Below are positions 1-64,000 of a stretch of 64,000 nucleotides of DNA, in pieces (positions within the stretch are counted from its first letter, which is position 1; each line of letters starts with the position of its first letter). The position numbers were made by a program, and so were the translations under genes. The stretch comes from Enorma phocaeensis (GTDB lineage Bacteria; Actinomycetota; Coriobacteriia; Coriobacteriales; Coriobacteriaceae). The notes beneath the pieces are model-generated. The model saw only the letters and a program-made list of their open reading frames with translations, was not told where the DNA came from and did not search any database. The stretch spans positions 186,001-250,000 of the forward strand of contig NZ_JACJKQ010000002.1 of NCBI RefSeq assembly GCF_016901575.1, in the 5' to 3' direction.

Positions 1-1775
1 GCGTGTTCCAGATCGAGTCCGCGGGCATGACGGCGACCATCAAGAACATGAAGCCCACCGAGTACAAGCACGTGGTCGCTCTGATCGCGCTGTACCGCCC
101 CGGCCCCTTGGGCGCCGGCATGGTTGCAAGCTATATCAACCGCATGAACGGCAAGGAGCCCGCCGTCTCCTACGACCCGCGCCTGGACGACATCCTGGGC
201 GAGACCTACGGCACCATGGTCTACCAGGAGCAGGTCATGCTCATCTCGGTCGAGATGTGCGGCTTCTCCAAGGGCGAGAGCGACTCCAGGATTCGCAAGC
301 CCGTGGCGAAAAAGAAGATCAAGATGCTCACCGAGCAGGTCTTCAACTGGTCGGACGGCGAGGACGAGACCATCTACGACCACTGGATGAACGGGGCCGA
401 GAAGAACGGCTATTCGCGCGAGACCGCCCAGCGCATCTGGGACGACGTTCTCGAGTTTGCGTCCTACGCATTCAACAAGTCGCACTCCGCCGGCTACGCC
501 ATCCTCGTCATGCAGACCGCCTGGCTGAAGGCGCACTATCCGCACGAGTACATGGCGGCCGTGCTCACCTCCTATACCGGCAAGACCGAGAAGATCACGC
601 ACTACGTCTCCGCCTGCCGCCACGACGGCATCCCCGTCCTCCCGCCAGACGTGAACGAGTCGGGTCGAGAGTTCACGGCGACCGCCGAGGGCGTGCGCTT
701 CGGACTCGCGGGCATCCGCGGCGTGGGCGAGGGCGTGGCCGACGCCATCATCGCCGAGCGCGAGCACGGCGGCCCCTTCAAGAACCTGCACGACTTCGTC
801 GACCGCGTCGACTCCAGCCAGGCGAACCGCCGCGTCATCGAGGCCCTCATCAAGGCAGGCGCCTTCGACTCAACGGGCTATCCGCGCCGCCAGCTCATGG
901 GCTTCGTGGACAAGAACAACCCCGAGAACATCATCGACGCCGCAGCCAAGCGCCAGAAGGACCGCGCGAGCGGCCAGACCTCGTTCTTCGACATCTTCGG
1001 CGACGTGGCGGGCTCGGGCTTCGAGGTCGTGGTGCCCGAGCCGGACGGCCAGGAGTGGGACCGCCACATGAAGCTCTCGGCAGAGCGCGACGTCTTGGGC
1101 ATCTACGTCTCCGACCATCCGCTGCGCCCCTATGAATATGCGCTCGGCAAGGCGCGCGAGTTCGCGCTCTCCCAGATCGATACGGGCTATGAGGTCATGG
1201 TGCCGGGCGGCGGGACCCAGAACCAGGCGATTCCCGAGAACAAGCCGTTCTGGTTTGCCGGCATGGTCGCCGAGGTCTCCAAGCGCGTCACCAAAAATGG
1301 CGACCCCATGGCCATCGTGCGCCTTGAGGACATGGAGGGCGAGGCTACGGTCGTCATCTTCCCGAAGGTCTACAAGAGCTGCGAGAACTTCCTCTACGGC
1401 GAGACCGACCCCGAGACCGGCGCGGTGCTTTCCGACGCGTTCATCCGCGTGCGCGGCAAGGTCGAGCGCTCGGACCGCGGCGACCAGATCATCGCCCAGG
1501 AGGTGGTCGCCCTCGAGCTTTCAGAGGAGAACAACCGCCCCAAGGTGTTCGAGATCATGATCCCGAGCTCTCGGTTCTCGCAGGGCAACATGGCGCGCCT
1601 CGCGACGGTGCTCTCCACGAATCCCGGCGGCGACCGGGTCGAGCTCTTTATCGAACAGGGCGACGGCCAGACCATGCGCGCCGAGATTCCCGCCCGGGTG
1701 AACGCCCGCTCCGTTCCGCTCATCGCCGAGACCAAGGCGATCGTGGGCAACAAAGGCAGGGTCACCGTCATCTAG
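1..1775 (+). CDS. dnaE: DNA polymerase III alpha subunit, C-terminal part (5' end outside window)
   Basis: Replicative polymerase catalytic subunit. The open frame enters from the left edge (codons start at base 3), so only the last ~590 residues are visible. Recognisable DnaE motifs are VFQIES-GM at the edge, VYQEQVM near residue 75, AFNKSHSAGYA near 155, a helix-hairpin-helix (LAGIRGVGEGVADAII) near 235, SDHPL near 372 and an OB-fold (FWFAGMVAEVSKRV onward) near 415-505. This is the order expected for palm/fingers end, HhH and OB domains. The PHP domain and catalytic aspartates lie upstream of the window. The frame ends at TAG and is followed by a GC-rich hairpin with T-rich tail, so dnaE looks like the last gene of its transcript. 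Confidence 0.96.
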   Translation, partial: VFQIESAGMTATIKNMKPTEYKHVVALIALYRPGPLGAGMVASYINRMNGKEPAVSYDPRLDDILGETYGTMVYQEQVMLISVEMCGFSKGESDSRIRKPVAKKKIKMLTEQVFNWSDGEDETIYDHWMNGAEKNGYSRETAQRIWDDVLEFASYAFNKSHSAGYAILVMQTAWLKAHYPHEYMAAVLTSYTGKTEKITHYVSACRHDGIPVLPPDVNESGREFTATAEGVRFGLAGIRGVGEGVADAIIAEREHGGPFKNLHDFVDRVDSSQANRRVIEALIKAGAFDSTGYPRRQLMGFVDKNNPENIIDAAAKRQKDRASGQTSFFDIFGDVAGSGFEVVVPEPDGQEWDRHMKLSAERDVLGIYVSDHPLRPYEYALGKAREFALSQIDTGYEVMVPGGGTQNQAIPENKPFWFAGMVAEVSKRVTKNGDPMAIVRLEDMEGEATVVIFPKVYKSCENFLYGETDPETGAVLSDAFIRVRGKVERSDRGDQIIAQEVVALELSEENNRPKVFEIMIPSSRFSQGNMARLATVLSTNPGGDRVELFIEQGDGQTMRAEIPARVNARSVPLIAETKAIVGNKGRVTVI

Positions 1776-1798
1776 CCCTATCCCGCATGCTGCATGCG

Positions 1799-1829
1799 CG
1801 GGCCGGCCCTTGTGCCGGCCCGTTTGCTT
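1799..1829 (+). terminator. Rho-independent terminator after dnaE
   Basis: A stem with arms CGGGCCGGC and GCCGGCCCG around a short loop is followed by TTTGCTTT. It lies 24 bp after the dnaE stop and before birA. Confidence 0.7.
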
Positions 1830-2018
1830 TGTGCCTCCGGCGCCGTCATGGCTCCCGCGTCAGGTCGCCGCCGCCTCTTGCCGCGCCCGTCCTGCACCCT
1901 GCCTATCCTTGTGCGCCGCTCGCCGGAAGGGGGTGAGTCGCCCGGATGCACGGGGGTACAATGCGCGGTATATCGTCAACATGATGCCACCCAATGGTGG
2001 AGAACGGAGAGGGTAGCC

Positions 2019-2846
2019 ATGGCAGCGCTCGAGCTAGATGCGTTGGGCAGGATCGAGGTTCTTGACGAGGTCGGGTCTACCAATGACGAGCTCATGGCCC
2101 GCGCGCGTGCCGGGGCCCCGCACGGCGCCGCCTTGCGTGCGCGCTCCCAGAGCTCGGGCAAGGGGCGGCGCGCCCATCTATGGTCCTCTCCGGCAGGCGG
2201 CCTGTACATGTCGGTGCTCGTGGTGCCCGAGGTCCCTGACCGCCTGCTGCCCGGGCTTCCCGTCGCGTGCGGCCTCGGCGTGGTCCAGACCCTGTATCAC
2301 CTGGGGTGCAAGAGCGCGCGCCTCAAGTGGCCCAACGACATCGTCGTCGACGAAGGCAAGCTGGGCGGCATCCTCGTCGAGGTGAGCCGTTCGTCAGGCC
2401 GAACGGTCGCGGTGTGCGGGTTCGGCATCAATTTCCGCACGCCCCATGTCGAACATCCCACGGACGGCTCGCTGCCGGTCGTGGGCCTCATGCGCTGTCT
2501 GCCGAGCGGTGCGATGCTTCCCGAAATCGATGAGCTCGCCGAGCTGCTGCGCGAAGGGGTCCTCCTGTCTGTCGAGGAATGGACGGACCGTGCGCTTGCA
2601 GCGGGCAGCAACGCCGTCCCGCTCACGGGCATCATCGACAACTACCATCAGTTCCTGGCATATATCGAGGAGCCGGTGGACGTCTTCTCGCCCGAGGGGT
2701 CCGACTACGACATCCGCGAGTCGGGCGTGCTGCGTGGCGTAGACGGCTGGGGGCGTGCGCGCGTCGAGACCGAGCCGGGCAAGATCGAATACTTCGACGC
2801 CTCGCAGGTCTCCATCCGCCCGCACAAGGGGGACGAATCCCGCTAG
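2019..2846 (+). CDS. birA: Biotin-[acetyl-CoA-carboxylase] ligase (group I, no HTH)
   Basis: Attaches biotin to carboxylase carrier proteins by way of biotinyl-5'-AMP. 275 residues from the ATG at 2019, chosen because GGAGAACGGAGAGGG precedes it and the catalytic domain begins immediately (VGSTNDELMARA); an upstream extension to 1794 has no family similarity and overlaps the dnaE terminator. Active-site motifs: SGKGRRAHLW near residue 45 (the GRGRRG adenylate loop, here with Lys), LKWPNDI near 102 and KLGGILVE near 113. A C-terminal SH3-like domain follows. There is no N-terminal helix-turn-helix, so it is a monofunctional ligase rather than a repressor. A terminator follows the gene. Confidence 0.93.
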   Translation: MAALELDALGRIEVLDEVGSTNDELMARARAGAPHGAALRARSQSSGKGRRAHLWSSPAGGLYMSVLVVPEVPDRLLPGLPVACGLGVVQTLYHLGCKSARLKWPNDIVVDEGKLGGILVEVSRSSGRTVAVCGFGINFRTPHVEHPTDGSLPVVGLMRCLPSGAMLPEIDELAELLREGVLLSVEEWTDRALAAGSNAVPLTGIIDNYHQFLAYIEEPVDVFSPEGSDYDIRESGVLRGVDGWGRARVETEPGKIEYFDASQVSIRPHKGDESR

Positions 2847-2894
2847 CGGACCTGTCGGACCGCTCGTGCAGGCATGGTCGCGTCAAGATGGAAG

Positions 2895-2921
2895 CGGCCG
2901 GGCCCCATGGGGACCCGGCCG
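2895..2921. terminator. Bidirectional terminator between birA and the minus-strand remnant
   Basis: Arms CGGCCGGG and CCCGGCCG surround a small loop, 49 bp after the birA stop. It can serve birA and the convergent minus-strand frame. Confidence 0.6.
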
Positions 2922-2943
2922 TTCGTCGTAGACGCATGCTTTG

Positions 2944-3203
2944 TTATCCGAACAGCATGTTGGCAAGCGCTGTGCCGTTGTAGCCCAGGAATGCCCCGAT
3001 GGCGGCGGCGATGAGCATGAAGCATATGGAGCGGATGACCTTCATCCACAGAGGAATCATGCGCTCGCGACGCCCGCGCTCGGTGCCGCGGTCAACCGGC
3101 TTGCCGCTCCAGAAATCGCAGACCTCGCTATGGGCTACCAGGCCGTGCTCTTTCTCATGCCTGCCTGTGCGCGGTGCTCCTTGATGCGCTTCCCGATTTC
3201 CAT
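2944..3203 (-). pseudogene. Remnant of an XRE regulator with C-terminal membrane segment
   Basis: From an ATG at 3203, preceded by GAAGGGAG, the frame reads MEIGKRIKEHRAQAGM, the standard start of small XRE helix-turn-helix regulators in this lineage (compare the intact gene at 34531). It then reads into a stop after 22 residues. Another frame, open as part of 2944-3285, continues to the stop with a hydrophilic stretch and one clear membrane helix (ICFMLIAAAIGAFLGY near the C-terminus). The recognition helices (SQxxLAxxxxVSRQTVSNWE) are absent. I read this as a regulator that lost most of its HTH by deletion plus frameshift. An alternative is a genuine small membrane protein of up to 113 residues, but that frame has no good ribosome site. 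Confidence 0.55.
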
Positions 3204-3411
3204 CGCGTGCGGTGCTCCCTTCGGTCGATCGACGCCACCCCTGTCGAGATGCACCATGACATGACGCGGAAAAGCGTACCCTCAAATGGTCCCGACAACG
3301 TCACGGCTGGAGCGAAATGGCTCCGTCAAATGTTCTTTACGTAAACTGTGAGCTGCGAAAACAATGAGGGCCGCACGGGCGGGCCGCACGTTGGCCCAAG
3401 GTGGGCGACCG

Positions 3412-4173
3412 CTAGTTGTCTCTTGCCACGCGCTTGAAGAGGGCCGCGAACAGGATGCAGCTCGCGGCGATCCATGCGGCGGTCACGGCGAGCGGGGAGA
3501 GGGCCTCGGAGGATATCAGCGTTCCGTCGACCGCCATGCCCATGAGGTCGTAAATGCCGCCGAGGGGCGTGAGGCTTGCGATCCGGGCGAGGTTCTCGTC
3601 TGCCATGCCAAACAAGGGTACGAGCGCCACCAGCAGCACGGGCACGCTGTAGAAGCCTGCGGTCATCTGGTCGCGGCAGGCAAGTCCCAAGACCAGCGAG
3701 ACGAGCACCACGGGAATCGACCCGACAAGCCCCAGCGCCATGTAGGAGCCGAGCCATGAAACGTCTCCGCCGGCGATAAAGAAGCAGGCGAGGTTGTCCA
3801 CGGAAATCGCAAGCAGGGCGAGCAGGGTTTTTGAGGCGGCGACCTCGCCCGCTCCCACGTTGGCGAGCATGAGGGTCCGGAGGGTGTGCTTCTCTTTTTC
3901 TTCGGCGATGCCATAGATCTCGATCATCGAGCCGACCATGCCGATCGTCATGCAGAGGGCCGATCCCAACGTGAATTTTATGATCTCTTGTCCCGCAAGG
4001 GCGGCCTGCCGGGCGTCGAGGCCGGCGTCTGCGGTGACATCGCCGATGACGATGCGGTAGAGCAGCATGAAGCCGATGGGCATGAGGCACACCACGGACA
4101 TGGCGGGGTTCTTTACCAGGTCGACAAGGTCCTTCTGAAGGAGCGCGCCTATCTTGCGCAGCGATGCGTTCAT
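3412..4173 (-). CDS. ABC-2 type transporter permease
   Basis: 253-residue integral membrane subunit of an ABC exporter. It has about six hydrophobic helices (e.g. FMLLYRIVIG near 35, TIGMVGSMIEIYG near 80, LGSYMALGLVGSIPVVLVSLVLG near 140-165, LLVALVPLFG near 185) and the EEKEKHTLRTLMLANV cytoplasmic loop typical of ABC-2 proteins. The start lies 1 bp after the stop of the ATPase gene, so the two are translationally linked. The protein equals in length, and resembles in topology, the divergent permease at 6787-7548, which suggests that both serve the same transport system. Substrate unknown. Confidence 0.85.
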   Translation of the reverse strand: MNASLRKIGALLQKDLVDLVKNPAMSVVCLMPIGFMLLYRIVIGDVTADAGLDARQAALAGQEIIKFTLGSALCMTIGMVGSMIEIYGIAEEKEKHTLRTLMLANVGAGEVAASKTLLALLAISVDNLACFFIAGGDVSWLGSYMALGLVGSIPVVLVSLVLGLACRDQMTAGFYSVPVLLVALVPLFGMADENLARIASLTPLGGIYDLMGMAVDGTLISSEALSPLAVTAAWIAASCILFAALFKRVARDN

Positions 4174-4174
4174 G

Positions 4175-5020
4175 TTAAAACTCCCGTCCGGTCAGCTCGA
4201 GGAAGACCTCCTCGAGGTTGGGCTCGTCAGAGTGGATGGAGAGGCATTCGCCCGCTGTTAGCAGGTCGCCAACGAGCTCGGCAGCGGCGGCATCTTTTGT
4301 GGTCTCGACAACTCCGCGGGTGCGCGTCTCGATCACCAGCCGATTGCGGGCGAACTTGAGTGTAAGGGATTTGGGCCGGTCGCATGCGACGATCGCCCCG
4401 TCGTTTAGGATCGCGACCCGGTCGCAGACGCCCGTCGCCTCTGTCATGTCATGTGTGGTGAGAAAGATCGTGGTTCCCGCGCGCCTGAGCTCCGCAAGCA
4501 TTCGATGCACCTCGGTTCGTGCGGCTGGGTCCAGCCCGCTGGTGGGCTCGTCCAAGAAAAGAAGCTCCGGGCTATGGATGAGCGCCGCCAGCAGCGCCGC
4601 ACGCTGGCGCATACCTTTAGAGCAGTTCTTTACAAGGGTCTTTCGGTCATGTGCGAGATTCATGCGCTCGAGGAGCCTGCCGATGTCGCCCGCACCGCGC
4701 CCGCGCAGCCGCGCGTAGAAGCGCAGGTTCTCCTCGATAGACATGCGGTCATACAGGGCGCTCGTGTCGGAGAGGATGCCGATGCGGTCGTAGTCGGCGT
4801 CGCTGGCGTTCTCGATCGGCCGCCCAAACAGCATGATGCGCCCCGCGTCGCGTACGAGCTGGCGGGTAAGCAGCTTGATGGTGGTGGTTTTTCCGGCACC
4901 GGAGGGTCCCAGAAAACCGAAGCACTCGCCTCGCGAGACGGAGAAGGTGAGGCCATCGAGTACGCGCTTTGTTCCAAAGGAAAGCGTCACGCCTTCCATG
5001 GAAAGGATGGTGCTAGGCAT
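4175..5020 (-). CDS. ABC transporter ATP-binding protein
   Basis: 281 residues with Walker A GPSGAGKTT near 39, Q-loop region, a signature variant NCSKGMRQRAAL near 133 (in place of LSGGQ), Walker B LLFLDEP near 155 and the switch histidine in TTHD near 188. The C-terminal ~60 residues form the substrate-type-specific tail common in drug/bacteriocin exporters (EPNLEEVFLELTGREF). The start codon overlaps the last 8 bp of the 50-residue small gene, and the stop is 1 bp from the permease. The set 5377 to 3412 therefore looks like one operon: small membrane protein, small membrane protein, ATPase, permease. Confidence 0.93.
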   Translation of the reverse strand: MPSTILSMEGVTLSFGTKRVLDGLTFSVSRGECFGFLGPSGAGKTTTIKLLTRQLVRDAGRIMLFGRPIENASDADYDRIGILSDTSALYDRMSIEENLRFYARLRGRGAGDIGRLLERMNLAHDRKTLVKNCSKGMRQRAALLAALIHSPELLFLDEPTSGLDPAARTEVHRMLAELRRAGTTIFLTTHDMTEATGVCDRVAILNDGAIVACDRPKSLTLKFARNRLVIETRTRGVVETTKDAAAAELVGDLLTAGECLSIHSDEPNLEEVFLELTGREF

Positions 5021-5165
5021 CGCGTCCCTCCGAATCCTGGTCGTGGATCGTTTTCTTCGACGTGCGTCGGCGTTGCTGACTTTTCTTCTTGCCGCCCTCG
5101 TGTGAAAAGACGCCGGCGGCGAAGCAGCATGCGATGATGATCGCTCCCATGAGTGTGGGCTCCAT
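5013..5165 (-). CDS. 50-residue basic membrane peptide in the ABC operon
   Basis: Not recognised. One hydrophobic helix (LMGAIIIACCFAAGVF, residues 5-20) is followed by a strongly basic tail (GGKKKSQQRRRTSKK). The ATG is 2 bp beyond the stop of the 69-residue gene, with GAGGAGGTG as ribosome site inside that gene; the stop overlaps the ATPase start. Tight coupling argues it is translated. A role as an accessory or regulatory peptide of the exporter is inference. Confidence 0.6.
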   Translation of the reverse strand: MEPTLMGAIIIACCFAAGVFSHEGGKKKSQQRRRTSKKTIHDQDSEGRDA

Positions 5166-5167
5166 GG

Positions 5168-5377
5168 CTAGCGCACCTCCTCGCGCTGCGCGTCGCGCGC
5201 GGCCTCGAGGGTTTTGACGCGGCGGTCGAGTCTTGCCGCCTGGTAGCCAAGCCCCATGGCAAGCAGGACGGTCGAGACGGCAAGCACGAATACGAGGACA
5301 GAGAGCTGCTCGAGGCTGAGCGGGGCGTTGGGGCCGAGGATGTCGGTGACGATCTCGGCGATGTGCTGTTCGGTCAT
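5168..5377 (-). CDS. 69-residue small membrane protein, first gene of the ABC operon
   Basis: Not recognised by family. It has an N-terminal amphipathic segment, one membrane helix (LVFVLAVSTVLLAMGLGY, about residues 27-44) and a charged, probably coiled-coil C-terminus (LDRRVKTLEAARDAQREEV). AGAAAGGAACGCC precedes the ATG. It heads the operon that continues with the 50-residue peptide, ATPase and permease. Its architecture suggests a regulator or scaffold of the exporter, which is inference. Confidence 0.6.
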   Translation of the reverse strand: MTEQHIAEIVTDILGPNAPLSLEQLSVLVFVLAVSTVLLAMGLGYQAARLDRRVKTLEAARDAQREEVR

Positions 5378-5610
5378 GGCGTTCCTTTCTGTGGGCGGCG
5401 ACCTCGCCGCCGGCGTTTCGGCACACCTGCATCATTGTCGAGAAGCACCTTGTGTACCAGGTGTTTTGTCTATCAGGAGCGGCGATGCCGACGAAAGGAG
5501 CAATAGGGGTGACGACAGGAGCAGCCGAATCTCCCGGAGGCGGATCGGTATGGGCGCCCACGCCCGTGTCCGATGCCCGTCTCCGCTTCGGTTCCTCCAT
5601 CCTCATGAGA

Positions 5611-5678
5611 AAAAGCGTGTCACAACTGACACGAACCCCTCGAATGGGGCGCCCTCATGTCAGTTGTGACACGCTTTT
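5611..5678. repeat. Perfect 21-bp inverted repeat in a 421-bp gene-free interval
   Basis: The interval 5378-5798 holds no convincing gene. It contains a left arm at 5611-5631 (AAAAGCGTGTCACAACTGAC then A) and its exact reverse complement at 5658-5678, separated by 26 bp that include a smaller CCCC/GGGG pairing. A-run on the left and T-run on the right fit a bidirectional terminator for the LytTR gene, but the arm length is unusual. It sits between the LytTR gene stop and the operon it may control. Confidence 0.75.
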
Positions 5679-5798
5679 GGGGCGGCGCGGTGCTGGCGGG
5701 GTCTTGTGGCCGCCTCGGCTTTCCCCCGGGGGATGCCGGGGCGTCTTGAAACCCCCCTGAGGGGCCTCCAACGCGACCTGCCTGGCCGCCGCTGCGCG

Positions 5799-6719
5799 TC
5801 ACTTCCAGCCGTAGCGGGAGCGCATCTCTTCGGCACGCCCCTTCGCGAGCGGGATCGAGGTCTGCGCGGCGTCCGAGAGCGTGAGGTTAAAGCTGTTGCG
5901 GGTAAAGCGCTCGACCTTCGCCACTTTCTGGACGTTCACGATGTATGACCGGTGGCAGCGGAAGAAGCCGAAGCGCTCAAGCTCGTCGGCGAGCTCGTCG
6001 AGCGTCATCTGAACGGGATAGAGCTCGCCGCGCACCGAGGCGAAGTTCTGGCGATTTACGCTTTCGATGAAGTCGACCTCGCGCGGATCGAACAGCAGCG
6101 TGGCGTCGCCCGAGCGCGCGGGGACCTTGAACACATGGACCTCGTCTCCGGCATACTCAACGTCTTCGGGGGAGTCGCCCAGCGCGGTCTTTGCCGGCAG
6201 ATAGCGGCCGTCCTCCTCGTAGAAGGCGGTTCCCGGCATGAGCAGCGCCTCGCGCAGCGGCTCGCCGCAGGTTATGACGGTGCCTCCGGCCTCTACCACC
6301 TGGCCGATCCATGTAAGGACGACGGTGCGGGCGGTGGGGGTGACGTCGGCAAGGGGGCGCTCGCAAAAGACCACCTCGGGCTCAAACAGGCTCATGCGGG
6401 CGAAGTTGGTGATGGCGCGCTGCTCGGGAGTGAGCTTTTTGAGCTGCTTGCTCGCGATGTGTTCCAGACCGAAATGCGCGATGGCGTCGCGTGCCGAGAC
6501 GCTTCCGCCCGCGATGCGCGAGAAAAACGAGAGGTATGACCGGACGCTGTCGCGGTCGAAGCCCTTGTCTGTCTCCAGGAAGAACGCGCAGCGTCGGCCT
6601 GCATAGCGCTCATGGACATGGCGGACGGCGCGGTCGACCGCCTCGCGCCCGCACTCGATGTGTACGCTCGCGCCTTCTTCGCGGTCCAGCAACTCTTCGA
6701 TGGAGTCGTATCCAGCCAT
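5799..6719 (-). CDS. LytTR-family regulator with degenerate N-terminal ABC ATPase domain
   Basis: 306 residues from the ATG at 6719 (AGGAGAGA ribosome site); the longer open frame toward 7538 is antisense to the permease gene. Residues ~1-190 resemble an ABC ATPase that has lost its Walker A loop but keeps a signature/Walker B-like stretch (LTPEQRAITNFARMSL, then PEVVFCERPLADV) and an H-loop-like segment. Residues ~200-306 are a LytTR DNA-binding domain (FIESVNRQNFASV, FFRCHRSYIVNV, PLAKGRAEEMRSRY). Such fusions are known to regulate neighbouring ABC exporter genes. Location between two permease transcription units supports this. It probably cannot hydrolyse ATP, since no P-loop is visible. 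Confidence 0.85.
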   Translation of the reverse strand: MAGYDSIEELLDREEGASVHIECGREAVDRAVRHVHERYAGRRCAFFLETDKGFDRDSVRSYLSFFSRIAGGSVSARDAIAHFGLEHIASKQLKKLTPEQRAITNFARMSLFEPEVVFCERPLADVTPTARTVVLTWIGQVVEAGGTVITCGEPLREALLMPGTAFYEEDGRYLPAKTALGDSPEDVEYAGDEVHVFKVPARSGDATLLFDPREVDFIESVNRQNFASVRGELYPVQMTLDELADELERFGFFRCHRSYIVNVQKVAKVERFTRNSFNLTLSDAAQTSIPLAKGRAEEMRSRYGWK

Positions 6720-6786
6720 GTCTCTCCTCTTGCTTGCGTCTGGGTCTTGCCCTGGGTCCACAGTATATCGGGTATCATGAGAAGCC

Positions 6787-7548
6787 ATGAGTAGAAGCAA
6801 CCCCTCACATACCGCCGCCCTCGTGCGGCGCGACCTCCTCGATGCGCTGCGCAATCCCACCGCGGTCGCGATGCTTCTCGCGTGCGCGGCAATCGCGGCG
6901 ATCTTTGCCCTGACCGCACGCGGCGGGACCCGTTTTGCGCCCGGCGAGGCACCGGCGTTTCTGATGGCGGCGATGCTCGCGTGCGCGCCGTCGTTTGTCG
7001 GCTGCGCGATGTCGCTGTACATAATGTCTGAGGAGCGAGAGCGGGGCATGCACATCACCTTGGCCGAGGCGGGCGTGTCGATGGGCAGGGTCGCCGTGGC
7101 GAAGCTCATCGCGTCGACGATCTCGATGGCGGTCACCGAGGCGGTGATGTACCTGGCGATCGGCCCGGGCATCATCGCGCCTGGCGCCATGGCGGCGTTT
7201 GCCGCATGGAGCGTGGTGGCGTCGATGCCGGTACTTATAGGCGGGATCACCTGCGGCTTGCTGTCGCGCGACCAAACATCTACCAGCTGGATGTCGGTGA
7301 TCATCATGGTGGTCGCCGTGTCTCCCGTGCTGTCGTTCACCTCAGACAACATCCACGCCGTGACCTGGCTGCTCCCGATGGGGTCCGCGGTCGAGCTGAT
7401 CCGTCTAGCCAACGGCATGGAGCCCATGGCGCCCGCCGGGGTGCTCGTCGCGCTCATGGTCCTGTGGACGGCCGCCTCCGTCATGCTTGCCCGATATGCT
7501 TGCCGGCGGGCGTCCGACGAGCTTGAAAAGAGCGTCATGCGTCGCTAG
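6787..7548 (+). CDS. ABC-2 type permease, divergent from the LytTR regulator
   Basis: 253 residues with about six membrane helices (AVAMLLACAAIAAIFAL near 30, AFLMAAMLACAPSFVG near 57, SVIIMVVAVSPVLSF near 170, AALMVLWTAASVMLA near the end) and an MSEERERGMHITLAEAGVS loop matching the corresponding EEKEKHTLRTLML loop of the permease at 3412-4173. Only 67 bp separate its start from the LytTR start, so one control region serves both. Likely the second half of a heteromeric exporter with the minus-strand ATPase/permease; substrate unknown. Confidence 0.85.
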   Translation: MSRSNPSHTAALVRRDLLDALRNPTAVAMLLACAAIAAIFALTARGGTRFAPGEAPAFLMAAMLACAPSFVGCAMSLYIMSEERERGMHITLAEAGVSMGRVAVAKLIASTISMAVTEAVMYLAIGPGIIAPGAMAAFAAWSVVASMPVLIGGITCGLLSRDQTSTSWMSVIIMVVAVSPVLSFTSDNIHAVTWLLPMGSAVELIRLANGMEPMAPAGVLVALMVLWTAASVMLARYACRRASDELEKSVMRR

Positions 7549-7649
7549 GGACGTCTTGATGAGATGTCCATGTCCACGGCGTCGGGCCGGGCGAGTGCGG
7601 GCATGCCGTGTATCATGGGTCTGGCAAACGGCAACGGAAGGGTGGGCCC

Positions 7650-9023
7650 ATGACAGCGGATGGCACGCAGGCACAGCGCGACGATATGGTGACGGACGAG
7701 GACGTGGCGGCGGCAGGGCGGATGCTCGAGTTCATCTCCAGCTGCCCGAGCATGTTCCATACTGCCCACGAGGTCGCTCGACGCCTCGATGATGCGGGCT
7801 TCACAAGGCTGTATGAAGGCGACGCATGGGATGTTCGGCCGGGCTCGTGCTGCTATGTGGCGCGCAACGGGTCGAGCGTCGTGGCGTTCAAGGTGGGGGA
7901 GCGCGCCGCCAGCCCGGAGGGGCTCCATTTTCAGCTGACCGCCGCGCACGGGGATTCGCCGACCTTCAAGGTGAAGAGCGTTCCGGTTGTCGACGGACCG
8001 GAGGGCGCGTTGTGCCTGGACACAGAGCCCTACGGCGGCATGATCGACTATTCATGGTTCGATCGCCCGCTTTCGCTGGCGGGCCGCGTGCTCGTGCAGC
8101 GCGGCGACAAGGTGGAGAGCCGCCTGGTGTCGCTCGAGCAGCCGATAGCGATGATTCCCAGCCTCGCGATCCACCTCGACCGAGGTGTGAACGACGGCTT
8201 TGCCCCCAACCGCGCAACCGACCTCTGCCCCATGGTCTCTGCCGGGCGCATGGATGCAGCGGGCTTTGAGGCCCTTGTGGCGGACGCCGCCGGCACGCGC
8301 CCCGAAGAGGTGCTGGCGCGCGACCTGTTCTTGGTGAATCTGCAGAAGGGGTGCGTGTGGGGCGCCGCGCAGGAGTTCGTCTCCGCCCCGCGCCTTGACG
8401 ACCTCATGTGCGTCTTCGCCTCGCTGGAGGCGTTCCTTGCGGCGCGAAACCCGGGCTCGGTCAACGTGTTCTGCTGCTTCGATAACGAGGAAGTGGGGTC
8501 GAACACCAAGCAGGGGGCGATGTCCACGCTGCTTCGCGACGTGCTCGTCCGCACGGTCGAGGCGCTGGGCATGGGTGCGGAGGAGTACCGGCGCGCCCTT
8601 GCAAAGTCGATGTTGGTGAGCTGCGACAATGCCCACGCGGTGCATCCCAACCGCCCCGAGAAGCACGATCAGAAGAACCGCTGCCGCCTGAACGGCGGGC
8701 TCGCCGTCAAAGAGGCGGCAAACCAGCACTACTGCACCGACGCCTTCAGCCGCGCCGCCTTTGTGGCCGTGTGCCGCCGGGCGGGCGTGCCGTTGCAGAC
8801 GTTTGCCAACCGCAGCGACATGGCGGGAGGCTCGACCTTGGGCAACCTCTCAAACATTCAGGCAAGCATGCATGCCGTAGACGTGGGCTGCCCGCAGCTC
8901 GCCATGCACTCCGCCTTCGAGACGGCCGGCACGCGCGACGTGGGCCTGGCTACCCGTGCGCTCCAGGCGTTCTTCGAGGCCGACCTGCATATTCACGAGG
9001 CCGATTCCGTAAGCTTCGCGTAG
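7650..9023 (+). CDS. apeB: M18 family aminopeptidase (aspartyl aminopeptidase type)
   Basis: Cytosolic dinuclear zinc aminopeptidase that removes N-terminal acidic or other residues from peptides. 457 residues from the ATG at 7650 (GGAAGGGTGGG upstream). Family landmarks: SCPSMFHTAHEVARRL near 28, LTAAHGDSPTFKVKS near 98 with the first zinc His, CFDNEEVGSNTKQGA near 285 with the catalytic Glu pair, SCDNAHAVHPNRPEKH near 335, QHYCTDAF, NRSDMAGGSTLGN near 405, and MHSAFETAG near 430 with the last zinc His. All expected metal ligands are present. It ends 12 bp before the convergent transporter gene. Confidence 0.95.
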   Translation: MTADGTQAQRDDMVTDEDVAAAGRMLEFISSCPSMFHTAHEVARRLDDAGFTRLYEGDAWDVRPGSCCYVARNGSSVVAFKVGERAASPEGLHFQLTAAHGDSPTFKVKSVPVVDGPEGALCLDTEPYGGMIDYSWFDRPLSLAGRVLVQRGDKVESRLVSLEQPIAMIPSLAIHLDRGVNDGFAPNRATDLCPMVSAGRMDAAGFEALVADAAGTRPEEVLARDLFLVNLQKGCVWGAAQEFVSAPRLDDLMCVFASLEAFLAARNPGSVNVFCCFDNEEVGSNTKQGAMSTLLRDVLVRTVEALGMGAEEYRRALAKSMLVSCDNAHAVHPNRPEKHDQKNRCRLNGGLAVKEAANQHYCTDAFSRAAFVAVCRRAGVPLQTFANRSDMAGGSTLGNLSNIQASMHAVDVGCPQLAMHSAFETAGTRDVGLATRALQAFFEADLHIHEADSVSFA

Positions 9024-9035
9024 GGTCGCCAGGCG

Positions 9036-10286
9036 CTACGCGAGGCCATCGAGCTGCCCGATGTCGCCGCAGACGGGGATGCCCGCGGCGCGCGCCGCCT
9101 CGAGGAGCTCGGCGTTGCGGGCGTCCATGGCGCCGAAGGACGACCTCAGGCACACGACGGCGCGGCAGGCGAGCAGCGCCTCTTTTGCCCGGTCGACGGC
9201 TTCCGGGCCGACGGGCTCGAAATCTGCGGCAAAGATCGCCGTGGCGGCAAGGCGGGCGGCGAGCTGGCCGTCGATGTCGCCCGGATAGAGGACGCCCGCC
9301 GCGAAGGGGATGCCGCGTCGCTGCAGGGCCCGAAACGTCGACGTTCCCGTGCCGCCGCCCGCTATCACGAAGACCTGCGGCTCGCCGGCGGGGCGGGCAA
9401 GCTCGACGGAGCCTGAGACCGGGTCGTAGCTTGCGGGCTCGACGCCGTAGAGGCGCGAGACCATCTCGGTCGACAGGGCGGCGTCGGGCGCGCCCTGGAA
9501 TATCACGCGCCCTCCATGTATGCAGGCGATGCGGTCTGCCGCGCGCAGGGCCATCCCGATGTCGTGCAGGGACGCCACGACGGCCATGCGCCGTTCTCGC
9601 GCCCGGTTCCTCAGCAGCTGGAGCATGCCGATCTGCGAATGGATGTCCAGATAGGAGGTTGGCTCGTCGAGCACGAGCAGCTTGGGCTCTTGGCAGAGGG
9701 CGCGCGCGATGAGGACGCGCTGGCGTTGGCCGTCGCTCACGTGGGCGGCGTCTCGGTCGCGCAGCCCCCAGGTGCCGGTCGCCTCCATGGCCTCGCGCAC
9801 GCAGCGACGGTCCTCAGGCGAGAGCACTCCCAGGCTGCCGGTATAGGGATGGCGCCCCGCCTCGACGATGTCCTGGCAGGTTATGAGGTCGGTTTTGTGG
9901 CGGTCGGTGAACAGCGCCGCCATGGTGCGGGCGCGCTCGGTGCCGGGGATCGTGTCGAGCGCCCGCCCAAAGAGCATGATGGAGCCCCCGAGCGCCTTGA
10001 GTTGCCCGGCGATGGTTCGCAGCATGGTCGTTTTGCCGGACCCGTTGGGCCCCACGAGCACGAGCAGCTCGCCCGGACGTACCGCAAGATCGACGTCGCT
10101 CACCAGGGCGCGAGAGGCGTGGCCGACGGCAAGCCCGCGCGTCTCGAGGGCGAGGGGCGTGTCGCCTGGGGCGCCGCTCGGGGCGCCGTCCCCCGTTGAG
10201 GCGTCGGCCGGATGGGGGCGCATGCCGTGCGCATGGGGCGCGGCGGGGCGCCTGCACCGGTCTTGTCGTGCGCGGAGGTCCATCAT
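9036..10286 (-). CDS. FecE-type ABC ATPase with an additional C-terminal Rossmann-like domain
   Basis: 416 residues. Residues ~45-290 form an iron-chelate/heme importer ATPase: Walker A GPNGSGKTT near 78, signature HVSDGQRQRVLIARAL near 182, Walker B LLVLDEP near 205 and switch SLHD near 239. Residues ~305-416 are an unusual extension starting with VFVIAGGGTGTSTFRAL, a glycine-rich nucleotide-binding-like turn, and ending CGDIGQLDGLA. The first of two adjacent ATGs overlaps the permease stop, with GGAAAGGAT upstream. It is the last gene of a binding protein-permease-ATPase operon. The function of the extra domain is unknown. Confidence 0.92.
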   Translation of the reverse strand: MMDLRARQDRCRRPAAPHAHGMRPHPADASTGDGAPSGAPGDTPLALETRGLAVGHASRALVSDVDLAVRPGELLVLVGPNGSGKTTMLRTIAGQLKALGGSIMLFGRALDTIPGTERARTMAALFTDRHKTDLITCQDIVEAGRHPYTGSLGVLSPEDRRCVREAMEATGTWGLRDRDAAHVSDGQRQRVLIARALCQEPKLLVLDEPTSYLDIHSQIGMLQLLRNRARERRMAVVASLHDIGMALRAADRIACIHGGRVIFQGAPDAALSTEMVSRLYGVEPASYDPVSGSVELARPAGEPQVFVIAGGGTGTSTFRALQRRGIPFAAGVLYPGDIDGQLAARLAATAIFAADFEPVGPEAVDRAKEALLACRAVVCLRSSFGAMDARNAELLEAARAAGIPVCGDIGQLDGLA

Positions 10287-11419
10287 CGGTATCCTTTCCG
10301 GCGCAGCATGAGCGCGATCACCACCGGCGCGCCAAACACGGCGGTGACGGCGCTCACCGAAAGCTCTACGGGCGAGAAGAGGGTTCGGGCGAGCAGGTCG
10401 CAGCCGCAGCAGAAAACCGAGCCTGCCAAAAAGCATGCGGGCATGACCAGGAGCGGCCGCGAGGAGCCGACGGCGAGGCGCGCCAGATGCGGCGCCGCGA
10501 TGCCTACGAACGATATGGGGCCGGCGAAGGCCGTGACGGTCGCCGAGAGCAGGCTTGAGACGAGCACGATGAGCACGCGAAGGCGGCGCACGTCCACCCC
10601 GACGCTATGGGCGAACGCCTCGCCCAGCTGATAGGCGCCCAGGGGTTTCGACAGCGCGAAGACCACGATGGAGACCGCGACGATCGCCGCCGTGGCCACG
10701 CCGAGGTCGGACCACGAGGAGCCCGAGAAGCTTCCCTGCGACCAGCTCTGCAGGTTTACGATGTCCTGGTCGTCGGCGAACGCGATGAGGAAGTTGGTGG
10801 CCGCCGAGCACACATAGCCCACCATGATGCCGGCGATGATGAGCATGCTTTGCGTGCGCACGCGACGTGCCAGCACGAGGGCCGCCCCCATGGTCGCAAG
10901 CGAGCCCGCAAGCGCGGCGGCAACCGACCCCCACGGGGTCAGGACCTGGCGGGCGCCTAGCAGCACGATCATGGCGAGCGCCACCGCCAGGCGCGCGCCC
11001 GACGAGATGCCGAGCACAAAGGGGTCGGCGATGGGATTGTTGAAAAAGGTCTGAAGCAGGAAGCCGGAAAGCGACAGGGCCCCGCCAAGAATCGCCGAGG
11101 CCAGCACGCGGGGCAGGCGGATCTGCCACACGATTTGCGAGAGGGTCGTTCCGTCCGGCCCCGACAAGATGCTGTCGAGCACCTCCGCCGGCGTCGCGCC
11201 GACGCTTCCGATGCAGATGCCGGCGACCAGAAGGATGGCAAGCGCGCATCCCAGCGCGGCCCAGACGGCGAGCGCCCGAAGACGCCGCGCGGGCATGCGG
11301 CCGGAGCGGGCGCTCCGAGAGGAGGCGGGGAAGTCGTCAAGGGGCCTTGGGCGTTCGCGCTGCCCCTCGGGCGCGGGGTCCGCCGCGCTGTGATCGAGGC
11401 AGGGACGGTGCGCCGTCAT
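10283..11419 (-). CDS. FecCD-family iron-chelate/cobalamin type ABC permease
   Basis: 378 residues with about nine to ten membrane helices after a ~45-residue polar N-terminus. FecCD landmarks include RLPRVLASAILGGALSLSG near 103, the NNPIADPFVLGISSGA loop near 128, WSQGSFSGSSW near 225, and GPISFVGIAAPHLAR near 306, the ATPase-contacting coupling helix. The ATG at 11419 overlaps the stop of the binding-protein gene (ATGA), indicating translational coupling. It imports ferric siderophore, heme or a related chelate together with its neighbours; the exact ligand cannot be read from sequence. Confidence 0.93.
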   Translation of the reverse strand: MTAHRPCLDHSAADPAPEGQRERPRPLDDFPASSRSARSGRMPARRLRALAVWAALGCALAILLVAGICIGSVGATPAEVLDSILSGPDGTTLSQIVWQIRLPRVLASAILGGALSLSGFLLQTFFNNPIADPFVLGISSGARLAVALAMIVLLGARQVLTPWGSVAAALAGSLATMGAALVLARRVRTQSMLIIAGIMVGYVCSAATNFLIAFADDQDIVNLQSWSQGSFSGSSWSDLGVATAAIVAVSIVVFALSKPLGAYQLGEAFAHSVGVDVRRLRVLIVLVSSLLSATVTAFAGPISFVGIAAPHLARLAVGSSRPLLVMPACFLAGSVFCCGCDLLARTLFSPVELSVSAVTAVFGAPVVIALMLRRKGYR

Positions 11420-12717
11420 CGGTCGAGCTTCCAAATGAAGCCGGAACTTTCGCCCGTGCCCTCGAGCGCCGCGCGAATGTCGGAGATGATCTGGTCCATT
11501 TCGGTCATGCGCTGATACATGTGCTCGTCGCATGCGTATACGTTGCCGTCTTGCACTGCCTTGAAATCCGAGAGGAGCGGGTTTTTCGCGACGAGGCCGT
11601 CGATGGTTGCGACCCCGGCGTCGACGGTGGTGTTGTAGATGATCACGTCGGCGTCTTTGGCGCGGGCGTAGAAGGTCTCCATATCGACGACCGATTGGAC
11701 CGATGACGACGCGGCGTCCTCATCGACGGGGTCGAAGCTCATAAAGGTCCCGCCCGCAAGCTCGATCATCTGTGAGAAATAGTCCGACGAACGCCGCGTG
11801 ACGGCGGCGCCGTCGTCGTTGATATAGAAGAAGGCGACGGTTGCATCCAGCGCTTCCTGCGAGGAGACGTCCTCGACGCGCTCGGCGATCGCCTCGAAAC
11901 GCCGCTGCGCCTCTGCCTCGCGGCCGAAGAGCGCCCCCATGAGCTTGATCCACTCAAGGCGGCCGAGCACCTCTGGCTCGCTGCTGGACTGCTCGGTGAG
12001 CACCACCACGCCCAGGTCCTCGAGCTTTTGCTTTGCTTCCGGCGCATGGTTGATCTTGGTGTTTTCGATTGCAAGCGTGCAGTGGCGGTCGGCTACGAGC
12101 TCGAAGTCGGGGCTGCTGTATGTTCCGCCGAAGGCGGCCGTGCCGGCGCTGAGGGCTTCAGCCAGCGCCGCGACGGGGCTTTCGTCGGCCGTGACCGACG
12201 ATACCGTGACCGCATCGATGGCCCCGATGCTGTCGAGCAGGCAGGCCATGCCTGTCGAGACGAGGTAGACGCTGTCGAGCGGCAGCTGGATGACGGCGAT
12301 GTCTTCGGCGAGGCCTGCAGGAGCGTCCGCGCCCTCGGGCACCACGAGGAACCGGTCCCCGTTTGAGACGCAGATGAGCTGGTAGCCGCCGGCGTATCGG
12401 TCGATGGTGAAGTTGCGGGCGTAGGAGAGCGCGACCGTCTCCTCGGGGGTCCACCCGCAGCCGAGGTCGGTGTCGCGATAGTCCGCCTGGACGCGTGAGC
12501 CGCTCCCGGATGGCACGGCATGGGAGCCGGCATCTGTCGCCGCCTGCGAGCACGCCGCGAGCGGCAGCGCGAGCAGCGCCGCGGCGAGGGCGACGGCAAG
12601 GCGCACGCAGCGCCGGCGCCTTATCGACGTCGCCCGCACCGCATCGCGGGCGGCACGGGCTTCTTCGCACGTGGGACGGGACGAGTTGGCACGCTGGGCG
12701 ATATGGTCGGAGAGCAC
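11416..12717 (-). CDS. Periplasmic-binding-type lipoprotein of the iron-chelate importer
   Basis: 433 residues if translation starts at the GTG at 12717, which has AGAAAGGAAG at good spacing; the ATG at 12735 lacks a ribosome site. A long basic N-region precedes the signal helix LAVALAAALLALPLAAC with a lipobox LAAC, so the mature protein is anchored by a lipidated cysteine. The body has the two-lobe pattern of the TroA/FecB superfamily (DSIGAIDAVTVSS near 175, SSEPEVLGRLEWIKLMGALFG near 255, DADVIIYNTT near 365). First gene of the operon with the FecCD permease and ATPase, divergent from a DUF3793/flavodoxin pair, a context that points to iron or heme. Confidence 0.9.
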   Translation of the reverse strand: MLSDHIAQRANSSRPTCEEARAARDAVRATSIRRRRCVRLAVALAAALLALPLAACSQAATDAGSHAVPSGSGSRVQADYRDTDLGCGWTPEETVALSYARNFTIDRYAGGYQLICVSNGDRFLVVPEGADAPAGLAEDIAVIQLPLDSVYLVSTGMACLLDSIGAIDAVTVSSVTADESPVAALAEALSAGTAAFGGTYSSPDFELVADRHCTLAIENTKINHAPEAKQKLEDLGVVVLTEQSSSEPEVLGRLEWIKLMGALFGREAEAQRRFEAIAERVEDVSSQEALDATVAFFYINDDGAAVTRRSSDYFSQMIELAGGTFMSFDPVDEDAASSSVQSVVDMETFYARAKDADVIIYNTTVDAGVATIDGLVAKNPLLSDFKAVQDGNVYACDEHMYQRMTEMDQIISDIRAALEGTGESSGFIWKLDR

Positions 12718-12823
12718 GGGCTTCCTTTCTGGCATAAGGGCTCGGAAGATTCCGAGCGTCTTTACATGATACGTGTTTGCGTTCCGCCCTGTCCGCGACG
12801 ACCTGTCGGGGATGTATGCCAGA

Positions 12824-12887
12824 AAGTTATCTATATGAAACTTTAAATGAGCCTTGTCAAGGAGTAAAAGTTCTACTAGGTTAACTT
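12824..12887. promoter_or_regulatory. Two tandem AAGTT-N10-AACTT palindromes in the divergent importer/DUF3793 control region
   Basis: The 212-bp interval between the importer start (12717) and the DUF3793 start (12930) becomes AT-rich near 12820-12890. It carries AAGTT-N10-AACTT at 12824-12843 and again at 12868-12887. The copies are offset by 44 bp, about four helical turns, and have different central 10 bases. Position and symmetry suggest a dimeric repressor controlling both operons, plausibly an iron regulator; the regulator is not identified. Confidence 0.6.
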
Positions 12888-12929
12888 ATGGTGATGGATC
12901 GGAGTGCCATTCGGAAGGACGAGAAGCCC

Positions 12930-13688
12930 ATGGACGAGCCCCTCACACGACGCCGCTTCACCGAGGCCGTGGTGCGCAACTGCGCCCCGACGCTTCTGGG
13001 CGCCAAGCCTGCGAGCCTGTTCACCCTTCCAGGTTGTTTCAGGGCCGAGGACGAGGCATGCAGGCCCTGTCGCATGGCCCGAGAGCGCCGCAACACGCTT
13101 CGACGCTTCGTCGACGAGGCATGCGACGAGCTCGCGTCTGCAGGCGTGGTGGTCAAGGTGCTCTCATGCAGGACCTACGGCGCGCTCGTCTACGTCTATC
13201 GTCCCCTCGAGCTCGCGCGCCATCTCAGCGACGCGCGCATCGTGCGCGCCCTCGCCGACAACGGGTATCCGCTGGGGGCCCGGCGCCAAGAAGCTGGTTT
13301 TCCGGCGCCTGCGTGCCGCCTCGGAACGGCTGACCGCATGCCGGAGGGGCAGGCGGGCGCGTGCCGGCAGGTGTGGGAGCCGGACCTCGTGGCGTTGATC
13401 GGGGCGCTCGAAGAGCGGCTCGCTCTGGGCGGCATCCCCCATGAGATCGGGTTCTTCTTGGGATATCCCTACGAGGACGTCAGCGGATTCATCAAGTATC
13501 GGGGACAAGCGTGCATCTGCCTGGGCGCGTGGAAGGTCTATGCAAACGCGCGCCAGGCCCAGCGTCGATTCTCGCGCTTCAAGCGCTGCACGCGCCGGTG
13601 CTGCGCGCTCTATCAAAGAGGCGCCAGCCTCTCCGACCTGGCCGGTCCCCAGCAGCTGGTTTCTCTGTCCCGCGCGAGCGGGGCGTGA
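12930..13688 (+). CDS. DUF3793 family protein
   Basis: 252 residues from the ATG at 12930, which has GGAAGGACG upstream; an in-frame ATG at 12888 lacks one. Family features: VVRNCAPTLLGAKPASLF at the N-terminus, Cys-containing CFRAEDEACRPC near 33-45, VKVLSCRTYGALVYVYRP near 76, and IGFFLGYPYEDVSGFI with CLGAWKVYAN near 170-195. The biochemical function is not established. In related anaerobes the family often sits beside a flavodoxin and metal-uptake genes, as here. Cytosolic, no membrane segment. It is followed 62 bp later by the flavodoxin, probably in the same transcript. Confidence 0.85.
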   Translation: MDEPLTRRRFTEAVVRNCAPTLLGAKPASLFTLPGCFRAEDEACRPCRMARERRNTLRRFVDEACDELASAGVVVKVLSCRTYGALVYVYRPLELARHLSDARIVRALADNGYPLGARRQEAGFPAPACRLGTADRMPEGQAGACRQVWEPDLVALIGALEERLALGGIPHEIGFFLGYPYEDVSGFIKYRGQACICLGAWKVYANARQAQRRFSRFKRCTRRCCALYQRGASLSDLAGPQQLVSLSRASGA

Positions 13689-13750
13689 ACACAGGTCCCC
13701 GGCGCCCCGGGTGCCACCGGGCGCCACGTACCCTACAGAAAGGATGAGAG

Positions 13751-14170
13751 ATGAGCAAGGTCGCGATCGTGTATTGGAGCGGAACGGGCAACACCGAGGC
13801 GATGGCGGAGCTCGTCGCCGAGGGCGTGAACGGTGCGAACGGAGAGGCCGATCTGATCCAGGTTTCTGATTTCTCGGTATCCGACCTGGCCGCCTACGAT
13901 GCCTTCGCGTTCGGCTGCCCCGCCATGGGGTCGGAGGAGCTCGAGAGCGACGAGTTCGAACCGGTGTGGGACGAACTCGAGCCTGAGCTCCCCGGTCGAA
14001 AGGTGGCTCTTTTCGGCAGCTACGACTGGGCGGACGGCGAGTGGATGGACCTGTGGCGCGAGCGCGCCGAGGCCGCCGGCATCACGGTCGCCGACACGGT
14101 CATCGCCAAGGACTACCCCGATGGCCCAGCGGCAGAAGCGTGCCGGGCGCTTGGCGCCATGCTCGCATAG
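13751..14170 (+). CDS. Flavodoxin
   Basis: 139-residue FMN electron carrier. The phosphate loop is WSGTGNTEAM near residue 9; AYDAFAFGCPAMGSE near 50 is the isoalloxazine loop and VALFGSYDWADGEWM near 87 is the second flavin loop, all in the usual order and at the normal short-chain length. AGAAAGGATGAGAG precedes the ATG. Paired with DUF3793 and opposite an iron-type importer: a flavodoxin replacing ferredoxin when iron is scarce is established for the family, and that role here is inference. Confidence 0.93.
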   Translation: MSKVAIVYWSGTGNTEAMAELVAEGVNGANGEADLIQVSDFSVSDLAAYDAFAFGCPAMGSEELESDEFEPVWDELEPELPGRKVALFGSYDWADGEWMDLWRERAEAAGITVADTVIAKDYPDGPAAEACRALGAMLA

Positions 14171-14249
14171 GGCAGGTCGCCCGGCCGCCTCGCGAAGGCG
14201 CGAATGCCCTATACTGGCGGGACGATGGACTCGACGACGGAGGCGGCAC

Positions 14250-14822
14250 ATGGCGATGGACGACTGGCCACAGGTGGTGCGTACAACCGAGCGGCTTGTG
14301 CTGCGGCCATGGAGCGATGATGACGCCGAGGAGCTCTACGGGCTCGCCCGCGACCCCAGGGTCGGCGAGCCCGCCGGATGGCCTGCGCACGGCAGCGTCG
14401 CCGAAAGCCGGCAGATTATCCGCGACGTTTTGTCCGACGCCTATATATTTGCGATCTTCGAGAAGGCGGGCGCATCTGCTACGGCGGGCCCGTGCGACGC
14501 CTCCAGGCTCGTGGGATGCGCCGGGTTGACGCCCTCGCAGCATGTGGACGCCGCCGGCCAGACGGAGATGGAGCTGGGGTATTGGCTGGGCGTGCCGTTC
14601 TGGGGCAGAGGGTACATGACCGAGGCCGCGCGGGAGCTCGTACGCTTCGGATTCGGCGAGGCGGGGCTCACGGCCATTTGGGCCTGCCATTTTGACGGCA
14701 ACGACCGCTCGAGGCGCGTGATGGAGCGCCTGGGCATGGAATACCACCACAGCCTGACGCGCTCCGACGGCGGGCAGGATGACGGGCGTCTCGAGCACGT
14801 ATATGTGCTTCGCCGACCGTAG
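14250..14822 (+). CDS. GNAT family N-acetyltransferase (RimJ/RimL type)
   Basis: 190 residues from the ATG at 14250 (ACGGAGG upstream); a longer frame upstream overlaps the flavodoxin gene out of phase and is not real. It begins with TERLVLRPWSDDDAEELYGLA, has the acetyl-CoA-binding region PFWGRGYMTEAARELVRFGF near 118 and ends NDRSRRVMERLGM near 155, all typical of RimJ/RimL-like acetyltransferases. Substrate unknown. An insert around residues 68-85 is Ala/Gly-rich. Likely transcribed separately from the flavodoxin. Confidence 0.88.
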   Translation: MAMDDWPQVVRTTERLVLRPWSDDDAEELYGLARDPRVGEPAGWPAHGSVAESRQIIRDVLSDAYIFAIFEKAGASATAGPCDASRLVGCAGLTPSQHVDAAGQTEMELGYWLGVPFWGRGYMTEAARELVRFGFGEAGLTAIWACHFDGNDRSRRVMERLGMEYHHSLTRSDGGQDDGRLEHVYVLRRP

Positions 14823-14859
14823 CCTCGGAAAAATGCGGAGGCTCTTGCGCGCTCATGTG

Positions 14860-14880
14860 TTGTAACTATACTAGTTACAA
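14860..14880. promoter_or_regulatory. Palindromic operator-like site TTGTAACTA-TAC-TAGTTACAA
   Basis: Perfect 9-bp arms around a 3-bp centre, with a further GTAAC half-site just downstream. It lies in the AT-richer interval upstream of the macro-domain remnant and looks like a binding site for a dimeric MarR/TetR/GntR-type regulator of the gene once intact there. No regulator for it is identifiable in the window. Confidence 0.55.
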
Positions 14881-14977
14881 GTAACGAAGCCCAGGGACCC
14901 GAGGAGCGCGCCGCGCGGGCTGATTGCCGGCGGCGCGGCCCTTTGCGGGCGAGGGGCATGAGGTAAAAGGGACTGTT

Positions 14978-15139
14978 ATGGAGGCGGCGCGCATCGCCGT
15001 CGGGACCGTTCGAGATTGGCTCGACGTGCACCCCGAGGCGGGCGTGCGCGTCATCTTCAACGTGTTTCTCGGGGAGGACGAGCGCATCTATCGACGCCTG
15101 CTGGGCCAGCCTGGGCGGCGGGGCTACGCGATGCGGTAG
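14978..15139 (+). pseudogene. C-terminal remnant of a macro-domain (ADP-ribose/O-acetyl-ADP-ribose) hydrolase
   Basis: 53 residues: EAARIAVGTVRDWLDVHP then VRVIFNVFLGEDERIYRRLL. This matches the last third of macro-domain proteins, where the helix AARIAVxTVRxWL is followed by the strand and the final helix. The ADP-ribose-binding N-terminal two-thirds (GxGVDGAIH and GGVYGYP loops) are missing. The frame runs into the nitroreductase stop region (overlap 15124-15139). I read it as a decayed gene left downstream of a surviving operator. Confidence 0.6.
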
Positions 15140-15645
15140 ACGTAGCCCTCTTTGCGCGGCTTCGCAGCGGGCTCGGGGCCGTCCGCATAGCCCAGTATGC
15201 AGTGGCCGATGCCCTCATATGCGTCGGGATCGATCCCCAACCCCTCGAGGATGGCGCGGCCCTCCGGCCGCTCGAACTCCTCTTTGGCGCGGTGGATCCA
15301 GCAGCTTGCAATGCCGAGCCCGTGCGCCGCGTTCATGAGGTTCCCCATGACAAGGCTGCCGTCGTATACGTGCGTCGGCCGGTCCTTGCGCGCGAGCACG
15401 ACGAGCACCGCGGGAGCCCCGTAGAAGGGGTCAGAGTCCGCGCCCATGATCTCCGCGTTCAGGCGGGAGAGCGCGTCGCGCGTCGCGCGGTCGGTGATGG
15501 CGACGATGATGGGCGACTGCTCGCCCATGCCGGTCGGCGCATACGTCCCCGCTTCGAGGATCTTGTCGAGCACCTCGTCGGGAACCGGGTCGTCCCGATA
15601 GGCGCGGACGCTGCGGCGGGTCAGAAGTGTTTCCATGACGTCCAT
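15124..15645 (-). CDS. Nitroreductase family protein
   Basis: 173 residues from the ATG at 15645 (GAAGGGGAGC upstream); the much longer frame is not supported. FMN-dependent oxidoreductase fold: LLTRRSVRAYRDDPVPDEVLDKILEAG at the N-terminus with the RRSVR phosphate-binding motif, APTGMGEQS near 37, MNAAHGLGIASCWIH near 108, and ILGYADG then PRKEGYVYRI at the end. Typical of single-domain nitroreductases that reduce nitro or quinone compounds with NAD(P)H. Substrate unknown. Confidence 0.92.
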   Translation of the reverse strand: MDVMETLLTRRSVRAYRDDPVPDEVLDKILEAGTYAPTGMGEQSPIIVAITDRATRDALSRLNAEIMGADSDPFYGAPAVLVVLARKDRPTHVYDGSLVMGNLMNAAHGLGIASCWIHRAKEEFERPEGRAILEGLGIDPDAYEGIGHCILGYADGPEPAAKPRKEGYVYRIA

Positions 15646-15817
15646 ATGCTGCTCCCCTTCAGTGGTGCCGCGAACGACGTATCCGGTTGATGCCCGCGGC
15701 TGCTTAGCTTGTACCCATATGTGTTCGAATGGTGCTTGCCGTGTGCGGTTGTGCAAGCCACGGGAATAATGTGGCGAAAGGGTGGTGGTACCCGGTGAAC
15801 AAGCGAGCGGAGGATTC

Positions 15818-16462
15818 GTGAATAAGCGACGCGCGCGTACAGATTTCAAATCCGATCCGGTGGAGACACATGTCGAACTCGGGAACGAGAGACCATCGAC
15901 GGAGCGCGTCGAGGTGCCCGGCTCGACGGGAGAGGGCGAGAACGCGGGTCCCGAGATTCCCGCAGGTGACAAGGTGAAGGGCGCAGTACAGATGGTTGCG
16001 GGCGCGGCGATCGCTGCCACCGGCGTGCCTATGTGCGTGCTCCCTGGCCCCGGGGCGGCTGCCATTGTGGGCGGGGTCGCGCTGGCCAGCAAGGGGCAGC
16101 GCACCTTCTCGGGACGCAAGCCCGTGCGCATCGAGGAGAAGCTTGACCATGCCGCGGCCAAGATGGGCGAGGTGGCTAAAGAGCAGGCCGCGCGCGCTGC
16201 GAAGACGGCGGCGCATGAGGCCCCGATCGTTGCGGACAGGGTCGCCCATGCCGCCGCCAAGCATGGTTCGGCGCTGGCAAGCTCGGCGGCTCATGCCGTG
16301 GCGAAGCATGGCCCCTCTGTCGCGAACAAGGTGGCGCGCGGTGCGGCGAAGGGCGTGGTCGTGGCAGCCAAGGCGGCTGCCGTCGTAGCGAAGACCGGCG
16401 GCAAGGTGGCCGCGGCGGGTGGAAAGGCGGTTGCCAAGAAGGCTCGGGAGCGCCATACCTGA
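15818..16462 (+). CDS. Ala/Lys-rich protein with PGPGW-like membrane hairpin
   Basis: 214 residues from the GTG at 15818 (AGCGGAGGATTC upstream). The N-terminal ~55 residues are polar and charged. Residues ~60-95 form two short hydrophobic stretches around a PGPG turn (VPMCVLPGPGAAAIVGG), resembling the small PGPGW transmembrane family. The rest is a long amphipathic, low-complexity region of repeating AAKxG/AAKHG units with many Lys/Ala/Val (e.g. AHAAAKHGSALASSAA), ending in KKARERHT. It could coat the membrane or bind nucleic acid like Ala/Lys-rich histone-like tails; neither is shown. Confidence 0.6.
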   Translation: MNKRRARTDFKSDPVETHVELGNERPSTERVEVPGSTGEGENAGPEIPAGDKVKGAVQMVAGAAIAATGVPMCVLPGPGAAAIVGGVALASKGQRTFSGRKPVRIEEKLDHAAAKMGEVAKEQAARAAKTAAHEAPIVADRVAHAAAKHGSALASSAAHAVAKHGPSVANKVARGAAKGVVVAAKAAAVVAKTGGKVAAAGGKAVAKKARERHT

Positions 16463-16656
16463 GGGTCGCTCTGGGACTCGGCCCATCGAGACTGGAAGCC
16501 CGAGGGCGCGCAGAACGTGTCGCCGGCGTGTCGAGGACGCTGAGTTGAGGAGAGTCCGCGGCGCCGGCCGCAAGATGTAACTCTCGTATGTACATGTATG
16601 GCACCGGGCGGTATCGTAGCGGGCAATGAGTGGGAACGAGGGAGTCGGGAGACCTC

Positions 16657-17091
16657 ATGCAGATATCGTCTCGTTTTTCCATCGCGGTGCACACGTTGCT
16701 GTGCATCGCCTATTTCTCGCCGACCAGAAAGGTCACGTCCGCCTTTATCGCGGGAAGCGTGAGCGTGAATCCCGTGGTGATTCGTCGCACGCTGGGCCAG
16801 CTGAAAGAGGCCGGGATGATCTCGGTCGAGGCGGGCGTGGGGGGAGCGACGCTTGCGCGCCCGGCATCTCAGATCACGCTGCTCGACATCTACCATGCGG
16901 TCGATTGCGTCTCGGGCGACCTGTTCCATTTTCATGAGCATCCCAACCCCGCGTGTCCGGTAGGGGGCAACGTCCACGCCCTCCTCGACGGCGAGGTGGC
17001 CGCGGCGCAGGCGGCGCTGGAGGACCGCCTGGCGCAGACTTCCCTGGCAGATCTCATCTCAGAGCTCAAAGGGCTTGCTCCGGCGCAATGA
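16657..17091 (+). CDS. Rrf2-family transcriptional regulator (YwnA-like)
   Basis: 144 residues with the Rrf2 winged helix: QISSRFSIAVHTLLCIAYF, SAFIAGSVSVNPVVIRRTLGQLKEAGMISVEAG. The second half (ITLLDIYHAVD, then PNPACPVGGNV) matches the YwnA branch. The Cys-rich iron-sulfur ligand pattern of IscR/NsrR is absent, with only one conserved Cys in the CPVG motif, so it probably senses thiol or other stress without a cluster. GGGAG lies before the ATG at 16657. A short palindrome ATGTACAT at 16588-16595 could be part of its operator. No obvious target gene is adjacent. Confidence 0.85.
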   Translation: MQISSRFSIAVHTLLCIAYFSPTRKVTSAFIAGSVSVNPVVIRRTLGQLKEAGMISVEAGVGGATLARPASQITLLDIYHAVDCVSGDLFHFHEHPNPACPVGGNVHALLDGEVAAAQAALEDRLAQTSLADLISELKGLAPAQ

Positions 17092-17148
17092 TCTTCCGGG
17101 GCGGCGGCACGCGCCGCCCGTCCCTGCCGCCGAGACTCCGCCCGGCGC

Positions 17149-18633
17149 CTAGCGGCATAGGGGGACGCGCATCTCGACGCGGGCACCCGCCACAGCGCCT
17201 CCGCTTGAGGTGCGGTTTGACAGCTCGAGGTCGCCGCCGAGGGCGCGCAGGGCCTCGGAGGCGGTGAAGAGCCCGATGCCGTAGTGCTCGCCCGAGGCAG
17301 CCCCGGTACGTGAGGCGTCGTCGCGGAAGAAGCGCTCGCATCCGTGCTCGAGGGCGGCGGGCGTGAACCCCGGCCCATCGTCCGAAACGGCGATCGTGAG
17401 GATGCCCGGGCAGGAGCCCGTCGCGGCATCCTCGAGCCTCAGCGTCAGCCACACCTGCGTCCGCGCGTGGTCGACGGCGTTGGACGCCACGTTTGCCACG
17501 GCGCGCTCAAGCGTCTCGGCATGTGCGTATAGGTGCTGGCCTGCCAGGGCGTCGTCTTGCTCGACGGCGCACGAGACCCCGGCGGCGCGTGCGAGCGACG
17601 CCGTCGCCCGCGAAATCCGCTGGGCGAACTCCGACGCGTCGATTCGCCGCCCGGTCTTTTCGCCTGCCTCGCCGCGGGAGGCCTCGATGAGCAGCTGCAC
17701 ATATCGGTCGACCTGCCTGCAGCCGTCGGCTGCGTCCCGTGCCGCCGCGGCGACGTCGGAGAGGTCGTCCGCATCGCCTTTTGCCAGCGCCAGGGCTTCT
17801 TCTGCCACGTATTCCGTGTTGGCGCGGACGACGGTGAGCGGCGTCTTGAGGTCGTGCGCAAGCGCCGCCATCTGGTCGCGCTGCGCCATCTCGGCGCGCC
17901 AGCGCGCATCGAGCGATTCGGCGAGCGAGCCGCGCATGCGATCCATGGCCGCCAGCACGTCGTCGATCTGGCGGACGTTGCTCTCGCCCACCGCGAAGTC
18001 GAGCTCCTCCCGCCCGATGCGCTCGGCGGCGACGGTGAGCGGGACCATCTTGCGCACCAGGACCGACGACGCGCGCCGGGCGACGAGCGCGATGGCGAGG
18101 ACGCTGAGCGCGCATCCTGCCGCGATCATGAGGTTTTGGGGGTTGGGGAGCGAGTCGCGCAGCTCGCGAGAGGTGTATTCGGGCAGGTAGGTGCTTGTGA
18201 GCACGCAGGAGGTGCCGTCGCCGAGCTCGGCCACGGTATAGGTCGTGCCGTCGAGGCCGAACGTCTCGGGCCCGCGCACGCCTTCGGAGCGCAGCTCGTC
18301 GGTCGCGTCGAGCGCCTGCTCGAGCGCGCTGTCGGAAAGGTCGGTGCAAAGCACGTCTCCCTCGTCGTCGACGAGCAGATACCGGTAGGCGCTGGGAATG
18401 GCGTCGACGCTGAATCCGTCTGCCTGCAGCGCCGACGCCGTCTCGTTGGTATGGGCGGCGCCATAGTTGGCCGTATAGGCGATGCCCGCGTTGAGCGCGA
18501 TGCTCAGCGCGGTGAAGGCGGCGGTCCATACGCCGGCGAGCGCGACGAGCACGTAGAAGAAATAGCGCACGATGACGAAGGAGAGCGGCATGCGCCACGT
18601 CTGACGTTCGCGCCCGCCGGTTACAGCTGCCAC
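17149..18633 (-). CDS. Sensor histidine kinase (lantibiotic-type two-component system)
   Basis: 494 residues if the GTG at 18633 is used; it overlaps the response-regulator stop by 13 bp, and an alternative ATG lies at 18591. Two membrane helices (about 17-42 and 167-185) flank an extracytoplasmic sensor of ~125 residues. A HAMP-like linker is followed by the phosphoacceptor MAALAHDLKTPLTVV (His ~260), an N-box NVASNAVDHA near 382 and the ATP lid DDGPGF near 430. It pairs with the overlapping OmpR-type regulator and with the ABC/lipoprotein genes upstream; sensing of a lantibiotic or envelope stress is inferred from that context. Confidence 0.9.
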   Translation of the reverse strand: MAAVTGGRERQTWRMPLSFVIVRYFFYVLVALAGVWTAAFTALSIALNAGIAYTANYGAAHTNETASALQADGFSVDAIPSAYRYLLVDDEGDVLCTDLSDSALEQALDATDELRSEGVRGPETFGLDGTTYTVAELGDGTSCVLTSTYLPEYTSRELRDSLPNPQNLMIAAGCALSVLAIALVARRASSVLVRKMVPLTVAAERIGREELDFAVGESNVRQIDDVLAAMDRMRGSLAESLDARWRAEMAQRDQMAALAHDLKTPLTVVRANTEYVAEEALALAKGDADDLSDVAAAARDAADGCRQVDRYVQLLIEASRGEAGEKTGRRIDASEFAQRISRATASLARAAGVSCAVEQDDALAGQHLYAHAETLERAVANVASNAVDHARTQVWLTLRLEDAATGSCPGILTIAVSDDGPGFTPAALEHGCERFFRDDASRTGAASGEHYGIGLFTASEALRALGGDLELSNRTSSGGAVAGARVEMRVPLCR

Positions 18634-19283
18634 TTGTACCCCATTCCCCAGACCGTCGCGATAGGGTCGACGCCCGCTGCGGCGAGCTTCTTGCGCGCCC
18701 TGCTCACATGCATGGAGACGGCGGCCTCGTCCGCCTCTCGCTCCCAGCCAAACACCGCCTCCAGGATCTGCCGGCGCGAGAGCACCTGCCCGCGTCGCCG
18801 TGCCAGCAGCTCGCAGATCTCGTATTCGGTGGGGGTGAGGGCGACGGGCGTTCCCGCCACCGCGACCTCGCGGGCGCCGAGGTCGATGCGCACCTCGCCG
18901 AAGGAGAGCGCATGCGTGTGGGTCCGGCCCTCGCGACGCAGGTGGGCGGCGATCTTGGCGCGCAGCTCGGCGGCGCCAAAGGGCTTGCGGATATAGTCGT
19001 CGGCGCCCATGCCGTAGCCCGTCACGGCGTCCTCTTCGGTGACCTTAGCGGTCAGAAACAGGATGGGCCCGTCAAAGCGGGGGCGCACCCGGCGCACGAG
19101 CTCGAAGCCGTCGATCCCAGGCATCATGACGTCGCAGAGCATGAGGTCGAACCTGCCGAGGTCGAGCCCCAGGACCTCGGCAGGGTCCGTGACGCCCCGC
19201 ACCTCGTGGCCGTCACGTTTGAGGATGCGTCGCAGGGCGTCGAGGATCGACCGCTCGTCATCGATCGCTACGATGTTGGCCAT
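18621..19283 (-). CDS. OmpR-family response regulator
   Basis: 220 residues from the ATG at 19283 (GAGGAGTTGAG upstream). The receiver domain has acidic pocket DDE near residue 8, phosphoacceptor Asp 51 (LMLCDVMMPGIDG), Thr 78 region LFLTAK and Lys near 100 (DDYIRKPF). The C-terminal winged helix (LTPTEYEICELLARRRGQVLSR, VSMHVSRARKKL, TVWGMGYKWQL) is complete. It overlaps the kinase gene. A TAACGA-N5-TAACGA direct repeat, typical of OmpR-family sites, lies about 100 bp upstream of its start, and a near-identical copy lies upstream of the transporter operon. Confidence 0.93.
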   Translation of the reverse strand: MANIVAIDDERSILDALRRILKRDGHEVRGVTDPAEVLGLDLGRFDLMLCDVMMPGIDGFELVRRVRPRFDGPILFLTAKVTEEDAVTGYGMGADDYIRKPFGAAELRAKIAAHLRREGRTHTHALSFGEVRIDLGAREVAVAGTPVALTPTEYEICELLARRRGQVLSRRQILEAVFGWEREADEAAVSMHVSRARKKLAAAGVDPIATVWGMGYKWQL

Positions 19284-19382
19284 CTCAACTCCTCGGGTCA
19301 TGTGTCGCGCAGGCGTTCCGCCTGCGTCTGGCGGTCTCGCCGCGACGGTGTCGGCGGCTCGCCATCATGGTGCGCCACCATT

Positions 19383-19400
19383 CTAACGAAGCTATAACGA
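19383..19400 (-). promoter_or_regulatory. Predicted response-regulator binding site, promoter of the two-component genes
   Basis: On the minus strand it reads TCGTTA-TAGCT-TCGTTA followed by G, a direct hexamer repeat with an 11-bp period. 16 of 18 positions match the site at 22345-22362. It starts 100 bp upstream of the response-regulator ATG, so the pair probably autoregulates. Confidence 0.7.
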
Positions 19401-19456
19401 TGCGCGGCACAAAGGGTGCGCGGGGCGGGCCGGCCGGCGCTCGCCCGGCCGGCGCC

Positions 19457-19978
19457 TCAGGCGTCGACCTCGGCCAGCGCACTCACCGCGGCCTCGGGCA
19501 CCTTCTCTTCGTCTATCGAGCGATAGTGCACGCCCGAAGATCCCTGGGCGTCGATCTCGAGCCACCCGACATCGTCTGCCTTTCGGCCGAAATAGATGAG
19601 GGTGAGCGTGCGCGTGCCCCCGTCTTCGGTGGCGGCGGGCACCTGGTAGACGTAGTTCGACCCGGCGCCGGTGGCGTCTCCGTAGGAATCTACAAACGAC
19701 TCCGCGTCGGGCGCCGGCGCATACATGGTGACCTCGGGGCTGATGAGGCGGTCGAGCGCCGACTGCGCGACGTGGCCCCACGAGCCGCATCCCGAGAGCG
19801 TCCCGGCGACGACGATGGCCCCGACGAGTGCCGCGGCGGCGGCTCCCCGGCGGAGCCTTCCGGCGCCCCGGCGCGCGGGAGGATGGACGGCGCCTCTTCC
19901 CTCGATGGGCGACGGGCATGGGGAGGAGGGGCCGTGCGCGTCGGCGAGATGGCGGCGGTGCACGAAACGGCTAGACAT
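19457..19978 (-). CDS. Small lipoprotein of the protection locus (YxeA-like)
   Basis: 173 residues from the ATG at 19978 (TAGGAGCACCG upstream). A long, Pro/Arg-rich N-region is followed by a signal helix (AAAAALVGAIVVAGTLSGC) with lipobox LSGC, then a mature domain of ~110 residues. The DUF1093/YxeA-like ending (RTLTLIYFGRKADDVGWLEID, VHYRSIDEEKVPEAAV) is the kind found beside lantibiotic ABC exporters. The ATG lies inside the end of the preceding permease gene (8-bp overlap), so it is the last gene of the ATPase-permease-permease-lipoprotein operon. A role in trapping antimicrobial peptide at the membrane is inference. Confidence 0.7.
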   Translation of the reverse strand: MSSRFVHRRHLADAHGPSSPCPSPIEGRGAVHPPARRGAGRLRRGAAAAALVGAIVVAGTLSGCGSWGHVAQSALDRLISPEVTMYAPAPDAESFVDSYGDATGAGSNYVYQVPAATEDGGTRTLTLIYFGRKADDVGWLEIDAQGSSGVHYRSIDEEKVPEAAVSALAEVDA

Positions 19979-20804
19979 CGGTGCTCCTATCTTCAAAACG
20001 GTTGAACCACAGGGCGAGCGCGGCCGTCCCGGCGCCGCTCACGGCGAGGGAGGCGCATCCAAGGGCCGATGCCGCGCCGCATATCTGCGCGCCCAGGGCG
20101 GCATCGCGTGCCGCGGCCGCGATGCCCGCCTCGACGCCGAGCGATCCCAGCCGCGCTGGCCAGGCGAAGGGGACGGTCCCGAGCACCCCGGTGCCCGCGA
20201 TGCCGGTGAGCTCGCCGGTCATGAGGCCATGGGCGAGACCGCCGACGGAGAAGAAGGCGAGGACCAGCCCTGCGGACCCGACGGCGATGGCGGCGTTTCG
20301 GCTCAGGCGGATGGCGAGCGCGAGCTCCAGCAGGTACAGAGGGGCGCTTCCCAGGCAAAGCCCGCCCCAGGCGAGGACGATGTGCGTCGGCCCGAGCGCG
20401 AGCCTTCCCGCCAGCGCAAGCGCGGCGCAAAAGATCGCCGTGGCGAGCGCGAGCGTCGCCGCTCCGGCAAGCCAGAGCATCGCCGCCTTTGCCAGGATCG
20501 CGATGTGCCGAGAGGGAGCCCCCGTCAGGTTTGCAAGGCGTCCGGCGCGGCGCTCCTCATCGACGGCAAGTCCGCAGACGATGCCCACCATGAGCGGCAT
20601 CATCGCGCCGAGCATCTGCATGTAGGCATCTGCTCCCAGGGCGGCGTCCCAGGGGGCGAAGGCAAAGTAGGCGCCGATCGCGGCGCCCGCGGTGCAGGCG
20701 CAGACGAGGTGGACCGCCGCCAGGGGAGAGCGCCGCAGGCGAAGCGCCTCGGATGCGAGCGCGCGGGGGACGCTCATGCGGGCCCGTGTCGCAAACCTGT
20801 CCAT
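19971..20804 (-). CDS. Lantibiotic-protection ABC permease (LanG-like)
   Basis: 277 residues; the ATG at 20804 overlaps the upstream permease stop as ATGA. It has about six membrane helices (LVCACTAGAAIGAYFAF near 35, MLGAMMPLMVGIVCGLAV near 65, LAGAATLALATAIFCAALAL near 110, ALCLGSAPLYLLELALAI near 150, SALGCASLAVSGAGTAALAL near 250) and an ERRAGRLANLTGAPSRH loop typical of NukE/SpaG/MutG-type permeases. It is the second of two non-identical permeases in a LanFEG-like transporter that removes lantibiotic-type peptides from the membrane. The LAPLYLL-type helices and short loops fit the family; the substrate is unknown. Confidence 0.8.
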   Translation of the reverse strand: MDRFATRARMSVPRALASEALRLRRSPLAAVHLVCACTAGAAIGAYFAFAPWDAALGADAYMQMLGAMMPLMVGIVCGLAVDEERRAGRLANLTGAPSRHIAILAKAAMLWLAGAATLALATAIFCAALALAGRLALGPTHIVLAWGGLCLGSAPLYLLELALAIRLSRNAAIAVGSAGLVLAFFSVGGLAHGLMTGELTGIAGTGVLGTVPFAWPARLGSLGVEAGIAAAARDAALGAQICGAASALGCASLAVSGAGTAALALWFNRFEDRSTDV

Positions 20805-21562
20805 CAGCGTCCCTCCGACTTCGAGAACCACAGGGCGCCCGCCGCAGTCAGGATGACGAACGCGGCGGCGGCGAGGGCAAGGCCTGCCAGCGTGAGCGTC
20901 CCGTCGCCGACGAGCGCGCCTCCGAGCACCATGTCTGCCCCGAGCGGCTCGCCGCTGGGCAGCACGGGAATGAAGGACGTGGGGATCACCACGGTCGCCG
21001 ACGGCGGGAAGAGCTGCGGCACGGGGATGAGCGACCAGGCGAAGCTGCCGGCAATCTGCACCGCAAGCGGGCAGAAGATGCCGGCGAGCATGCCGGCGCG
21101 CGCGGTCAGGAATAGGCCTGCAGGAATCATCCACGAGCTCGTGATGACGTTTGCCGCCGCGCAGGCAAGCATGGTGAGCGTCCCGGCAACGGTCGGCCCC
21201 TGCGCGCTCATGACGGACCCGACGAGGTAGATGGCGCACACGATGAGATTGGAAAGCGCGGAGAGGCCCAGGCACACGAGCGCCTTCGCCCACCACGCGC
21301 GCCCGAGCGGCACGCCTTGGCCAAGAATCGCGCGCATGCCCAGGCGGGCGTCTGCCTGGGCGACACATCCAACGATGAGGGATATCGCCACAGGCATGAA
21401 CAGGGCATACCAATAGTTCCACGCCGAGAAGGACTGGACGCCGTTCAGGGGCATGGCTCCGAGGACCGGCATCGGCAGCGCCATGGCGACCGCGATCCTC
21501 AGCGGCGCGGCGTGGCGAAACTTGAGCGCCTCGGCGCGAAGGGCTGCGGCACCGCCTGTCAT
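20804..21562 (-). CDS. Lantibiotic-protection ABC permease (LanE-like)
   Basis: 252 residues from the ATG at 21562, which overlaps the ATPase stop (ATGA); another ATG three codons upstream is possible. Six hydrophobic segments are visible (VAMALPMPVLGAM near 25, YWYALFMPVAISLIVG near 50, ALVCLGLSALSNLIVCAIYLVG near 95, VITSSWMIPAGLFLTA near 140, LAGLALAAAAFVILTAAGA near 230) with the RLGMRAILGQGVPLGRAWW loop that contacts the ATPase. Length, gene order and coupling match the E subunit of LanFEG immunity transporters. Confidence 0.82.
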   Translation of the reverse strand: MTGGAAALRAEALKFRHAAPLRIAVAMALPMPVLGAMPLNGVQSFSAWNYWYALFMPVAISLIVGCVAQADARLGMRAILGQGVPLGRAWWAKALVCLGLSALSNLIVCAIYLVGSVMSAQGPTVAGTLTMLACAAANVITSSWMIPAGLFLTARAGMLAGIFCPLAVQIAGSFAWSLIPVPQLFPPSATVVIPTSFIPVLPSGEPLGADMVLGGALVGDGTLTLAGLALAAAAFVILTAAGALWFSKSEGR

Positions 21563-22287
21563 GCCGCCCACCTCCGACGCTGCGTGCGGCTCTCTCGGCA
21601 GACGCTCATGAAGAGCCGCTCGAGGTCCTCGTCCCGGCGCAGCTCGTCCTCATAGGCGAGCCGTCCGCCGCAGATGATGCCGACGCGGTCCGCCATCTGC
21701 TGCACCTCGGGCAGAATGTGGCTGGAAACAAGCACGGTGATGCCCTGCTCGGGGAAGCTGCGCACGAGGTCGCGCAGCTCTTCGATGCCAATGGGGTCGA
21801 GGCCGTTGGTGGGCTCGTCGAGAATGAGCAGGTGCGGGCGGGCAAGCAGCGCCAGCGCGATGCCGAGTCGCTGGCGCATGCCCATGGAAAAGCGGCCGGC
21901 GCGCTTCTTGCCGGCGTTCTCGAGGTCGGCTATGTGCAGAACCTCGTCGATGCGGGACTCGGGGAGCCCCAGCAGCGTGGTGCGGACCCGCAGGTTCTCG
22001 CGCGCCGAGAGGTTGGGATAGATCGGCGCCTCTTCGATGAGCGAGCCGATCTCGTACAGGTCGCGCCGCTCCCATGGGTGTCCGTCGACAAGGATCTGCC
22101 CGGCGCTGGGCCGAAGCATCCCGCAGATCATCTTCAACGTGGTGGACTTGCCGGCACCGTTGGGGCCGAGAAGCCCGTACACCCGGTTTCGCTCCACATG
22201 GAGGCAGACGTCCTCCACCGCCGTCTGCGCGTCCGCACCGCGGCCAAACCGCTTGGTGAGCCCGCGCGTCTCCAGCATGCAATCCAT
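21559..22287 (-). CDS. Lantibiotic-protection ABC transporter ATPase (LanF-like)
   Basis: 242 residues from the ATG at 22287 (AGAAAGGATGGGCGC upstream). Walker A GPNGAGKST near 42, the E-loop variant LIEEAPIYPNLSARENL near 88 that is characteristic of BcrA/LanF ATPases (Glu in place of the Q-loop Gln), signature FSMGMRQRLGIALAL near 136, Walker B LLILDEP near 157 and SSHIL near 190. First gene of the FEG-lipoprotein operon. The promoter region carries the direct-repeat site predicted to bind the neighbouring response regulator. Confidence 0.92.
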   Translation of the reverse strand: MDCMLETRGLTKRFGRGADAQTAVEDVCLHVERNRVYGLLGPNGAGKSTTLKMICGMLRPSAGQILVDGHPWERRDLYEIGSLIEEAPIYPNLSARENLRVRTTLLGLPESRIDEVLHIADLENAGKKRAGRFSMGMRQRLGIALALLARPHLLILDEPTNGLDPIGIEELRDLVRSFPEQGITVLVSSHILPEVQQMADRVGIICGGRLAYEDELRRDEDLERLFMSVCRESRTQRRRWAA

Positions 22288-22344
22288 GCGCCCATCCTTT
22301 CTCTGTGGCGTCTTCTGGTACGCCTCTAAGGATGGAGGGCACAA

Positions 22345-22362
22345 CTAACAAAGCTCTAACGA
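22345..22362 (-). promoter_or_regulatory. Predicted response-regulator binding site upstream of the LanFEG-like operon
   Basis: On the minus strand it reads TCGTTAGAGCT-TTGTTAG, matching the site at 19383-19400 at 16 of 18 positions with the same 11-bp direct-repeat period. It begins 58 bp upstream of the ATPase start, a suitable distance for activation at the -35 region. Confidence 0.7.
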
Positions 22363-22452
22363 CGTTCCGATTGTTTTGTAGCTGCGCTCGGAGATGAGCT
22401 CGCGGTCGATGCGCATGAGCGGCTGGCCTCGGCGCACGGCGTCCGGCCACAT
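22345..22452 (-). pseudogene. Possible remnant of a PTS EIIA(Glc)-type C-terminus
   Basis: A 35-residue open stretch with no ribosome site reads VRRGQPLMRIDREL and then ISERSYKTIGT. This resembles the end of glucose/beta-glucoside EIIA domains (GQPLMxxDxxxIxxxGYxTxTPVxxTN). The phosphorylatable histidine region is absent. It overlaps the regulatory repeat of the transporter operon. It may be decayed coding DNA that became a promoter region; similarity is short, so confidence is limited. Confidence 0.35.
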
Positions 22453-22500
22453 TCGGTGAGGAGGGACTTCCAGGCGGGGACCGCTTCAATCAAAGAGCTT

Positions 22501-22998
22501 TTAGCGCTCATACACGGTCACCCCCTCGCGTGCTATTGCTTGGGCGAATGCATCGTTGCCCAAGTCGCGCCTCGAGACGACATCAACTTGTTTCTCGGTT
22601 GCGTCTTGGACATCCTGGACGAAATCGGTGAGCTCGAGAAGGGACAGCTTTCCTTCGTCGTATTCAACGCGCAGGTCGATATCACTATCTGGGCGAGCTT
22701 CTGTCCGTGCATAAGATCCAAAGAGAATCACCTTGGAGATGCCGGGTTTCTTTGCGGCCGCCTCGCTTACCGCTTGTGTGATGTGCTCGCGCGTGAGAAC
22801 GAGGTTTCGTTGGTCGGCGTTTGCGCGCCCCTTATCCTGGCGCAAAGAGATGACGAACGGCATGCGCCCGTCGCGCACGGTCTGGCGTGCGAACAAATTG
22901 ATGGCGGTTGAAACGCTCATGCCCGCTTCTTCGCAGAATGCCGCAAATGCCGCCTTCGTTTCGCTATCCATGCGTACGCTCAAAACCGACTGTGCCAT
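22501..22998 (-). CDS. RelB/DinJ-type antitoxin domain fused to a MNT-type nucleotidyltransferase
   Basis: 165 residues from the ATG at 22998 (AGAGGTGATCGT upstream). Residues 1-~48 are a DinJ/RelB ribbon-helix-helix antitoxin (SVLSVRMDSETKAAFAAFCEEAGMSVSTAINLFARQ). Residues ~70-165 are a minimal nucleotidyltransferase: helix, then VILFGSYARTEARPDSDIDLRVEY with the GSYAR and DxD metal site, and a third Asp in KQVDVVSRRDL. MNT domains act as antitoxins or AMPylating enzymes opposite HEPN toxins. No HEPN partner or RelE-type toxin gene is adjacent. The fusion is complete and in frame. Confidence 0.82.
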   Translation of the reverse strand: MAQSVLSVRMDSETKAAFAAFCEEAGMSVSTAINLFARQTVRDGRMPFVISLRQDKGRANADQRNLVLTREHITQAVSEAAAKKPGISKVILFGSYARTEARPDSDIDLRVEYDEGKLSLLELTDFVQDVQDATEKQVDVVSRRDLGNDAFAQAIAREGVTVYER

Positions 22999-23138
22999 AC
23001 GATCACCTCTGTATGACATTGTATAGCATGATGCATTACTTTGAGCGAGCGATCGGATGGTGGAACTAAAAACTAAACGTGTCTCAGGGAGTGTCGTTGG
23101 CGCCGTTGGTGACAAGGTCGAATTCGCCGGCAGCGCGG

Positions 23139-23651
23139 CTATGCGACGGGGGCCGGCGGGCCTTGCAGGGCGACGACGCGCACCTGCCGCCCGTGGCGGC
23201 GCAGCAGCCCGATGAGGTCTGCCGTCTGAAGCAGGACGGTCGCGGTGTTGTCGCAGGGGTGCACGGCGACCGAGCCGCGGTCGACGAGCGCCTGGTCGAT
23301 GACGACCTCGACGTGCCGCGCGCCGTCGTCGAGCGCCCCGAGCGGGGTGACCGCGCCCGGCACGAGGCGGAGCATCTGCTCAAGGTCGGCGGCGGATGCA
23401 AACGAGAGCCGCCGCGACCCGATGCGGCCCTGTATGGATTTGAGCGACACGTCGGCATCGTCGGGCATGCAGACGAGGTAATACGCGCGCTTCTTGTCGT
23501 CGCGCAGAAAGAGGTTCTTGGCGCCAAACGCGGCAAACGGGATCTGCGCCCGGCGCGCCTCGTCGACGGTGAACACCGCTACATGTTCGGCGAGCTGATA
23601 GGCGATGCCCTCGCGGTCGAGCAGCTCAAGCATCGCGCGTTTGTCATACAT
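23139..23651 (-). CDS. YbaK/ProX-type aminoacyl-tRNA deacylase
   Basis: 170 residues from the ATG at 23651 (AAACGGAGGCGGCCG upstream). The YbaK fold is visible: LLDREGIAYQLAEHVAVFTVDEARRAQI, then AKNLFLRDDKKRAYYLVCMPDDADVSLK near 43-70, with the conserved Lys in KNLFLRD, then GSRRLSFASAADLEQML and PGAVTPLG near 100. This is the ProX/PrdX branch, which hydrolyses mischarged tRNA (for example Ala-tRNA-Pro) in trans. It has normal full length and no membrane segment. Isolated gene between unrelated transcripts. Confidence 0.9.
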   Translation of the reverse strand: MYDKRAMLELLDREGIAYQLAEHVAVFTVDEARRAQIPFAAFGAKNLFLRDDKKRAYYLVCMPDDADVSLKSIQGRIGSRRLSFASAADLEQMLRLVPGAVTPLGALDDGARHVEVVIDQALVDRGSVAVHPCDNTATVLLQTADLIGLLRRHGRQVRVVALQGPPAPVA

Positions 23652-23859
23652 CGGCCGCCTCCGTTTCCGTTTGGCCTGGCCGGCGCCTTTGCCTGTATGC
23701 GCCATTGTGTCACACGGCGAGAGGGGCGCCCCGTGTGGCGGCGATTGTTTCGTGCGGATGAAGCGGCGTTCCCTGGACGGCGCCGCCCCGCGCCTTTGCC
23801 GCGCCCGGCCGCTGCGGCTACCATGGGAACATAGGGACACTTCAGGTGGAGGTGCGGCT

Positions 23860-24840
23860 ATGGGAAGGGCTTGGACGATCTTGGACGGCTGCCTGGCATC
23901 GAGCGGCGAGCTCGCGCCGGACATGCCTGCGGGCGGCGCCGACGCTTCACGGCGCGCCGGCGGGCAAACCGTTTGTCTTATCGGGGTCGAGCGCGCCTCG
24001 GAGGCGCTGGGCGACAGGCTCGCCGCGGAGGTGGTCGAGCAGCTGCCTCATGCCGCCATGCCGTTTGCCGAGCTGTCCGAAGAGGGGGCCGTGGGCATCG
24101 TGGTGCTGCCGGCGGCCGGCCGCCGCGCCGCGGATGCCCCTCGCTTCGCCTTCGAGCTGGGCCCGACGAGGCTGCTCATCGTTGACGATACGGGCACCTG
24201 CGCCCCATTGCTCGACGCCTTGGTGCTCGAGGCGGCGCCCGTCGGCTCTCCGGCGGGCGTGCTGCGCTCCCTGTTCCACGTTCTGCTGCGCGAGCATCCC
24301 GAGACGCTGTCCCGCGTCCGGGGCGATTTCGAAGCGTTCGAACAGCTCATACTGGAGGGTCGCGAGCGCATCGATCGCGCCAAGATGATGGCGGACTCGC
24401 GCCGCATGCTCGGCCTGAACAGCTTCTACCAGGGGCTTTCGGACATCGTCGACCTTCTTGCAGAGTCCGATGCCTCTTGGGTGCCCCCGGCGGACCGCGC
24501 CCGCTTCTCGGTGCTCTCGCGCCAGCTCGACCGCCTCTCTGCCCGGCTCGAATCGCTGCAGAACTATGCGCTCCAGGTGAGCGGCCTGTATCAGGAGGGC
24601 ATCGACGTGCGGCAGAACAACGTCATGCAGTGGCTCACCGTGGTCACCACCATCGCGATGCCGCTCACCGTCATCACAGGCTGGTATGGCATGAACTTCT
24701 CGCGCATGGGGCTGACGGACACGACGTGGGGCTATCCGCTGGTGACCTGCATATGCATCGCCATCGTCTTGGTGGAGGTGGCGGTGTTCCATCGTCGCGG
24801 CTGGCTGAGCTTCGGCGGCCGGCGACGCAGGAGGAAGTAG
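23860..24840 (+). CDS. corA: CorA-family divalent cation transporter
   Basis: 326 residues (GGTGGAGGTG before the ATG). A long cytosolic N-terminal domain is followed by the stalk helix (LLREHPETLSRVRGDFEAFEQLILEGRERIDR is split here by an acidic stretch) and the paired membrane helices near 270-315: VVTTIAMPLTVITGWYGMNF with the GMN selectivity loop, then YPLVTCICIAIVLVEVAVF. A basic tail GRRRRRK follows. Mg2+/Co2+/Ni2+ transport is the family activity; which ion is used cannot be decided. The first 150 residues are poorly conserved, as usual for distant CorA members. Confidence 0.88.
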   Translation: MGRAWTILDGCLASSGELAPDMPAGGADASRRAGGQTVCLIGVERASEALGDRLAAEVVEQLPHAAMPFAELSEEGAVGIVVLPAAGRRAADAPRFAFELGPTRLLIVDDTGTCAPLLDALVLEAAPVGSPAGVLRSLFHVLLREHPETLSRVRGDFEAFEQLILEGRERIDRAKMMADSRRMLGLNSFYQGLSDIVDLLAESDASWVPPADRARFSVLSRQLDRLSARLESLQNYALQVSGLYQEGIDVRQNNVMQWLTVVTTIAMPLTVITGWYGMNFSRMGLTDTTWGYPLVTCICIAIVLVEVAVFHRRGWLSFGGRRRRRK

Positions 24841-25021
24841 GCCGAGGCGCCCGTTTCGATCCCGCCGCCCGCTTCCGGTGTCCACATGCGCCCGTCCGCA
24901 TCTTTCTGGAGTCTGCCGCGACGGCTGGCTCCTCCTGCTGGCTGCCCGGACGCGCGATGCCTCACGAGGCGTGGCGCCGCGCGTCCGGTCGCCGCCCATG
25001 CGCGGAGGCATCGCCTCGGCG

Positions 25022-25843
25022 CTACGACGACATGCTGGAGCAGTGCCGTTCCAGGTCATCGAAGATGAGGCAGGCAGGCGAGGTCCTCATCTTGACGTCC
25101 CCGTGAACGCTTCGCGTGCGTCGCGCGCAAAAGAGCACCGCCGCCTTGGCGCGCGACGTGTCTCTGGGGCTGCCCGGAGGCGTCTCCTTCTGGGAGAAGG
25201 ACAGCTCGACGCGCCCGGCAAGGTCGGCTGCGAGGCCGGGATGGCCCATGGCGACGAGCTCGTCCTCGAACGGATCGAGAAACGTCCTGATGCGCCGATA
25301 GAGGTCGTCGCGCGTTCGGGGAAGCTGGCAGATGCCCTCGACGCTTATCGTTCGCGCGTCGTCGGGCATGAAGAGCTCGAGCGTGCGTGCGTCGCATCGG
25401 TCCCGGTCGTCGGTGTCGCGCCTCGCAAGCAGCACGTCCGCTCCGAAGGCGCGTGCCACCTCGTCGCGCGCGGTCATGCCGGCTCGCCTGCGCCTGCGCT
25501 CGACGAAGGGACTCGGCGCCTCGTCCTCCGGTGGCGGCACCGTTTCCGTGCAGGCCACCTTTCCGCGTCCGATGAGATGCACGATGCCGGCGAGCGCGGC
25601 GCACAGCGTGTTGCTGTAGTCCTGCGACGCCGTCTCGCCGTGGAATTGAAGCGCGCTCAGCATCACGGGATGCAGCGAGGGCACGCAGGGCCGGGGCTCG
25701 ATGCGGTCGGGTATCTTCGCCTCGCGCCTCCGCCGCGCAAATCCGGAGATGAGGCAGAGGCAAATGTAGACAATCGGGATGCTCCAACCTACAAAGATCG
25801 TTGGAATGGTCGTGGTGAGAAAGCCAATGAGTGATTCGAGCAT
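25022..25843 (-). CDS. Hypothetical membrane-anchored protein (DUF2207 C-domain-like)
   Basis: 273 residues from the ATG at 25843 (GGAAAGCGCC upstream). One N-terminal membrane segment (LIGFLTTTIPTIFVGWSIPIVYICL, about 5-32) is followed by a basic linker (GFARRRREAK) and a ~230-residue cytosolic domain. A stretch near 55-95 (HPVMLSALQFHGETAS, LCAALAGIVHLIGRGKV) resembles the cytoplasmic end of DUF2207 proteins, where a PAxxGxL helix is followed by LxxLAxRGxI. No catalytic motif is recognised. Three Cys are scattered near the C-terminus. Function unknown. Confidence 0.55.
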   Translation of the reverse strand: MLESLIGFLTTTIPTIFVGWSIPIVYICLCLISGFARRRREAKIPDRIEPRPCVPSLHPVMLSALQFHGETASQDYSNTLCAALAGIVHLIGRGKVACTETVPPPEDEAPSPFVERRRRRAGMTARDEVARAFGADVLLARRDTDDRDRCDARTLELFMPDDARTISVEGICQLPRTRDDLYRRIRTFLDPFEDELVAMGHPGLAADLAGRVELSFSQKETPPGSPRDTSRAKAAVLFCARRTRSVHGDVKMRTSPACLIFDDLERHCSSMSS

Positions 25844-26217
25844 GGCGCTTTCCGTGTCGCGCGGAGTCGTGTCGTCTCCAGTGTAGGCGCAGCCCGCCGC
25901 GGAGCCTCGCGCCGACAGGAAGCCTTGCCCGCTCCTGACGTCTGCATGACGGGCGCTTGATGTGTGCAGCATTGCCGTGCGTCGCGCTGATGTGTGCCGC
26001 GCCCTGACCCTCGGCGCGCCTCGATCGCTGTGCCTCCGGCGCTACCGGGTGCGGCTCGGCGTGCGGGGCGGCATGTTTGCTGCTGCGAGGACAGCGGGCC
26101 GGGCAAGGGGCGCGTGCCAAGCGGATTTGCCTCATTGCCAAGATGATTTGCTGGCGGCCGGCGCCGTCGCAGGAGACAATGGAGACGAAAGCGTTTTGAG
26201 TCCGATGGAGGTCGTGC
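25844..26217. other. Gene-free interval upstream of the XRE gene
   Basis: 374 bp. Reading frames here have no ribosome sites or family similarity. An imperfect doubled segment around 25948-26000 (GCGCTTGATGTGTGC and GCGCTGATGTGTGC) is the only structure seen. It must contain divergent promoters for 25843 (minus) and 26218 (plus). Confidence 0.5.
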
Positions 26218-26673
26218 ATGATTCACGAGAAGATCGCGGCGCTGCGGCGCGGCGCCGGCATGAGCCAGCAGGAGGTGGCCGATGCCGTCGGGGTGAGCCG
26301 GCAGACGGTGAGCAACTGGGAGCTTGGCCAAGGTTCCCCCTCGCTCGACAAGGCGGCAGAGCTCGCCCGCATCTTCGGCGTCTCGCTCGATGACCTGGCA
26401 AACGACGGGGTCAGCATAGTGAGCTCGGGCCGCCGCGGCCATGTGCGCGACCTGCATGTCCTGGAGGGCTTGGTGGGCATGGTCGGCGTGGTCGAATGCG
26501 GGGACGTGGTCATGCAGGACGCCGAGATTCTCGGCGTGAGCAACGGATGGCTGCGCGTGTCGCATGTCGTGAAGACCGCTACGTTCGGCAAGCCCCGCGT
26601 CGGCGAGGAACACGTTGTGCAGCTGATTGACCTGGCGGACGTCCAGGCGATCTCCGTCGACGTGAGGGAGTAG
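26218..26673 (+). CDS. XRE-family regulator with a C-terminal beta-rich domain
   Basis: 151 residues. N-terminal HTH: IAALRRGAGMSQQEVADAVG, VSRQTVSNWELGQG, SLDKAAELARIFGVSLDDLAN. From ~70 it continues as a beta-rich domain of unknown type (GHVRDLHVLEGLVGMVGVVECGDV is split by a turn, then VVKTATFGKPRVGEEHVVQLIDLADVQAISVD), suggestive of a small SH3/Sm-like barrel. GGAGGTCG precedes the ATG. The stop is 3 bp from the next ATG, so it is co-transcribed with the small membrane-anchored protein at 26677. Confidence 0.82.
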   Translation: MIHEKIAALRRGAGMSQQEVADAVGVSRQTVSNWELGQGSPSLDKAAELARIFGVSLDDLANDGVSIVSSGRRGHVRDLHVLEGLVGMVGVVECGDVVMQDAEILGVSNGWLRVSHVVKTATFGKPRVGEEHVVQLIDLADVQAISVDVRE

Positions 26674-26676
26674 GCC

Positions 26677-26994
26677 ATGTTTGAGATTCTGACGTTTGCG
26701 CTCGTCATCTATATCGTCTGCGCGATGCCAACAAAAAAGCAGATCCGTCGTCTCGCAGACCCCGAGGCAGGGGAGCGTCGCCGTGCCGACCTGCGCAAGC
26801 TTCTGCAGGACTATCGAGGCCGGTCGTGCTCGCTTTCGCTCAACGATTCCCACTACGTAAGTCCCGCGGCGACGCTCGAGGGCACGCTGGTGGACGTGGA
26901 CGACGAATGGATGCTCATGGAGACCACCGACGACAAGGGGCGCCGCAAGCGCATCGTCATACGGTTCGACGAGGTCTCGTGCATCAAGGAGTAG
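26677..26994 (+). CDS. Membrane-anchored small beta-barrel protein, partner of the XRE gene
   Basis: 105 residues. An N-terminal membrane helix (FEILTFALVIYIVCAM, 2-17) is followed by a charged linker and a ~55-residue beta-rich segment (ATLEGTLVDVDDEWMLMET, KRIVIRFDEVSCIKE) with the strand pattern of Sm/SH3-like folds. Its C-terminal pattern (EWMLMET...IRFDEVSCI) echoes the end of the upstream XRE protein (HVVQLIDLADVQAI), so the two may share a fold and interact. Function unknown; membrane sequestration of the regulator is a possibility. Confidence 0.65.
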   Translation: MFEILTFALVIYIVCAMPTKKQIRRLADPEAGERRRADLRKLLQDYRGRSCSLSLNDSHYVSPAATLEGTLVDVDDEWMLMETTDDKGRRKRIVIRFDEVSCIKE

Positions 26995-27030
26995 GAGGGA
27001 GCGGGAGGACGACGTGCGCGGGTTTTCTTG

Positions 27031-27144
27031 TGCAGAATGGACGCACTAAACAAGCTTGTGGTGCAAAATGGCCGTTATCGGCCCCCTAAGGGGGTCTTAT
27101 CGTCCATTCTGCATAAGAAGTTTCTTCGGAGCGTCCATTCTGCA
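27031..27144. repeat. Clustered inverted copies of TGCAGAATGGACG forming long hairpins
   Basis: A forward copy at 27031-27044 (TGCAGAATGGACGC) is followed by a diverged forward copy at 27062, then two reverse copies at 27101-27113 and 27131-27144. Between 27062 and 27113 an imperfect hairpin of about 24 bp per arm is capped by CCCCC-TAAG-GGGGG. It starts 37 bp after the stop of 26677-26994. It may act as terminator or as a dispersed palindromic element; a weaker TGCAGAAT palindrome lies at 54445. Confidence 0.7.
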
Positions 27145-27232
27145 ACACAGATGCCCGGTGCCGGATCATCGGCCCTGATTGACGCCCGCGCATCGATGCC
27201 CTGGACGTCGAAAACGCTGGCACCCCTTCCTT

Positions 27233-27400
27233 CTCGGTGCCTGCGCGCCGCTCCTGCTCGACGTCGACGCACCGCTCCCGCTCGACGTCGAGGCATCGAT
27301 TCCGCTCGACGCCACCGCACCGTTCCCGCCCGACGTCGACGCGTTGGCCTCACTCGACGTCGACGCGTCGGTCTTCCTCGACGCCACCGCTCCGCTCCCT
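27233..27400. repeat. 24-bp tandem repeat (minisatellite), seven units
   Basis: Units of 24 bp beginning CTCGACGTCGACGC or close variants run from 27233 (first, diverged) through 27257, 27281, 27305, 27329, 27353 and 27377. The period is a multiple of three, so all six frames stay open over it, producing spurious Asp/Leu/Pro- or Arg-rich reading frames. I see no ribosome site or start that would make any of them convincing. It lies upstream of the TetR gene. Confidence 0.85.
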
Positions 27401-27483
27401 GCTCCGATACATTCCTCTCCTCGGCCATAATCCGCCAGAGGTTTTCTGTGATGCCCCTTGCCAAACGAGGCGTTGGCTCTAAT

Positions 27484-27498
27484 ATGAACAACGTTCAT
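27484..27498. promoter_or_regulatory. TetR operator ATGAAC-AAC-GTTCAT
   Basis: A perfect 6-bp-arm palindrome lies 35 bp upstream of the TetR start codon at 27533. Its position over the presumed promoter suggests autorepression. Confidence 0.65.
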
Positions 27499-27532
27499 TT
27501 TGAAGGCGAGGCGTCCGGACGGAGGCAGGTGC

Positions 27533-28090
27533 ATGAATACCGTCGTCACATCGCGGGAGGAGATCCTCGCGGCGAGTCGTGAGCTGATCCGGCAGAAGGG
27601 CTTGCCGGCTCTCAGCGTTCGCTCCGTTGCCTCCGCATGCGGCGTATCCGTTGGATCCATCTACAACTACTTTGACTCCAAGGCAGACCTTTTCTCTGCC
27701 GCGGTGGAGAGCGTCTGGCACGAGATCTTCCATCAAGGCGACGACGCGGCAGCTTTTCAGGACACGCTGGCATGCATCGCGTGGATGTATAGCCGCATGG
27801 AGGACGGCTCCAGGCGCTATCCGGGCTTCTTTACCTTGCATGCCCTCAGCTCTATGCAGGGGGACAAGGTGGACGGGAGGCAGCGGATGGCGAAGGCGTG
27901 GCGGCATATCGTGGACGAGCTGTGCGGCGTGCTCAGGCGTGACGCCGGTATTCGCCCCGACGCGTTTGACGGCCAGATCACGGTCGAGCGCCTTGCCGAC
28001 ACCATCCTTTCCCTCATGATCTCTGCCTTGTTTCGGGGAGAGTATGACGCCGGCGCCGTCATAGAAATCGTGCGCAGAGTTTTGTATTAG
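27533..28090 (+). CDS. TetR/AcrR-family regulator
   Basis: 185 residues from the ATG at 27533 (GGAGGCAGGT upstream). N-terminal HTH: REEILAASRELIRQKGLPALSVRSVASACGVSVGSIYNYFDSKADLF, the canonical TetR helix-turn-helix with SIYNYF (split across residues 8-55). The remaining ligand-binding domain is helical and unrelated to well-characterised subfamilies. It is followed 82 bp later by a small membrane protein that is likely its target. A palindrome covers its own promoter. Confidence 0.92.
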   Translation: MNTVVTSREEILAASRELIRQKGLPALSVRSVASACGVSVGSIYNYFDSKADLFSAAVESVWHEIFHQGDDAAAFQDTLACIAWMYSRMEDGSRRYPGFFTLHALSSMQGDKVDGRQRMAKAWRHIVDELCGVLRRDAGIRPDAFDGQITVERLADTILSLMISALFRGEYDAGAVIEIVRRVLY

Positions 28091-28172
28091 CCGTCTGCCC
28101 CGCTTCGCCCAAGCCGGCTCCTCGATGCCGGCGCCTCGCGGTCGGGGCATATCACCGTGGAGGAGGACATCC

Positions 28173-28607
28173 ATGAACGTGCAACGCAACACCTTGCTGC
28201 TGATCGCCTGCTTGGTTTGGAGCGCCGCCGGCATCAACATCTTGCGCATCGGCCTTGTGGCGTACCCTGCCTATCTCACGGTGGTGAACGTGCTGCTGTC
28301 CCTGGCGGTCTTCGGTGCGTTCCAGGTGTTTGTGTTTGGCAGGTTGGTGCGCAAGCATACCGACCGCATCAGCTCCTATCTTGAGGAGCGGCAGTTCTTC
28401 CTCAAGTTCTTTGACGCCAAGGCGTTCGCCATCATGGCGGTGATGATGACTGGCGGAATCGCGCTGCGGGCAAGCGGGGTCGCGCCCGAGCGGTTCATCG
28501 CGGTCTTCTATACCGGCCTGGGAGCCGCGCTGCTGCTGGCTGGGCTGCTGTTTGGATGCAACTTTGGGAAGGCGAGGCTGGCCGACGCACGGGGCCGTGC
28601 GGCGTGA
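28173..28607 (+). CDS. Four-helix membrane protein downstream of TetR
   Basis: 144 residues from the ATG at 28173 (GTGGAGGAGGAC upstream). Four hydrophobic helices: LLLIACLVWSAAGINIL, YLTVVNVLLSLAVFGAFQVFVFG is interrupted by a turn, FAIMAVMMTGGIALRASG, and FIAVFYTGLGAALLLAGLLFG. The family is not recognised beyond a small conserved membrane protein of Coriobacteria-like genomes. Proximity to the TetR gene suggests co-regulation. The gene ends inside a 32-bp tandem duplication that also duplicates its stop region. Confidence 0.65.
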   Translation: MNVQRNTLLLIACLVWSAAGINILRIGLVAYPAYLTVVNVLLSLAVFGAFQVFVFGRLVRKHTDRISSYLEERQFFLKFFDAKAFAIMAVMMTGGIALRASGVAPERFIAVFYTGLGAALLLAGLLFGCNFGKARLADARGRAA

Positions 28608-28646
28608 GCGGGCTCGACGCACGGGGCCGTGCGGCGTGAGCGGGCT
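28583..28646. repeat. Exact 32-bp tandem duplication over a gene 3' end
   Basis: Bases 28583-28614 are repeated exactly at 28615-28646, and a third, partial copy begins at 28647. The unit contains the last codons and stop of the membrane-protein gene and a CACGGGGCCGTG palindrome. The region 28608-28828 has no gene. Confidence 0.9.
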
Positions 28647-28828
28647 CGACGCGCGGGCGAACTCGGCGGGGGCAGGTGGCTGCTAGAGATGGCGGAGCGC
28701 TCGCTGCAGATGGCGGGCGAAGGGAGCGCCCCATCGTCGTATTCGGCACACGGGTCGCATGGCGATCGTAACAAGCCGAGCATGGGCTGCTGGAGGGTGC
28801 GTCTGCAAGACGGCGCGCCTTGGTGCCC

Positions 28829-29320
28829 TCACCTTTGGCGCTTGCGGTATTCGGCAAGGCGCTCGGCGTATGCTTTTGCCTGTTTGCGATACCTCAATGA
28901 GAACAAGACCGTCAGGATGAAGAACACGGCGAGGTAGCAGGCGACGAAGGTGGCCCAGGCCTCGGTGGTGGGCGGCAGCCAAGAGCCCATCAGCGCACAT
29001 GCCGCGAGCACCACGAAGTACGTGATGCCGAACAGCGGAATGCGCGAGGCGTACGTGAGGCGTGTCCCGAGAACGTTGGGGTTGAACCAAATTTGCTGCA
29101 AGATGCCGCCTGCTATGCCTGCGATGATGGACGAGAGGCTGATGGCGAGGCCCTCTGTCATCCCGATGGCCGCAATTCCCATCAGCGTGGAGAAAAGGAG
29201 CATGGCAACCGTAATGGCCGATCCGGTGAGCAGGCCTCGTACGAGGGCATTTTCCGGCGGCGTGTCGCTGGGGGCGAGCAGCCCGCGGCGTTGCGTCCTC
29301 TCGTGATTGGTTGCGTTCAT
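28829..29320 (-). CDS. DUF3021-family membrane protein
   Basis: 163 residues. Four membrane helices (GLLTGSAITVAMLLFSTLMG near 30, ISLSSIIAGIAGGILQQIWF near 60, IPLFGITYFVVLAACALMG near 93, ATFVACYLAVFFILTVLF near 123) and a basic C-terminal tail (YRKQAKAYAERLAEYRKRQR). DUF3021 proteins are regularly encoded next to a LytTR regulator, as here: the start is 3 bp beyond the LytTR stop with GGGAGG inside the regulator gene. The pair acts as a membrane-protein/LytTR regulatory unit that restrains the transcription factor in characterised cases. Confidence 0.85.
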   Translation of the reverse strand: MNATNHERTQRRGLLAPSDTPPENALVRGLLTGSAITVAMLLFSTLMGIAAIGMTEGLAISLSSIIAGIAGGILQQIWFNPNVLGTRLTYASRIPLFGITYFVVLAACALMGSWLPPTTEAWATFVACYLAVFFILTVLFSLRYRKQAKAYAERLAEYRKRQR

Positions 29321-29323
29321 GGA

Positions 29324-29782
29324 CTACCTCCCAACCATTCCAAGCTTGCGCTTGATGTTCGATACATAGGTCCGCGTGACAATGACGGTCGCGCCATTAT
29401 CGAGGTCGAGGGCAAGGCGCCCGTTGAGCTCCGGGCGGATGGCGCGGACCGCGTCGAAGTTCACCAGCGCCTGTCTCGAGATGCGGACGACCTCGGTTCC
29501 TTCCAAGGCGGCTTCCAGCTCGTAGAGACGAAGGGGTGTTTCCAGCAGGCTTCCATTGCGCAGGGCGATGCAGGTTGTCGAGCCTGTGCCGACCTCGATG
29601 CTCGCGACATGCGAGAGGGGGACGACGCGGCGCTCGACGCGTCCGGGCTCATATCCAACGATGCGTCCGGCGAGCATGCGGATTCGCTCGGCAAGGGCCT
29701 CGGCGCGTTCACATGCTGGAGGACAGAGGATCTGCACCTCGATGGAGCCCCTTTCAGCATCTTCGATCAAGCGAACGTCCAT
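29324..29782 (-). CDS. LytTR-family transcriptional regulator
   Basis: 152 residues from the ATG at 29782 (AAAGGGGGCGAC upstream). An N-terminal segment of ~55 residues is followed by a LytTR domain (VVPLSHVASIEVGTGSTTCI, LLETPLRLYELEAALEG, VRISRQALVNFDAVRAIRP, TVIVTRTYVSNIKRKLG). There is no receiver domain, so activity is probably controlled by the partner DUF3021 protein rather than phosphorylation. Upstream lies a ~570-bp gene-poor interval with a large palindrome. Confidence 0.9.
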   Translation of the reverse strand: MDVRLIEDAERGSIEVQILCPPACERAEALAERIRMLAGRIVGYEPGRVERRVVPLSHVASIEVGTGSTTCIALRNGSLLETPLRLYELEAALEGTEVVRISRQALVNFDAVRAIRPELNGRLALDLDNGATVIVTRTYVSNIKRKLGMVGR

Positions 29783-29963
29783 GTCGCCCCCTTTCCCTGT
29801 AGCGTGCGCGGGCCTTCTGTCGGTGATTATGGTAAAGGATGCCATGCGGCCATCCCGCTCGACGGAGCCGAGTTGTGCAAACGAGGGCCTGAGTTGCGCA
29901 TCCCCGGCAAAGGTCTCCTCACTCGGCGCAGATGTTCCGTCAACGTCGCCCTGCTCCTACAAA

Positions 29964-30012
29964 ACATGCAACTTTTTACGTTTCTGGGCATAAAACGTAA
30001 AAAGTTGCATGT
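29964..30012. repeat. Perfect 20-bp inverted repeat in the 29783-30351 gap
   Basis: Left arm 29964-29983 (ACATGCAACTTTTTACGTTT) and its exact reverse complement 29993-30012 enclose a 9-bp loop. The arm is AT-rich in a GC-rich setting. The whole interval 29783-30351 has no convincing gene. The design resembles the element at 5611-5678 although the sequence differs. Confidence 0.8.
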
Positions 30013-30351
30013 CGGCATGGCCGGCAGCCCGTTTGTGCGACCGCAATGCGTCGCACGCGCCCGGAAGCTTGATACAGCTGCCGCAGGCGGGAACGTCCGC
30101 AAGCCTGAAGCGACGGGGCGAGAAGCGCGCGGCTGGACTGCGGCGCGACCGCCCCACCGCCATGTGATTGATGCGTAATTTCACCTCACCTGTAGATTTC
30201 TAGGCAAGTGTTGTATAACGAGGGCGGCTCTGCAAACCTCGAAGGAGCTCGCGCACGACGGATGCGCAGGGAGCAGGCGGACGGACGTCGATGAAGCGGC
30301 ACCCGCGGCGGGAGTTGACCGACGCTGCCGTGCAGAAAGGATGTCGGGATC

Positions 30352-30981
30352 ATGAAGAGGGGAATCGAGGCGCCGACGTGGTGGCACAACCCCAGCATGG
30401 ACAAGCTTGACCGCCGGACGCGCAGAACGCGCGAGGCGCTCTACGGCGCGCTCATGGCGCTGTTGCACGACCGTCCGCTCAGCAACATCACCGTGACCGA
30501 GCTCACGAATCTGGCCGATGTAAACCGCTCGACGTTCTACGCGCACTTTCAGGACATCTACGACATGGTCGACACCATGCGCTCCGATTTCAAGGCGGCG
30601 CTCATGCAGGTGGTGCTGGAGCAGGCGGACGGCCTGAGGACGTCGGGGGCGCATGGGTTCATGCGGTCGGTGTACGGATACTTCCGGGACAACCGGGAGA
30701 TGTTCTCGGTGGTGTTCGGCCAGGGGCCGAACGAGGCGTTTTTCGGCGACGTGGTGACGGTGGTGCGTGCGGGCTGCATGGATGCGTGGGGCGACCTCGC
30801 AGACGAGCGGGGCGTCCGCGACGAGGAGCAGCGGCGCGCGTTGGAATACCGTATCGAGTTCGCGGCGCGGGGCGCGGTGGGCATGGCCCGCGCGTGGATC
30901 GAGGGCGGCTGCAAAGAGGACGTGGCGTGGATGGTCGACCAGACCGACGCGCTGCTCGCCGCCGTGCGCGATGCCGGCTAG
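30352..30981 (+). CDS. TetR/AcrR-family regulator
   Basis: 209 residues. HTH: RRTRRTREALYGALMALLHD, PLSNITVTELTNLADVNRSTFYAHFQDIYD (split over residues 21-72), the FYAHF variant that marks the TetR subgroup with a large C-terminal domain (TetR_C_33-like) often of unknown ligand. The ATG at 30352 has AGAAAGGATG 11 bp upstream; a second ATG at 30397 also precedes the HTH. The C-terminal half is all-helical. No partner gene is adjacent. Confidence 0.9.
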   Translation: MKRGIEAPTWWHNPSMDKLDRRTRRTREALYGALMALLHDRPLSNITVTELTNLADVNRSTFYAHFQDIYDMVDTMRSDFKAALMQVVLEQADGLRTSGAHGFMRSVYGYFRDNREMFSVVFGQGPNEAFFGDVVTVVRAGCMDAWGDLADERGVRDEEQRRALEYRIEFAARGAVGMARAWIEGGCKEDVAWMVDQTDALLAAVRDAG

Positions 30982-31032
30982 CGGGCGGCGGCAGGCGCTT
31001 GTGAGGATGCCGCCCGCGGAGCTTCGCCTCCG

Positions 31033-31728
31033 CTAGTCCGGCAGGCAGGCCGGCAGCATGTCGCGCAGGGCGGCAAAGGCATACCGATTAAGGCGGTAGT
31101 GCGTCCAGCGGCCCTCCTTCCGAGGAATGACGAGCCCCTCGCGACAGAGCAGCGTCATATGGTGCGAGAGCGTGGGCTGGCCTACTCCAAGATGGGGGAG
31201 CAGCTTGCATGCGCAGAGCTCTCCCTGTTGGGAGAGAAGCTGGATGACATGCAGGCGCGTGGGGTCGGCGAGGGCCTTGAGGCGCCGCGCCGTGAGCTGC
31301 CGCGTGAGCTCGACGCTTCCGTCCAGGCAGCCTGCCTGTATGCGCTCCTTGAGGTCGATGGTTCGCTCGACAATCATGTCGGCGGTGGCGAGAAACGCCT
31401 CGTCCCCGTTGCCGGTGGGGTCCTCGAGCCCCCAGTCTTCCCGATGCCGCGCGGGAAGCGCAGGGCAGCCGACGCTGCAGCCCATGGTGACGAGAACGTC
31501 GACGCGGGGCAGCTCGCCGAGCGGCTTGGGCTTCTGGGACGAGGCATCTATGCCAAAGCGGTCTCGAAGCATGCGAAGGGCGTCGGGGTTGATGCGCTTC
31601 GCAGGGTGCGTTCCTGCCGAGCAGGGGGACAGGGCGTCTCCCGCCCAGGCGCGTGCAACGGCTTCTGCGATCTGGCTGCGGCACGCGTTGTGCGTGCAGA
31701 CAAAGGCGACAACGGGAAGGCTGCTCAT
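31033..31728 (-). CDS. Fused arsenate reductase (ArsC, LMW-PTP type) and ArsR repressor
   Basis: 231 residues from the ATG at 31728; an ATG at 31782 has no better ribosome site. Residues 1-~135 are a thioredoxin-coupled ArsC with the phosphatase loop FVCTHNACRSQIAEA (C-x5-R), and the redox pair in MGCSVGCPALP near 80-88. Residues ~140-231 are an ArsR winged helix with the metal-binding ELCACKLL, then GVGQPTLSHHMTLL as recognition helix. Arsenate reduction and arsenite-responsive repression are thus in one polypeptide. Divergent from a DUF5714 gene with an operator-like palindrome between. Confidence 0.93.
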   Translation of the reverse strand: MSSLPVVAFVCTHNACRSQIAEAVARAWAGDALSPCSAGTHPAKRINPDALRMLRDRFGIDASSQKPKPLGELPRVDVLVTMGCSVGCPALPARHREDWGLEDPTGNGDEAFLATADMIVERTIDLKERIQAGCLDGSVELTRQLTARRLKALADPTRLHVIQLLSQQGELCACKLLPHLGVGQPTLSHHMTLLCREGLVIPRKEGRWTHYRLNRYAFAALRDMLPACLPD

Positions 31729-31780
31729 CTTGGCGCGTATGCTCCTCAATACATCGACAATCGTCAATTTGGTATAACAC

Positions 31781-31796
31781 ATCGATATATATCAAT
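31781..31796. promoter_or_regulatory. ArsR-type operator ATCGATAT-ATATCAAT
   Basis: A 16-bp inverted repeat with one mismatch lies in the AT-rich 125 bp between the ArsC-ArsR and DUF5714 starts. Position and composition fit an ArsR/SmtB binding site that controls both directions. Confidence 0.6.
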
Positions 31797-31853
31797 ATAT
31801 ACTATATCCAGATGACGCCATGGCAAGAAGTCGCGGCGGGCGAAGGGGGAGCA

Positions 31854-32417
31854 ATGCAAAGCACGTGGATTCTTGAGGCCTGTCTTGCATGGGAGGGAAA
31901 CGACCCGGCAAGGCTGCTCGAGGCGCTGATGGCACATAAAGAGTGTCCGGCGTTTGGACCGGTGCACCATGTGCTTGTGGGCACGGCGCTTCTCACCTGC
32001 GCCCGGGCGGGCGAGAAGGACGCCGCGGAGCGTGACGCGCTGGCAAGGGAGCTCGCCGAGCTTGAACGGCGCGGGTCGTGCGTGCCTGGCGCCGCCTGTG
32101 CCCAATGGGGCGTCTGCGGCGCCGCCGCTTCATGCGGCATGGCGTTTGCCATCAGGGCGGGCAACGCCCCGCTTCGGCCTGAGGGCTGGAGCGAAGGCCA
32201 GCTTATGGTCGCCGACATATTGCAGCATATAGCGCATGCCGGCGCGCCGCGCTGCTGCAAGCGCGATGCCCGCATAGCGGTACGCTCGGCGGTCCCGTGG
32301 TTTAACCGAGAGCTGGGCACCGACCTCGCGCTTGACGACGAGAGCCCTGCCTGCGCAGTATCCGAGGCAAACGGCGCGTGCCTCCACGGCGCGTGCCCGT
32401 ACTACTCGACGGAATAG
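31854..32417 (+). CDS. DUF5714-domain protein, divergent from ArsC-ArsR
   Basis: 187 residues from the ATG at 31854 (GAAGGGGGAGCA upstream). The domain is Cys-rich: FGPVHHVLVGTALL near 35, CVPGAACAQWGVCGAAASCGMAF near 82-104 (split cysteine cluster), and CCKRDARIAVRSAVPWF near 140, ending CLHGACPYYSTE. The many cysteines suggest a metal or iron-sulfur site. Function is not established; the family is found with arsenic or SAM-methyltransferase genes. Divergence from an ArsR fusion implies arsenic-responsive control. Confidence 0.8.
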   Translation: MQSTWILEACLAWEGNDPARLLEALMAHKECPAFGPVHHVLVGTALLTCARAGEKDAAERDALARELAELERRGSCVPGAACAQWGVCGAAASCGMAFAIRAGNAPLRPEGWSEGQLMVADILQHIAHAGAPRCCKRDARIAVRSAVPWFNRELGTDLALDDESPACAVSEANGACLHGACPYYSTE

Positions 32418-32535
32418 GGCCTAGGCCTTCCTTTGGCATGGGCGTGGCATATGCACCTGACGGTTCCACATGGTTTCGTTGCGGCATCCGCTCGCTCTTA
32501 GCGTTCCCATTAACCTCCGCGGCTCCGGTTGCTCG

Positions 32536-32664
32536 GAGTTCTTTGCCACGCATCTTGTCCGCGAATACCTCGTCCGCCCTGAACGCGGTGAATGCGCCCA
32601 ACTGTCCTTCCAGGCTCTGCCCTCGCGTTTTCACCCGCGCGTATCCGCACGTCCTCCCGGCCAT
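32536..32664 (-). pseudogene. N-terminal remnant of a serine recombinase (Hin/Pin-type resolvase)
   Basis: An ATG at 32664 with GAAGAAGG upstream reads MAGRTCGYARVKTRGQS followed by LEGQLGAFTAFRADEVFADKMRGKE. This is the start of resolvases, with the catalytic serine position (RVSTxxQ) changed to Lys-Thr here. The frame then continues into unrelated sequence (ELRATGAAEVN...). Only ~43 residues of family match remain, so it is a broken site-specific recombinase. It marks this region as a former mobile-element site. Confidence 0.75.
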
Positions 32665-32798
32665 GGAAACCTTCTTCTTATCGGCGGCGTGCCGCCCATC
32701 CCGCACCCGCATCGGGCAGCGACCGCATTAGCTCGCGCGAGTCCCCGCACGCAGCATGCCCGCTGGTAGAATGACCTTCAAGAAACCGAAGGAGGCTC

Positions 32799-33449
32799 AT
32801 GACCGTCGACACGAGACAAGAGAGTTCGCATCCGCATGCCCAGCGCGCAAATGCCGAACAGCTTGAAACATCCATTCAGCGGCAGGGTTGCCAGCCCTCC
32901 GGCGCCTATGGCCGGCCCGGACCGCAAGGTGGCCGGCAGCCGCAGCCCGCCCACGTCAAGCCTCTGCTCACTGTCGACCAGCAAATCGCCCACATGAAGG
33001 ACAAGGATATCACCTTCTACCTTTGCTCCGAGGCCGATGCGGCAGGGCACCTGCGTGCCAAATGCCAGTTCTTTCGCATCTATGCCTAACGCAAGAACTT
33101 CGACAAACATGTCGGTGGAGGCCTCGACGGCAAGTATGTCGGGCTCGACTTCGGCCAGCTTAGGTTGCTCTCGAACACCGATCGCATGCTGCGAGACTTG
33201 CTTCTCGTCATGACGCTCGATGTGGAGCACTTCGCCAAGGTGCGGTTGCTTGCGCTCGCCGAAGACCACGGCGAAGACGGGTACGGCGTCCTGCGCGACT
33301 ATCTCGCCTCGGCTTCCAGAAACCAGCGCTCCTATATCCAGAGCGAGATCGACCGGCGCGAGGGCAGCCCGTACAGTGGCGACATGGTGCGGAAGTACCG
33401 AGACGACATGCTTTGGAAGTTAGAAGGGCTGCTTTGGGAAGTAGGCTGA
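32799..33449 (+). pseudogene. Abi-family (Abi_2) gene with in-frame TAA and truncated 3' end
   Basis: Starts at an ATG with AACCGAAGGAGGCTC upstream. After a ~50-residue polar lead, KPLLTVDQQIAHMKDKDITF and LRAKCQFFRIYA match the Abi_2/AbiD start. The next codon is TAA at 33087, where relatives have a Tyr codon, and the same frame goes on as RKNFDKHVGGGLDGKYVGLDF, DRMLRDLLLVMTLDVEHFAKVRLL and EDGYGVLRDYL. It stops at 33449, roughly 100 residues short of normal length, at a junction with an arsR fragment. Phage-abortive-infection role in family members; inactive here unless the stop is read through. Confidence 0.8.
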
Positions 33450-33500
33450 GCGCCGCAGCAAGGTCGTCGCAATCCTTCTCGGTGTGCTCATCTTTCCCCA

Positions 33501-33557
33501 CTAGTCCAACGGGTAGGCTGTCAGCATGTCGCGTGGGACGGCAAAGGCGTACCATCG
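33501..33557 (-). pseudogene. Duplicate 3' end of an arsR-like gene
   Basis: On the minus strand the frame ends WYAFAVPRDMLTAYPLD-stop. Aligned with the end of the ArsC-ArsR fusion (RYAFAALRDMLPACLPD-stop) it matches at about two thirds of positions, and the DNA matches strongly over ~57 bp. It is therefore the last 18 codons of a second copy, fused to the broken Abi gene on one side and an AraC-effector gene on the other. Confidence 0.75.
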
Positions 33558-33591
33558 TTGTCAGGCAGGCGCGCGTCTGAGGAGGCTGGCT

Positions 33592-34098
33592 TTGGAGTAC
33601 AGGATTGCGGAGATACCGGGTTTTCGGTTTGCTGGAGTCTCGGCACGCGTGCCCATGCAGTTCGAGGGCGAAAACCCCGCGATAGCCGATCTCGTGCAGT
33701 CCATAACGCCTGGGCAGCGCCACGAGATGCATCGCCTGATGGAGCTGTCGGACGCTCCGCTGCCGCGCGAGGTGCTGAACGTCTCATGGGATTCCGACAC
33801 CGATTTCCAACGCGAAGAGGGCATGCTCACGCATCTTGTCGGCGTCGCCACGACGGCGCCCACCTCTGAGGTGGGGGAGGGGCTTGCCACGCTTGAGGCC
33901 GCGGCGGGCACATGGGCGATCTTTCCGAGCGACGGTCCGTTTCCCGAGGACATGCAGCAGACGACGGCGCGCATATACGCCGAATGGCTTGGCAGCGCGC
34001 CCTATGCGCTCGACGGCTTCCGCATGGTTTCGTTTAGCAGAGTCCGCGATGACGGCACCGCGTATAGCGAGATCTGGATACCGGTGCGGCGCGCATAG
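33592..34098 (+). CDS. Orphan effector-binding (GyrI-like/AraC C-terminal) domain protein
   Basis: 168 residues if translation begins at the TTG at 33592 (GAGGAGG upstream); an ATG at 33526 lies within the arsR remnant and has no ribosome site. The sequence begins LEYRIAEIPGFRFAGVSARVPM and runs to the end of a Rob/GyrI-like ligand-binding domain (AAAGTWAIFPSDGPFPEDMQQT, YALDGFRMVSFSRV, YSEIWIPVRR), which normally follows a double AraC HTH. The HTH is missing. It may be a free-standing sensor domain or the surviving half of a regulator. Confidence 0.7.
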   Translation: MEYRIAEIPGFRFAGVSARVPMQFEGENPAIADLVQSITPGQRHEMHRLMELSDAPLPREVLNVSWDSDTDFQREEGMLTHLVGVATTAPTSEVGEGLATLEAAAGTWAIFPSDGPFPEDMQQTTARIYAEWLGSAPYALDGFRMVSFSRVRDDGTAYSEIWIPVRRA

Positions 34099-34530
34099 CC
34101 GGCCCTCATAGGACGGGCGAGCGCCCTTCTTGAAGAAAATCGTCATGGGGCCTACATATCTTCCAATTCAATATCTACATCGGGATGGTTTTGCCAGCTC
34201 AGAGGCATCGCCGTTGTGAAGTGCGGCGCGCGAGATCGGTGATTGCCGCCTATGACGCGGCCTGGCGCACGGCATGCCGCCACTGTCACAGAGCAGGTGA
34301 GAACGCGCAGGTAAAAGGCGGTTTCTCAAGCGCCAAAAAGTACCCGTTCCCGCGAGCGTCTGCTCTGTCCCTACAACCCGCCCCAACCCCTCCACTCGTC
34401 ACAAAACACCAGCTCACCGTAGCTGCCAAAAACTTTTGACAGCCCTTATTCGCCCAATGTGGTATCCGTAAAAGCACTTGGATGCTACAGTTTCCGCGGT
34501 TCGAAATTGCACAAGCCGGAAGGGGGCCGC
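34099..34530. other. Gene-free interval before the XRE-membrane gene
   Basis: 432 bp with no frame that has both a ribosome site and recognisable similarity. Near the right end, TTGACA at ~34436 followed 18 bp later by TGGTAT could be the promoter of the XRE gene. Confidence 0.4.
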
Positions 34531-35130
34531 GTGGAACTCGCAAAGCGCATCAAGCAACATCGCGAGCGGCTGGGCATGTCCCAGACCGACCTGGCGAACG
34601 CGGTCTTCGTGTCGCGGCAGACCATATCCAACTGGGAGACCGACCGCACCTACCCTGACGTACAGAGCTTGCTTCTGCTCAGCAACCTATTTGGCGTGAG
34701 CATCGACTCCATGGTGAGGGAAGACTCGCCCGAGATGCGCGAGGCCCTTGCCGCGGGATCAAAGAGGATGCACTGCTTCGGCATCGTCATGGCGGCATTC
34801 GGCCTTGCCTGCCTTGCGTGGGTGATCGTAGGCATCGTCCTGGATCTTGACACCGCATGCATCGTGGCTGTTGGCGCGGCGCTGTTCATCCCCGCATCGG
34901 TCGCCGCGTTTCAAATCGACAAGATGCGGCATGACAACCAGCTGTATGCCTACCAATCGGTCGAGGCGTATCTGGCGGGCGAGGACCCCGACGTGAACAG
35001 CCGCTACAACCAACGCGCCGGCGAGCACTGGGTCGCGCGGCGGGTCTTGCTCACCGTTCTCGCCATCGTCGTCGGGCTTTGCTGCGGATGGGGAGCCGCC
35101 GGCATCATCTCCCGGCTTCTGGGCAACTAG
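34531..35130 (+). CDS. XRE regulator with C-terminal membrane domain
   Basis: 199 residues from a GTG at 34531 (GGAAGGGGGCCGC upstream). The HTH reads ELAKRIKQHRERLGMSQTDL, VFVSRQTISNWETDRTYPDV, LLSNLFGVSIDSMV. Three membrane helices follow (GIVMAAFGLACLAWVIVGIV near 97, ACIVAVGAALFIPASVAAF near 120, LLTVLAIVVGLCCGWGAAG near 175). Such proteins tether an XRE repressor to the membrane. The N-terminus is the intact counterpart of the broken MEIGKRIKEHR... gene at 2944-3203. Confidence 0.88.
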   Translation: MELAKRIKQHRERLGMSQTDLANAVFVSRQTISNWETDRTYPDVQSLLLLSNLFGVSIDSMVREDSPEMREALAAGSKRMHCFGIVMAAFGLACLAWVIVGIVLDLDTACIVAVGAALFIPASVAAFQIDKMRHDNQLYAYQSVEAYLAGEDPDVNSRYNQRAGEHWVARRVLLTVLAIVVGLCCGWGAAGIISRLLGN

Positions 35131-35265
35131 CGCTTTTGTCATGTGCCGCGCATCTCGCCACACGGCGTCGCCTCGCATGTCGTCCCATCACGCCTGCCGC
35201 TCACATCGGTATCAATCAAACATGTTTGAACGATAGCTTTGCAACCGTCTCAGAAAGGAACCGCA

Positions 35266-35487
35266 ATGGCACAAGATCGCTTCGTCGAGGTGTACTCCCA
35301 GGGAGTGACCAACGTGCGCAAGATCATCGTCGACACGCAGACAGGGGTGAACTATCTGCTGATGTCGTCCAACATGACGGGCGGCAGCGGCATCACCGTG
35401 CTCGTCGACGTTGAGGGCAAGCCCGTGGTGACGCCGCTCGGCGAAAACGACCCCGTGGCCTTGGGCCAGCTGCTCGATCGGGAGTAG
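35266..35487 (+). CDS. DUF6440 family small protein
   Basis: 73 residues (AGAAAGGAACCGCA upstream). The sequence DRFVEVYSQGVTNVRKIIVD, TQTGVNYLLMSS, ITVLVDVEGKPVVTPL matches the compact beta-rich DUF6440 family found in many anaerobes; function unknown. No membrane segment. It stands alone and is followed 6 bp after its stop by a strong bidirectional hairpin. Confidence 0.75.
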   Translation: MAQDRFVEVYSQGVTNVRKIIVDTQTGVNYLLMSSNMTGGSGITVLVDVEGKPVVTPLGENDPVALGQLLDRE

Positions 35488-35492
35488 CAACG

Positions 35493-35525
35493 TCCGGCGC
35501 CCGCTCACGTGAGGCGGGCGCCGGA
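35493..35525. terminator. Bidirectional terminator hairpin
   Basis: Perfect 12-bp arms TCCGGCGCCCGC and GCGGGCGCCGGA around TCACGTGAG. It lies just after the DUF6440 stop; the convergent HipA-like frame stops inside its loop region at 35505. Confidence 0.75.
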
Positions 35526-35951
35526 TCGACCGAACTCTGATGTGCGGCTCGGTCGGTCGATGAACATCTTGACAAGGTCGTTTTGTGTGACGGCGTCATA
35601 TCCATGCGTGTCAAACGATTCCTGGTCGTCTTCGCTGCGAACGACGACATCGCCTTTGCAATCTCTACCGCAAGCCGCCAGGAGAGAGAGCCAGTCCTGC
35701 TCTGGAATTCTGAGTTCTCCCGCCAGGGCGCGTCGTGCCTCCCCTTCGGGTAGCAGACCTTCGAAATATGGCTGAAACGCATCAAGCTTGTACGGGAGAT
35801 TTGAGAGGGGGAGAGAAAACGAAAGCGGCGTAGCCCAGGCCGCGGAAAGATAGTTCGGGTCATGGCTAAACGTCATTGATGACCTCGAAATGGTCCCCAC
35901 GGGATACATATCGTGATATGCGAGCCGAAAAACCTTGAAAGCGTCACCCAT
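35505..35951 (-). CDS. HipA N-terminal (HipS-like) domain without kinase
   Basis: 148 residues with a strong ribosome site (AAAGGAGGGACTG). It matches the first domain of HipA toxins: VGTISRSSMTFSHDPNYLS, TPLSFSLPLSNLPYKLDAF, PYFEGLLPEGEARRALAGEL, DWLSLLAACGRDCKGDVVV. The ~300-residue HipA kinase core (P-loop, catalytic Asp, activation loop) is absent; the frame ends FGRSGARLT at the terminator. In HipBST systems a free-standing HipS of similar fold is the antitoxin, but no HipT kinase or HipB is adjacent. Most simply, this is a 3'-truncated hipA that is still translatable. Confidence 0.75.
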   Translation of the reverse strand: MGDAFKVFRLAYHDMYPVGTISRSSMTFSHDPNYLSAAWATPLSFSLPLSNLPYKLDAFQPYFEGLLPEGEARRALAGELRIPEQDWLSLLAACGRDCKGDVVVRSEDDQESFDTHGYDAVTQNDLVKMFIDRPSRTSEFGRSGARLT

Positions 35952-35975
35952 CAGTCCCTCCTTTATTCTATGCCG

Positions 35976-37157
35976 TCAATCGGAACGGAAATATGCCTGA
36001 TGGTGTACCATGACATCGTCTAGAATGCCTGAGTCATCAAAACCAAGTCTCCAAGACGCCGGATCATAAGGATTATCAATTTCGTATTTCAAGCTATATC
36101 CACCGTAGGTTGCCTCAAAGCTATCGTTTGGTTGACCATACAGCTTTAATACATCTTCTCTGGTTGACCATCCCAGCATCAACCCACAGGGAATGCGTAG
36201 TTCCGTACCGGAAAAGTCGTAGTTACCATATATGACATGAATACCTCCCACCGTGCTCTCGGCGACAGGGATCGTGCTTTCGGTGGTGTTGAAGACACAG
36301 ACGCTGATATCCTGCTCGTGGTTATTGGTCAACGAGACCCATTCCCATTCATAGGACGCATACGGGCCTTCCGCGCCAGCCAGAGAAAGCCCGGCATCCT
36401 CCTCGGAAATCACCCACCCATCGTCAAGGAAAGCCGCAAGGGGAACTGGTAATGTATAAACCGTATCATTGATCTGGATTGAAAAACTTTCCCAATCATT
36501 CGGGAGTTCAGGGGATGGTGGGTACAATTCTGCCCCTGACGCGTCGAGTTCTGTCATAAAATCGAGCGACATCAAGGTGGAGGTGTGCGGCAGGTAGGTG
36601 ACTTTCGCAAACAGATTGTAGTCGTTCCCGCCCCACAGCGCGCGCCCTTCCTCGTACCTCTTTTCACTGATTTCAAAGGAATGCCGCTCGCCGGTCATAT
36701 CTACGCCGCGCAGATAATAGTCGTCCGAACCATAGTCCCCGATCCCTCGCGAATATTCAAATTCCAGCCGCTCCAAATAGGCGGCTTCCGGGTGCTCGAG
36801 ATAGGGTATATCCAAGATTAGAGGGCGGACAAGGAAAAAAGCAGCACCCACACACACAATGATTACAACCGTTCTTCCAATTATTTGCTTGAACGATTTA
36901 TTTGGCTGAGCCAGTTTTACCATAGAAACGAGGGCTATAATCACGGCCAATAGTCCCAAAACGCCATTGACAATTACAGTTTGTATGTATCCTGTAATTC
37001 CGATGGCAAGAGCATCGGAACTCGCAAACCAATCCAATACTGCAAAGGCAGTAATAGGTAAGAAAAAAAGGATTACAAGCGACAAAACAAATAGTTTTAT
37101 CCCTTTTTTCTCTGATTTGCAGTTGTGCTTTTCTTGATTAATTCTATCATCGTCCAT
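35976..37157 (-). CDS. Membrane-anchored hypothetical protein in AT-rich island
   Basis: 393 residues. Three N-terminal membrane helices (LFVLSLVILFFLPITAFAVL near 25, GYIQTVIVNGVLGLLAVIIAL near 57, TVVIIVCVGAAFFLVRPLIL near 93) are followed by a ~280-residue, probably extracytoplasmic, domain rich in Tyr, Asp and Glu with no known family. Ile/Lys/Asn-rich codons and low GC contrast strongly with the neighbours, a sign of recent transfer, perhaps from a Firmicute. It is followed in the same direction by... nothing coding; the DUF3592-like gene lies upstream. Function unknown. Confidence 0.7.
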   Translation of the reverse strand: MDDDRINQEKHNCKSEKKGIKLFVLSLVILFFLPITAFAVLDWFASSDALAIGITGYIQTVIVNGVLGLLAVIIALVSMVKLAQPNKSFKQIIGRTVVIIVCVGAAFFLVRPLILDIPYLEHPEAAYLERLEFEYSRGIGDYGSDDYYLRGVDMTGERHSFEISEKRYEEGRALWGGNDYNLFAKVTYLPHTSTLMSLDFMTELDASGAELYPPSPELPNDWESFSIQINDTVYTLPVPLAAFLDDGWVISEEDAGLSLAGAEGPYASYEWEWVSLTNNHEQDISVCVFNTTESTIPVAESTVGGIHVIYGNYDFSGTELRIPCGLMLGWSTREDVLKLYGQPNDSFEATYGGYSLKYEIDNPYDPASWRLGFDDSGILDDVMVHHQAYFRSD

Positions 37158-37209
37158 AGTGTATGCCCTTTATCACAGATAGGAACATGATTCGTTGAGG
37201 TACAATGCC

Positions 37210-37998
37210 TTAGCCGTTTGTATCCATTCGGGGCAAGGCCAATACATCACCAGTCTCTGGATTTAAGTAAAGTGTAACCCACTGGCCAATTTCATAACGC
37301 TTGCCATGGATAATGGGCAGGGTGACTTCTTTTTCCTCGCCATTGACTCTGACAACACAAAAGGCGTAAACATCACCCTCGCTGTCTTTGCGGAATCCAT
37401 GAACCTGAGCGGTGATAGGCCGTAGCTCTCCCAACTCGATTTTACGGCGGGAGCGATGAGTGCCGACAAAACGCCGGATCCAGAATATAACGAGATACAG
37501 CACCGCGCAAAACAAACACAATGACATTTCGGAAAGGGAAAATCCCTGTGGCAAATGTGAACACGCCAAACTAATCAATACTGGCAGAGTAACAATCATA
37601 ACCAAAAACAACCAAGTTACCACACGAGCGTGTCTGTATTCCCGTTTCTCAGCCGCACTCATGACGAGCCGGAAATCCTCCTTCTTCGGATGATAGCGCA
37701 GCTGAAGAATATCACCCACTTTGGGAAGATCGTATATACGGGGGAATATCCAGCTTCGATACCAGTCTATACCCTGCCATTGAAAAACAAGATCCAGTTT
37801 GTACTTTCGCGGCTCTAAAACGCCATCGCTATCCTTTTTGTCAATTGTCTCAATATGCAGGACACGGGCTGTTATCGGCTTCCACTTTCGTCGTTCCAGC
37901 CACTTTATGACGCGCCACAGCAGGAAGAAAACGATAATCAGGATAAAAGGCAGAAGCGTCGGGAATATGATACTCCAAAATGCCGTCGAATTGTCCAC
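37210..37998 (-). CDS. DUF3592-like membrane protein in AT-rich island
   Basis: 262 residues from the GTG at 37998 (AAAGGAGGAGCGGCTC upstream). Membrane helices near 10-30 (IIFPTLLPFILIIVFFLLW), 130-150 (VVTWLFLVMIVTLPVLISLA) and 160-178 (MSLCLFCAVLYLVIFW). Two copies of a beta-rich module (ITARVLHIETIDKK... VGDILQLRYHPKK and ITAQVHGFRKDSEG... IGQWVTLYLNPETG) resemble DUF3592, which forms small beta domains near the membrane. Same low-GC character as the downstream gene; the pair probably transferred together. Confidence 0.7.
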   Translation of the reverse strand: MDNSTAFWSIIFPTLLPFILIIVFFLLWRVIKWLERRKWKPITARVLHIETIDKKDSDGVLEPRKYKLDLVFQWQGIDWYRSWIFPRIYDLPKVGDILQLRYHPKKEDFRLVMSAAEKREYRHARVVTWLFLVMIVTLPVLISLACSHLPQGFSLSEMSLCLFCAVLYLVIFWIRRFVGTHRSRRKIELGELRPITAQVHGFRKDSEGDVYAFCVVRVNGEEKEVTLPIIHGKRYEIGQWVTLYLNPETGDVLALPRMDTNG

Positions 37999-38164
37999 GA
38001 GCCGCTCCTCCTTTCGGCTATGTATACAATCATTCAAGTCTCTTATATATTGCAAGCAGTAAGGTTGCCACCATTTGAAAGTAAAACCCAGATAAACTTT
38101 GGGTAAACAAGAGTGCCTTTGATAAAGGCTGAAGCTTAAGGGTTTGGGACTATCCCAAAATAGA

Positions 38165-38205
38165 AAAATGGCGCTTCGGCAGACAGCCCGGAGCGTCATT
38201 TTTCC
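38165..38205. terminator. Bidirectional terminator-like hairpin at the island edge
   Basis: AAAAATGGCGCT and AGCGTCATTTTT pair with one mismatch around a GC-rich loop, giving A/T tails on both sides. It separates the AT-rich pair from the ATPase gene. Confidence 0.6.
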
Positions 38206-38303
38206 GGTGTGTGGCCACACCGGATGTGCTTGCTAATCAGCAAGCCACTCCGGTATGGCAAGCACCGCTTTTCAGCAAGTGTACATACACTTGCTGTGCT
38301 TGC
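38204..38303. repeat. Cluster of nested palindromes over the 3' end of the ATPase gene
   Basis: CCGGTGTG/CACACCGG at 38204-38223, GCTTGCT/AGCAAGC near 38229-38244 and CAGCAAGTGTA/TACACTTGCTG at 38273-38296, the last enclosed by GCAAGCA (38258-38264) and TGCTTGC (38297-38303). The last ~22 codons of the ATPase are read through this array. Confidence 0.8.
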
Positions 38304-39700
38304 TGTTCTCTCAAATCCCAGTCCTGTGCTCGTCCCTCCGTAAACTCATGGGGCAGCAAGCACCACTTCCAGGTCGGCATGATGCGAACGGTGCCCGCAT
38401 CTGTTTGAACGACGCCCTCTTCGCGGAGCGTAAGGACGAGCCCCTCGCTCAAATGCGTGAAGCGCATTCCTGCTTCGAGCGAGCCGATTTCGCGCCTCTT
38501 CGTTCGCTCGGCGCTCATATCGAAGCACACTTGGATCAGTTCGTAGGGGTCGAGTCCCAGCGCATCGCCCGTGATGAAATCGACCTTCGCGTTCGAGCCG
38601 TCGGGTACAGAAAGGGACGAGATGGCGTCGGTCCTCCTGCCAGAGAATCGACGTCGCAGCTCAAGGTATACCAGGGTTTCCAGGCGCTTGCCGTGGTCTT
38701 GCTGGCTGGCGCGCGAAACCGCCATGGCGAGGCCGTGGTCTTCGGCATACACCTTGGGCACTGCGGTCGTGTTTGGCTTTAACATGGTGGTGTATTCCGG
38801 TAGGTAATGTATGAGGTATGCCTGTTGCAGCAGCTCAAGCAGCTTTGTCACCTTGTTCCAGTACGCCTTGTAGCCCAGCTCCGTAAGGCGCTTCGACAGA
38901 TCGTTAGACGAAAGCTCACAAGCTGTGTTGCGGATGGCGAACAGTGCCAGTTGCATCGTGAGCGAGATGTCTCCTCGCCCGGAGCGCTCGGCGACATCTC
39001 GCGCGACCACATCGCGGACGTAGCCCTGCAAGTGCTCGATGCGGTCGCCGATAGGTCGTTGCTGGATGCCGGGGAAGCCTCCCCACTGGAGATAATCGTC
39101 GAAGGCGCTCTCGTAGCGCGTTGCTTCCCTCGGGGAAAATGCTGTCTGTTCTGCGTCTGGAATCGCGATGCCGTTAAACGAGCAGTATTCGGCAAACGAA
39201 AGCGGCCACATTTCGTGGACATGGGAGCGCCCGCGGAAAGAGGAGGCTATCTCTGAGGACGAGACCTTCGAAGAGGAGCCGGTGATGACGAGGGTGACGG
39301 TCTCCTGCTCGGCAATGCGCTGGCAGAATCCCTGCCACTCGTCAATCTCTTGGACCTCGTCGAGGAAGAGATAGCACCCTTGATCGCGCGCCTCGGGCAC
39401 TTGCCTCCAGTACTCCTCTACGATGGCCTGCATGATGTTGCGGTCTAAGGGTTTCAGACGTTCGTCTGAGAAGTCGAAGTAGAGCATGCGCTCGCGTCGC
39501 ACGCCCTTGGCGAGCAGCGACTGCATGAGCTGGAAGAGGTAAAACGTTTTTCCGCACCGGCGCATACCGGTAATGATGTGAACGAGGTTGAAGCGCGCGG
39601 GCTCGGGGAGCTCGCGGATGATGTGCTTGCGAGGTGAGGGGGATGGGATGGTTTCTGTCATTCGCTCGCGCACAAGAGCCGTGACATCGGCAGCTGTCAT
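38237..39700 (-). CDS. AAA ATPase with DUF4143 domain
   Basis: 487 residues from the ATG at 39700 (TTAGGAGCGAAGTC upstream); the upstream extension toward 40330 is antisense noise. Walker A-like GMRRCGKTF near 44, Walker B LFLDEVQEI near 107, sensor TGSSSKV near 138, FRGRSHVHEMWPLSFAEYC near 152. The C-terminal half is DUF4143-like (NKVTKLLELLQQAYLIHYLP, AEDHGLAMAV, LETLVYLELRRRF, VDFITGD), a PD-(D/E)XK-like fold. The family is widespread and its biological role poorly known. The protein ends QQAQQVYVHLLKSGACHTGVAC, encoded by the palindrome cluster. The promoter has two 21-bp operator-like palindromes. Confidence 0.9.
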   Translation of the reverse strand: MTAADVTALVRERMTETIPSPSPRKHIIRELPEPARFNLVHIITGMRRCGKTFYLFQLMQSLLAKGVRRERMLYFDFSDERLKPLDRNIMQAIVEEYWRQVPEARDQGCYLFLDEVQEIDEWQGFCQRIAEQETVTLVITGSSSKVSSSEIASSFRGRSHVHEMWPLSFAEYCSFNGIAIPDAEQTAFSPREATRYESAFDDYLQWGGFPGIQQRPIGDRIEHLQGYVRDVVARDVAERSGRGDISLTMQLALFAIRNTACELSSNDLSKRLTELGYKAYWNKVTKLLELLQQAYLIHYLPEYTTMLKPNTTAVPKVYAEDHGLAMAVSRASQQDHGKRLETLVYLELRRRFSGRRTDAISSLSVPDGSNAKVDFITGDALGLDPYELIQVCFDMSAERTKRREIGSLEAGMRFTHLSEGLVLTLREEGVVQTDAGTVRIMPTWKWCLLPHEFTEGRAQDWDLREQQAQQVYVHLLKSGACHTGVAC

Positions 39701-39714
39701 GACTTCGCTCCTAA

Positions 39715-39768
39715 CTTCTAAACTATAGTTAGAAGTATATAATAAAACTTCATAATATAGTTTAGAAG
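39715..39768. promoter_or_regulatory. Two 21-bp operator-like palindromes upstream of the ATPase gene
   Basis: Site A, 39715-39735: CTTCTAA-N7-TTAGAAG, perfect 7-bp arms with a CTATAG-containing centre. Site B, 39748-39768: CTTC and GAAG ends with the shared TATAGTTTAGAAG half. The centres are 33 bp apart, three helical turns. They lie 15 to 68 bp upstream of the ATPase ATG. Confidence 0.65.
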
Positions 39769-39780
39769 ATACTGTGCCTG

Positions 39781-40281
39781 CTATTCCTCCCCGCCATCGA
39801 TGTCGCCCTTCAGGCGGATCTTGTACGAGGCCTTCACGATGAGCAGCGCCACCGAGAGAAACACGAGCGTTGCGGCAACTGCCGCCATGGCCTCGAGGCT
39901 CACGAGCGCCCCGACGAAGATGGCGATCACGGCAAGCACGGGCATGAGCTGGATGAACGTTCGTGCGACCTCGCGCTCCATGTGGGCTTGGAGCTCGTCG
40001 TTCTCCTTCGCATGGAGCCGCCGCAGCTCCCGGTCGTCGGAGAGGGCGCGGCGAAGGTCCACGATGCTTTTGAGGGTGGCTACGGCTGCAACGGCGCACA
40101 GCCCCATCACCACCCCCAAGAGGAAGGCCGACGTGCTGGTGGTGCCGTTCAGGGCGGGCAGGTTCTCGGTTGCGGTGAGCGCGCCTCCCGTGACGAGCAC
40201 GAGGCAGATGGCTGCGGCCGAGACGGTTTCGCGGCGGAGGCGTCTGCTGGCATCTTCGCGCAGGGCGTTCATGGTGGTCAT
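39781..40281 (-). CDS. Membrane protein of an XRE regulatory unit
   Basis: 166 residues from the ATG at 40281 (AAGGGAGATGC upstream). Four helices in two hairpins (AAICLVLVTGGALTATENL near 25, AFLLGVVMGLCAVAAVATL near 55, IQLMPVLAVIAIFVGALVSL near 112, AVAATLVFLSVALLIVKASY near 137) joined by a charged cytosolic loop (LRRALSDDRELRRLHAKEND). It lies 91 bp downstream of the XRE gene on the same strand, an arrangement common for small regulator/membrane protein pairs of unknown role. Confidence 0.7.
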   Translation of the reverse strand: MTTMNALREDASRRLRRETVSAAAICLVLVTGGALTATENLPALNGTTSTSAFLLGVVMGLCAVAAVATLKSIVDLRRALSDDRELRRLHAKENDELQAHMEREVARTFIQLMPVLAVIAIFVGALVSLEAMAAVAATLVFLSVALLIVKASYKIRLKGDIDGGEE

Positions 40282-40372
40282 GGTGGTTGCATCTCCCTTC
40301 GAGCGGCGTGTCGTCTTTTGCGCGGCGCATCTTGTGGCGCGCTGCGCGGCGAGGCTGCCCAGTATGTGGCGT

Positions 40373-40582
40373 TTACAGTTCTTCGTCGATTTCCGAGAAG
40401 TCGAAGACCTCTTCGATGGTGAGTCCAAAATAGCGGGCGATCTTGTAGGCGAGCGGCAGGGACGCGGTGTATTTGCCCACCTCGATGGAGGTGATGGTCT
40501 GGCGCGTCGTGCCGACGGCGTCGGCGAGCTCAGCCTGGCTGAGCTTTTGCGCACGCCTGAGCTCACGAATACGGCTCCTCAT
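40373..40582 (-). CDS. Short XRE-family regulator
   Basis: 69 residues, essentially a bare helix-turn-helix: RIRELRRAQKLSQAELADAV, GTTRQTITSIEVGKYTASLP, LAYKIARYFGLTIEEVFDF. It has GGTAAGGAGGACT before the ATG. The upstream region has three TTGCAAAG-type palindromes, suggesting strong autoregulation. It is followed by the four-helix membrane protein. Confidence 0.93.
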   Translation of the reverse strand: MRSRIRELRRAQKLSQAELADAVGTTRQTITSIEVGKYTASLPLAYKIARYFGLTIEEVFDFSEIDEEL

Positions 40583-40618
40583 AGTCCTCCTTACCCTGGG
40601 TGCATCCGGATTGCGATA

Positions 40619-40685
40619 TGCAAAGCAAGCTTTGCAATATAAGCATAGTATGCTTTGCAATAAATGACAAGTAGACTTTGCAAAG
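40619..40685. promoter_or_regulatory. Three TGCAAAG palindromes upstream of the XRE gene
   Basis: TGCAAAGC-AA-GCTTTGCA at 40619-40636, AAGCATA-G-TATGCTT at 40641-40655 (flanked by TTGCAA) and CTTTGCAAAG at 40676-40685. The series covers the promoter of the 69-residue XRE protein and looks like its cooperative operator array. Confidence 0.7.
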
Positions 40686-40831
40686 ATTATTGCAGAGCCG
40701 GACAAAGCCGGACGGGTTTCCAAACGCTGCGCAGCGACTCGGCGCGGCTGCGCGTTTGCCCCATGGGGCGCGGGGCTGCGATGTTATCATTCTCAGCAAT
40801 GAGTGCCTGCCTGTGTTCTGAGGAGTTTTCG

Positions 40832-41308
40832 ATGGAGTTCCCCTCGCGCCGCCTCGACCCACGCATGCTGCGGGTCTGGTACGCAAGCTCGCTAGCGCTT
40901 ATCGCGGGAACCGTGGTCGTAGGCGCGGCGGCGACGCTTGCCGTCCGCTGGTTCGAGGGTCCCTTGCTCATCCCGCTCATCATTACGGCGGCGCTGGTGG
41001 TCATCGAGCTTGCCGACATGGCGATCAGCCCGCGCGTGGAATATGCAACCTGGCGTTTTGACGTCACGCCCACCGAGGTTGACCTCTACCACGGCGTCTT
41101 CGTAAAGAAGCGCGTCATCGTGCCCCTTGTCCGCGTGCAGCACGTCGAGACGAAGCAGGGGCCGTTTCTGAAGGCGAACGGCTTGGCCGCCGTGCGCATC
41201 TCGACGGCGGGGGAGAGTTTTGAGATTCCCGGGCTTGAGGCGGACGATGCCAACACCCTGCGCGACCGCGTCGCCGAGCTTGCCCGTCTCGCCAAGGAGG
41301 ACGTGTAG
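40832..41308 (+). CDS. Bacterial PH-domain membrane protein (YdbS-like)
   Basis: 158 residues from the ATG at 40832 (TGAGGAGTTTTCG upstream). Two membrane helices (YASSLALIAGTVVVGAAATLAV and PLLIPLIITAALVVIELADMAI) are followed by one bPH2 domain (YATWRFDVTPTEVDLYHGVF, KKRVIVPLVRVQHVETKQGP, GLAAVRISTAGESFEIPGL). It is followed 1 bp later by the larger YdbT-like gene; the pair is conserved across Firmicutes and Actinobacteria. An envelope-protection role in Bacillus is known for the family; here inferred. Confidence 0.88.
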   Translation: MEFPSRRLDPRMLRVWYASSLALIAGTVVVGAAATLAVRWFEGPLLIPLIITAALVVIELADMAISPRVEYATWRFDVTPTEVDLYHGVFVKKRVIVPLVRVQHVETKQGPFLKANGLAAVRISTAGESFEIPGLEADDANTLRDRVAELARLAKEDV

Positions 41309-41309
41309 C

Positions 41310-43223
41310 ATGGGCGCCGCTGACGAGAAGGTCGAAGACGGCAAGCTGGGGGTATCCGCAGGACCTGCCGCCCCCGACGTGGCGGACGCGACCGCGCCCG
41401 ATGCTGAACGCGCCTCGGCCGAGGATGTCGCGGATCGTGCCGGCCAGGCATCCTCGGACGTGCCGGAAGCGGGCGCTTCGGCCGATCCGGCACGCGACGT
41501 GACCTTGGAGGGCCTCGAGCTTGAGGCGGAGCGGCTCACCAACCCGAAGCGCTCGCTGTTCGAGCAGACGGACCCGACGCTTGCGGGCGTGCACCGGGGC
41601 AGCGCGCTTTCGCTGATAACGGGCGCGGCGAGCGGTCTGGGCGTCGCGTTTGGCGTGTCGCTCGTGGCCGTCGCCCGGATGCTTGCGGGCGGTGGGATCG
41701 AAGAGGTCCCCGAGGTGATCGCCATCGCGGCCGCCATCATAGCGGTCAACATGCTGGGCGCGGTCGTTGCGTGGCGCACGCGTACGTGGGAGCTTACCGA
41801 GGCGGGCATCATGCTGCGCAGCGGCGTCGTCAACGCCAGGCAGCTCCAGGTTCCCTATGAGCATATCCATAGCGTCAACATGTCGTCAGGCATGGTCGAG
41901 CGCGTCTTGGGCCTCATGACGCTCGACCTCGATACGGGAGCGGCCGATTCCGAGGGCGAGGCGACGTGCATCAAGGGGCTCCAGGCGGGCATGGCGCACG
42001 CCCTGCGCGAGGAGCTCTTTCGTCGCAAGGCCGCGGTTCTTGAAGGGGGCGCCGCAGATGCAGGGGCTCCTGCCGAAGCCGTCGCCATCGAGAGCGGCCC
42101 TGCGGACGCCTCGCGGCCCCTGGCAGAGGGAGCCGCCTCGTCAGGGGCAGGTTCCGATGCGGCGTCCGCTCCTGTCCCGGACGCCCGCTACACCCTCACC
42201 GGCGGCCAGCTTATCATGGCGGCGCTGTCAGAGGTGCGCGTCGTGGCGCAGGCGGCGGCCTTTCTCATCCTCATCGTCCAGGCGCTGAACTTCTTGCAGG
42301 AAAGCCAGCTGGTCAACCTTTCAGAGGCCGCCGGCGGCGTCGCCGCGCTTCCGATGAGCCTGCTTGTCGGAGCCGCAGTGCTTCTGCTCGCGCTCGCCTT
42401 CGTGGTGGGCTTCGCGGCTTCGTTTGTCATCAGCCTGGTAGGCTTTGCCGGCTATCGCGCAGAGCGTGCGGGCGGGCGCATCTCGGTCGAGCGGGGACTG
42501 CTCAGCCACACGTCGCATACGGTGGCGCTCGAGCGCATCCAGGCGATCGATATCCGTCAGGGACTGATTCGCCAGCTCATGGGCTATGCCGAGGTGCGTG
42601 CGTCGGTGGTGGGGAGCATCGGTTCTTCCGAGGAGTCGTCCACCTCCGACGGCGTGGTGCTCCATCCGTTTATCCGCCTGTCGGAGGTCGACGCGTTTCT
42701 CGAGGCGATGGCGCCGGAATTTGCCGGAGCGCCCGCCGCGTCCAGCCTGGTGAGGCTTCCGCCCGCCGCGGCGCGCAGGCTGGTGTTTCGCACGTGTCTC
42801 AGGGTGTCGCTGCTTCTTGGCGCGCTGGTCGGCGCCGGCGTCCTCGCCGGCCATGTCCTGCCTGATGGAGAGGTCTGGGGGCTTTTGCTGATCGTGCTCG
42901 ACGTGCTGCTTGCCGTCGTCGGCGCGACGCTCGGCATTCGCATGGCGCTGCATGCCGTCCTCCGATATCGGGGCAGTCGCATCGGGCACGACCGGAGGCG
43001 CCTTGTGCTGGTCTCAGGTGGCGTCCTTCGCCGGATGCAGATCGTGCCGCGCACGCGCATCCAGCATGCGACGGTTTCGGCGACCCCCTTCCAGCGCCGG
43101 CTGAAGCTCGCGACCTTCGCCACGCTCACTGCGGCGAGCGGGGACATCGCCCTGCGCGACCTCGCGGCATCGGATGCCGAGGAGCTGCTCGCGTGGATTC
43201 GTCCGGCGCGAGCCGAGCAGTAG
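41310..43223 (+). CDS. Multi-bPH2 membrane protein (YdbT-like)
   Basis: 637 residues from the ATG at 41310 (AAGGAGGACGTG upstream). A ~70-residue Ala/Asp/Glu-rich cytosolic lead is followed by three units, each two membrane helices plus a bPH2 domain: first at ~100-245 (WELTEAGIMLRSGVVNARQL, VPYEHIHSVNMSSGMVERV), second at ~305-460 (YRAERAGGRISVERGLLSH, LERIQAIDIRQGLIRQLMG), third at ~515-637 (LVLVSGGVLRRMQIVPRTRIQ). Ala/Gly-rich linker 248-298 differs from relatives. It is translationally close to the YdbS-like gene. Confidence 0.88.
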   Translation: MGAADEKVEDGKLGVSAGPAAPDVADATAPDAERASAEDVADRAGQASSDVPEAGASADPARDVTLEGLELEAERLTNPKRSLFEQTDPTLAGVHRGSALSLITGAASGLGVAFGVSLVAVARMLAGGGIEEVPEVIAIAAAIIAVNMLGAVVAWRTRTWELTEAGIMLRSGVVNARQLQVPYEHIHSVNMSSGMVERVLGLMTLDLDTGAADSEGEATCIKGLQAGMAHALREELFRRKAAVLEGGAADAGAPAEAVAIESGPADASRPLAEGAASSGAGSDAASAPVPDARYTLTGGQLIMAALSEVRVVAQAAAFLILIVQALNFLQESQLVNLSEAAGGVAALPMSLLVGAAVLLLALAFVVGFAASFVISLVGFAGYRAERAGGRISVERGLLSHTSHTVALERIQAIDIRQGLIRQLMGYAEVRASVVGSIGSSEESSTSDGVVLHPFIRLSEVDAFLEAMAPEFAGAPAASSLVRLPPAAARRLVFRTCLRVSLLLGALVGAGVLAGHVLPDGEVWGLLLIVLDVLLAVVGATLGIRMALHAVLRYRGSRIGHDRRRLVLVSGGVLRRMQIVPRTRIQHATVSATPFQRRLKLATFATLTAASGDIALRDLAASDAEELLAWIRPARAEQ

Positions 43224-43240
43224 CGATGGCGACGCGACCG

Positions 43241-43341
43241 GTCGCGCCGGCACCGGACCCGTCGCGCCCGCCCCGGGCTCGTCGCGTCGATTCCGGACCT
43301 GCCGCGTCTGCTCCCTAGCCTGTCTCGCCGGCACCAGACCT
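43241..43341. repeat. Degenerate 20-bp tandem repeat
   Basis: Units start at 43241, 43261, 43281, 43301 and 43322 with a GTCGCG/GCCGCG head and a GGACCC/GGACCT-like tail, and a sixth partial unit at 43342. It fills the gap between the YdbT-like gene and the AraC fragment. No gene is seen in 43224-43435. Confidence 0.75.
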
Positions 43342-43435
43342 GCCGCGTCCGCGTCGCTTTATCCTACAGGGTCGACCTCCAGGCGCCGCATCCCCCGTCC
43401 CAACCCTTCCTCGCCGGGACCGAGACCTCGACGCC

Positions 43436-43765
43436 ATGAAGCGCATGCTCCTGTTCATAGAGCGCTCCTACACCGAGCGCGTCACCTTGGCTCAGATATC
43501 CGAGGCGGGGATGGTGGGGCAGAGCACGTGCTGTCGCCTGTTTGCCCGATTTGTGAACATGTCGCCCGTTGCCTACCTCAACCGCTATCGGCTCTGGAAA
43601 AGCACGGAGCTGCTGAGGGATACCGACGCCTCGGTCACCGAGGTTGCGCTGTCGGTGGGCTTTGGAGGGGCGAGCTGCTATGCAGAGTCGTTTCGCGCGT
43701 GGCAGGGCATGAGCCCGAGCGCCTATCGCCGCGAGAACGGGCGTCAAGGCGGCGTTGGGGCCTGA
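43436..43765 (+). pseudogene. AraC-type DNA-binding domain without sensor domain
   Basis: 109 residues that are just the AraC double helix-turn-helix: MLLFIERSYTERVTLAQI, VGQSTCCRLFARFVNMSP, YLNRYRLWKSTELLRDTD, VTEVALSVGFGGASCYAESF, AWQGMSPSAYRRENG. In relatives this block follows an N-terminal cupin sensor of ~170 residues, absent here, and no ribosome site is seen before the ATG. Likely a 5'-truncated gene; a free-standing regulator is possible. Confidence 0.65.
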
Positions 43766-43959
43766 CGGGGCGATTACCTGGGCTCTGTGGCATGGGGGGT
43801 TTATTGTAGCGGACGCAGAAATAGCTCTCGGTGCGACCCCATGCGTACAAGTCTGATGACCGGGCTGGACCGGTGGGGCATGTATAAGACAAGGACGTCG
43901 ACCATGCCGTCAGCGAGATGGGATTCTATATCTCAGGCAAATTCTGAAATCAACCGAAT

Positions 43960-43976
43960 ATTGACCAATGTTCAAT
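43960..43976. promoter_or_regulatory. TetR operator upstream of the TetR gene
   Basis: ATTGACCA-A-TGTTCAAT, a 17-bp palindrome with one mismatch. The same site with a different single mismatch occurs at 44676-44692 before the methyltransferase. Its right edge lies 36 bp upstream of the TetR ATG. Confidence 0.75.
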
Positions 43977-44011
43977 GAAGGTGTATCCTGCACGCAAAGT
44001 GAGGAGGCACC

Positions 44012-44602
44012 ATGGCCCGTACCATCAAGAATCCCGAGGAGCGCAGGCACGAGCTGCTCGCGTGCGCCATGAGGCTATTTGCCGAAAAGGGCTACGACAA
44101 CGTGTCGGTCCGCGCGGTCGCGCGCGAGGCGGGGGTGGCTGCCGGGCTTGCCTACCACTATTTCGATTCCAAGCAGGCGCTGTTTGACGCGACGATTGAG
44201 GAGTACGCGCGCCAGAGCGCGGAGGCCCTCTGCCGGATATTCGACGACCGGTCGCTGACGCTCGATGAGCAGCTCGACCGCGCGCTCGCGCTCGCCGCTG
44301 ATCAAGATGCGTTTCCCTACGCGGATTATTTCCATGCCGAAGGCAACGACGCCCTGCACGACCGGCTTTCGCTCGCCCTGTGCGAGGTGGTGGGCGCGCA
44401 TGTGGCGGCGGCGCTTGAACGGGATGCTGCCGCGCGGGGCGCTGCTGCCCCGGAGGCCGGGACGCTCGCGAGCATGATGGTGTATGGGAGCATCGGGCTC
44501 GCATCGGGCCCCGGCATGCCCGATGGGCGGGCGTTGCAGGCTGCGCGGAGATATTTCGGGGCCCTGCTTGCCGAGTTCCGCAGGGGCGCCGACGCGGGGT
44601 AG
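44012..44602 (+). CDS. TetR-family regulator of the methyltransferase unit
   Basis: 196 residues (AAAGTGAGGAGGCACC upstream). HTH: ERRHELLACAMRLFAEKGYDNVS, VRAVAREAGVAAGLAYHYFDSKQALF (split at residues 10-58). The C-terminal domain is helical, Ala-rich and has no known ligand family. A 17-bp palindrome covers its promoter and a near-identical one covers the promoter of the next gene, so it most likely represses itself and the methyltransferase. Confidence 0.93.
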   Translation: MARTIKNPEERRHELLACAMRLFAEKGYDNVSVRAVAREAGVAAGLAYHYFDSKQALFDATIEEYARQSAEALCRIFDDRSLTLDEQLDRALALAADQDAFPYADYFHAEGNDALHDRLSLALCEVVGAHVAAALERDAAARGAAAPEAGTLASMMVYGSIGLASGPGMPDGRALQAARRYFGALLAEFRRGADAG

Positions 44603-44675
44603 CAAGGCGTCCGCGCACCCCGGCTCAGGAGATCCGCCCTGGCACATGGAGCCAGGGCTTTTCTCGAATGCAAGT

Positions 44676-44692
44676 ATTGAACAATGTTTAAT
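44676..44692. promoter_or_regulatory. TetR operator upstream of the methyltransferase gene
   Basis: ATTGAACA-A-TGTTTAAT, 13 bp before the methyltransferase ATG and next to its ribosome site. Consensus with 43960-43976 is the perfect palindrome ATTGAACAATGTTCAAT. Confidence 0.75.
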
Positions 44693-44705
44693 GAAAGGAT
44701 GGAAG

Positions 44706-45359
44706 ATGGGAAGTCATGAAGAAAACGGACCTGCCTCGGAGCGGCTGAAGGCTCGTTCGCGCGCGGCATTCGATGAGCAGGCGGAAAGCTACGACGGCGG
44801 CATGCAGGGAAGCCATGCCCGGTCGCTGTATCCATGGGTGGTCGCCGTCGCCAAAGAGGCGTTCTCGGGCCAGCGGGCGCCGCACATCCTCGATGTCGGA
44901 TGCGGCACCGGGGCGCTCGCCTGCCGGCTGCTCGACGCCGTTCCGGGATGCCGCCTCACGGGGATCGACCTTTCGAGCGCCATGGTCGCGCGGGCTCGGG
45001 GGCGTCTTGCTGGCAGGGCGGACGTTCTCGAGGGGGACGCCGAGCGCTTGCCGTTCCATGATGAATCGTTCGACCTCGTGGTCTGCAACGACTCGTTCCA
45101 TCACTACCCCGATCCCAAGCGCGCCGCGTTCCAGATGTGGCGCGTGCTCCGACGCGGCGGCATGCTCGTGGTGGGCGACGTGTGGCAGCCGGCTCCCGCC
45201 CGCGCCATCATGAACGCATGGATGCCTCTGTCCCGCGAGGGCGACGTGCGCATGTATTCGGAGTCCGAGCTTCGCGAGCTGCTCGGAACATGGTTCAAGC
45301 GGGTTGGCTGGGAGCGCGTCGGCTTTACGGCGTGCGTCGCCACGGCGCATAAGGAGTAG
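44706..45359 (+). CDS. Class I SAM-dependent methyltransferase
   Basis: 217 residues from the ATG at 44706 (AAAGGATGGAAG upstream). Methyltransf_11/25 motifs: AFDEQAESYDGGM near 21, motif I HILDVGCGTGALACRLL near 61, acidic loop GIDLSSAMVARARGR near 84, DAERLPFHDESFDLVVCNDSFHHYPDP spans 110-136, and LRRGGMLVVGDVW near 146. Resembles UbiE/ToxA-like small-molecule methyltransferases. Under TetR control by the shared operator, suggesting that it modifies a toxic or signalling compound; the substrate is unknown. Confidence 0.92.
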   Translation: MGSHEENGPASERLKARSRAAFDEQAESYDGGMQGSHARSLYPWVVAVAKEAFSGQRAPHILDVGCGTGALACRLLDAVPGCRLTGIDLSSAMVARARGRLAGRADVLEGDAERLPFHDESFDLVVCNDSFHHYPDPKRAAFQMWRVLRRGGMLVVGDVWQPAPARAIMNAWMPLSREGDVRMYSESELRELLGTWFKRVGWERVGFTACVATAHKE

Positions 45360-45487
45360 CCCGGGGCGCCGCCTTGCCCAGACGTTTCGGCCCGGTGGCA
45401 CGTCCTGCGCAACAGAGCGTTGCTTGCTGCTCCGTCGCGGCCGCCTGATAATGGGCACACTGAGAGCGTCGAGGTCAGGAGGACCCC

Positions 45488-45940
45488 ATGGCAATCAAGG
45501 ACGTGCTTCCCCGTCTGCGCCGCGAACGAGGGCTCACGCAGGAGGATTTGGCGAAGCGGCTCTACATCACCCGGCAGGCGGTGAGCCGTTGGGAGACGGG
45601 CGAGACGACCCCGGGCATCGATATGACCAAGCTGATTGCCCTTACGCTGGACGTGCCGGTGACCGAGCTTCTGGAGATGCCCGAGCACTACTGCCAGAGC
45701 TGCGGCATGATGTTCACCGCGCCGGGTCAGCATGGCCACGAGGCGGATGGCACCGAGACCGAGGAGTTCTGCCGCTGGTGCTACGACGACGGCGCCTACA
45801 CCTACGAGACCACCATGGAAGACATGATCGAGGAATGCGCGCCGCGCATGGCGGAGGCGATGGGCTGGACCATAGACGAAAGCGCCTCGCTCTTGGGGGC
45901 GGTGCTCCCCACGCTCAAGCGCTGGCGCGATGAAGAATAG
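45488..45940 (+). CDS. XRE regulator with zinc-ribbon domain
   Basis: 150 residues (AGGAGGACCCC upstream). HTH: VLPRLRRERGLTQEDLAKRL, YITRQAVSRWETGETTPGID, KLIALTLDVPVTELLEMPE. Then a putative zinc-ribbon: YCQSCGMMFTAPGQHGHEAD with Cys pairs CQSC near 62 and CRWC near 89 (four ligands), then a helical tail (EECAPRMAEAMGWTIDESAS). Zinc-ribbon family proteins of this type occur next to GyrI-like genes, as here. A copy of its 3' end lies at 46790-46831. Confidence 0.9.
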   Translation: MAIKDVLPRLRRERGLTQEDLAKRLYITRQAVSRWETGETTPGIDMTKLIALTLDVPVTELLEMPEHYCQSCGMMFTAPGQHGHEADGTETEEFCRWCYDDGAYTYETTMEDMIEECAPRMAEAMGWTIDESASLLGAVLPTLKRWRDEE

Positions 45941-46025
45941 GTCCGGCAGGCGAGCAGCGTCTTGAAATAGAACCTATGTTCGATTATGCTTGACGGCAAG
46001 GTAGTCTGCGGCAGAGGGGCTCGAC

Positions 46026-46775
46026 ATGGCGTTTGACTTCAAAAAAGAGTATCGCGACTTGTACCAAGCCAAGGCGAAACCGATGCGTGTCGAGGTTCCC
46101 GCGATGACGTTTGCCGCGGTCGCCGGCACGGGTGACCCCAACGAGGAGGGCGGCGCCTATTCACAGGCGCTCGCGCTGCTCTATGGGTTTTCGTATTCGG
46201 TGAAGATGGCCAAGATGGGCTCGTGGCAGCCTGAAGGCTATTTCGACTATGTGGTCCCGCCGCTTGAGGGGCTCTGGTGGAGCGGCGCCGGGGCCTTCAG
46301 CGGCACGGCTATCGTCGACAAGGGCGCGTTGTCGTGGGTCTCGCTTATCCGGCAGCCAGACTTTGTGACGCCCGAGGTGTTCGCCCGGGCGTGTGCCATG
46401 CTCGCCGAGAAGAAGCCCGAGCTTGCCGGAGCCCTCGATCGTGGCGACATGCGTCTGATCCGCTTTGCCGAGGGCCCGTGCGTGCAGATCATGCATCGCG
46501 GGCCGTACGACGATGAGCCGGCGACCATAGCAAAGCTGGCTTCATTTGTTGAGGAAGAGGGGCTTGAGACCGATATTGCCGAAGGCGGCGAGTCCCCGGT
46601 CGGTCACAGGGCGACGGGTGCATTCGATGCGGCTGCGGTGCTCGACGCCCTTGATGCGCATGGGGGAGTGCCCTCCGTCCGTCTGCATCATGAGATATAC
46701 CTGGGGGACCCGCGTCGCACAAAGCCAGAGAATCTCAAGACGGTCATCAGGCACCCCGTGCGCGTCCGTGCGTAG
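46026..46775 (+). CDS. GyrI-like small-molecule-binding protein
   Basis: 249 residues. The DUF/GyrI-like fold: FDFKKEYRDLYQAKAKPMRVEVP, MTFAAVAGTGDPNEEGGAYSQAL (split near residues 15-50), GSWQPEGYFDYVVPPLEGLWW near 64, CVQIMHRGPYDDEPATIAKL near 155, HHEIYLGDPRRTKPENLKTVIRHPV at the end. Resembles the GyrI-like cyclopropanoid cyclase/hydrolase group (YwqJ/ SbmC fold). Cytosolic. Probably linked to the XRE/zinc-ribbon gene upstream (85 bp). Confidence 0.85.
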   Translation: MAFDFKKEYRDLYQAKAKPMRVEVPAMTFAAVAGTGDPNEEGGAYSQALALLYGFSYSVKMAKMGSWQPEGYFDYVVPPLEGLWWSGAGAFSGTAIVDKGALSWVSLIRQPDFVTPEVFARACAMLAEKKPELAGALDRGDMRLIRFAEGPCVQIMHRGPYDDEPATIAKLASFVEEEGLETDIAEGGESPVGHRATGAFDAAAVLDALDAHGGVPSVRLHHEIYLGDPRRTKPENLKTVIRHPVRVRA

Positions 46776-46789
46776 GGCGCCCGCGATGT

Positions 46790-46831
46790 AGCGGTGCCCC
46801 CACGCTCAAGCGCTGGCGCGAGGGCGAGTGA
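46790..46831 (+). pseudogene. Duplicate 3' end of the XRE/zinc-ribbon gene
   Basis: The frame TLKRWREGE-stop follows a stretch of 24 bp (46798-46821) identical to 45907-45930, the penultimate codons of the XRE/zinc-ribbon gene (TLKRWRDEE-stop). The remnant sits directly after the GyrI-like gene, indicating a second, deleted copy of the regulator. Confidence 0.7.
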
Positions 46832-46885
46832 GGGGCATGGGGCTGTATCGTGGGTATACTGTGAGCTGAGGCGAGGAGGTGCCAC

Positions 46886-47170
46886 ATGGTAAACGATGTT
46901 TCGGGGTGTGCTCGCTTGAGTAGCAAGGGCGCATATTCCATCTTCTCGTTCGGTCCGCATGTCATTCGTTTCCGAACCTCACGTGCTTTAAAGCGCTACC
47001 TTTCGATTAAGCAGTGGGATAACGGTTATCTTGTTGTTGACGCCGAATATGATGGGGCATCAGCGCCGGTCGAAGAGTATATCGATCTTGTTCCGATTCT
47101 GAACAACCTTTACTTCGACGCCAAGCGTATTTTGGCACCTATTAAAGAGGTTGTGGTGAGCTATGAGTGA
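46886..47170 (+). CDS. First gene of a compact three-gene module (DUF7724-like)
   Basis: 94 residues (GCGAGGAGGTGCCAC upstream). Beta-rich start (SIFSFGPHVIRFRTSRALKRYLSIKQWDNGYLVVDAEYD is split by a turn) and a conserved-looking ending EEYIDLVPILNNLYFDAK, ILAPIKEVVVSYE. I recall a family of this type (DUF7724) with no function. The stop overlaps the next start by 8 bp. GC is clearly lower than in the neighbours. It is most probably one component of a co-translated module with the next two genes. Confidence 0.65.
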   Translation: MVNDVSGCARLSSKGAYSIFSFGPHVIRFRTSRALKRYLSIKQWDNGYLVVDAEYDGASAPVEEYIDLVPILNNLYFDAKRILAPIKEVVVSYE

Positions 47171-47390
47171 GTCCGAGCTCAAGGCGGTGGCAGATGCGGC
47201 CGACATGATCGTGAATGGATATGCGTTCACCGTCACCGATGGGTCTGTTCGCGTGCTTAATCTGAGTGCTCCGTCGCGTGCCGTTGTGCTCTCTCATGCG
47301 GGAGAGGTTCTCGAGACAAGCATGGACGACATAGAGCTGTCAATAGTAGGGGAGTATTACTGCCGTAACCGCGATTTCTTAGCGGTGTAG
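47163..47390 (+). CDS. Second gene of the module (DUF7723-like)
   Basis: 75 residues, starting inside the end of the preceding gene. Helix (SESELKAVADAADMIVNGYA) then beta strands (FTVTDGSVRVLNLSAPSRAVVLS, then TSMDDIELSIVGEYYCRN). Family memory only (DUF7723-like); function unknown. The stop is 2 bp before the ATG of the DUF4160 gene. Small size and tight packing are typical of toxin-antitoxin modules but do not prove one. Confidence 0.65.
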   Translation: MSESELKAVADAADMIVNGYAFTVTDGSVRVLNLSAPSRAVVLSHAGEVLETSMDDIELSIVGEYYCRNRDFLAV

Positions 47391-47392
47391 CC

Positions 47393-47677
47393 ATGCCAAA
47401 ATACTTCGATTTCAAGGTATGTGGATACTACCTGTATTTCACGGCACACTGCATCGTTGAGTGTATGCATGTTCATGCGAGCGACGCGAAATTAACGGAA
47501 GGCGGTTCGGCTAAGTTTTTCGTTAAGAGCAACGGAGATTCTGTCATGCAGCATCGAGGGTCTCTGTCAGAGCGAGAAGCCCGCATAATCCAGCGCTTTA
47601 TCAAGGCAAACTATCGCGAGATGTATCTTTCCTGGTCGACCATGAGCGACGAGGGGTTCTATGGAGACGAGAAGTAG
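47393..47677 (+). CDS. DUF4160 protein, third gene of the module
   Basis: 94 residues: MPKYFDFKVCGYYLYFTAH, then the hallmark ECMHVHASDAKLTEGGSAKFFV with the H-V-H pair and a charged C-terminus (SEREARIIQRFIKANYREMYL). DUF4160 proteins usually pair with DUF2442 and are considered toxin-antitoxin-like; here DUF2442 is replaced by the two preceding small genes. No RNase motif is identifiable. A second, broken DUF4160 gene lies at 56390-56599. Confidence 0.85.
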   Translation: MPKYFDFKVCGYYLYFTAHCIVECMHVHASDAKLTEGGSAKFFVKSNGDSVMQHRGSLSEREARIIQRFIKANYREMYLSWSTMSDEGFYGDEK

Positions 47678-47697
47678 CCATATCTTTCGAACGGGGA

Positions 47698-48105
47698 ATG
47701 CGAATGGAAGCATTGAACATCGGTGAGCGGATGGGTTCGCTTCCGGGCGCGTCGAACGCCTTGCATGAGGTGTGGGGATGGATGGTCTGGTGGGTAGGCG
47801 GAAAGCAGTTCGCCTGCGAATTCACGGCGGCGCCAGACGCTAAGCCGCCCTATGCGGGAAGGCACCTGCTGTCGCTCAAGTGCGACCCAGACCGCATTCG
47901 CGAGCTGAGGGCCGAGTATCCAAACGCCGTGCTGCCGGGCTACTACTCAGACGGGCGCACGTGGATTTCGGTCGACTTGAATCTCGTCGGGTCGCCCGAC
48001 GGTCCTACCGAGGAGCTTGTGCTCGACTTATGCGAGATGAGCTATCGCCTCGTGTTCGCGAAGCTTCCCAAACGCGTTCAGCGGGAGCTTGCGGCAAGCG
48101 CCTGA
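47698..48105 (+). CDS. MmcQ/YjbR-family protein
   Basis: 135 residues (AACGGGGA upstream; an ATG two codons later at 47704 is equally possible). CyaY/YjbR-like fold: HEVWGWMVWWVGGKQFACEF near 22, YAGRHLLSLKCDPDRIRELRAEYP near 50, VLPGYYSDGRTWISVDLN near 78, then helix CEMSYRLVFAKLPKRVQREL. Function of the family is unknown; predicted DNA-binding. It lies 20 bp after the three-gene module and may belong to it. Confidence 0.85.
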   Translation: MRMEALNIGERMGSLPGASNALHEVWGWMVWWVGGKQFACEFTAAPDAKPPYAGRHLLSLKCDPDRIRELRAEYPNAVLPGYYSDGRTWISVDLNLVGSPDGPTEELVLDLCEMSYRLVFAKLPKRVQRELAASA

Positions 48106-48130
48106 GCCCGTCGATCGGTTTTGGGGACGC

Positions 48131-48168
48131 GTGCTGCCGGCATGCATCGTATGAGGTGCCGCCAGCAC
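48131..48168. terminator. Hairpin after the MmcQ gene
   Basis: GTGCTGCCGGCA and TGCCGCCAGCAC pair with one mismatch, 26 bp after the stop. No T-run follows, so it is only terminator-like. Confidence 0.4.
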
Positions 48169-48202
48169 GAGCGTGGCCAGCGGAGGGGCGAGCGTAGCGC
48201 GC

Positions 48203-48724
48203 TCAATCATGCTCGGAGGCCGTTTGTCGTGCGCGATACGCGCGAGCCTCCTCGACATAGCGACGTGCCCCGGCGATGGCGTGCTCCTGCTCCTCTTTTG
48301 TAACGGCTCGCACCACGCGCGCGGGGCTGCCGAGTGCAAGGCTGCCGTCGGGAATCGTCGCCCCCTGCGTCACGAGCGCGCCGGCGCCGATGATGCATCC
48401 AGAGCCAACGACCGCTCCGTTCAGCACGATGGCGCCCATGCCGACGAGCGTGTCGTCTCCCACGGTGCAGCCATGCAGGACTGCTCCATGTCCTACGGTC
48501 ACGTTGCTGCCGATTTTGACCGGGCATCCCCGGTCCTCATGCACGATGCAGCCATCTTGGATATTGGTGCCCGCTCCCACGACGACTGCATCCGAGTCGG
48601 CGCGCAGCACGGCGTTGAACCATATGTTTACGTCTTCTGCCAGCGTGACGTCGCCGCACACCACGGCGCCATCGGCGACGAACGCGGTCGGATGGATGCT
48701 GGGCCGTACCTCAGAGTGATTCAT
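48203..48724 (-). CDS. Gamma-carbonic-anhydrase-like protein (YrdA/PaaY type)
   Basis: 173 residues forming a left-handed beta helix of hexapeptide repeats: VADGAVVCGDVTLAEDVNIWFNAVLRADSDAVVVGAGTNIQDGCIVHEDRG is split over residues 17-67, then VTVGHGAVLHGCTVGDDTLVGMG and GCIIGAGALVTQGATIPDGSL. Zinc ligands can be assigned to His in CIVHED, TVGHGAVLHG. Typical of trimeric gamma-class carbonic anhydrases or hexapeptide acyltransferase relatives; activity in this subgroup is often unproven. A single C-terminal helix is normal. Confidence 0.9.
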   Translation of the reverse strand: MNHSEVRPSIHPTAFVADGAVVCGDVTLAEDVNIWFNAVLRADSDAVVVGAGTNIQDGCIVHEDRGCPVKIGSNVTVGHGAVLHGCTVGDDTLVGMGAIVLNGAVVGSGCIIGAGALVTQGATIPDGSLALGSPARVVRAVTKEEQEHAIAGARRYVEEARAYRARQTASEHD

Positions 48725-48784
48725 GGCATCTCTCCTCGTTCATTTGGATGCGCGGGCCGTGGGGCGAAATCGATGCGCGTTGAG

Positions 48785-48883
48785 ATGGAACGAGCCCGTC
48801 CCCGATTTGCTCAGATGGGATGGATCGGGTCCGTCCCCAATCATCCACTTGGATGGATTGGACCCGTCCCCGATCATCCACCT
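48785..48883. repeat. Three 33-bp tandem units with CCCGTCCCC core
   Basis: Units at 48785-48817, 48818-48850 and 48851-48883 share the core CCGTCCCC flanked by GATGGAT/ATCATCCA. Units two and three are most alike. The last unit runs into the stop codon of the DUF2200 gene. Confidence 0.8.
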
Positions 48884-49232
48884 AGGAACGCAGAATCTTT
48901 TCCATGTCGCGTCCGCGGGCGAGCTCATCGACGAGCTTGTCGAGATAGCGTGCATTTTGTACCACGGGGTCTTCGATTGTGGCGACGTCCACGCCGCAGA
49001 TCTTTCCTGTGATGAGCGTGCGGTTGGGATTGATGCACGGTGCCTGAGCGAAGAAGGTCTCGTAGTCGACCCCGGTCTCTATCTGGCGCTCGAGCGTCTC
49101 TTGGTCATAGCCGGTCAGCCAGCGGGTCACCTCGTCGACTTCGGCGCGCGTGCGCCCCTTGCGCTCGGCCTTTTGAACCAGCAAGGGATAGATCTTGGAG
49201 AGAGACATCTTTGCGATGGGCGTGCGGGGCAT
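48882..49232 (-). CDS. DUF2200 family protein
   Basis: 116 residues from the ATG at 49232 (CCAAGGAGTCCCC upstream). MSLSKIYPLLVQKAERKGRTRAEVDEV, VTRWLTGYDQETLERQI, YETFFAQAPCINPNRTLITGKICGVDV (split) and IEDPVVQNARYLDKLVDELARG match the DUF2200 family, with the conserved APxxNPNRxxITGxICG block. All-alpha; function unknown. Its stop overlaps the 33-bp repeats. Confidence 0.92.
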   Translation of the reverse strand: MPRTPIAKMSLSKIYPLLVQKAERKGRTRAEVDEVTRWLTGYDQETLERQIETGVDYETFFAQAPCINPNRTLITGKICGVDVATIEDPVVQNARYLDKLVDELARGRDMEKILRS

Positions 49233-49427
49233 GGGGACTCCTTGGTTCGGGGCTCTCCGGCTCCATCGAGTATAGACGGCTTGCTTCCACGTTCGGGTCG
49301 CCAATATGGCAGGCGTCCGCGCTCGGGGCCGGGGCGGCGCCAGCAATCTGCACGCAATCCGTCTGCGCGTGCCCGCCTCGTCGAATCTACGTAAAGTTAC
49401 AAAAATGGCCCCGATTTTGTAAAAAAG

Positions 49428-49464
49428 CCGAGCAACGGTGAAAAAAGAGGTCGCCGTTGCTCGG
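49428..49464 (-). terminator. Terminator-like hairpin on the minus strand in the 49233-49785 gap
   Basis: CCGAGCAACGG and CCGTTGCTCGG arms; read on the minus strand the stem is followed directly by CTTTTTT. It would end a minus-strand transcript coming from 49465-49785, where I see no convincing protein gene; a 47-codon plus-strand frame (49505-49648) is the only other candidate in this 553-bp gap. Confidence 0.6.
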
Positions 49465-49785
49465 TTAAGTGCGAGCGACGGCGGAAAGTGGCGCGCCGCC
49501 GCTCATGGCGGTGACGGCAAACTGCGACGTGCTGGAGGCGGAGGCAGGGGGCGATCCCGCCCTCACGCCCTGGATCGGCAACATGCGCGCCGCGGCGGAC
49601 GACATGGCTGGGCGCATTGCCGACATGCTGGCAGGTTTGGACCGGTAGCGCACCCTCGACTCAGCATCGATGCGTTCCATGCCGGTTTGCGGCGTGCAGA
49701 TTTCAGGTGCTTCAAAGTTTTTTCCTTTCGACCGCACATTTCACTTCCGCCTCCCGTTAGTAGGGTTAGAGGGAGGTGATGCGGG

Positions 49786-50313
49786 GTGCCGTTGTTTTCT
49801 CGCAGTCAGGCAGATGCGGAGCGTCTGGTCGAAGAACACTACGCGGACGTTGTCCGATATTGCCGGCGCCATGCGCCGTCGGGCTTTGCCGAGGATGCCG
49901 CCCAGGAGGCCTTTCTGCGGTTTGTCCGTGCCTCTGGGGGCTATCGAGAGCGGGGGCAGGCGGGCGCCTACCTGATAGCCATCGCGCGCAACGTCTGCAT
50001 CGACATGCTGCGTGCGCAGGCGAAGGGCTGGGACGAGCTTCCCGAGACGGTCAGCGACGGTCGTGATGAGCCGGGTGAGAACGACGGCGAGCATGATGTC
50101 GCCCGCGCCCTCGCCTCGCTTCCGCGTGCCCAGCGTGAGGCCGTCGAGCTCCGATACGGCCAGGGGCTGGGGGTTGCCGAGGTCGCGCGCGTGATGGGGA
50201 TAAGCCGGTTCTCCGCTTCGCGAACCATCTCGGCCGGTCTAGAAGCGCTTCGGGGGCAGCTCCAGCACGCGCGGGGCGGTCTCGGGAAGGAGGGCGTCGA
50301 TGAGACGAAGTGA
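49786..50313 (+). CDS. ECF-type sigma-70 factor
   Basis: 175 residues from a GTG (AGGGAGGTGATGCGG upstream). Region 2: DAERLVEEHYADVVRYCRRH, FAEDAAQEAFLRFVRA, GAYLIAIARNVCIDMLRAQAKG. Region 4: ALASLPRAQREAVELRYGQGLGVAEVARVMGISRFSASRTISAGLEAL (split). It overlaps the next membrane protein gene by 14 bp, the usual arrangement of an ECF sigma with its anti-sigma or cognate membrane protein, followed by an ABC exporter. Probably a self-regulated stress or antibiotic response unit. Confidence 0.9.
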   Translation: MPLFSRSQADAERLVEEHYADVVRYCRRHAPSGFAEDAAQEAFLRFVRASGGYRERGQAGAYLIAIARNVCIDMLRAQAKGWDELPETVSDGRDEPGENDGEHDVARALASLPRAQREAVELRYGQGLGVAEVARVMGISRFSASRTISAGLEALRGQLQHARGGLGKEGVDETK

Positions 50314-51076
50314 GAGGCAGGCGCTGGAAGCCTCATTGCGGAGCCATTTCCACCATGTGGATGAATCGCTGGCGACGGACGAGCCGATGGGTTCTCGGGA
50401 GCGACTCGTGGCGGCGCTTGCGGCACAGGCGGCGCGGCCTGCCTGGCCGGGATGGCCACATGTCGCCGCGGTGCAGGTCCGGTATATGGGAGCCATGTGC
50501 TGGGCGCTGCATCTCGTCGTGGTGCTGGCGGCGTTTGCGGCGGCTGGGGCGGGCGTTTCATACGGGCTGCTGGCCGGAGCGCTTGCCGCCGTGCTCGCCC
50601 TTGCATCCCTTTCGGAGGCGACGCGCTCGCGCTCCTGCTCCATGGCGGAGCTTGAGGCGTCGTGCGCGGTCAACGCCCAGTCGGTCGCCTGTGCCCGCCT
50701 GGTGGTGCTCGGCTGCATCGACGCTCTCCTTATCGTTGTAGTTTCGGGCCTGGTGGCATCCGGCTACTCGCTCTGGTTGATGGCGGCCCAGATCGGCGCG
50801 CCGTATCTGCTCGCCGTCGCATCGGGCCTCGCCGTCGCGCGCCGGGTGTCGAGCTCCGACGCGACCGTGGGCGCGATGGCGAGCGCGGCGCTGGTGTTTG
50901 CGGCGTGCCTCGGGCTGTATCTGGCGCTCCCTGAGGCATTCGGTGCCACGTCCGGGGCCATCTGGCTGGGCGCCGCCGCGTCCGCCGGCGTGTTCGCCTG
51001 CATTGAAGGGCGCCGGTGGCTGCGCGCAGCCGCAGGGATATCGGCGTCGCCCCAAGTCCTGCTTGATGTCAACTGA
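50300..51076 (+). CDS. Membrane protein coupled to the ECF sigma factor (possible anti-sigma)
   Basis: 258 residues, overlapping the sigma gene. A ~60-residue cytosolic N-terminus with a short helical region (RSERQALEASLRSHFHHVD) is followed by six membrane helices (WALHLVVVLAAFAAAGAGVSYG near 68, LAGALAAVLALASL near 92, CIDALLIVVVSGLVASGYSLW near 138, MASAALVFAACLGLYLAL near 193, IWLGAAASAGVFAC near 222). The position fits an anti-sigma factor, yet no zinc-binding HxxxCxxC motif is seen. It leads directly to the ABC genes. Confidence 0.7.
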   Translation: MRRSERQALEASLRSHFHHVDESLATDEPMGSRERLVAALAAQAARPAWPGWPHVAAVQVRYMGAMCWALHLVVVLAAFAAAGAGVSYGLLAGALAAVLALASLSEATRSRSCSMAELEASCAVNAQSVACARLVVLGCIDALLIVVVSGLVASGYSLWLMAAQIGAPYLLAVASGLAVARRVSSSDATVGAMASAALVFAACLGLYLALPEAFGATSGAIWLGAAASAGVFACIEGRRWLRAAAGISASPQVLLDVN

Positions 51077-51092
51077 AAAGAGGATGGTGTGT

Positions 51093-52007
51093 ATGGAACT
51101 CCAGCTTGACCGTCTGACCAGGAAGTTTGGTCCAAAGATTGCGGTCGACCGCGTAAGCGCCGCGCTCTCTGCGGGGGTGTATGGCCTGCTCGGCGCCAAC
51201 GGCGCGGGAAAGACCACGCTCATGCGCATGATCTGCGGCGTGCTTCGCCCGACCGGGGGAGAGGTCTCCTACGACGGCGTGCCGATCTCGCATCTGGGCG
51301 ATGCCTACCGCTCGCTTCTGGGGTACCTTCCCCAGGACTTCGGCTACTATCCCGAGTTCACGGCGCTCGACTTCATGGAATACATGGCGGCGCTCAAGGG
51401 CATCGGGAGGCATGACGCGCGCGCCCGCTCGCTCCGCCTGCTCGATCAGGTGGGGCTTGCCGGCGAGGAGCGGCGCCGCATCCGCACGTTCTCGGGCGGC
51501 ATGCGCCAGCGCCTCGGCATCGCGCAGGCGGTGCTCAACGACCCCGAGGTGCTCGTGCTCGACGAGCCCACGGCGGGACTCGACCCCAAGGAGCGCGTGC
51601 GCTTCCGCAACCTCATCGCGAGCCTTGCGCAAGACAAGATCGTGCTGCTTTCGACGCACATCGTTTCAGATGTCGAGTACATCGCCGACAGGATCCTCGT
51701 CATGCGCGGCGGCGCGATCGTGCTCTCGGGTTCTCCGGCGCACCTGGTATCCGAGGCGGAGGGCAAGGTGTGGGAGGCGACGCTTCCCGCGCGCGAGGCG
51801 GAGCGTCTTGAGGGCAGGCTCACGGCAAGCAACATCCACTATCTGGATGGCGGCGCGGCGTGCGTTCGCTACGTCGCCGACGCCCCCGAGCTCGCCGGGT
51901 CTGTCTCGGTGGCGCCCACGCTCGAGGACCTCTACCTGTATGTGTTCCGCGAACCTGGCCCGGCGCTCGCCGCGGGCGTGCATTTCAAGGAGGACCGCCA
52001 TGGCTAG
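51093..52007 (+). CDS. ABC transporter ATP-binding protein of the sigma operon
   Basis: 304 residues from the ATG at 51093 (AAAAGAGGATGGTGT upstream). Walker A GANGAGKTT near 33, Q-loop LGYLPQDFGYYPEF near 73, signature FSGGMRQRLGIAQAV near 130, Walker B VLVLDEPTAGLDP near 152 and STHI switch near 183, followed by a tail with variable beta-sheet (YLDGGAACVRYVADAPE). Typical of drug/peptide exporters in the ABC-2 class. The permease start overlaps its stop by 8 bp. Confidence 0.93.
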   Translation: MELQLDRLTRKFGPKIAVDRVSAALSAGVYGLLGANGAGKTTLMRMICGVLRPTGGEVSYDGVPISHLGDAYRSLLGYLPQDFGYYPEFTALDFMEYMAALKGIGRHDARARSLRLLDQVGLAGEERRRIRTFSGGMRQRLGIAQAVLNDPEVLVLDEPTAGLDPKERVRFRNLIASLAQDKIVLLSTHIVSDVEYIADRILVMRGGAIVLSGSPAHLVSEAEGKVWEATLPAREAERLEGRLTASNIHYLDGGAACVRYVADAPELAGSVSVAPTLEDLYLYVFREPGPALAAGVHFKEDRHG

Positions 52008-53265
52008 CCTTGTCGTATTCGAGTTGAAAAAGATGCTCACCAGGCGTGTCGCCGCGGCGGTCAACCTGGGGGTCTTGGTGTTCATGGCTGCGATCATGAC
52101 GCTCAACGTGGTCCAGACGCAGACGACCGACGCCCAGGGCAACATACTCCCTGGGCCCGACGCCATCGCACAGGTCAAGGAGAACGACGACGCGCATGCG
52201 GGCACGCTCGATCCCGGGCGGGTCGCCTCGGACATAGCCTCCTATCAGGAGCGGCTCTTTGAGCGCATCGACCGCGAGGCGGTGGGCGGCATGACCGGCG
52301 CCGCGGTGTATGACCTTATGTTCGAGGCCTTTGACACCGAAGAGGTCTATGAGCTCTACAATTCGTATTGGAGCACGCTGCTTGCGCCTTGGCGCATCGC
52401 AGGGGAGGAGCCCGCCCAGACCGCTGCGCGGGTGACGCCCGAGATGGCTGCCGACTGGTACGGCGCCGTCGCGCAGATGACGGAGAGCAATCTGGACGAC
52501 GGACAGGGCGGCACGTGGGCGTACTCGGATGCCGAGCGCTCCTATTGGACCGACATGCAGGCGTCGGTCGAGCGGCCGCTTTCCTACGGCTATGTAGGGG
52601 GATGGTCCAATATCATCAGCTGCGTGGCGTTCTTGGTGTTCGCGATCCTGTCGATCTGCGTGACCGTCGCCCCGGTGTTCTCATTCGAGTACCAGTCGGG
52701 CGCCGACGCGGTGGTGCTCTCCACCAGATACGGCCGCTCAAAACTCGTGGCGGCAAAGGTGGTGGCGGCGCTGCTCTATGCGACGGCGTACTTCGCCATG
52801 GCGGCGGCGATCGTCGTCGGCTTCTCGCTGGTGTTCTTCGGGCCTGACGGCTTCTGGCTTTCGATACAAAACATCTCGCTTTCGTGCCCGTATGCCTTGT
52901 CTGCCGGCCAGGCGGCGCTCATCTCGGTCGGACTCATGTACCTTGCTTGCATGGGGTTCACCTGCCTCACGCTCGCGCTCTCTTCACGTACGCGCTCGAC
53001 GCTCTCGGTCTTCGTGGCAGACGTGGTGCTTGCGTTCTTGACGGGCATGGTGCCCTCTGCGGGCATCGGGGCGCTCGCCCATGTGCTCGCCCTCTTCCCG
53101 CTGGGATTCACCAACTTCGACGCGCTGTTTTCTGCGATGAACTCCTATCCCGTGGGGCCGGTCGTGGTGGACCTCGTCGGGATGGTCGTCGCGGCATATA
53201 TCGTCCTGTCGGTGGCGATGGCGCCCCTTGCCGCCGCCTCGTTCAGGCGGCATCAGGTGCTCTAG
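52000..53265 (+). CDS. ABC-2-type permease with extracytoplasmic domain
   Basis: 421 residues. One N-terminal membrane helix (AAVNLGVLVFMAAIMTLNVV near 25) is followed by a large extracytoplasmic segment of ~150 residues (LDPGRVASDIASYQERLF, then DGQGGTWAYSDAERSYWTDM) and five more helices (ISCVAFLVFAILSICVTVAPV near 205, AYFAMAAAIVVGFSLVFFG near 255, ALISVGLMYLACMGFTCLTLAL near 300, FVADVVLAFLTGMVPSAGI near 340, LVGMVVAAYIVLSVAMAPL near 395). Pairs with the upstream ATPase; exported substrate unknown. Confidence 0.85.
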   Translation: MASLVVFELKKMLTRRVAAAVNLGVLVFMAAIMTLNVVQTQTTDAQGNILPGPDAIAQVKENDDAHAGTLDPGRVASDIASYQERLFERIDREAVGGMTGAAVYDLMFEAFDTEEVYELYNSYWSTLLAPWRIAGEEPAQTAARVTPEMAADWYGAVAQMTESNLDDGQGGTWAYSDAERSYWTDMQASVERPLSYGYVGGWSNIISCVAFLVFAILSICVTVAPVFSFEYQSGADAVVLSTRYGRSKLVAAKVVAALLYATAYFAMAAAIVVGFSLVFFGPDGFWLSIQNISLSCPYALSAGQAALISVGLMYLACMGFTCLTLALSSRTRSTLSVFVADVVLAFLTGMVPSAGIGALAHVLALFPLGFTNFDALFSAMNSYPVGPVVVDLVGMVVAAYIVLSVAMAPLAAASFRRHQVL

Positions 53266-53291
53266 GAGGCTCGGCGGCGCGCGAGCGGGGC

Positions 53292-53837
53292 TTAGTCGAG
53301 CGCGATGCCGCCGAGCCATCCCCAGCGTGGCTCCGCCATGACGCCGTAGGCGGAAATCCAGAGTTCGAGCGGGGCGGTGAGCACCTTGCCGTCGTTGCAG
53401 TGCATGACAGACCCGTCGCCCGCGTAGAGCCCTACGTGCCCCCAGGATCTGCCGCCGCACCCATAGGGATGGGACGGGGTCGCCACGATCATGCCCACAA
53501 GGAGGCCGCGGGTGTCTGCCTCATGGCACCAGCTGTGGTAGAGGCCCGAGGCATCGCCGGTGACGCGGCCGATGCCCAGCCGGGCAAAGACAAGTTCCAC
53601 CCATGCGGCGCATTGGTCGGGAGCGGTTGGAGGGGTGGCGTGTGCGCTCACCACGAGGTCCCGCTGGCGCCGCGTGCCCTCCATCAGCGGCTGGGGCTCG
53701 TGCCCGGGCGGAATCGGGCGCCAGGCGGGCTGCCCGTAGATCGTCATGGGCGCCGCGCCGGCGGCGTCAGCGGGGGCAAGGAGCCCGCGGCGGTCCAGGG
53801 AGGCAAGCAGGCGCGCGCGATAATCGTTGGCAGCCAC
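53292..53837 (-). CDS. NlpC/P60-fold hydrolase-like protein
   Basis: 181 residues from the GTG at 53837 (GAGGGAGGTGGGCC upstream). The catalytic triad of the papain-like NlpC/P60 or CHAP fold can be placed: DQCAAWVELVFARLGI (Cys near 94), SWGHVGLYAGDGSVMHC (His near 135-148) and a polar residue in NDGKVLTAPLELWISAYG. No signal peptide, so action on the wall would need another export route; it may be cytosolic or prophage-derived. Convergent with the ABC permease gene. Confidence 0.7.
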   Translation of the reverse strand: MAANDYRARLLASLDRRGLLAPADAAGAAPMTIYGQPAWRPIPPGHEPQPLMEGTRRQRDLVVSAHATPPTAPDQCAAWVELVFARLGIGRVTGDASGLYHSWCHEADTRGLLVGMIVATPSHPYGCGGRSWGHVGLYAGDGSVMHCNDGKVLTAPLELWISAYGVMAEPRWGWLGGIALD

Positions 53838-54057
53838 GGCCCACCTCCCTCCTCGGGCGAGGGCGCTGCCTTGAGGCGCGCCCGATGCCGCTCGCTCGAT
53901 GTACATCTTTGCGGCGCCATGGTACCAGAGGCGCCGCTTCTTTTCTCCCGCGCGGGCGAGATGGCGCCGAAGCCCGGTATCATGCTGTCCAGACAGTTCA
54001 GCGCAGGCGGGCTGGGCGACGGTCTTTCCGCCTGCCCACAAGACGATGGGGAGCCGT

Positions 54058-54399
54058 ATGAACATCCAGGTCTTTGGAACCAAGAAGAGTTTCGACACCA
54101 AGAAAGCCCAGCGCTACTTCAAGGAGCGCCGCATTCCGTTTCAGTTTGTAGACCTGCGCGAAAAGGGCCTGAGCAAAGGCGAGCTTCAGAGCGTGGCGCG
54201 CGCCGTGGGCGGCCTCGACGCCCTGCTGGACGAGAAGGCGAAGGACCAAGACACGCTCGCTCTCGTGCAGCATCTGGTCGAGAGCCAGCGCTTCGAGAAG
54301 CTGCTCGAGAACCAGCAGGTGCTGCGCGAGCCTATCGTGCGCAACGGCAGGCAGGCAACGGTCGGCTATGCCCCGGACGTCTGGAAGGGCTGGGAGTAG
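54058..54399 (+). CDS. ArsC/Spx-family protein without the catalytic cysteine
   Basis: 113 residues from the ATG at 54058 (GATGGGGAGCCGT upstream). Thioredoxin-like: MNIQVFGTKKSFDTKKAQRY, YFKERRIPFQFVDLREKGLS, GLDALLDEKAKDQDTLALVQHLV, LREPIVRNGRQATVGYAPDVWKGW. Relatives have Cys in YGxxxCxTCRKA; here it is Ser (KKSFDTKK), so arsenate reductase or Spx-type redox switching by that Cys is not possible. Possibly a redox-independent partner of RNA polymerase or a degenerate enzyme. Confidence 0.88.
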   Translation: MNIQVFGTKKSFDTKKAQRYFKERRIPFQFVDLREKGLSKGELQSVARAVGGLDALLDEKAKDQDTLALVQHLVESQRFEKLLENQQVLREPIVRNGRQATVGYAPDVWKGWE

Positions 54400-54444
54400 G
54401 CCTTCAGGCACCGTCCGGCTCGGGTGCGACGATTTCGCCACATG

Positions 54445-54478
54445 TGCAGAATCTGTATAGAATCGGATTAATTCTGCA
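54445..54478. repeat. TGCAGAAT/ATTCTGCA palindrome
   Basis: 8-bp arms at 54445-54452 and 54471-54478 with an 18-bp AT-rich loop, in the gap 54400-54632 upstream of pepD. The arm matches the start of the palindromic cluster at 27031. Confidence 0.55.
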
Positions 54479-54632
54479 TATCATCTGCCGCATTACGCCG
54501 TCCTCGCGCCGTCTGCCGCATCGAGGCTGCGCGGCACAACGCATTCTGCCATCATGGTAGGTTATAGGATGCGCTCGGACGGACGTCCGTGTGTGCGTTT
54601 CGTTGTGAGCGGTGCTTCCCAAGGAGGTTTGC

Positions 54633-56090
54633 ATGGAATACAAGATTGTCGGCCATGAGCCCGAGCGGTTCTTCCACTTCTTCGAAGACATCAGCGCCAT
54701 TCCGCGCGGGTCGGGCAACGAGAAGGGCATCAGCGATTTTCTGGTCGCCTTCGCGCGCGAGCGTGGGCTAGAGGTGTATCAGGACGAGGTGTACAACGTC
54801 ATCATCAAGAAGCCCGCGAGCGCCGGCGCCGAAGGCAAGGCGCCCGTGATGCTGCAGGGCCATATCGATATGGTGTGCGACAAGCTGGCCGGCGTCGAGC
54901 ATGACTTCGAGCGCGACGGCATCGACATCGTTGTCGAGGACGGCGTGATCCGCGCGAACGGCACGACGCTCGGCGCCGACAACGGCGTCGCCGTGGCGTT
55001 CATGATGACGCTCCTCGATGACGACGTGCTCGAGCATCCCGCCTTGGAATGCGTGTTCACCACTGACGAGGAGACCGGACTCGTGGGCGCCGAGACGCTC
55101 GACAAGTCGCAGATCTCCGCCCGCACCATGATCAACCTCGACTCCGAGGAAGAGGGCGTGGCCACGGTGAGCTGCGCCGGCGGCGTCGTCGCCCGTCTTG
55201 TCCGCCCCGTGGAGCGCGAGCACGCCGCGGGCTCGACGCTCACCATCGAGATCTCGGGGCTGCTCGGCGGCCATTCCGGCAGCGACATCCATCTGGAGCG
55301 CGGCAACGCCAACCTCCTCATGGCGCGCATCGTCTGCCGCCTGCTTGCCAAGACGTCGGGCAGGCTCGTGTCCATCGACGGAGGCACCAAGGACAACGCC
55401 ATCACGCGCGAGAACACCGCGGTCCTGCTGTATCCCGATTCGGATGCCGCCCGCGACGCCGCGGTCATCGTCGAGGCGGTCGCCGCCGACATCGCCCAGG
55501 AGCTCGAGGAGTTCGATCCCAAGTTCTCCTGCGCCTCCACCGTCGCGGATGGCGTCGAGGCCGATGTGCTCTCCGACGCGGATGCCCGTGCCGTCATCGG
55601 CGCGATCCGCCTTGCCCCCAACGGCGTGATGCGCCGCAACGTGGCTGCCGACGGCGCCGTCGAGGTATCCTCCAACCTGGGCGTTCTCGTGACCGAGGAC
55701 GACCGCGTGTGGATGCTCCTCTCGCCGCGCTCCTCCATCACCTCGCTGCAGGAGGATGTCAAGGACCGCATCCAGGTGCTCGCCGACACCTTTGGCTTTG
55801 ACGCCGCCTTTGAGAACGAGTATCCCGGCTGGAGCTATGCTCCGCACTCCGCGATTCGCGACGTGTTCTGCGAGAGTTATCGCGAGCTGTTCGGCACCGA
55901 GCTGCGCATCGAGTCCATCCATGCCGGTCTTGAGTGCGGCCTGTTCGCCGAGGCGCTGCCCGGTCTCGATGCCATCGCCGTGGGCCCGTCGCTCTACGAC
56001 GTGCACACCCCCGACGAGCATGCCCCCATCGATTCCATCGAGCGCTTCTACCAGCTGCTCGTCGACGTGCTCAAGCGTCTTGCCGCGTAG
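54633..56090 (+). CDS. pepD: Beta-Ala-His dipeptidase / aminoacyl-histidine dipeptidase (PepD, M20)
   Basis: 485 residues (CCCAAGGAGGTTTGC upstream). Metal-dependent dipeptidase: ISAIPRGSGNEKGISDFLVAFA near 21, the zinc His-x-Asp in MLQGHIDMVCDK near 73, GTTLGADNGVAVAFMM near 108 with the bridging Asp, TTDEETGLVGAETL near 136 with catalytic EE, GLLGGHSGSDIHLERGNA near 205, and HAGLECGLFAE near 425 plus SLYDVHTPDEHAPI near 445. All zinc ligands are present. It hydrolyses Xaa-His and other dipeptides in peptide nutrition. Followed by a clean terminator. Confidence 0.96.
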   Translation: MEYKIVGHEPERFFHFFEDISAIPRGSGNEKGISDFLVAFARERGLEVYQDEVYNVIIKKPASAGAEGKAPVMLQGHIDMVCDKLAGVEHDFERDGIDIVVEDGVIRANGTTLGADNGVAVAFMMTLLDDDVLEHPALECVFTTDEETGLVGAETLDKSQISARTMINLDSEEEGVATVSCAGGVVARLVRPVEREHAAGSTLTIEISGLLGGHSGSDIHLERGNANLLMARIVCRLLAKTSGRLVSIDGGTKDNAITRENTAVLLYPDSDAARDAAVIVEAVAADIAQELEEFDPKFSCASTVADGVEADVLSDADARAVIGAIRLAPNGVMRRNVAADGAVEVSSNLGVLVTEDDRVWMLLSPRSSITSLQEDVKDRIQVLADTFGFDAAFENEYPGWSYAPHSAIRDVFCESYRELFGTELRIESIHAGLECGLFAEALPGLDAIAVGPSLYDVHTPDEHAPIDSIERFYQLLVDVLKRLAA

Positions 56091-56115
56091 CCCGTCGCAT
56101 CGGTCGTGACCTCAC

Positions 56116-56145
56116 GGAGCCCCTCGCAAACCCGCGAGGGGCTCC
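56116..56145 (+). terminator. Terminator hairpin after pepD
   Basis: 12-bp arms GGAGCCCCTCGC and GCGAGGGGCTCC around AAACCC, 25 bp after the pepD stop. No long T-run follows. Confidence 0.65.
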
Positions 56146-56194
56146 ATGCGTGAAGCCCCATCGTCTCACGCGATGGATAGAATAAGGAAGCTCT

Positions 56195-56302
56195 TTGGAT
56201 GCCCGTTTCACATTGCTTGATGTTGGAACGGATGATGCCCTCTCTATCCTCGGAGAGCTTTTCAAGACCTACAGCCCCGTCACCATCACGAGGGTGGACT
56301 AA
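56195..56302 (+). CDS. Possible 35-residue peptide
   Basis: Frame from a TTG preceded by TAAGGAAGCTC: DARFTLLDVGTDDALSILGEL then FKTYSPVTITRVD. It ends inside the antisense Phd-like fragment. The amino-acid pattern looks protein-like (helix then strand) but no family is recognised; it may be the end of a lost gene. Confidence 0.25.
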   Translation: MDARFTLLDVGTDDALSILGELFKTYSPVTITRVD

Positions 56303-56498
56303 GAAGTTTGGCTTGAGTTTGCGAAACATGGACTGCAGCGCGCCTCCACGCTGTCTTGTGATCGGCTTCTCGCAGGCCGAAGCGACGAATTACCTCGTTA
56401 ATCTCGTTAAACGCTCCAGCAGACATAGCGACCAACACTCGCTCGTCGTTTTCCATGACGGCAACCGGCTCTCCCGCTGCCAGAACTTGGTAGCGTGC
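56286..56498 (-). pseudogene. Phd/YefM-like antitoxin fragment lacking its N-terminus
   Basis: The frame opens right after a TGA with YQVLAAGEPVAVMENDERVL then VAMSAGAFNEINEVI. This matches Phd antitoxins from the AGEPVVVxxxxxPVAVLMS strand on, followed by a short helix-rich tail. The start and first helix are missing, and the fragment overlaps the end of the DUF4160 frame in another phase. It is most likely a scar of two joined toxin-antitoxin loci. Confidence 0.5.
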
Positions 56499-56599
56499 TC
56501 AACGGGTCTGCGAACCGCAACGTGAATGTGGACCGGCTCGTCGGATTCGCCCAGCCAGAAGAACAGGGCGTAGCGTCCGAGCGTGAGGATGGTGGGCAT
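56390..56599 (-). pseudogene. Truncated DUF4160 gene
   Basis: 69 residues: MPTILTLGRYALFFWLGESD, EPVHIHVAVRRPVEHATKFW, then QRESRLPSWKTTSECWS which no longer matches DUF4160. The ATG overlaps the stop of the 45-residue upstream frame (ATGA). Homology ends where a Phd-like frame begins in another phase, so a deletion fused the two. The H-I-H motif typical of DUF4160 is kept. Confidence 0.7.
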
Positions 56600-56736
56600 C
56601 AGGCTGCTCTCCATCCGCTCTCGGGGTCGCTTGCGAACTCGAAGATGAGGGGGGCGTTGTCACGCAGGAACGACTCGAGGCGCGCGAGGTCATCTTCGGC
56701 AAAACCGTCGACATCATGCCAGCGATACGCGGGCAT
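56599..56736 (-). CDS. 45-residue protein upstream of the DUF4160 remnant
   Basis: MPAYRWHDVDGFAEDDLARL then ESFLRDNAPLIFEFASDPESGWRAA. Not recognised. It overlaps the DUF4160 start by 1 bp as ATGA, so it was probably the first gene of a DUF4160 module, like the small genes before DUF4160 at 47393. No family similarity to the genes at 46886 or 47163 is evident. Confidence 0.45.
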   Translation of the reverse strand: MPAYRWHDVDGFAEDDLARLESFLRDNAPLIFEFASDPESGWRAA

Positions 56737-56780
56737 GAGGCAACGTGCGCTATCGAACCCCCAGTCGCGCGGGCGCTTGA

Positions 56781-56828
56781 AGGGCGGCCCAAGGTCGAGG
56801 CGTCTTGTGCGCGGCCTTGGGCCGCCCT
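56781..56828 (-). terminator. Terminator of the surface-protein gene
   Basis: 14-bp perfect arms AGGGCGGCCCAAGG and CCTTGGGCCGCCCT with a 20-bp loop, ~80 bp beyond the stop of the minus-strand surface-protein gene. The following TTCAAGCGCC on the minus strand is not a strong T-run. Confidence 0.6.
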
Positions 56829-56906
56829 GTAAACGCGGGGCGGCTGGCAGCTCTTGCGGGCGAGGCTCCCTGCCGGGATCGTCGCGCCGCCTGAGCTGGT
56901 CGCCGC

Positions 56907-59900
56907 CTATTTGCGGCGCAGGTGCAGCACGATGCCCGCGGCGCATGCCGTGACGCCCGCGATTCCGAGCATGGCGGCGAGTGCGGATCCGCTGGAATCG
57001 CCCGTGCCGGCGAGCGTCTCGGACGTGCCCGGCGCGTCTTCGTCGTCATGTGCGGAGCTTCCCGTGCCTGTTCCCGTTTCGGTAGACGGGGGTTGATCGC
57101 CGGGGTCGCTCCCGGTTCCCTCGTCGGGGTCGAGCGGGGTAGAGGGGTCTGGATCGTCCGGTCCTTCCGGATCCGGGCTTTCAGGTTCCTCCGGGTCGGG
57201 CGTCTCGGGCTCCTCTGGGTCTGGCTCCTCCGGGTCGGGGGTCTCCGGGTCCGGGGTTTCCGGGTCTGGGTCATCCGTGCCCGGTTTCTCCGGGTCGGGC
57301 GTCTCGGGCGTATCGGGGTCGGGGTCCTCGGTTCCCGGCTCCTCCGGGCCAGGGGTTTCCGGCTCCTCCGGATCGGGGTCTTCTGTGCCTGGCTCGCCGG
57401 GTTCGGGCTCCTTCTGCTCCGTCTCAAAGCGATATGACCCGTCGTTGCCGAGTGCGGCTGAGAGCACGAGCCTCCCGTCCGTTCGCGCTCCGGTGAGCGA
57501 CTGGCTGTACGTCGCCGTGCCCGTCGCATTCGCCGTCTTCGCCGTCTGCACGGTCGCCGTCTCGCTCGAGCTTGCCGGCGTCCCCGCGTCGAGCTCGTAG
57601 CTGCCGTCGTCTCCGATATGCCAGGAGGGGTTCTCCTCTTCGGCTACCTGGTAGGGATGCACCGCGCTGTATGCTTCGGCTGAAGCGGTCCCGCTGCCGT
57701 CTGCAAAGGTGGCTCGATAGGCGGTCGTCATATAGTAGAGCGTCTCGCCTGCACGCGGCGCGCGCGTGAGCGGCGTGAGGTCGCCCGGATCGGGAAGGGT
57801 TCCGGAGGGCGGCTGCGCCCCCGAGGCGACGGTATAGAGCGGCTGGTCCTGTGCGAGCACGTAGGCGCTGTTGCCGCTTGCCGCGGCGCCGGTGACTATG
57901 GTCTTGGCCTGCGCGCCGCTGCCGGCGCCTTCGACCAAAAGGGCCGTCGCGGCAAGGCTGCCCGTGGCGTCTTCATACCCGGCAGCTCCCAGCGCCGCCT
58001 CGACGTCTCCGCGCGTCGTCGCCTCTCCGCTGCGTACGCGCTCGATCGCGTCATCTAGCTCCTTGCGCGGGGCAACCTCGAAGACGAAGCGCAGCGGGCT
58101 CAGGCCCTGCGCGCCATCGATCGACATGCTCGCATCCCCGTTGGCGCGAAGCGTGACATCGGTGCGCAGGGCGGGCACGGCGTCAGAGGGAATCGAGAGG
58201 TAGACGGTCTGGTCCCGCGTGTCGAGGTCGGTTTCGACGGCGATATAGAAGTCGTAGAGCGCGACGTCGCCGCCGGTGTAGAAATTGGGCAGGTTGCCGA
58301 TATAGAGATAGGTCTCGCACACCGCCCTCGCCCCTGCCGCCCGGGCCTGTTCGATGCTCTGCTGGGCCTGGGCGTCGGCGGAGCCCGTCGTGACGGCGTC
58401 GATCTCGCGCTGCGAGGCGAAGCGGTAGGGAAGGCCGTTGTCGCCCGCGACCATACGGTGGTCGGCGTCGATGTACCACGAAACGCGGTTCGAGAACGCG
58501 CCGCTTGCCGGGTCGTAGGAAACCTGCCCGTCCTCCATGGCATCATAGAACAGCTTGTACGCGTCGTAGCCCAGGTGATAGCGCTCGTTGATGCTCTTGA
58601 TCAGGTAGTCGAACTCGTGCGTCGCGCCCGAAAGGTCGCCCGGGTCCTTCAGGCTTCTCTCGATTGCCTGTGCGGCGAGCGAGCCGGTGAGCAGGGTGTC
58701 GCCATATTGGACGCCCGCTATCGATGCGACCTCCATGCCCGTGCCCACCGCGCTATGCGCCTCTATGCGGGCGCCTCCGGCAAGCGCGTCGTCGGCATCG
58801 ACGGGAGAGGTATAGCGGACGTCAAACATCTCGTCGAGGGCGGATGCGAACGCCCAGTTCACCGCCGATGCGCTGCGCGATGAATAGTAGCGGTGCACGC
58901 AGCTCAAGGTCGCGGGGTCGCCCTCGTCGAGAATGCCTTTGATTGCCGGCAGCTTGACGGGCTCTGCCACGATGCCCGACCCGCCCGACCCAAAGAGCTC
59001 AAGCGTCACGGTGGGGTCGTCTTGCCCTGTCGCCCGGGCATAGGCGCGGGCGGCTTGCGCAAGGTTCTCCTTAAGGTCCACAGGGCTCCCCCCGACCGTC
59101 GCCGTGAGGTCGCGCGCAGCCTGGCCCTCTGCGGTGTCGAGCAGGTAGGCGACCGCGTCGGTGGTGTCGATGCCGGTCGTATAGATGGTGAGCTGATCCC
59201 CGCCCTGCGCGTAGGCATCGTCCACACGCTGCTGCACCAGGCGCATGGTGAGCATGGTGGCAAACATGCTATCGGTTCCATAGCCGGTTTCGTGCGCATT
59301 GGGGAGCGGGCCCAGGAAGCCTTCCAGGTTCCCCGTGTAGGCGGGCGGCTTCTCGATGTCGGTGTTTGCCATGGGCGGGTTCTCCACGCCCATGACGATG
59401 AGTTCGGGCGAGCGGCCCTGGGCGCCCGCGGCTCCCGCCCGAGAAAGCATGTCTCCGGCGAGGTAGATGCCGCGCTGCAGATACGACCCGCTCTTGAGCC
59501 GGGCGTCTGCCGTCGCTGCTGCGCTGCCGTCGGCTACGTTTGCCGTCACGTTGACGGCGTGCTCCGAGGCGTCGTAGCTCAGATAGGTGCCGTCGGCGGC
59601 GGGCCGGTAGGTGGCGAGCGGCATGAGGACGGTCGTCTCTGAGGAGTATCCGATAACCGCGACGCGCGTGGGCTTGGCGCCCGCGTCGTTTTCTGCCATG
59701 AGGCGCCCGATGGCGCTGTTCAGGGCGGAGACCACATAGTCCGCATAGGGGCGTTCGGCATAGGTCATGCTGCCGAGCACGCCGTTCAGGCTCACGACGA
59801 ACACCACATCGTGCCCCCCTCCGTCTTGCTGGTGGATGGATGCGGCCTGCGCGATGGCGGAGATGCTCACGAGGAAGTCGTTTTCGGGGTCTTTGAAGGA

Positions 59901-60242
59901 GCCTGCGGCCATGCCTGCCGCATCAGCGGATGCCTCATCGGAATAGACCGAGCCATCGACCCAGATGCGACCGGCGTTCGCCGTGCTGTAGGATCCATCC
60001 TGCTCCCCCGCGCCGAGAAAGTCCCGCCAGGTCGAAGAGGTGTCCGGATCTGCAAGCTTGGTCACGCCCGCTATCGCGGAGCCGCTCTCATCTTGAGAGT
60101 CGTCGGCGGCAGGGGCGCCGCTTCGGGTCGTGTTCGATGGGCCTGGCCGTGCCGACGCAGGTGCACCGGCGGCAAGGAAGAGCGTGGCGGCCATGCCGAG
60201 GGCAAGGACGATGGCGGCAAGGCGACGGATGGGGCGGGCCAT
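56907..60242 (-). CDS. Sortase-anchored surface protein with vWA-like domain
   Basis: 1,111 residues. Signal peptide (RRLAAIVLALGMAATLFLAAG, residues 5-25). A vWA-like domain spans ~145-400 (GGGHDVVFVVSLNGVLGSM, TRVAVIGYSSETTVL), though a canonical MIDAS DxSxS is not evident (VVSLNGS-like). A middle region to ~900 is of unknown type. A Pro/Glu/Asp-rich stalk with many PEEPxTPDP units covers ~970-1050. The sorting signal is LAGTGD (1077-1082), a membrane helix and HLRRK. LAxTG is recognised by class E-type sortases in Actinobacteria. The upstream gap 60243-60487 must hold promoters for this gene and polA. Confidence 0.88.
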   Translation of the reverse strand: MARPIRRLAAIVLALGMAATLFLAAGAPASARPGPSNTTRSGAPAADDSQDESGSAIAGVTKLADPDTSSTWRDFLGAGEQDGSYSTANAGRIWVDGSVYSDEASADAAGMAAGSFKDPENDFLVSISAIAQAASIHQQDGGGHDVVFVVSLNGVLGSMTYAERPYADYVVSALNSAIGRLMAENDAGAKPTRVAVIGYSSETTVLMPLATYRPAADGTYLSYDASEHAVNVTANVADGSAAATADARLKSGSYLQRGIYLAGDMLSRAGAAGAQGRSPELIVMGVENPPMANTDIEKPPAYTGNLEGFLGPLPNAHETGYGTDSMFATMLTMRLVQQRVDDAYAQGGDQLTIYTTGIDTTDAVAYLLDTAEGQAARDLTATVGGSPVDLKENLAQAARAYARATGQDDPTVTLELFGSGGSGIVAEPVKLPAIKGILDEGDPATLSCVHRYYSSRSASAVNWAFASALDEMFDVRYTSPVDADDALAGGARIEAHSAVGTGMEVASIAGVQYGDTLLTGSLAAQAIERSLKDPGDLSGATHEFDYLIKSINERYHLGYDAYKLFYDAMEDGQVSYDPASGAFSNRVSWYIDADHRMVAGDNGLPYRFASQREIDAVTTGSADAQAQQSIEQARAAGARAVCETYLYIGNLPNFYTGGDVALYDFYIAVETDLDTRDQTVYLSIPSDAVPALRTDVTLRANGDASMSIDGAQGLSPLRFVFEVAPRKELDDAIERVRSGEATTRGDVEAALGAAGYEDATGSLAATALLVEGAGSGAQAKTIVTGAAASGNSAYVLAQDQPLYTVASGAQPPSGTLPDPGDLTPLTRAPRAGETLYYMTTAYRATFADGSGTASAEAYSAVHPYQVAEEENPSWHIGDDGSYELDAGTPASSSETATVQTAKTANATGTATYSQSLTGARTDGRLVLSAALGNDGSYRFETEQKEPEPGEPGTEDPDPEEPETPGPEEPGTEDPDPDTPETPDPEKPGTDDPDPETPDPETPDPEEPDPEEPETPDPEEPESPDPEGPDDPDPSTPLDPDEGTGSDPGDQPPSTETGTGTGSSAHDDEDAPGTSETLAGTGDSSGSALAAMLGIAGVTACAAGIVLHLRRK

Positions 60243-60487
60243 GGGACCTCGATTCTGGGCGGCGAGAGAGAACGGGAGGTATCCTGTTGACGGTGCGTCA
60301 CCCTACGTAGTTGCAACCCGCTTACCCGTTTCCCATAGACCTATACCGCCTACCCTCCGCGCGGGCTCGGTTAAGTAAAACGCAAGGAAGCGGACGGACC
60401 CCCCCGGCATGCCCGTTCCTTGGGGGCAATGCGTATCCGCGCGATGGGGTAGACTGGGTAGAGCACTTCGATAGAGAGAGGAACCTC

Positions 60488-63280
60488 ATGTCCGAGACCC
60501 CCGTCAGCACTCTCGAGAACCCTTCCGCGCGCCGCACCTTTGCCGTCGTCGACGGCAATTCGCTCATGCATCGCGCGTTCCATGCCGTTCCGCCCACCAT
60601 GAACGCTCCGGACGGCCGTCCCACGAATGCCGTGTTCGGCTTCCTCAACATGTTCCTCAAGATGATTGACGCCTTTCATCCGGATGGCGTGGCGGTCGCC
60701 TTCGACCGTGGCAAGCCGCGCGTGCGCATGGAGATGCTCCCGCAGTACAAGGCGCAGCGTCCGCCCATGGATCCCGACCTGCGCCAGCAGTTCCCCATGA
60801 TCAAAGAGCTGCTCGGAGCCATCTCGGTGCCCATTTTGGAAGCCGAGGGATGGGAGGGCGACGACATCCTGGGCACGGTCGCCCGCGCCGGCGAGCAGGC
60901 GGGCTGCGACATGTATCTCATCACCGGCGACCGCGACATGTATCAGCTCACGACCGACCACGTGCGCGTCGTGGGCACCAAGAAGGGCCTCTCGGACGTG
61001 CAGATCATGACGCCCGAGAGCGTCGAGGACCTCTATCATGGCATCACCCCCGAGCTCGTGCCCGACTTCTATGGGCTGAAGGGCGACTCGTCCGACAACA
61101 TCCCGGGCGTGCCGGGCATCGGTCCCAAGAAGGCGAGCGCCCTCATTGCGCAGTACGGCTCTCTCGACGAAGTGATCGCGCACGCCGACGAGGTCAAGGG
61201 CAAGATGGGCGAGAACCTGCGCGCGCATATCGACGACGCCCTGGTGAGCCGCAGGGTTGCCACCATCCAGACCAATGCCCCGGTCGAGCTCGACTTCGAG
61301 GGGACGCATTTTCCCGCGTTCGACGCGCGCGCCGTCTCGGACGCCCTGGGCAAGCTCGGCATCATGGCCATGCAGAACCGCTTCCTCGCACTTATCGACG
61401 GCGAGGGCTCGGTGGTCGACGAGCCCTCGACACTCGAGGTTCCCCAGATCCTTCGTGCCGCCGCCGCGACGGGTGAGGGCATGGCCGAGGCGTTGGCGGA
61501 GCTTGACCGCGCGCTTTCGCAGGGCGAGTGGCTGGGCGTATGCGTAGACGACGACAAGGAGTCGGGCGCGCTGTTCGGCCTCACGCACACGCTGTGGGCG
61601 GCGACGTCCCAGGCGGTCGTCGCGATCGAGGAGCCCGATGGCAGCGGCGCGTGCCCTGTTGCCACGGATGGCTTCGATTGCTCGCGGGGCGTGATCGCGG
61701 GGTGCCTGACCCGCTTGCTGCTCGAGGGAAAGGTCGCGTCTCCCGATATCAAGGCGCTGCTTCACGAGCTTTCGCCGGCAGACTCTTCAAAGCCGCAGGC
61801 GCTCGACCCGCTGGCGGTGCCTGTGGAGGGGCTGTTCGATACGGTCGTCGCCGCCTACCTGCTCGACTCTGTTCGCTCGAGCTTCGACGACGCATATCTG
61901 GCCGACACCTACCTGCACGTCGCGCTCCCCCTTGCCGCCGGAGCTGACGACGCGCCCTCGGGCGCGCCCGCTGCCGCTGCCCTGTCTGCGGTCGTGGCGA
62001 GAGGCGTTGTGGAGCCGCTTTCGAATGCGCTCGAGTCCGCTGGCGCCGAGCCTGTGTTCAGCCAGATCGAGATGCCGCTCGTCTCCGTGCTCGCCGCGAT
62101 GGAGCGCACCGGCATGCTCGTCGACCCCGAGCGTCTCGCCGCTATGTCCGAGAAGCTGTCTGGCGAGATCGACGAGCTCGCGTCTCGCATCCGCGGGCTT
62201 GCGGGCGACGACTCCTTCAACATCGCGAGCCCGATGCAGCTCTCGCATATCCTCTTCGATGTCATGGGCTTGCCGACCAAGGGCCTGAAGAAGACCCAGC
62301 GCGGCTACTACTCCACCAACGCCCGCGTGCTTGAGGAGCTTGCTCGCGATTACGAGATCGTGCGGCTCATTCTGGAGTATCGCGAGAAGACCAAGATCAA
62401 GAGCACCTATCTGGACACCTTGGGCCCTCTTGCCCAGAGCTATGGCGACGGCCGCGTGCACACCACCTACAACCAGACCATCACCGCAACGGGGCGCCTC
62501 TCGAGCTCTAATCCCAACCTGCAGAACATCCCCACGCGCTCCGAGCTCGGCCACACGGTCAAGACCGCCTTTTCGGCAGGGGAGGGCGCCGTCTTCGTGG
62601 CGGTCGACTACTCGCAAATCGAGCTGAGGCTGCTTGCGCATCTGTCGGGCGACGAGCATCTCATCCGGGCCTTCAACGAAGGGGAGGACTTCCATGCCGA
62701 GACCGCGGCGCGCGTGTTCGGCGTGCCGGTCGATCAGGTCACGCGCGAGCTTCGAAGCCGCGCCAAGGCGGTGAACTTCGGGATCGTGTACGGCCAGCAG
62801 GCCTACGGCCTCTCGCAGTCGCTCGACATTCCCATGGCCGAGGCGCGCGAGATGATCGACCGCTACTTCGAGGCGTATCCCGGCGTGCGCACCTATCTCG
62901 ACAACACGGTGGCGGAGGCCAAGCGCAACGGATACGCGGAGACGCTCTTTGGCAGGCGCCGCCCCATTCCCGAGCTCAAGATGCGCAACCCCGCCCAGCG
63001 CTCCTTTGGCGAGCGCACCGCCATGAACCATCCCATGCAGGGCACGGCGGCAGACATCATCAAGATCGCCATGGTGCGCGTTGCCAGGCGCCTGCGCGAC
63101 GAGGGCTTCCGCGCGCGCATGATCTTGCAGGTGCACGACGAGCTTGACTTCGAGTGCCCGGTGGACGAGGTCGACCGCCTGGTCGCCATGGTGCGTGAGA
63201 CCATGGAGGGCGTGGTCGAGCTCTCGGTGCCGCTCATCGCCGAGGCTTCTTGCGGCGAGACCTGGGCCGACGCGAAGTAG
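60488..63280 (+). CDS. polA: DNA polymerase I
   Basis: 930 residues from the ATG at 60488 (AGAGAGGAACCTC upstream). 5' nuclease: FAVVDGNSLMHRAFHAVP near 17, FDRGKPRVRMEM, EGDDILGTVARAGEQAG near 128, DSSDNIPGVPGIGPKKA near 203. The 3'-5' exonuclease-like domain (~350-560) has GVCVDDDKES instead of the FDTET Exo I motif, so proofreading is probably lost. Polymerase: motif A VAVDYSQIELRLLAHLSGDE near 707, motif B RSRAKAVNFGIVYGQQAYG near 755, motif C LQVHDELDFE near 880. Repairs and completes Okazaki fragments. Confidence 0.97.
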   Translation: MSETPVSTLENPSARRTFAVVDGNSLMHRAFHAVPPTMNAPDGRPTNAVFGFLNMFLKMIDAFHPDGVAVAFDRGKPRVRMEMLPQYKAQRPPMDPDLRQQFPMIKELLGAISVPILEAEGWEGDDILGTVARAGEQAGCDMYLITGDRDMYQLTTDHVRVVGTKKGLSDVQIMTPESVEDLYHGITPELVPDFYGLKGDSSDNIPGVPGIGPKKASALIAQYGSLDEVIAHADEVKGKMGENLRAHIDDALVSRRVATIQTNAPVELDFEGTHFPAFDARAVSDALGKLGIMAMQNRFLALIDGEGSVVDEPSTLEVPQILRAAAATGEGMAEALAELDRALSQGEWLGVCVDDDKESGALFGLTHTLWAATSQAVVAIEEPDGSGACPVATDGFDCSRGVIAGCLTRLLLEGKVASPDIKALLHELSPADSSKPQALDPLAVPVEGLFDTVVAAYLLDSVRSSFDDAYLADTYLHVALPLAAGADDAPSGAPAAAALSAVVARGVVEPLSNALESAGAEPVFSQIEMPLVSVLAAMERTGMLVDPERLAAMSEKLSGEIDELASRIRGLAGDDSFNIASPMQLSHILFDVMGLPTKGLKKTQRGYYSTNARVLEELARDYEIVRLILEYREKTKIKSTYLDTLGPLAQSYGDGRVHTTYNQTITATGRLSSSNPNLQNIPTRSELGHTVKTAFSAGEGAVFVAVDYSQIELRLLAHLSGDEHLIRAFNEGEDFHAETAARVFGVPVDQVTRELRSRAKAVNFGIVYGQQAYGLSQSLDIPMAEAREMIDRYFEAYPGVRTYLDNTVAEAKRNGYAETLFGRRRPIPELKMRNPAQRSFGERTAMNHPMQGTAADIIKIAMVRVARRLRDEGFRARMILQVHDELDFECPVDEVDRLVAMVRETMEGVVELSVPLIAEASCGETWADAK

Positions 63281-63322
63281 CGACGTCCCTCGGGGCGATG
63301 TGGCGCACCTGCCCAAACGATA

Positions 63323-63360
63323 GGGGCGGGCGCGTCGTGAACTATCGACGCGCCCGCCCC
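63323..63360. terminator. Bidirectional terminator between polA and the HAD gene
   Basis: Perfect 15-bp arms GGGGCGGGCGCGTCG and CGACGCGCCCGCCCC around TGAACTAT; convergent genes on both sides. Confidence 0.75.
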
Positions 63361-63391
63361 CTGCAATGCTTTGTCTTGCTTGCTGCCTGCC

Positions 63392-64000
63392 TTAGCGCTC
63401 CTTCGCCGCGAGGATGGCGCGGATGAGCGCGGCGACGCCGCGGTCGTTGTTGCTGGGAAGCAGGTATTGCGCATGGGCGCGCATGTGCTCCTCGGCGTTG
63501 GCGACCACGAAGCTGTGGCCCGCGGCCTCAAGCATCTCGATATCGTTGTAGGTGTCGCCGATGGCGGCGGTGTCGGCGATGTCGACGCCCAGCTGCTCGC
63601 ACAGGTGGTGTAGGCCGGAGCCCTTGTTGACGCCCTTGTTCATGAAGTCGAGCCACTCGACGCCGGCGCCCGCCACGCACAGCTTGTCTCCGAAGGCGGG
63701 GCCGAAGACCTCCTCGCTCGCCTGCTGGCTGTTGCGGTTCGGGAAATAGATGGTGTACTTGTTGGACTCGACGTCGATGTCGTCGAAGGAGTCAACGTAG
63801 TTGATCACCTTGTAGTACACGCTGAGCGCGTCGTGATAGGGGTGTCCGCTGGCGAGGACATAGGCCTCGTCGAAGGCGCACAGCACCGGGATGCCCGAGC
63901 CCTCCTCGATCGTGGCGCGGACAAGCTCGTGGTAGACGGCGGGGTCGATGAGGTCTTTGTAGACGTAGTCGCCGCGGTAGACGATCGATGCGCCGTTGTC
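63392..64000 (-). CDS. Cof-type HAD hydrolase, C-terminal part (5' end outside window)
   Basis: The frame is open to the right edge; ~202 codons are visible. The edge reads DNGASIVYRGDYVYKDLIDP, the cap-domain side of Cof/YidA phosphatases, followed by variable cap sequence and the conserved end: GVEWLDFMNKGVNKGSGLHHL with the motif III Lys, AAIGDTYNDIEMLEAAGHSFVVANA with the GDxxND motif IV, and a closing helix. The catalytic DxD motif I lies beyond the window. Small phospho-metabolite or sugar phosphate phosphatase; substrate unknown. Confidence 0.92.
   Translation of the reverse strand, partial: DNGASIVYRGDYVYKDLIDPAVYHELVRATIEEGSGIPVLCAFDEAYVLASGHPYHDALSVYYKVINYVDSFDDIDVESNKYTIYFPNRNSQQASEEVFGPAFGDKLCVAGAGVEWLDFMNKGVNKGSGLHHLCEQLGVDIADTAAIGDTYNDIEMLEAAGHSFVVANAEEHMRAHAQYLLPSNNDRGVAALIRAILAAKER

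Follow-up and report, generated by a model that had tools for sequence, protein, structure and literature searches.

What are two inverted repeats doing in the control region between an ABC importer and a DUF3793 protein with its flavodoxin, and which of these genes do they serve? The window (the whole 64-kb stretch of DNA that was analysed) places them between the importer on the minus strand and the DUF3793-flavodoxin pair on the plus strand. The first-pass annotation had read them as two palindromes of identical geometry, 44 bp apart, and so they are: both are exact, and their starts are separated by 44 bp. The parts of the locus, with scores on a weight matrix described below, are these:

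12824-12843: operator 1, an exact match to AAGTT-N10-AACTT; matrix score 27.5
12868-12887: operator 2, an exact match to AAGTT-N10-AACTT; matrix score 26.9
12930-13688, plus strand: DUF3793 protein (PF12672), in an open reading frame that opens at 12888; likely start 12930
13751-14170, plus strand: short-chain flavodoxin (TIGR01753, above its cut-off)
11416-12735, minus strand: substrate-binding lipoprotein (Peripla_BP_2) of the ABC importer; the real start may be the GTG at 12717
10283-11533, minus strand: open reading frame of a FecCD-type permease; the true start is probably further in
9036-10436, minus strand: open reading frame of an ABC ATPase with a C-terminal extension; among NCBIfam models it comes closest to a corrinoid transporter ATPase, without reaching that model's cut-off

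The start of DUF3793 is put at 12930 because its relatives start there and GGAAGGA lies upstream; the flavodoxin presumably shares the operon of the preceding DUF3793 gene. Two other items in the neighborhood deserve mention: a perfect inverted repeat, GCTCGGAA-GA-TTCCGAGC, at 12740-12757, just upstream of the importer gene, which could be a hairpin in the importer leader or another operator; and a gene for an Rrf2-family regulator at 16630-17091, 3.7 kb from the operators.

Exact copies of AAGTT-N10-AACTT number 2 in the window against 0.19 expected from window shuffles, a count reached by 1 shuffle in 100. In the whole 2.36 Mb genome, operators 1 and 2 are the sole exact matches, and a reversed-pattern control finds 0. 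Allowing one mismatch erases the distinction: 30 places genome-wide against 28 for the control pattern. Of the genome scan for this pattern that had been suggested, the exact form finds only the locus itself and the one-mismatch form does no better than the control; because of that count the outer arms are too loose to define a regulon, and they were rejected as its definition. (Elsewhere in the window, an AT-rich spot in otherwise GC-rich DNA at 39715-39768 has a matrix score of 15.8; it also carries a 13-bp inverted repeat, CTTCTAAACTATA, at 39715-39727 and 39756-39768.)

What the relatives keep is more than the arms. Over them the motif reads roughly AAGTTAgcywwrgcTAACTT, of which the arms are only a part, and its core is AGTTAG-N6-CTAACT. 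This is an inverted repeat with fixed half-site spacing (one may write it 6-6-6 or 8-4-8), as expected of an operator for a protein of the DtxR/MntR family; in the alignment the sites have an even centre and 6 bases between their arms, and do not take the odd-centred form TTAGG-N9-CCTAA. The earlier view that only symmetry is conserved therefore needs amending: symmetry is kept, but the inner TAG/CTA positions are also conserved across many relatives. Palindromes from DUF3793 upstream regions, the window, the sister genome G001 and 50 feoB loci served to build a symmetric weight matrix.

Within the genus (three genomes compared), G001 has both sites at the orthologous spot, 46 bp apart, with all 20 bases of site 2 and 17 of the 20 in site 1 unchanged, while the intergenic DNA around them has largely diverged and otherwise aligns poorly. 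DUF3793 was not found in this genome: the sites stand between the flavodoxin and the importer (L075). DUF3793 is accordingly not always tied to the flavodoxin, since G001 keeps operators, flavodoxin and importer without it. Two further exact matches lie elsewhere in G001; G002 has no exact matches, though two related palindromes accompany its DUF3793 gene (L067).

Within the family, 49 of 65 genomes contain DUF3793. Beyond the window, 55 upstream regions were collected (from 48 other family genomes, a second copy in G054, five Collinsella contigs and one Clostridia contig; genus g3 is assigned to Collinsella on the evidence of upstream regions identical to those of named Collinsella contigs). 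Every one of the 55 contains a site scoring at least 18, compared with 0.09% of first-order shuffles, and, with the window counted in, 55 of 56 contain two or more sites scoring at least 15 (the exception, L061, has one); these counts, like those for feo below, are partly circular because the matrix was trained on these loci, and many of the Collinsella loci are near-identical. The spacing is also restricted: of the 24 upstream regions with exactly two sites, 21 have site starts separated by 48, 49 or 50 bp, and the remaining three have separations of 33, 68 and, in the window, 44 bp; in the Collinsella aerofaciens group a third site is set between the two (22 + 28).

A test free of this circularity is provided by other families. 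A class-wide search found DUF3793 in 27 of 119 genomes, and all 14 loci outside the family (13 genomes, families f2 and f3), none of them used in training the matrix, were scanned from 500 bp upstream to 60 bp inside the matched domain. A site scoring at least 18 is present at 13 of the 14. Shuffles reach that score in 0.55% of cases (up to 2.3% where the locus is AT-rich), and control stretches from these loci in 3 of 63; L208, with 12.1, is the sole miss, and the 14 include three pairs of close relatives (L199/L200, L202/L203, L204/L205). A flavodoxin lies near DUF3793 at 13 of these 14 loci, with no match in L201.

Does the regulon extend beyond DUF3793 and flavodoxin? Operators of the DtxR/MntR family are to be expected at promoters of genes that acquire iron or manganese, and it is there that the second group of sites is found. 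Before any matrix was made, exact or one-mismatch copies had been noted in 22 of 30 feoB loci fetched (exact in 18), for example AAGTTAGGTTTTTCTAACTT, just upstream of a Collinsella feoB. With the matrix, an upstream site scoring at least 16 is found in 31 of 31 distinct feoA-feoA-feoB loci, and two or more in 30 of the 31 (feo loci being part of the training set; one further feo locus had too little upstream sequence for the scan); the same scan finds no site in the gene bodies of these loci. The feoA-feoB fusion is served far less regularly: of 16 distinct loci, 3 have a site (the genome of the window, G001 and G050). In the genome of the window the feo sites are placed as follows:

feoA-feoA-feoB: sites at L157 3343, 3364 and 2666
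feoA-feoB fusion: sites at L158 4490 and 4565

Conservation in front of orthologous loci, by which the first-pass annotation had proposed that its operators be judged, is seen for DUF3793-flavodoxin, and the sites are also seen before feoA-feoA-feoB. Protein-binding operators and a metal regulon common to the lineage, in all probability one for iron, are what the conserved sites and the genes behind them support.

A sequence-only model of the motif, run over the genome of the window at E ≤ 10, returns 13 rows at 9 places, with E-values from 0.2 to 7, so that single rows are weak. The places include DUF3793-flavodoxin, feoA-feoA-feoB, the feoA-feoB fusion, a CydD-like and an MsbA-like ABC pair, a small HMA-domain protein, enolase and a contig end. 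When eight other genomes were searched at E ≤ 1.5, one or more of these targets came back in seven: feo in G001, G002, G005, G008 and G059; DUF3793 in G002, G005, G008, G055 and G123; an ABC pair in G002 and G123 (6 of the 18 rows of G123 and four of the five of G008 were looked at). The HMA gene of G008 is divergent from DUF3793; the three rows of G061 match no known target.

Some of these minor places have features of their own. Ahead of the CydD-like ABC transporter pair, two overlapping copies lie 15 bp apart (L115 3325-3359, contig C18), and copies precede two ABC exporter-type genes, the first of them MsbA-like (L190 155 and 5760, contig C21). A copy stands just upstream of enolase in two genera (C78:52845 in the genome of the window, L185/L113; L216 in G001; L230 in G055); it may tie glycolysis to iron or be no more than a promoter element that resembles the motif by chance. 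Finally, two copies 65-76 bp apart separate a HAD-like gene from a small alkyltransferase-like gene (MGMT-type, as judged by eye):

End of contig C22, genome of the window: L189 6786 and 6851, the alkyltransferase-like gene running into the contig end
G001: L226
G055: L222

A similar pair in G008 (L228) lies on the 3' side of the alkyltransferase-like gene.

The importer fares differently. The first-pass annotation had made the operators a property of an iron-type importer as much as of DUF3793-flavodoxin, and this is not supported. Relatives of the importer's binding protein occur in 31 of 64 family genomes (33 rows), and sites were found upstream of only 2 of the 30 loci scanned, those of the genome of the window and of G001, in both of which the importer faces the flavodoxin across the operators. 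(The scan covered 560 bases before the first aligned residue, and would miss sites farther away or before other first genes of the operon.) With 28 of 30 loci lacking a site, the importer was rejected as a member of the regulon elsewhere: it is a local neighbour of the operators rather than a conserved target, and its control by them is argued from position in one genus. Its iron identity is likewise unproven: in NCBIfam it comes closest to the corrinoid ATPase and BtuC models, followed by models for Fe(III) and heme, and reaches the cut-off of none. Nor was a known riboswitch found: there is no Rfam match at gathering thresholds at 12 loci of its relatives, in the G001 stretch or in the whole window. 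The case shows that a conserved target, the flavodoxin, can be separated from a local neighbour, the importer.

Which protein reads the sites? Fur (PF01475) is found in 52 of 64 family genomes, one copy being present in the genome of the window, but not in ten genomes that have DUF3793 and the sites (G003-G006, G050, G052, G053, G056-G058; completeness is 81-89% for G056-G058 and at least 94% for the rest). Fur was accordingly rejected as the binder on its distribution. DtxR-family proteins (PF02742) are found in 64 of 64 genomes, and in six of the Fur-less ten there is a single match to the family (G004-G006, G053, G057, G058; G057 and G058 are less than 90% complete). A second DtxR-family paralogue in the genome of the window, which could bind alongside the universal one or in its place, is sporadic in the family; the universal one is encoded here:

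G000:C20 (L110) 2745-3167, minus strand: universal DtxR-family protein

In 30 of 30 loci fetched (from 64 genomes) this protein keeps the same metal ligands, D, E, H, C, E and H, a mixed set, with Asp and Glu as in MntR (positions 8 and 11) and Cys as in DtxR at 102; its recognition segment, S-K-A/P-S-V-N-K-A, is also present in all 30, varying only by a single change of Ala to Pro. In NCBIfam it is closest to MntR models but reaches none of their cut-offs, its nearest solved relatives are 5zr4, an MntR (2h09, which we take to be that of E. coli) and IdeR (1b1b), and Pfam shows only the two N-terminal domains. There is no indication of autoregulation: a site is found at its gene in only 1 of 30 loci, with a borderline score of 16.1. 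It is likely that this universal repressor with its mixed MntR/DtxR ligands binds the sites.

Sites of this kind have precedents. The upstream region of E. coli mntH (NC_000913) contains a perfect palindrome, AACATAGC-N4-GCTATGTT, presumably the MntR-binding box, that scores 16.3 on the matrix; it is the same 20-bp, 8-4-8 palindrome with the same TAGC/GCTA inner core, and its presumed regulator belongs to the same family. It differs in its outer letters (AACA/TGTT in place of AAGT/ACTT) and in serving a manganese importer instead of feo and flavodoxin. The DtxR and IdeR proteins of Corynebacterium and Mycobacterium recognize the consensus TTAGG...CCTAA, in which the half-site letters GTTAG/CTAAC are those of the sites considered here. 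Also shared are iron regulation in Actinobacteria and the Cys102 ligand; the box itself is 19 bp long and odd-centred (site lists in PMC524172), and its half-sites are 1 bp apart, not 6. The judgment that the palindromes are neither a Fur box nor a classical DtxR box is thus borne out, by their geometry and by the ten genomes that keep sites and in which Fur was not found.

A parallel in architecture is offered by SloR of Streptococcus mutans, a DtxR-family protein that is reported to repress cooperatively at mntH and sloABC from 6-6-6 palindromes, several per promoter, one of them overlapping the -35 element (PMC12096823). Form and multiplicity resemble those of the sites analysed here; the differences are that SloR answers to manganese in streptococci and has a C-terminal FeoA domain, which Pfam does not find in the Coriobacteriaceae candidate. 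By analogy, the candidate repressor would act as SloR does, with iron. A parallel in the metal site is PgMntR of Porphyromonas gingivalis, with the same mixed kind of ligands; it is reported to have an Asp/Cys/Glu/His site that binds Mn(II) and Fe(II) (PMC4805248), and differs in carrying twin FeoA domains.

How do the sites lie relative to promoters? Of the 56 DUF3793 regions, 27 have a promoter match close to the last site. In 25 of the 56 it has the form TTGACC-N16-TATAAG (two are one letter off), with the second hexamer beginning 3 bases before the last site; in two it is TTTACT-N17-TATAGT, 12-13 bases before it; the scan reports none in the other 29, the window included. In the window itself a sigma-70 scan gives one minus-strand match, at 12795-12766, between the operators and the importer gene, which is not conserved in G001, and no convincing promoter overlapping the operators. 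Three weak elements can be picked out by eye, the last of them also by analogy with the TATAAG that overlaps the site in 25 relatives:

12855-12860, minus strand: possible -35 of the importer, TTGACA
12832-12837, minus strand: poor -10 of the importer, CATATA, inside operator 1
12865-12870, plus strand: possible -10 of DUF3793-flavodoxin, TAAAAG, overlapping operator 2

The TTGACA/CATATA pair is not conserved in G001 and goes unreported by the promoter scanner; operator 2 should cover the region where the DUF3793 transcript begins.

The palindromes, then, are very probably landing pads of a metal-sensing repressor, found also before the main ferrous-iron uptake genes. These are real operators, and theirs is an iron regulon of a known kind. 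Sites, conservation, target genes and the distribution of the candidate regulator can be counted; the identity of the repressor, its metal and repression as the direction of its effect we infer. With good confidence, we assign the sites to a repressor of the DtxR/MntR family that senses ferrous iron; the universal protein is the likeliest candidate, and it would repress DUF3793-flavodoxin and feoA-feoA-feoB. In its iron-bound form it would place one dimer on each 20-bp site, one covering the region upstream of -35 and the other the -10 element and start of the DUF3793-flavodoxin promoter, and so block transcription. On iron shortage it would leave, and flavodoxin, DUF3793, feoA-feoA-feoB and further operons would be expressed together, the flavodoxin serving as a replacement for iron-sulphur ferredoxin; the importer, divergent across the same operators in this genus, may share the control. 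Flavodoxin production in iron shortage is textbook knowledge and fits the set of targets.

Might the metal be manganese instead, with the same operators making up an MntR-type regulon in which the iron genes are a side product? The Asp and Glu at MntR positions 8 and 11, the MntR models nearest to the candidate, the mntH-like geometry of the box and the dual metal binding of PgMntR all lean that way; we nevertheless think it unlikely, given the invariant Cys at the DtxR 102 position and clearest targets that are ferrous-iron transport and flavodoxin, and no manganese importer was recognized in the list from the genome of the window (a short one that could miss some). That another protein occupies the sites (Fur, the second DtxR paralogue or the Rrf2 protein) appears more doubtful still: all three are encoded in the genome of the window, the last only 3.7 kb away, but the ten site-bearing genomes in which Fur was not found, and the six among them with one DtxR-family match only (two less than 90% complete), speak against the first two, and reading the open reading frames near the G001 operators by eye brought up none that is Rrf2-like.

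One might, in the extreme case, dispense with a dedicated repressor altogether, and take the palindromes for accidents or for a conserved promoter element. One-mismatch versions of the arms are indeed about as common as the control, and the last site overlaps the -10 element in 25 of 56 regions; yet across three families the symmetry, the multi-copy architecture and the target set persist while the spacers and centres vary, and such an explanation is barely credible. The ferrous-iron-sensing repressor is the reading that we retain.

How far does this regulon reach, and what does it say about DUF3793? A slightly better than even case can be made for an iron regulon across the whole order in the Coriobacteriia, with a mixed Asp/Cys repressor of the DtxR family, an MntR-type operator, and feoA-feoA-feoB and DUF3793-flavodoxin as its steadiest targets. 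Among the papers listed in a literature search, judged by titles and the beginnings of abstracts, none describes an iron regulon in this lineage; no paper was found that joins DUF3793 with iron, the sole mention found of DUF3793 being in a fungal study. If the proposal is correct, DUF3793 would be a new protein of iron starvation, acting together with flavodoxin or on its behalf. The analysis gives a functional handle on DUF3793; for iron control in a family of gut bacteria to which Collinsella belongs, and probably in two related families, it also supplies an operator sequence open to testing, a candidate repressor and a list of genes.

The DUF3793 protein itself has 13 columns that are invariant over 36 sequences, around PHE-G---GYP--DV--F and G-W. 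Its predicted structure (mean pLDDT 85.9) is confident except in a loop at about 122-145 and at the C-terminal end. Against solved structures, Foldseek finds nothing for the model at E ≤ 0.001; the best alignment by VIA-align, middling at most, is to P. gingivalis 2guk, of unknown function (Z 5.9, rmsd 3.8 over 106 residues). As modelled, DUF3793 would thus be without a clear match among solved structures, which is not proof of a new fold. The Clostridia contig mentioned above (L025) also has a DUF3793-flavodoxin pair, preceded by two strong palindromes that share the 20-bp geometry and have different inner letters (GTTCGC/GCGAAC).

Follow-up and report, generated by a model that had tools for sequence, protein, structure and literature searches.

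The closest described relatives of the locus considered here are two systems built around DUF4160 toxins. In DhiTA of Dickeya dadantii, a DUF4160 toxin is paired with a DUF2442 antitoxin, and activity has been shown in vivo (PMC8198452). In Thermus, it was impossible to introduce a plasmid that carried the DUF4160 gene without the DUF2442 gene (PMC12724237). Few papers in the literature that we searched mention DUF4160, and none of them gives a target for DUF4160 toxins; DUF7723 and DUF7724, the families that accompany DUF4160 at the present locus, are not mentioned there at all. In the loci that we examined, canonical DUF4160 genes sit just upstream of DUF2442 genes, the opposite order to that found in the cassette described below.

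We analysed a 64,000-nucleotide stretch of the Enorma phocaeensis genome (the window), the host assembly comprising 2.36 Mb in 108 contigs. An earlier inspection of the letters alone (the sequence-only reading) had drawn attention to three overlapping or abutting genes of 94, 75 and 94 residues with a lower GC content than their neighbours, and we recovered the same open reading frames at 46886–47677, all on the forward strand. Gene A (46886–47170) encodes a 94-residue DUF7724 protein (Pfam PF24849, E = 1.4e-33, 115 bits, curated cut-off 27), gene B (47163–47390) a 75-residue DUF7723 protein with a pI of 4.3 (PF24848, E = 3.1e-32, 111 bits, curated cut-off 27) and gene C (47393–47677) a 94-residue DUF4160 protein with a conserved HxH motif (PF13711, E = 7e-9, 36.2 bits, curated cut-off 23). 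The matches thus agree with the family names given previously. The A–B overlap is 8 nt and the gap from B to C is 2 nt. The GC content of the cassette is 50% compared with 65% for the whole window (0.48, 0.55 and 0.48 for A, B and C respectively), a value equally low being found in 2.8% of the 792-bp segments of the window, and cassettes at other loci are also GC-poorer than their surroundings, by approximately 1 to 14 points. None of the three proteins had a match above noise in NCBIfam, PADLOC or PHROGs; the best PADLOC match was PDC-M02B for A (E = 0.019), and B and C had none. Elsewhere in the window, another low-GC stretch contains, on the reverse strand, a short frame that by eye resembles the N-terminal part of HipA (35505–35951) and two membrane-protein-like genes (35976–38220). 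Judged from its sequence, this stretch (35505–38220) is possibly the remains of another toxin–antitoxin module.

The cassette is inserted within an otherwise intact two-gene host operon, right after the stop codon of a GyrI-like gene (46026–46775, forward strand; PF06445) and ahead of a YjbR/MmcQ gene (47698–48105, forward strand; PF04237, E = 8e-15). In seven relatives (G005, G006, G013, G017, G021, G026 and G028), all members of the family of Collinsella tanakaei (G020), to which the present genome also belongs, the GyrI-like gene is followed directly by YjbR, with no cassette and a gap of only around 10 to 100 bp. Since the two genes are adjacent in these genomes, the cassette is seen to be an insertion and YjbR to belong to the host operon. 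The interval proposed by the sequence-only reading extended to 48105, and YjbR does indeed follow the three genes, but its membership of the module is ruled out by the empty sites. Between the GyrI stop codon and the ATG of A lies the cassette leader (46776–46885, forward strand), in which positions 46791–46821 are a near-copy of 45899–45930, the 3' end of a HTH/zinc-ribbon gene located 0.9 kb upstream (96.9% over 32 bp by self-BLAST, with an identical 24-nt core). This near-copy sits just upstream of A and is a probable insertion scar. Together with the empty site in the seven relatives, it substantiates the earlier remark that the module occupies a rearranged site. A comparable scar is present in G268, where a 55-bp duplicate (85%) of sequence at the start of hsdR lies immediately upstream of A. 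The leader also contains a −10-like hexamer, TATACT, upstream of the ATG of A, as detected by pattern match; over 16 loci such hexamers are suggestive of a conserved promoter upstream of A but not significant (shuffle p = 0.07). Beyond the YjbR gene, a tandem repeat with a 33-bp unit in 1.9 copies lies at 48818–48881 of the window, between hexapeptide-transferase and DUF2200 genes.

The sequence-only reading had stated that its proposal would fall if the three genes were not kept as a unit. We collected loci from a scan of GTDB contigs with A, from 300 Coriobacteriia genomes and from IMG/VR and phage records, and found A, B and C intact, with order and orientation preserved, at 13 loci. These comprise the window, Olsenella, Thermophilibacter, other Coriobacteriia, Christensenella, two Bacteroidales, an IMG/VR contig and a 'phage' record. 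The spacing in the intact loci is of the coupling type, with an A–B overlap of 4–20 nt and a B–C distance of −23 to +6 nt. Purifying selection acts on each of the three genes, with dN/dS of 0.03–0.20 for A, B and C wherever dS is unsaturated; together with the conserved order, this indicates more than a chance arrangement. Intact copies are on average 47% identical in A, 44% in B and 66% in C, and for C no pair of intact loci falls below 54%. The pairwise distances are correlated (rho = 0.84 for A–B, 0.61 for A–C and 0.70 for B–C; Mantel p = 0.0005 in each case), and the flanks differ between insertion sites, except in two closely related Olsenella. Conservation of the unit, correlated distances and unshared flanks together indicate that the cassette travels and evolves as one unit. 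The phage record (MT837901) carries the full cassette amid metabolic genes and is therefore probably chromosomal DNA, and plasmid searches found neither A nor C.

Within the 300 Coriobacteriia genomes the occurrence of the genes is strictly nested: 14 carry A (PF24849), 8 carry B (PF24848) and 7 carry a strong C, every genome with C having B and every genome with B having A. Approximately eight independent sites combine an intact A with a C that is missing, frameshifted or truncated, some of the frameshifts perhaps reflecting assembly errors in MAGs; examples include a frameshifted C in L007, a truncated C in L109 and a tail remnant in L006. No intact C without A was found in the 300 genomes or the collected loci, no intact C without B occurs in the sample, and the sole C located apart from the cassette (G268, contig 4) is a pseudogene. 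Loci L003–L017 were retrieved with A as the query, which favours A-positive cases; the 300-genome sample was searched with C too, and there the asymmetry amounts to approximately five sites against none. Loss of C beside A, never the reverse, is what one would expect of a C that does harm when its partners are missing. It also agrees with the behaviour of type II toxin–antitoxin systems, in which the toxin gene is not kept without the antitoxin gene, this agreement being partly biased by the A-based search. After the DUF7724 gene at L014 (5929–7112) come a broken DUF7723, of which approximately the first 19 residues are left, and next to it a T5orf172 protein, an arrangement that may represent either cassette decay or a change of partner.

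To relate C to the remainder of its family, we compared alignments with hhalign, which gave 92.5% to canonical Coriobacteriia members of DUF4160 and 100% to an intermediate group, but only 26% to DUF4160 with a shallower alignment. The C subfamily has strongly conserved HxH, K41 and W81, and C is neutral to basic across loci (median pI 7.7). In several Coriobacteriia, the intermediate DUF4160 genes have a third kind of partner directly upstream, a family of approximately 88 residues with no Pfam match. This combination was observed at L039 (1235–1815), L040 (1214–1755), L041 (1214–1755), L042, L043 (two copies), L045, L048 and L050, and a further member of the 88-residue family is present in L096. 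On the basis of gene order and sequence, the two genes apparently constitute another undescribed DUF4160 pair. DUF4160 thus appears to be paired with three partner sets, namely DUF2442, the 88-residue family and DUF7724 plus DUF7723, with no detectable homology between the sets. The genome that holds the window (G000) also carries, on another contig (L064; C18, 5697–5879), a 64-residue DUF2442 gene with no DUF4160 gene in the flank examined; it is possibly an orphaned DhiA-like antitoxin.

The partners of C in the cassette were modelled with AlphaFold2. The A model (pLDDT 92) is mixed beta with two C-terminal helices, and the B model (pLDDT 94) consists of a helix, five strands and a helix. 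In Foldseek searches of the PDB, neither model matched a solved structure at an E-value of 0.001 or lower, and the B model had no match in BFVD. B is strongly acidic at every locus (pI 4.1–4.8). A is mostly acidic (median pI 5.0), one exception being the A of the window, which has a pI of 6.6. Neither protein matches DUF2442 (no Pfam match; hhalign 0.1–0.4%), and neither has a detectable relation to any known antitoxin. The strand and helix pattern of A prompted us to consider it as a diverged DUF2442, an idea that received no support from Pfam, hhalign (0.1–0.2%) or Foldseek, the PDB set searched including the DUF2442-like structure 2AUW. B was similarly rejected as a relative of the unnamed 88-residue DUF4160 partner (hhalign 0.3%).

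We consider it likely that A, B and C make up a type II-like toxin–antitoxin module with three components, C being the toxin and A and B together the antidote. The general layout of type II systems is present, with small, co-directional, overlapping genes and an acidic partner upstream of the predicted toxin. A and B would be translated ahead of C from one shared message and, since their genes overlap, are probably translationally coupled. The two proteins would together bind and silence C. If A and B were no longer supplied, whether because the element was lost or through proteolysis, stress or infection, C would be freed and growth would stop. That no intact C occurs without both A and B suggests that both are needed for neutralization. 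We infer the toxicity of this C, its neutralization by A plus B (and not by A alone) and their binding to it, as well as the trigger and the target in the cell. The suggestion that the locus might be a new toxin–antitoxin module therefore gains support as a prediction, from the genomic evidence and from the toxin function of DUF4160 (PMC8198452, PMC12724237), in a form that leaves YjbR out.

The nested pattern could also be accommodated by a two-component toxin–antitoxin system of A and C, to which B would contribute as an accessory regulator or adaptor and not as an antitoxin. A is the gene that most often survives alone, and the nesting of A over B over C would make it the protective core. 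However, every intact C in the sample has B, which is moreover the most acidic part of the cassette and whose distances track those of C no less closely than the distances of A do (rho 0.70 compared with 0.61), and we regard an A–C pair as unlikely. The presence of A alone in G020, G274 and G305 raises the further question of whether A could function independently, its link to B and C being secondary, and the T5orf172 protein that adjoins A in L014 is consistent with a free-standing role. Against this, several lone copies of A are truncated or accompanied by remnants of B or C (L006, L014, L109, L111, L030 and L031) and so look like decayed cassettes; a free-standing A is very improbable. Strong purifying selection on all three genes and the mostly chromosomal location of the copies would be compatible with a small operon of housekeeping or metabolic role, which we nevertheless find improbable given the patchy distribution, the many insertion sites, the stepwise loss from the C end and the demonstrated toxicity of the family to which C belongs.

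The surroundings of the cassette bear on another alternative, that the three genes form an anti-phage (abortive infection) system in which A and/or B would either detect infection or keep C in check, while C would kill or arrest the infected cell. In one copy (L108; G268:C49, approximately 3000–10300), the cassette is flanked by hsdS and hsdR within a type I restriction–modification operon. In the IMG/VR contig L081 (5244–11611), a gene of the XRE helix-turn-helix type runs into the start of A, and downstream are a XRE/RmrA-like gene, a PIN-domain gene and, approximately 4 kb from the cassette, the Thoeris genes ThsB and ThsA. The patchy distribution, with A in 14 of the 300 genomes, would also suit such a role. 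Toxin–antitoxin-type genes occur near several loci (Fic, PemK, PIN and Panacea), this being a plain listing of neighbours; they, and the XRE gene at L081, would equally suit the toxin–antitoxin interpretation. The check for nearby defence genes proposed by the sequence-only reading therefore has a mixed outcome: the restriction–modification operon and Thoeris each adjoin a single copy, whereas most copies have ordinary chromosomal neighbours. The latter finding, and the fact that none of the PADLOC defence models is matched by A, B or C above noise, make a dedicated anti-phage system rather unlikely. A broader proposal, which we offer only tentatively, is that unrelated antidotes may be exchanged on a common DUF4160 toxin scaffold, A-B-C being a tripartite form in which the partners jointly hold the toxin, and that the module may in places serve as an anti-phage guard; guard use would be exemplified by the copy within the type I restriction–modification operon.

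Returning to the cassette as a toxin–antitoxin module, this interpretation provides a concrete role to test for DUF7723 and DUF7724, Pfam families that have so far been without one, and adds a likely tripartite module for gut Coriobacteriia, Clostridia and Bacteroidales. It also points to two or three unrelated types of partner for the DUF4160/DhiT toxins, which have been little studied. The conserved HxH, K41 and W81 of the C subfamily offer a good handle on the DUF4160 target.

With DhiTA (PMC8198452), the cassette has in common a DUF4160-family toxin, small overlapping co-directional genes and patchy presence. DhiTA, however, is bicistronic, with the toxin gene first and a DUF2442 antitoxin, whereas the cassette has three genes, with the DUF4160 gene in final position at each of the 13 intact loci and with DUF7724 and DUF7723 as the partners. 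Since it lacks both the DUF2442 partner and the two-gene, toxin-first arrangement, we do not class the cassette as DhiTA; by analogy, its toxin family is the same, and it most likely acts in a similar way. The persistence-enhancing module of Thermus likewise contains a DUF4160 toxin that is not maintainable without its partner gene (PMC12724237). That module, which was without effect in E. coli, is plasmid-borne and consists of two genes with a DUF2442 partner, whereas the plasmids searched contained neither A nor C. Three-gene arrangements are also known, among them HipBST, the HipB component of which is a DNA-binding protein. As proposed for the cassette, two partners are encoded upstream and the toxin is last (PMC9325769, PMC10627512), but HipT is a kinase, and A, B and C contain no kinase or DNA-binding Pfam domain. 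TAC modules (PMC5105189) resemble the cassette in having three genes, one of which assists the antitoxin, and differ in that the assisting protein is a SecB-like chaperone, the SecB family in Pfam being matched by neither A nor B. Overall, the cassette is probably a three-part version of the known two-part DUF4160 toxin–antitoxin system.
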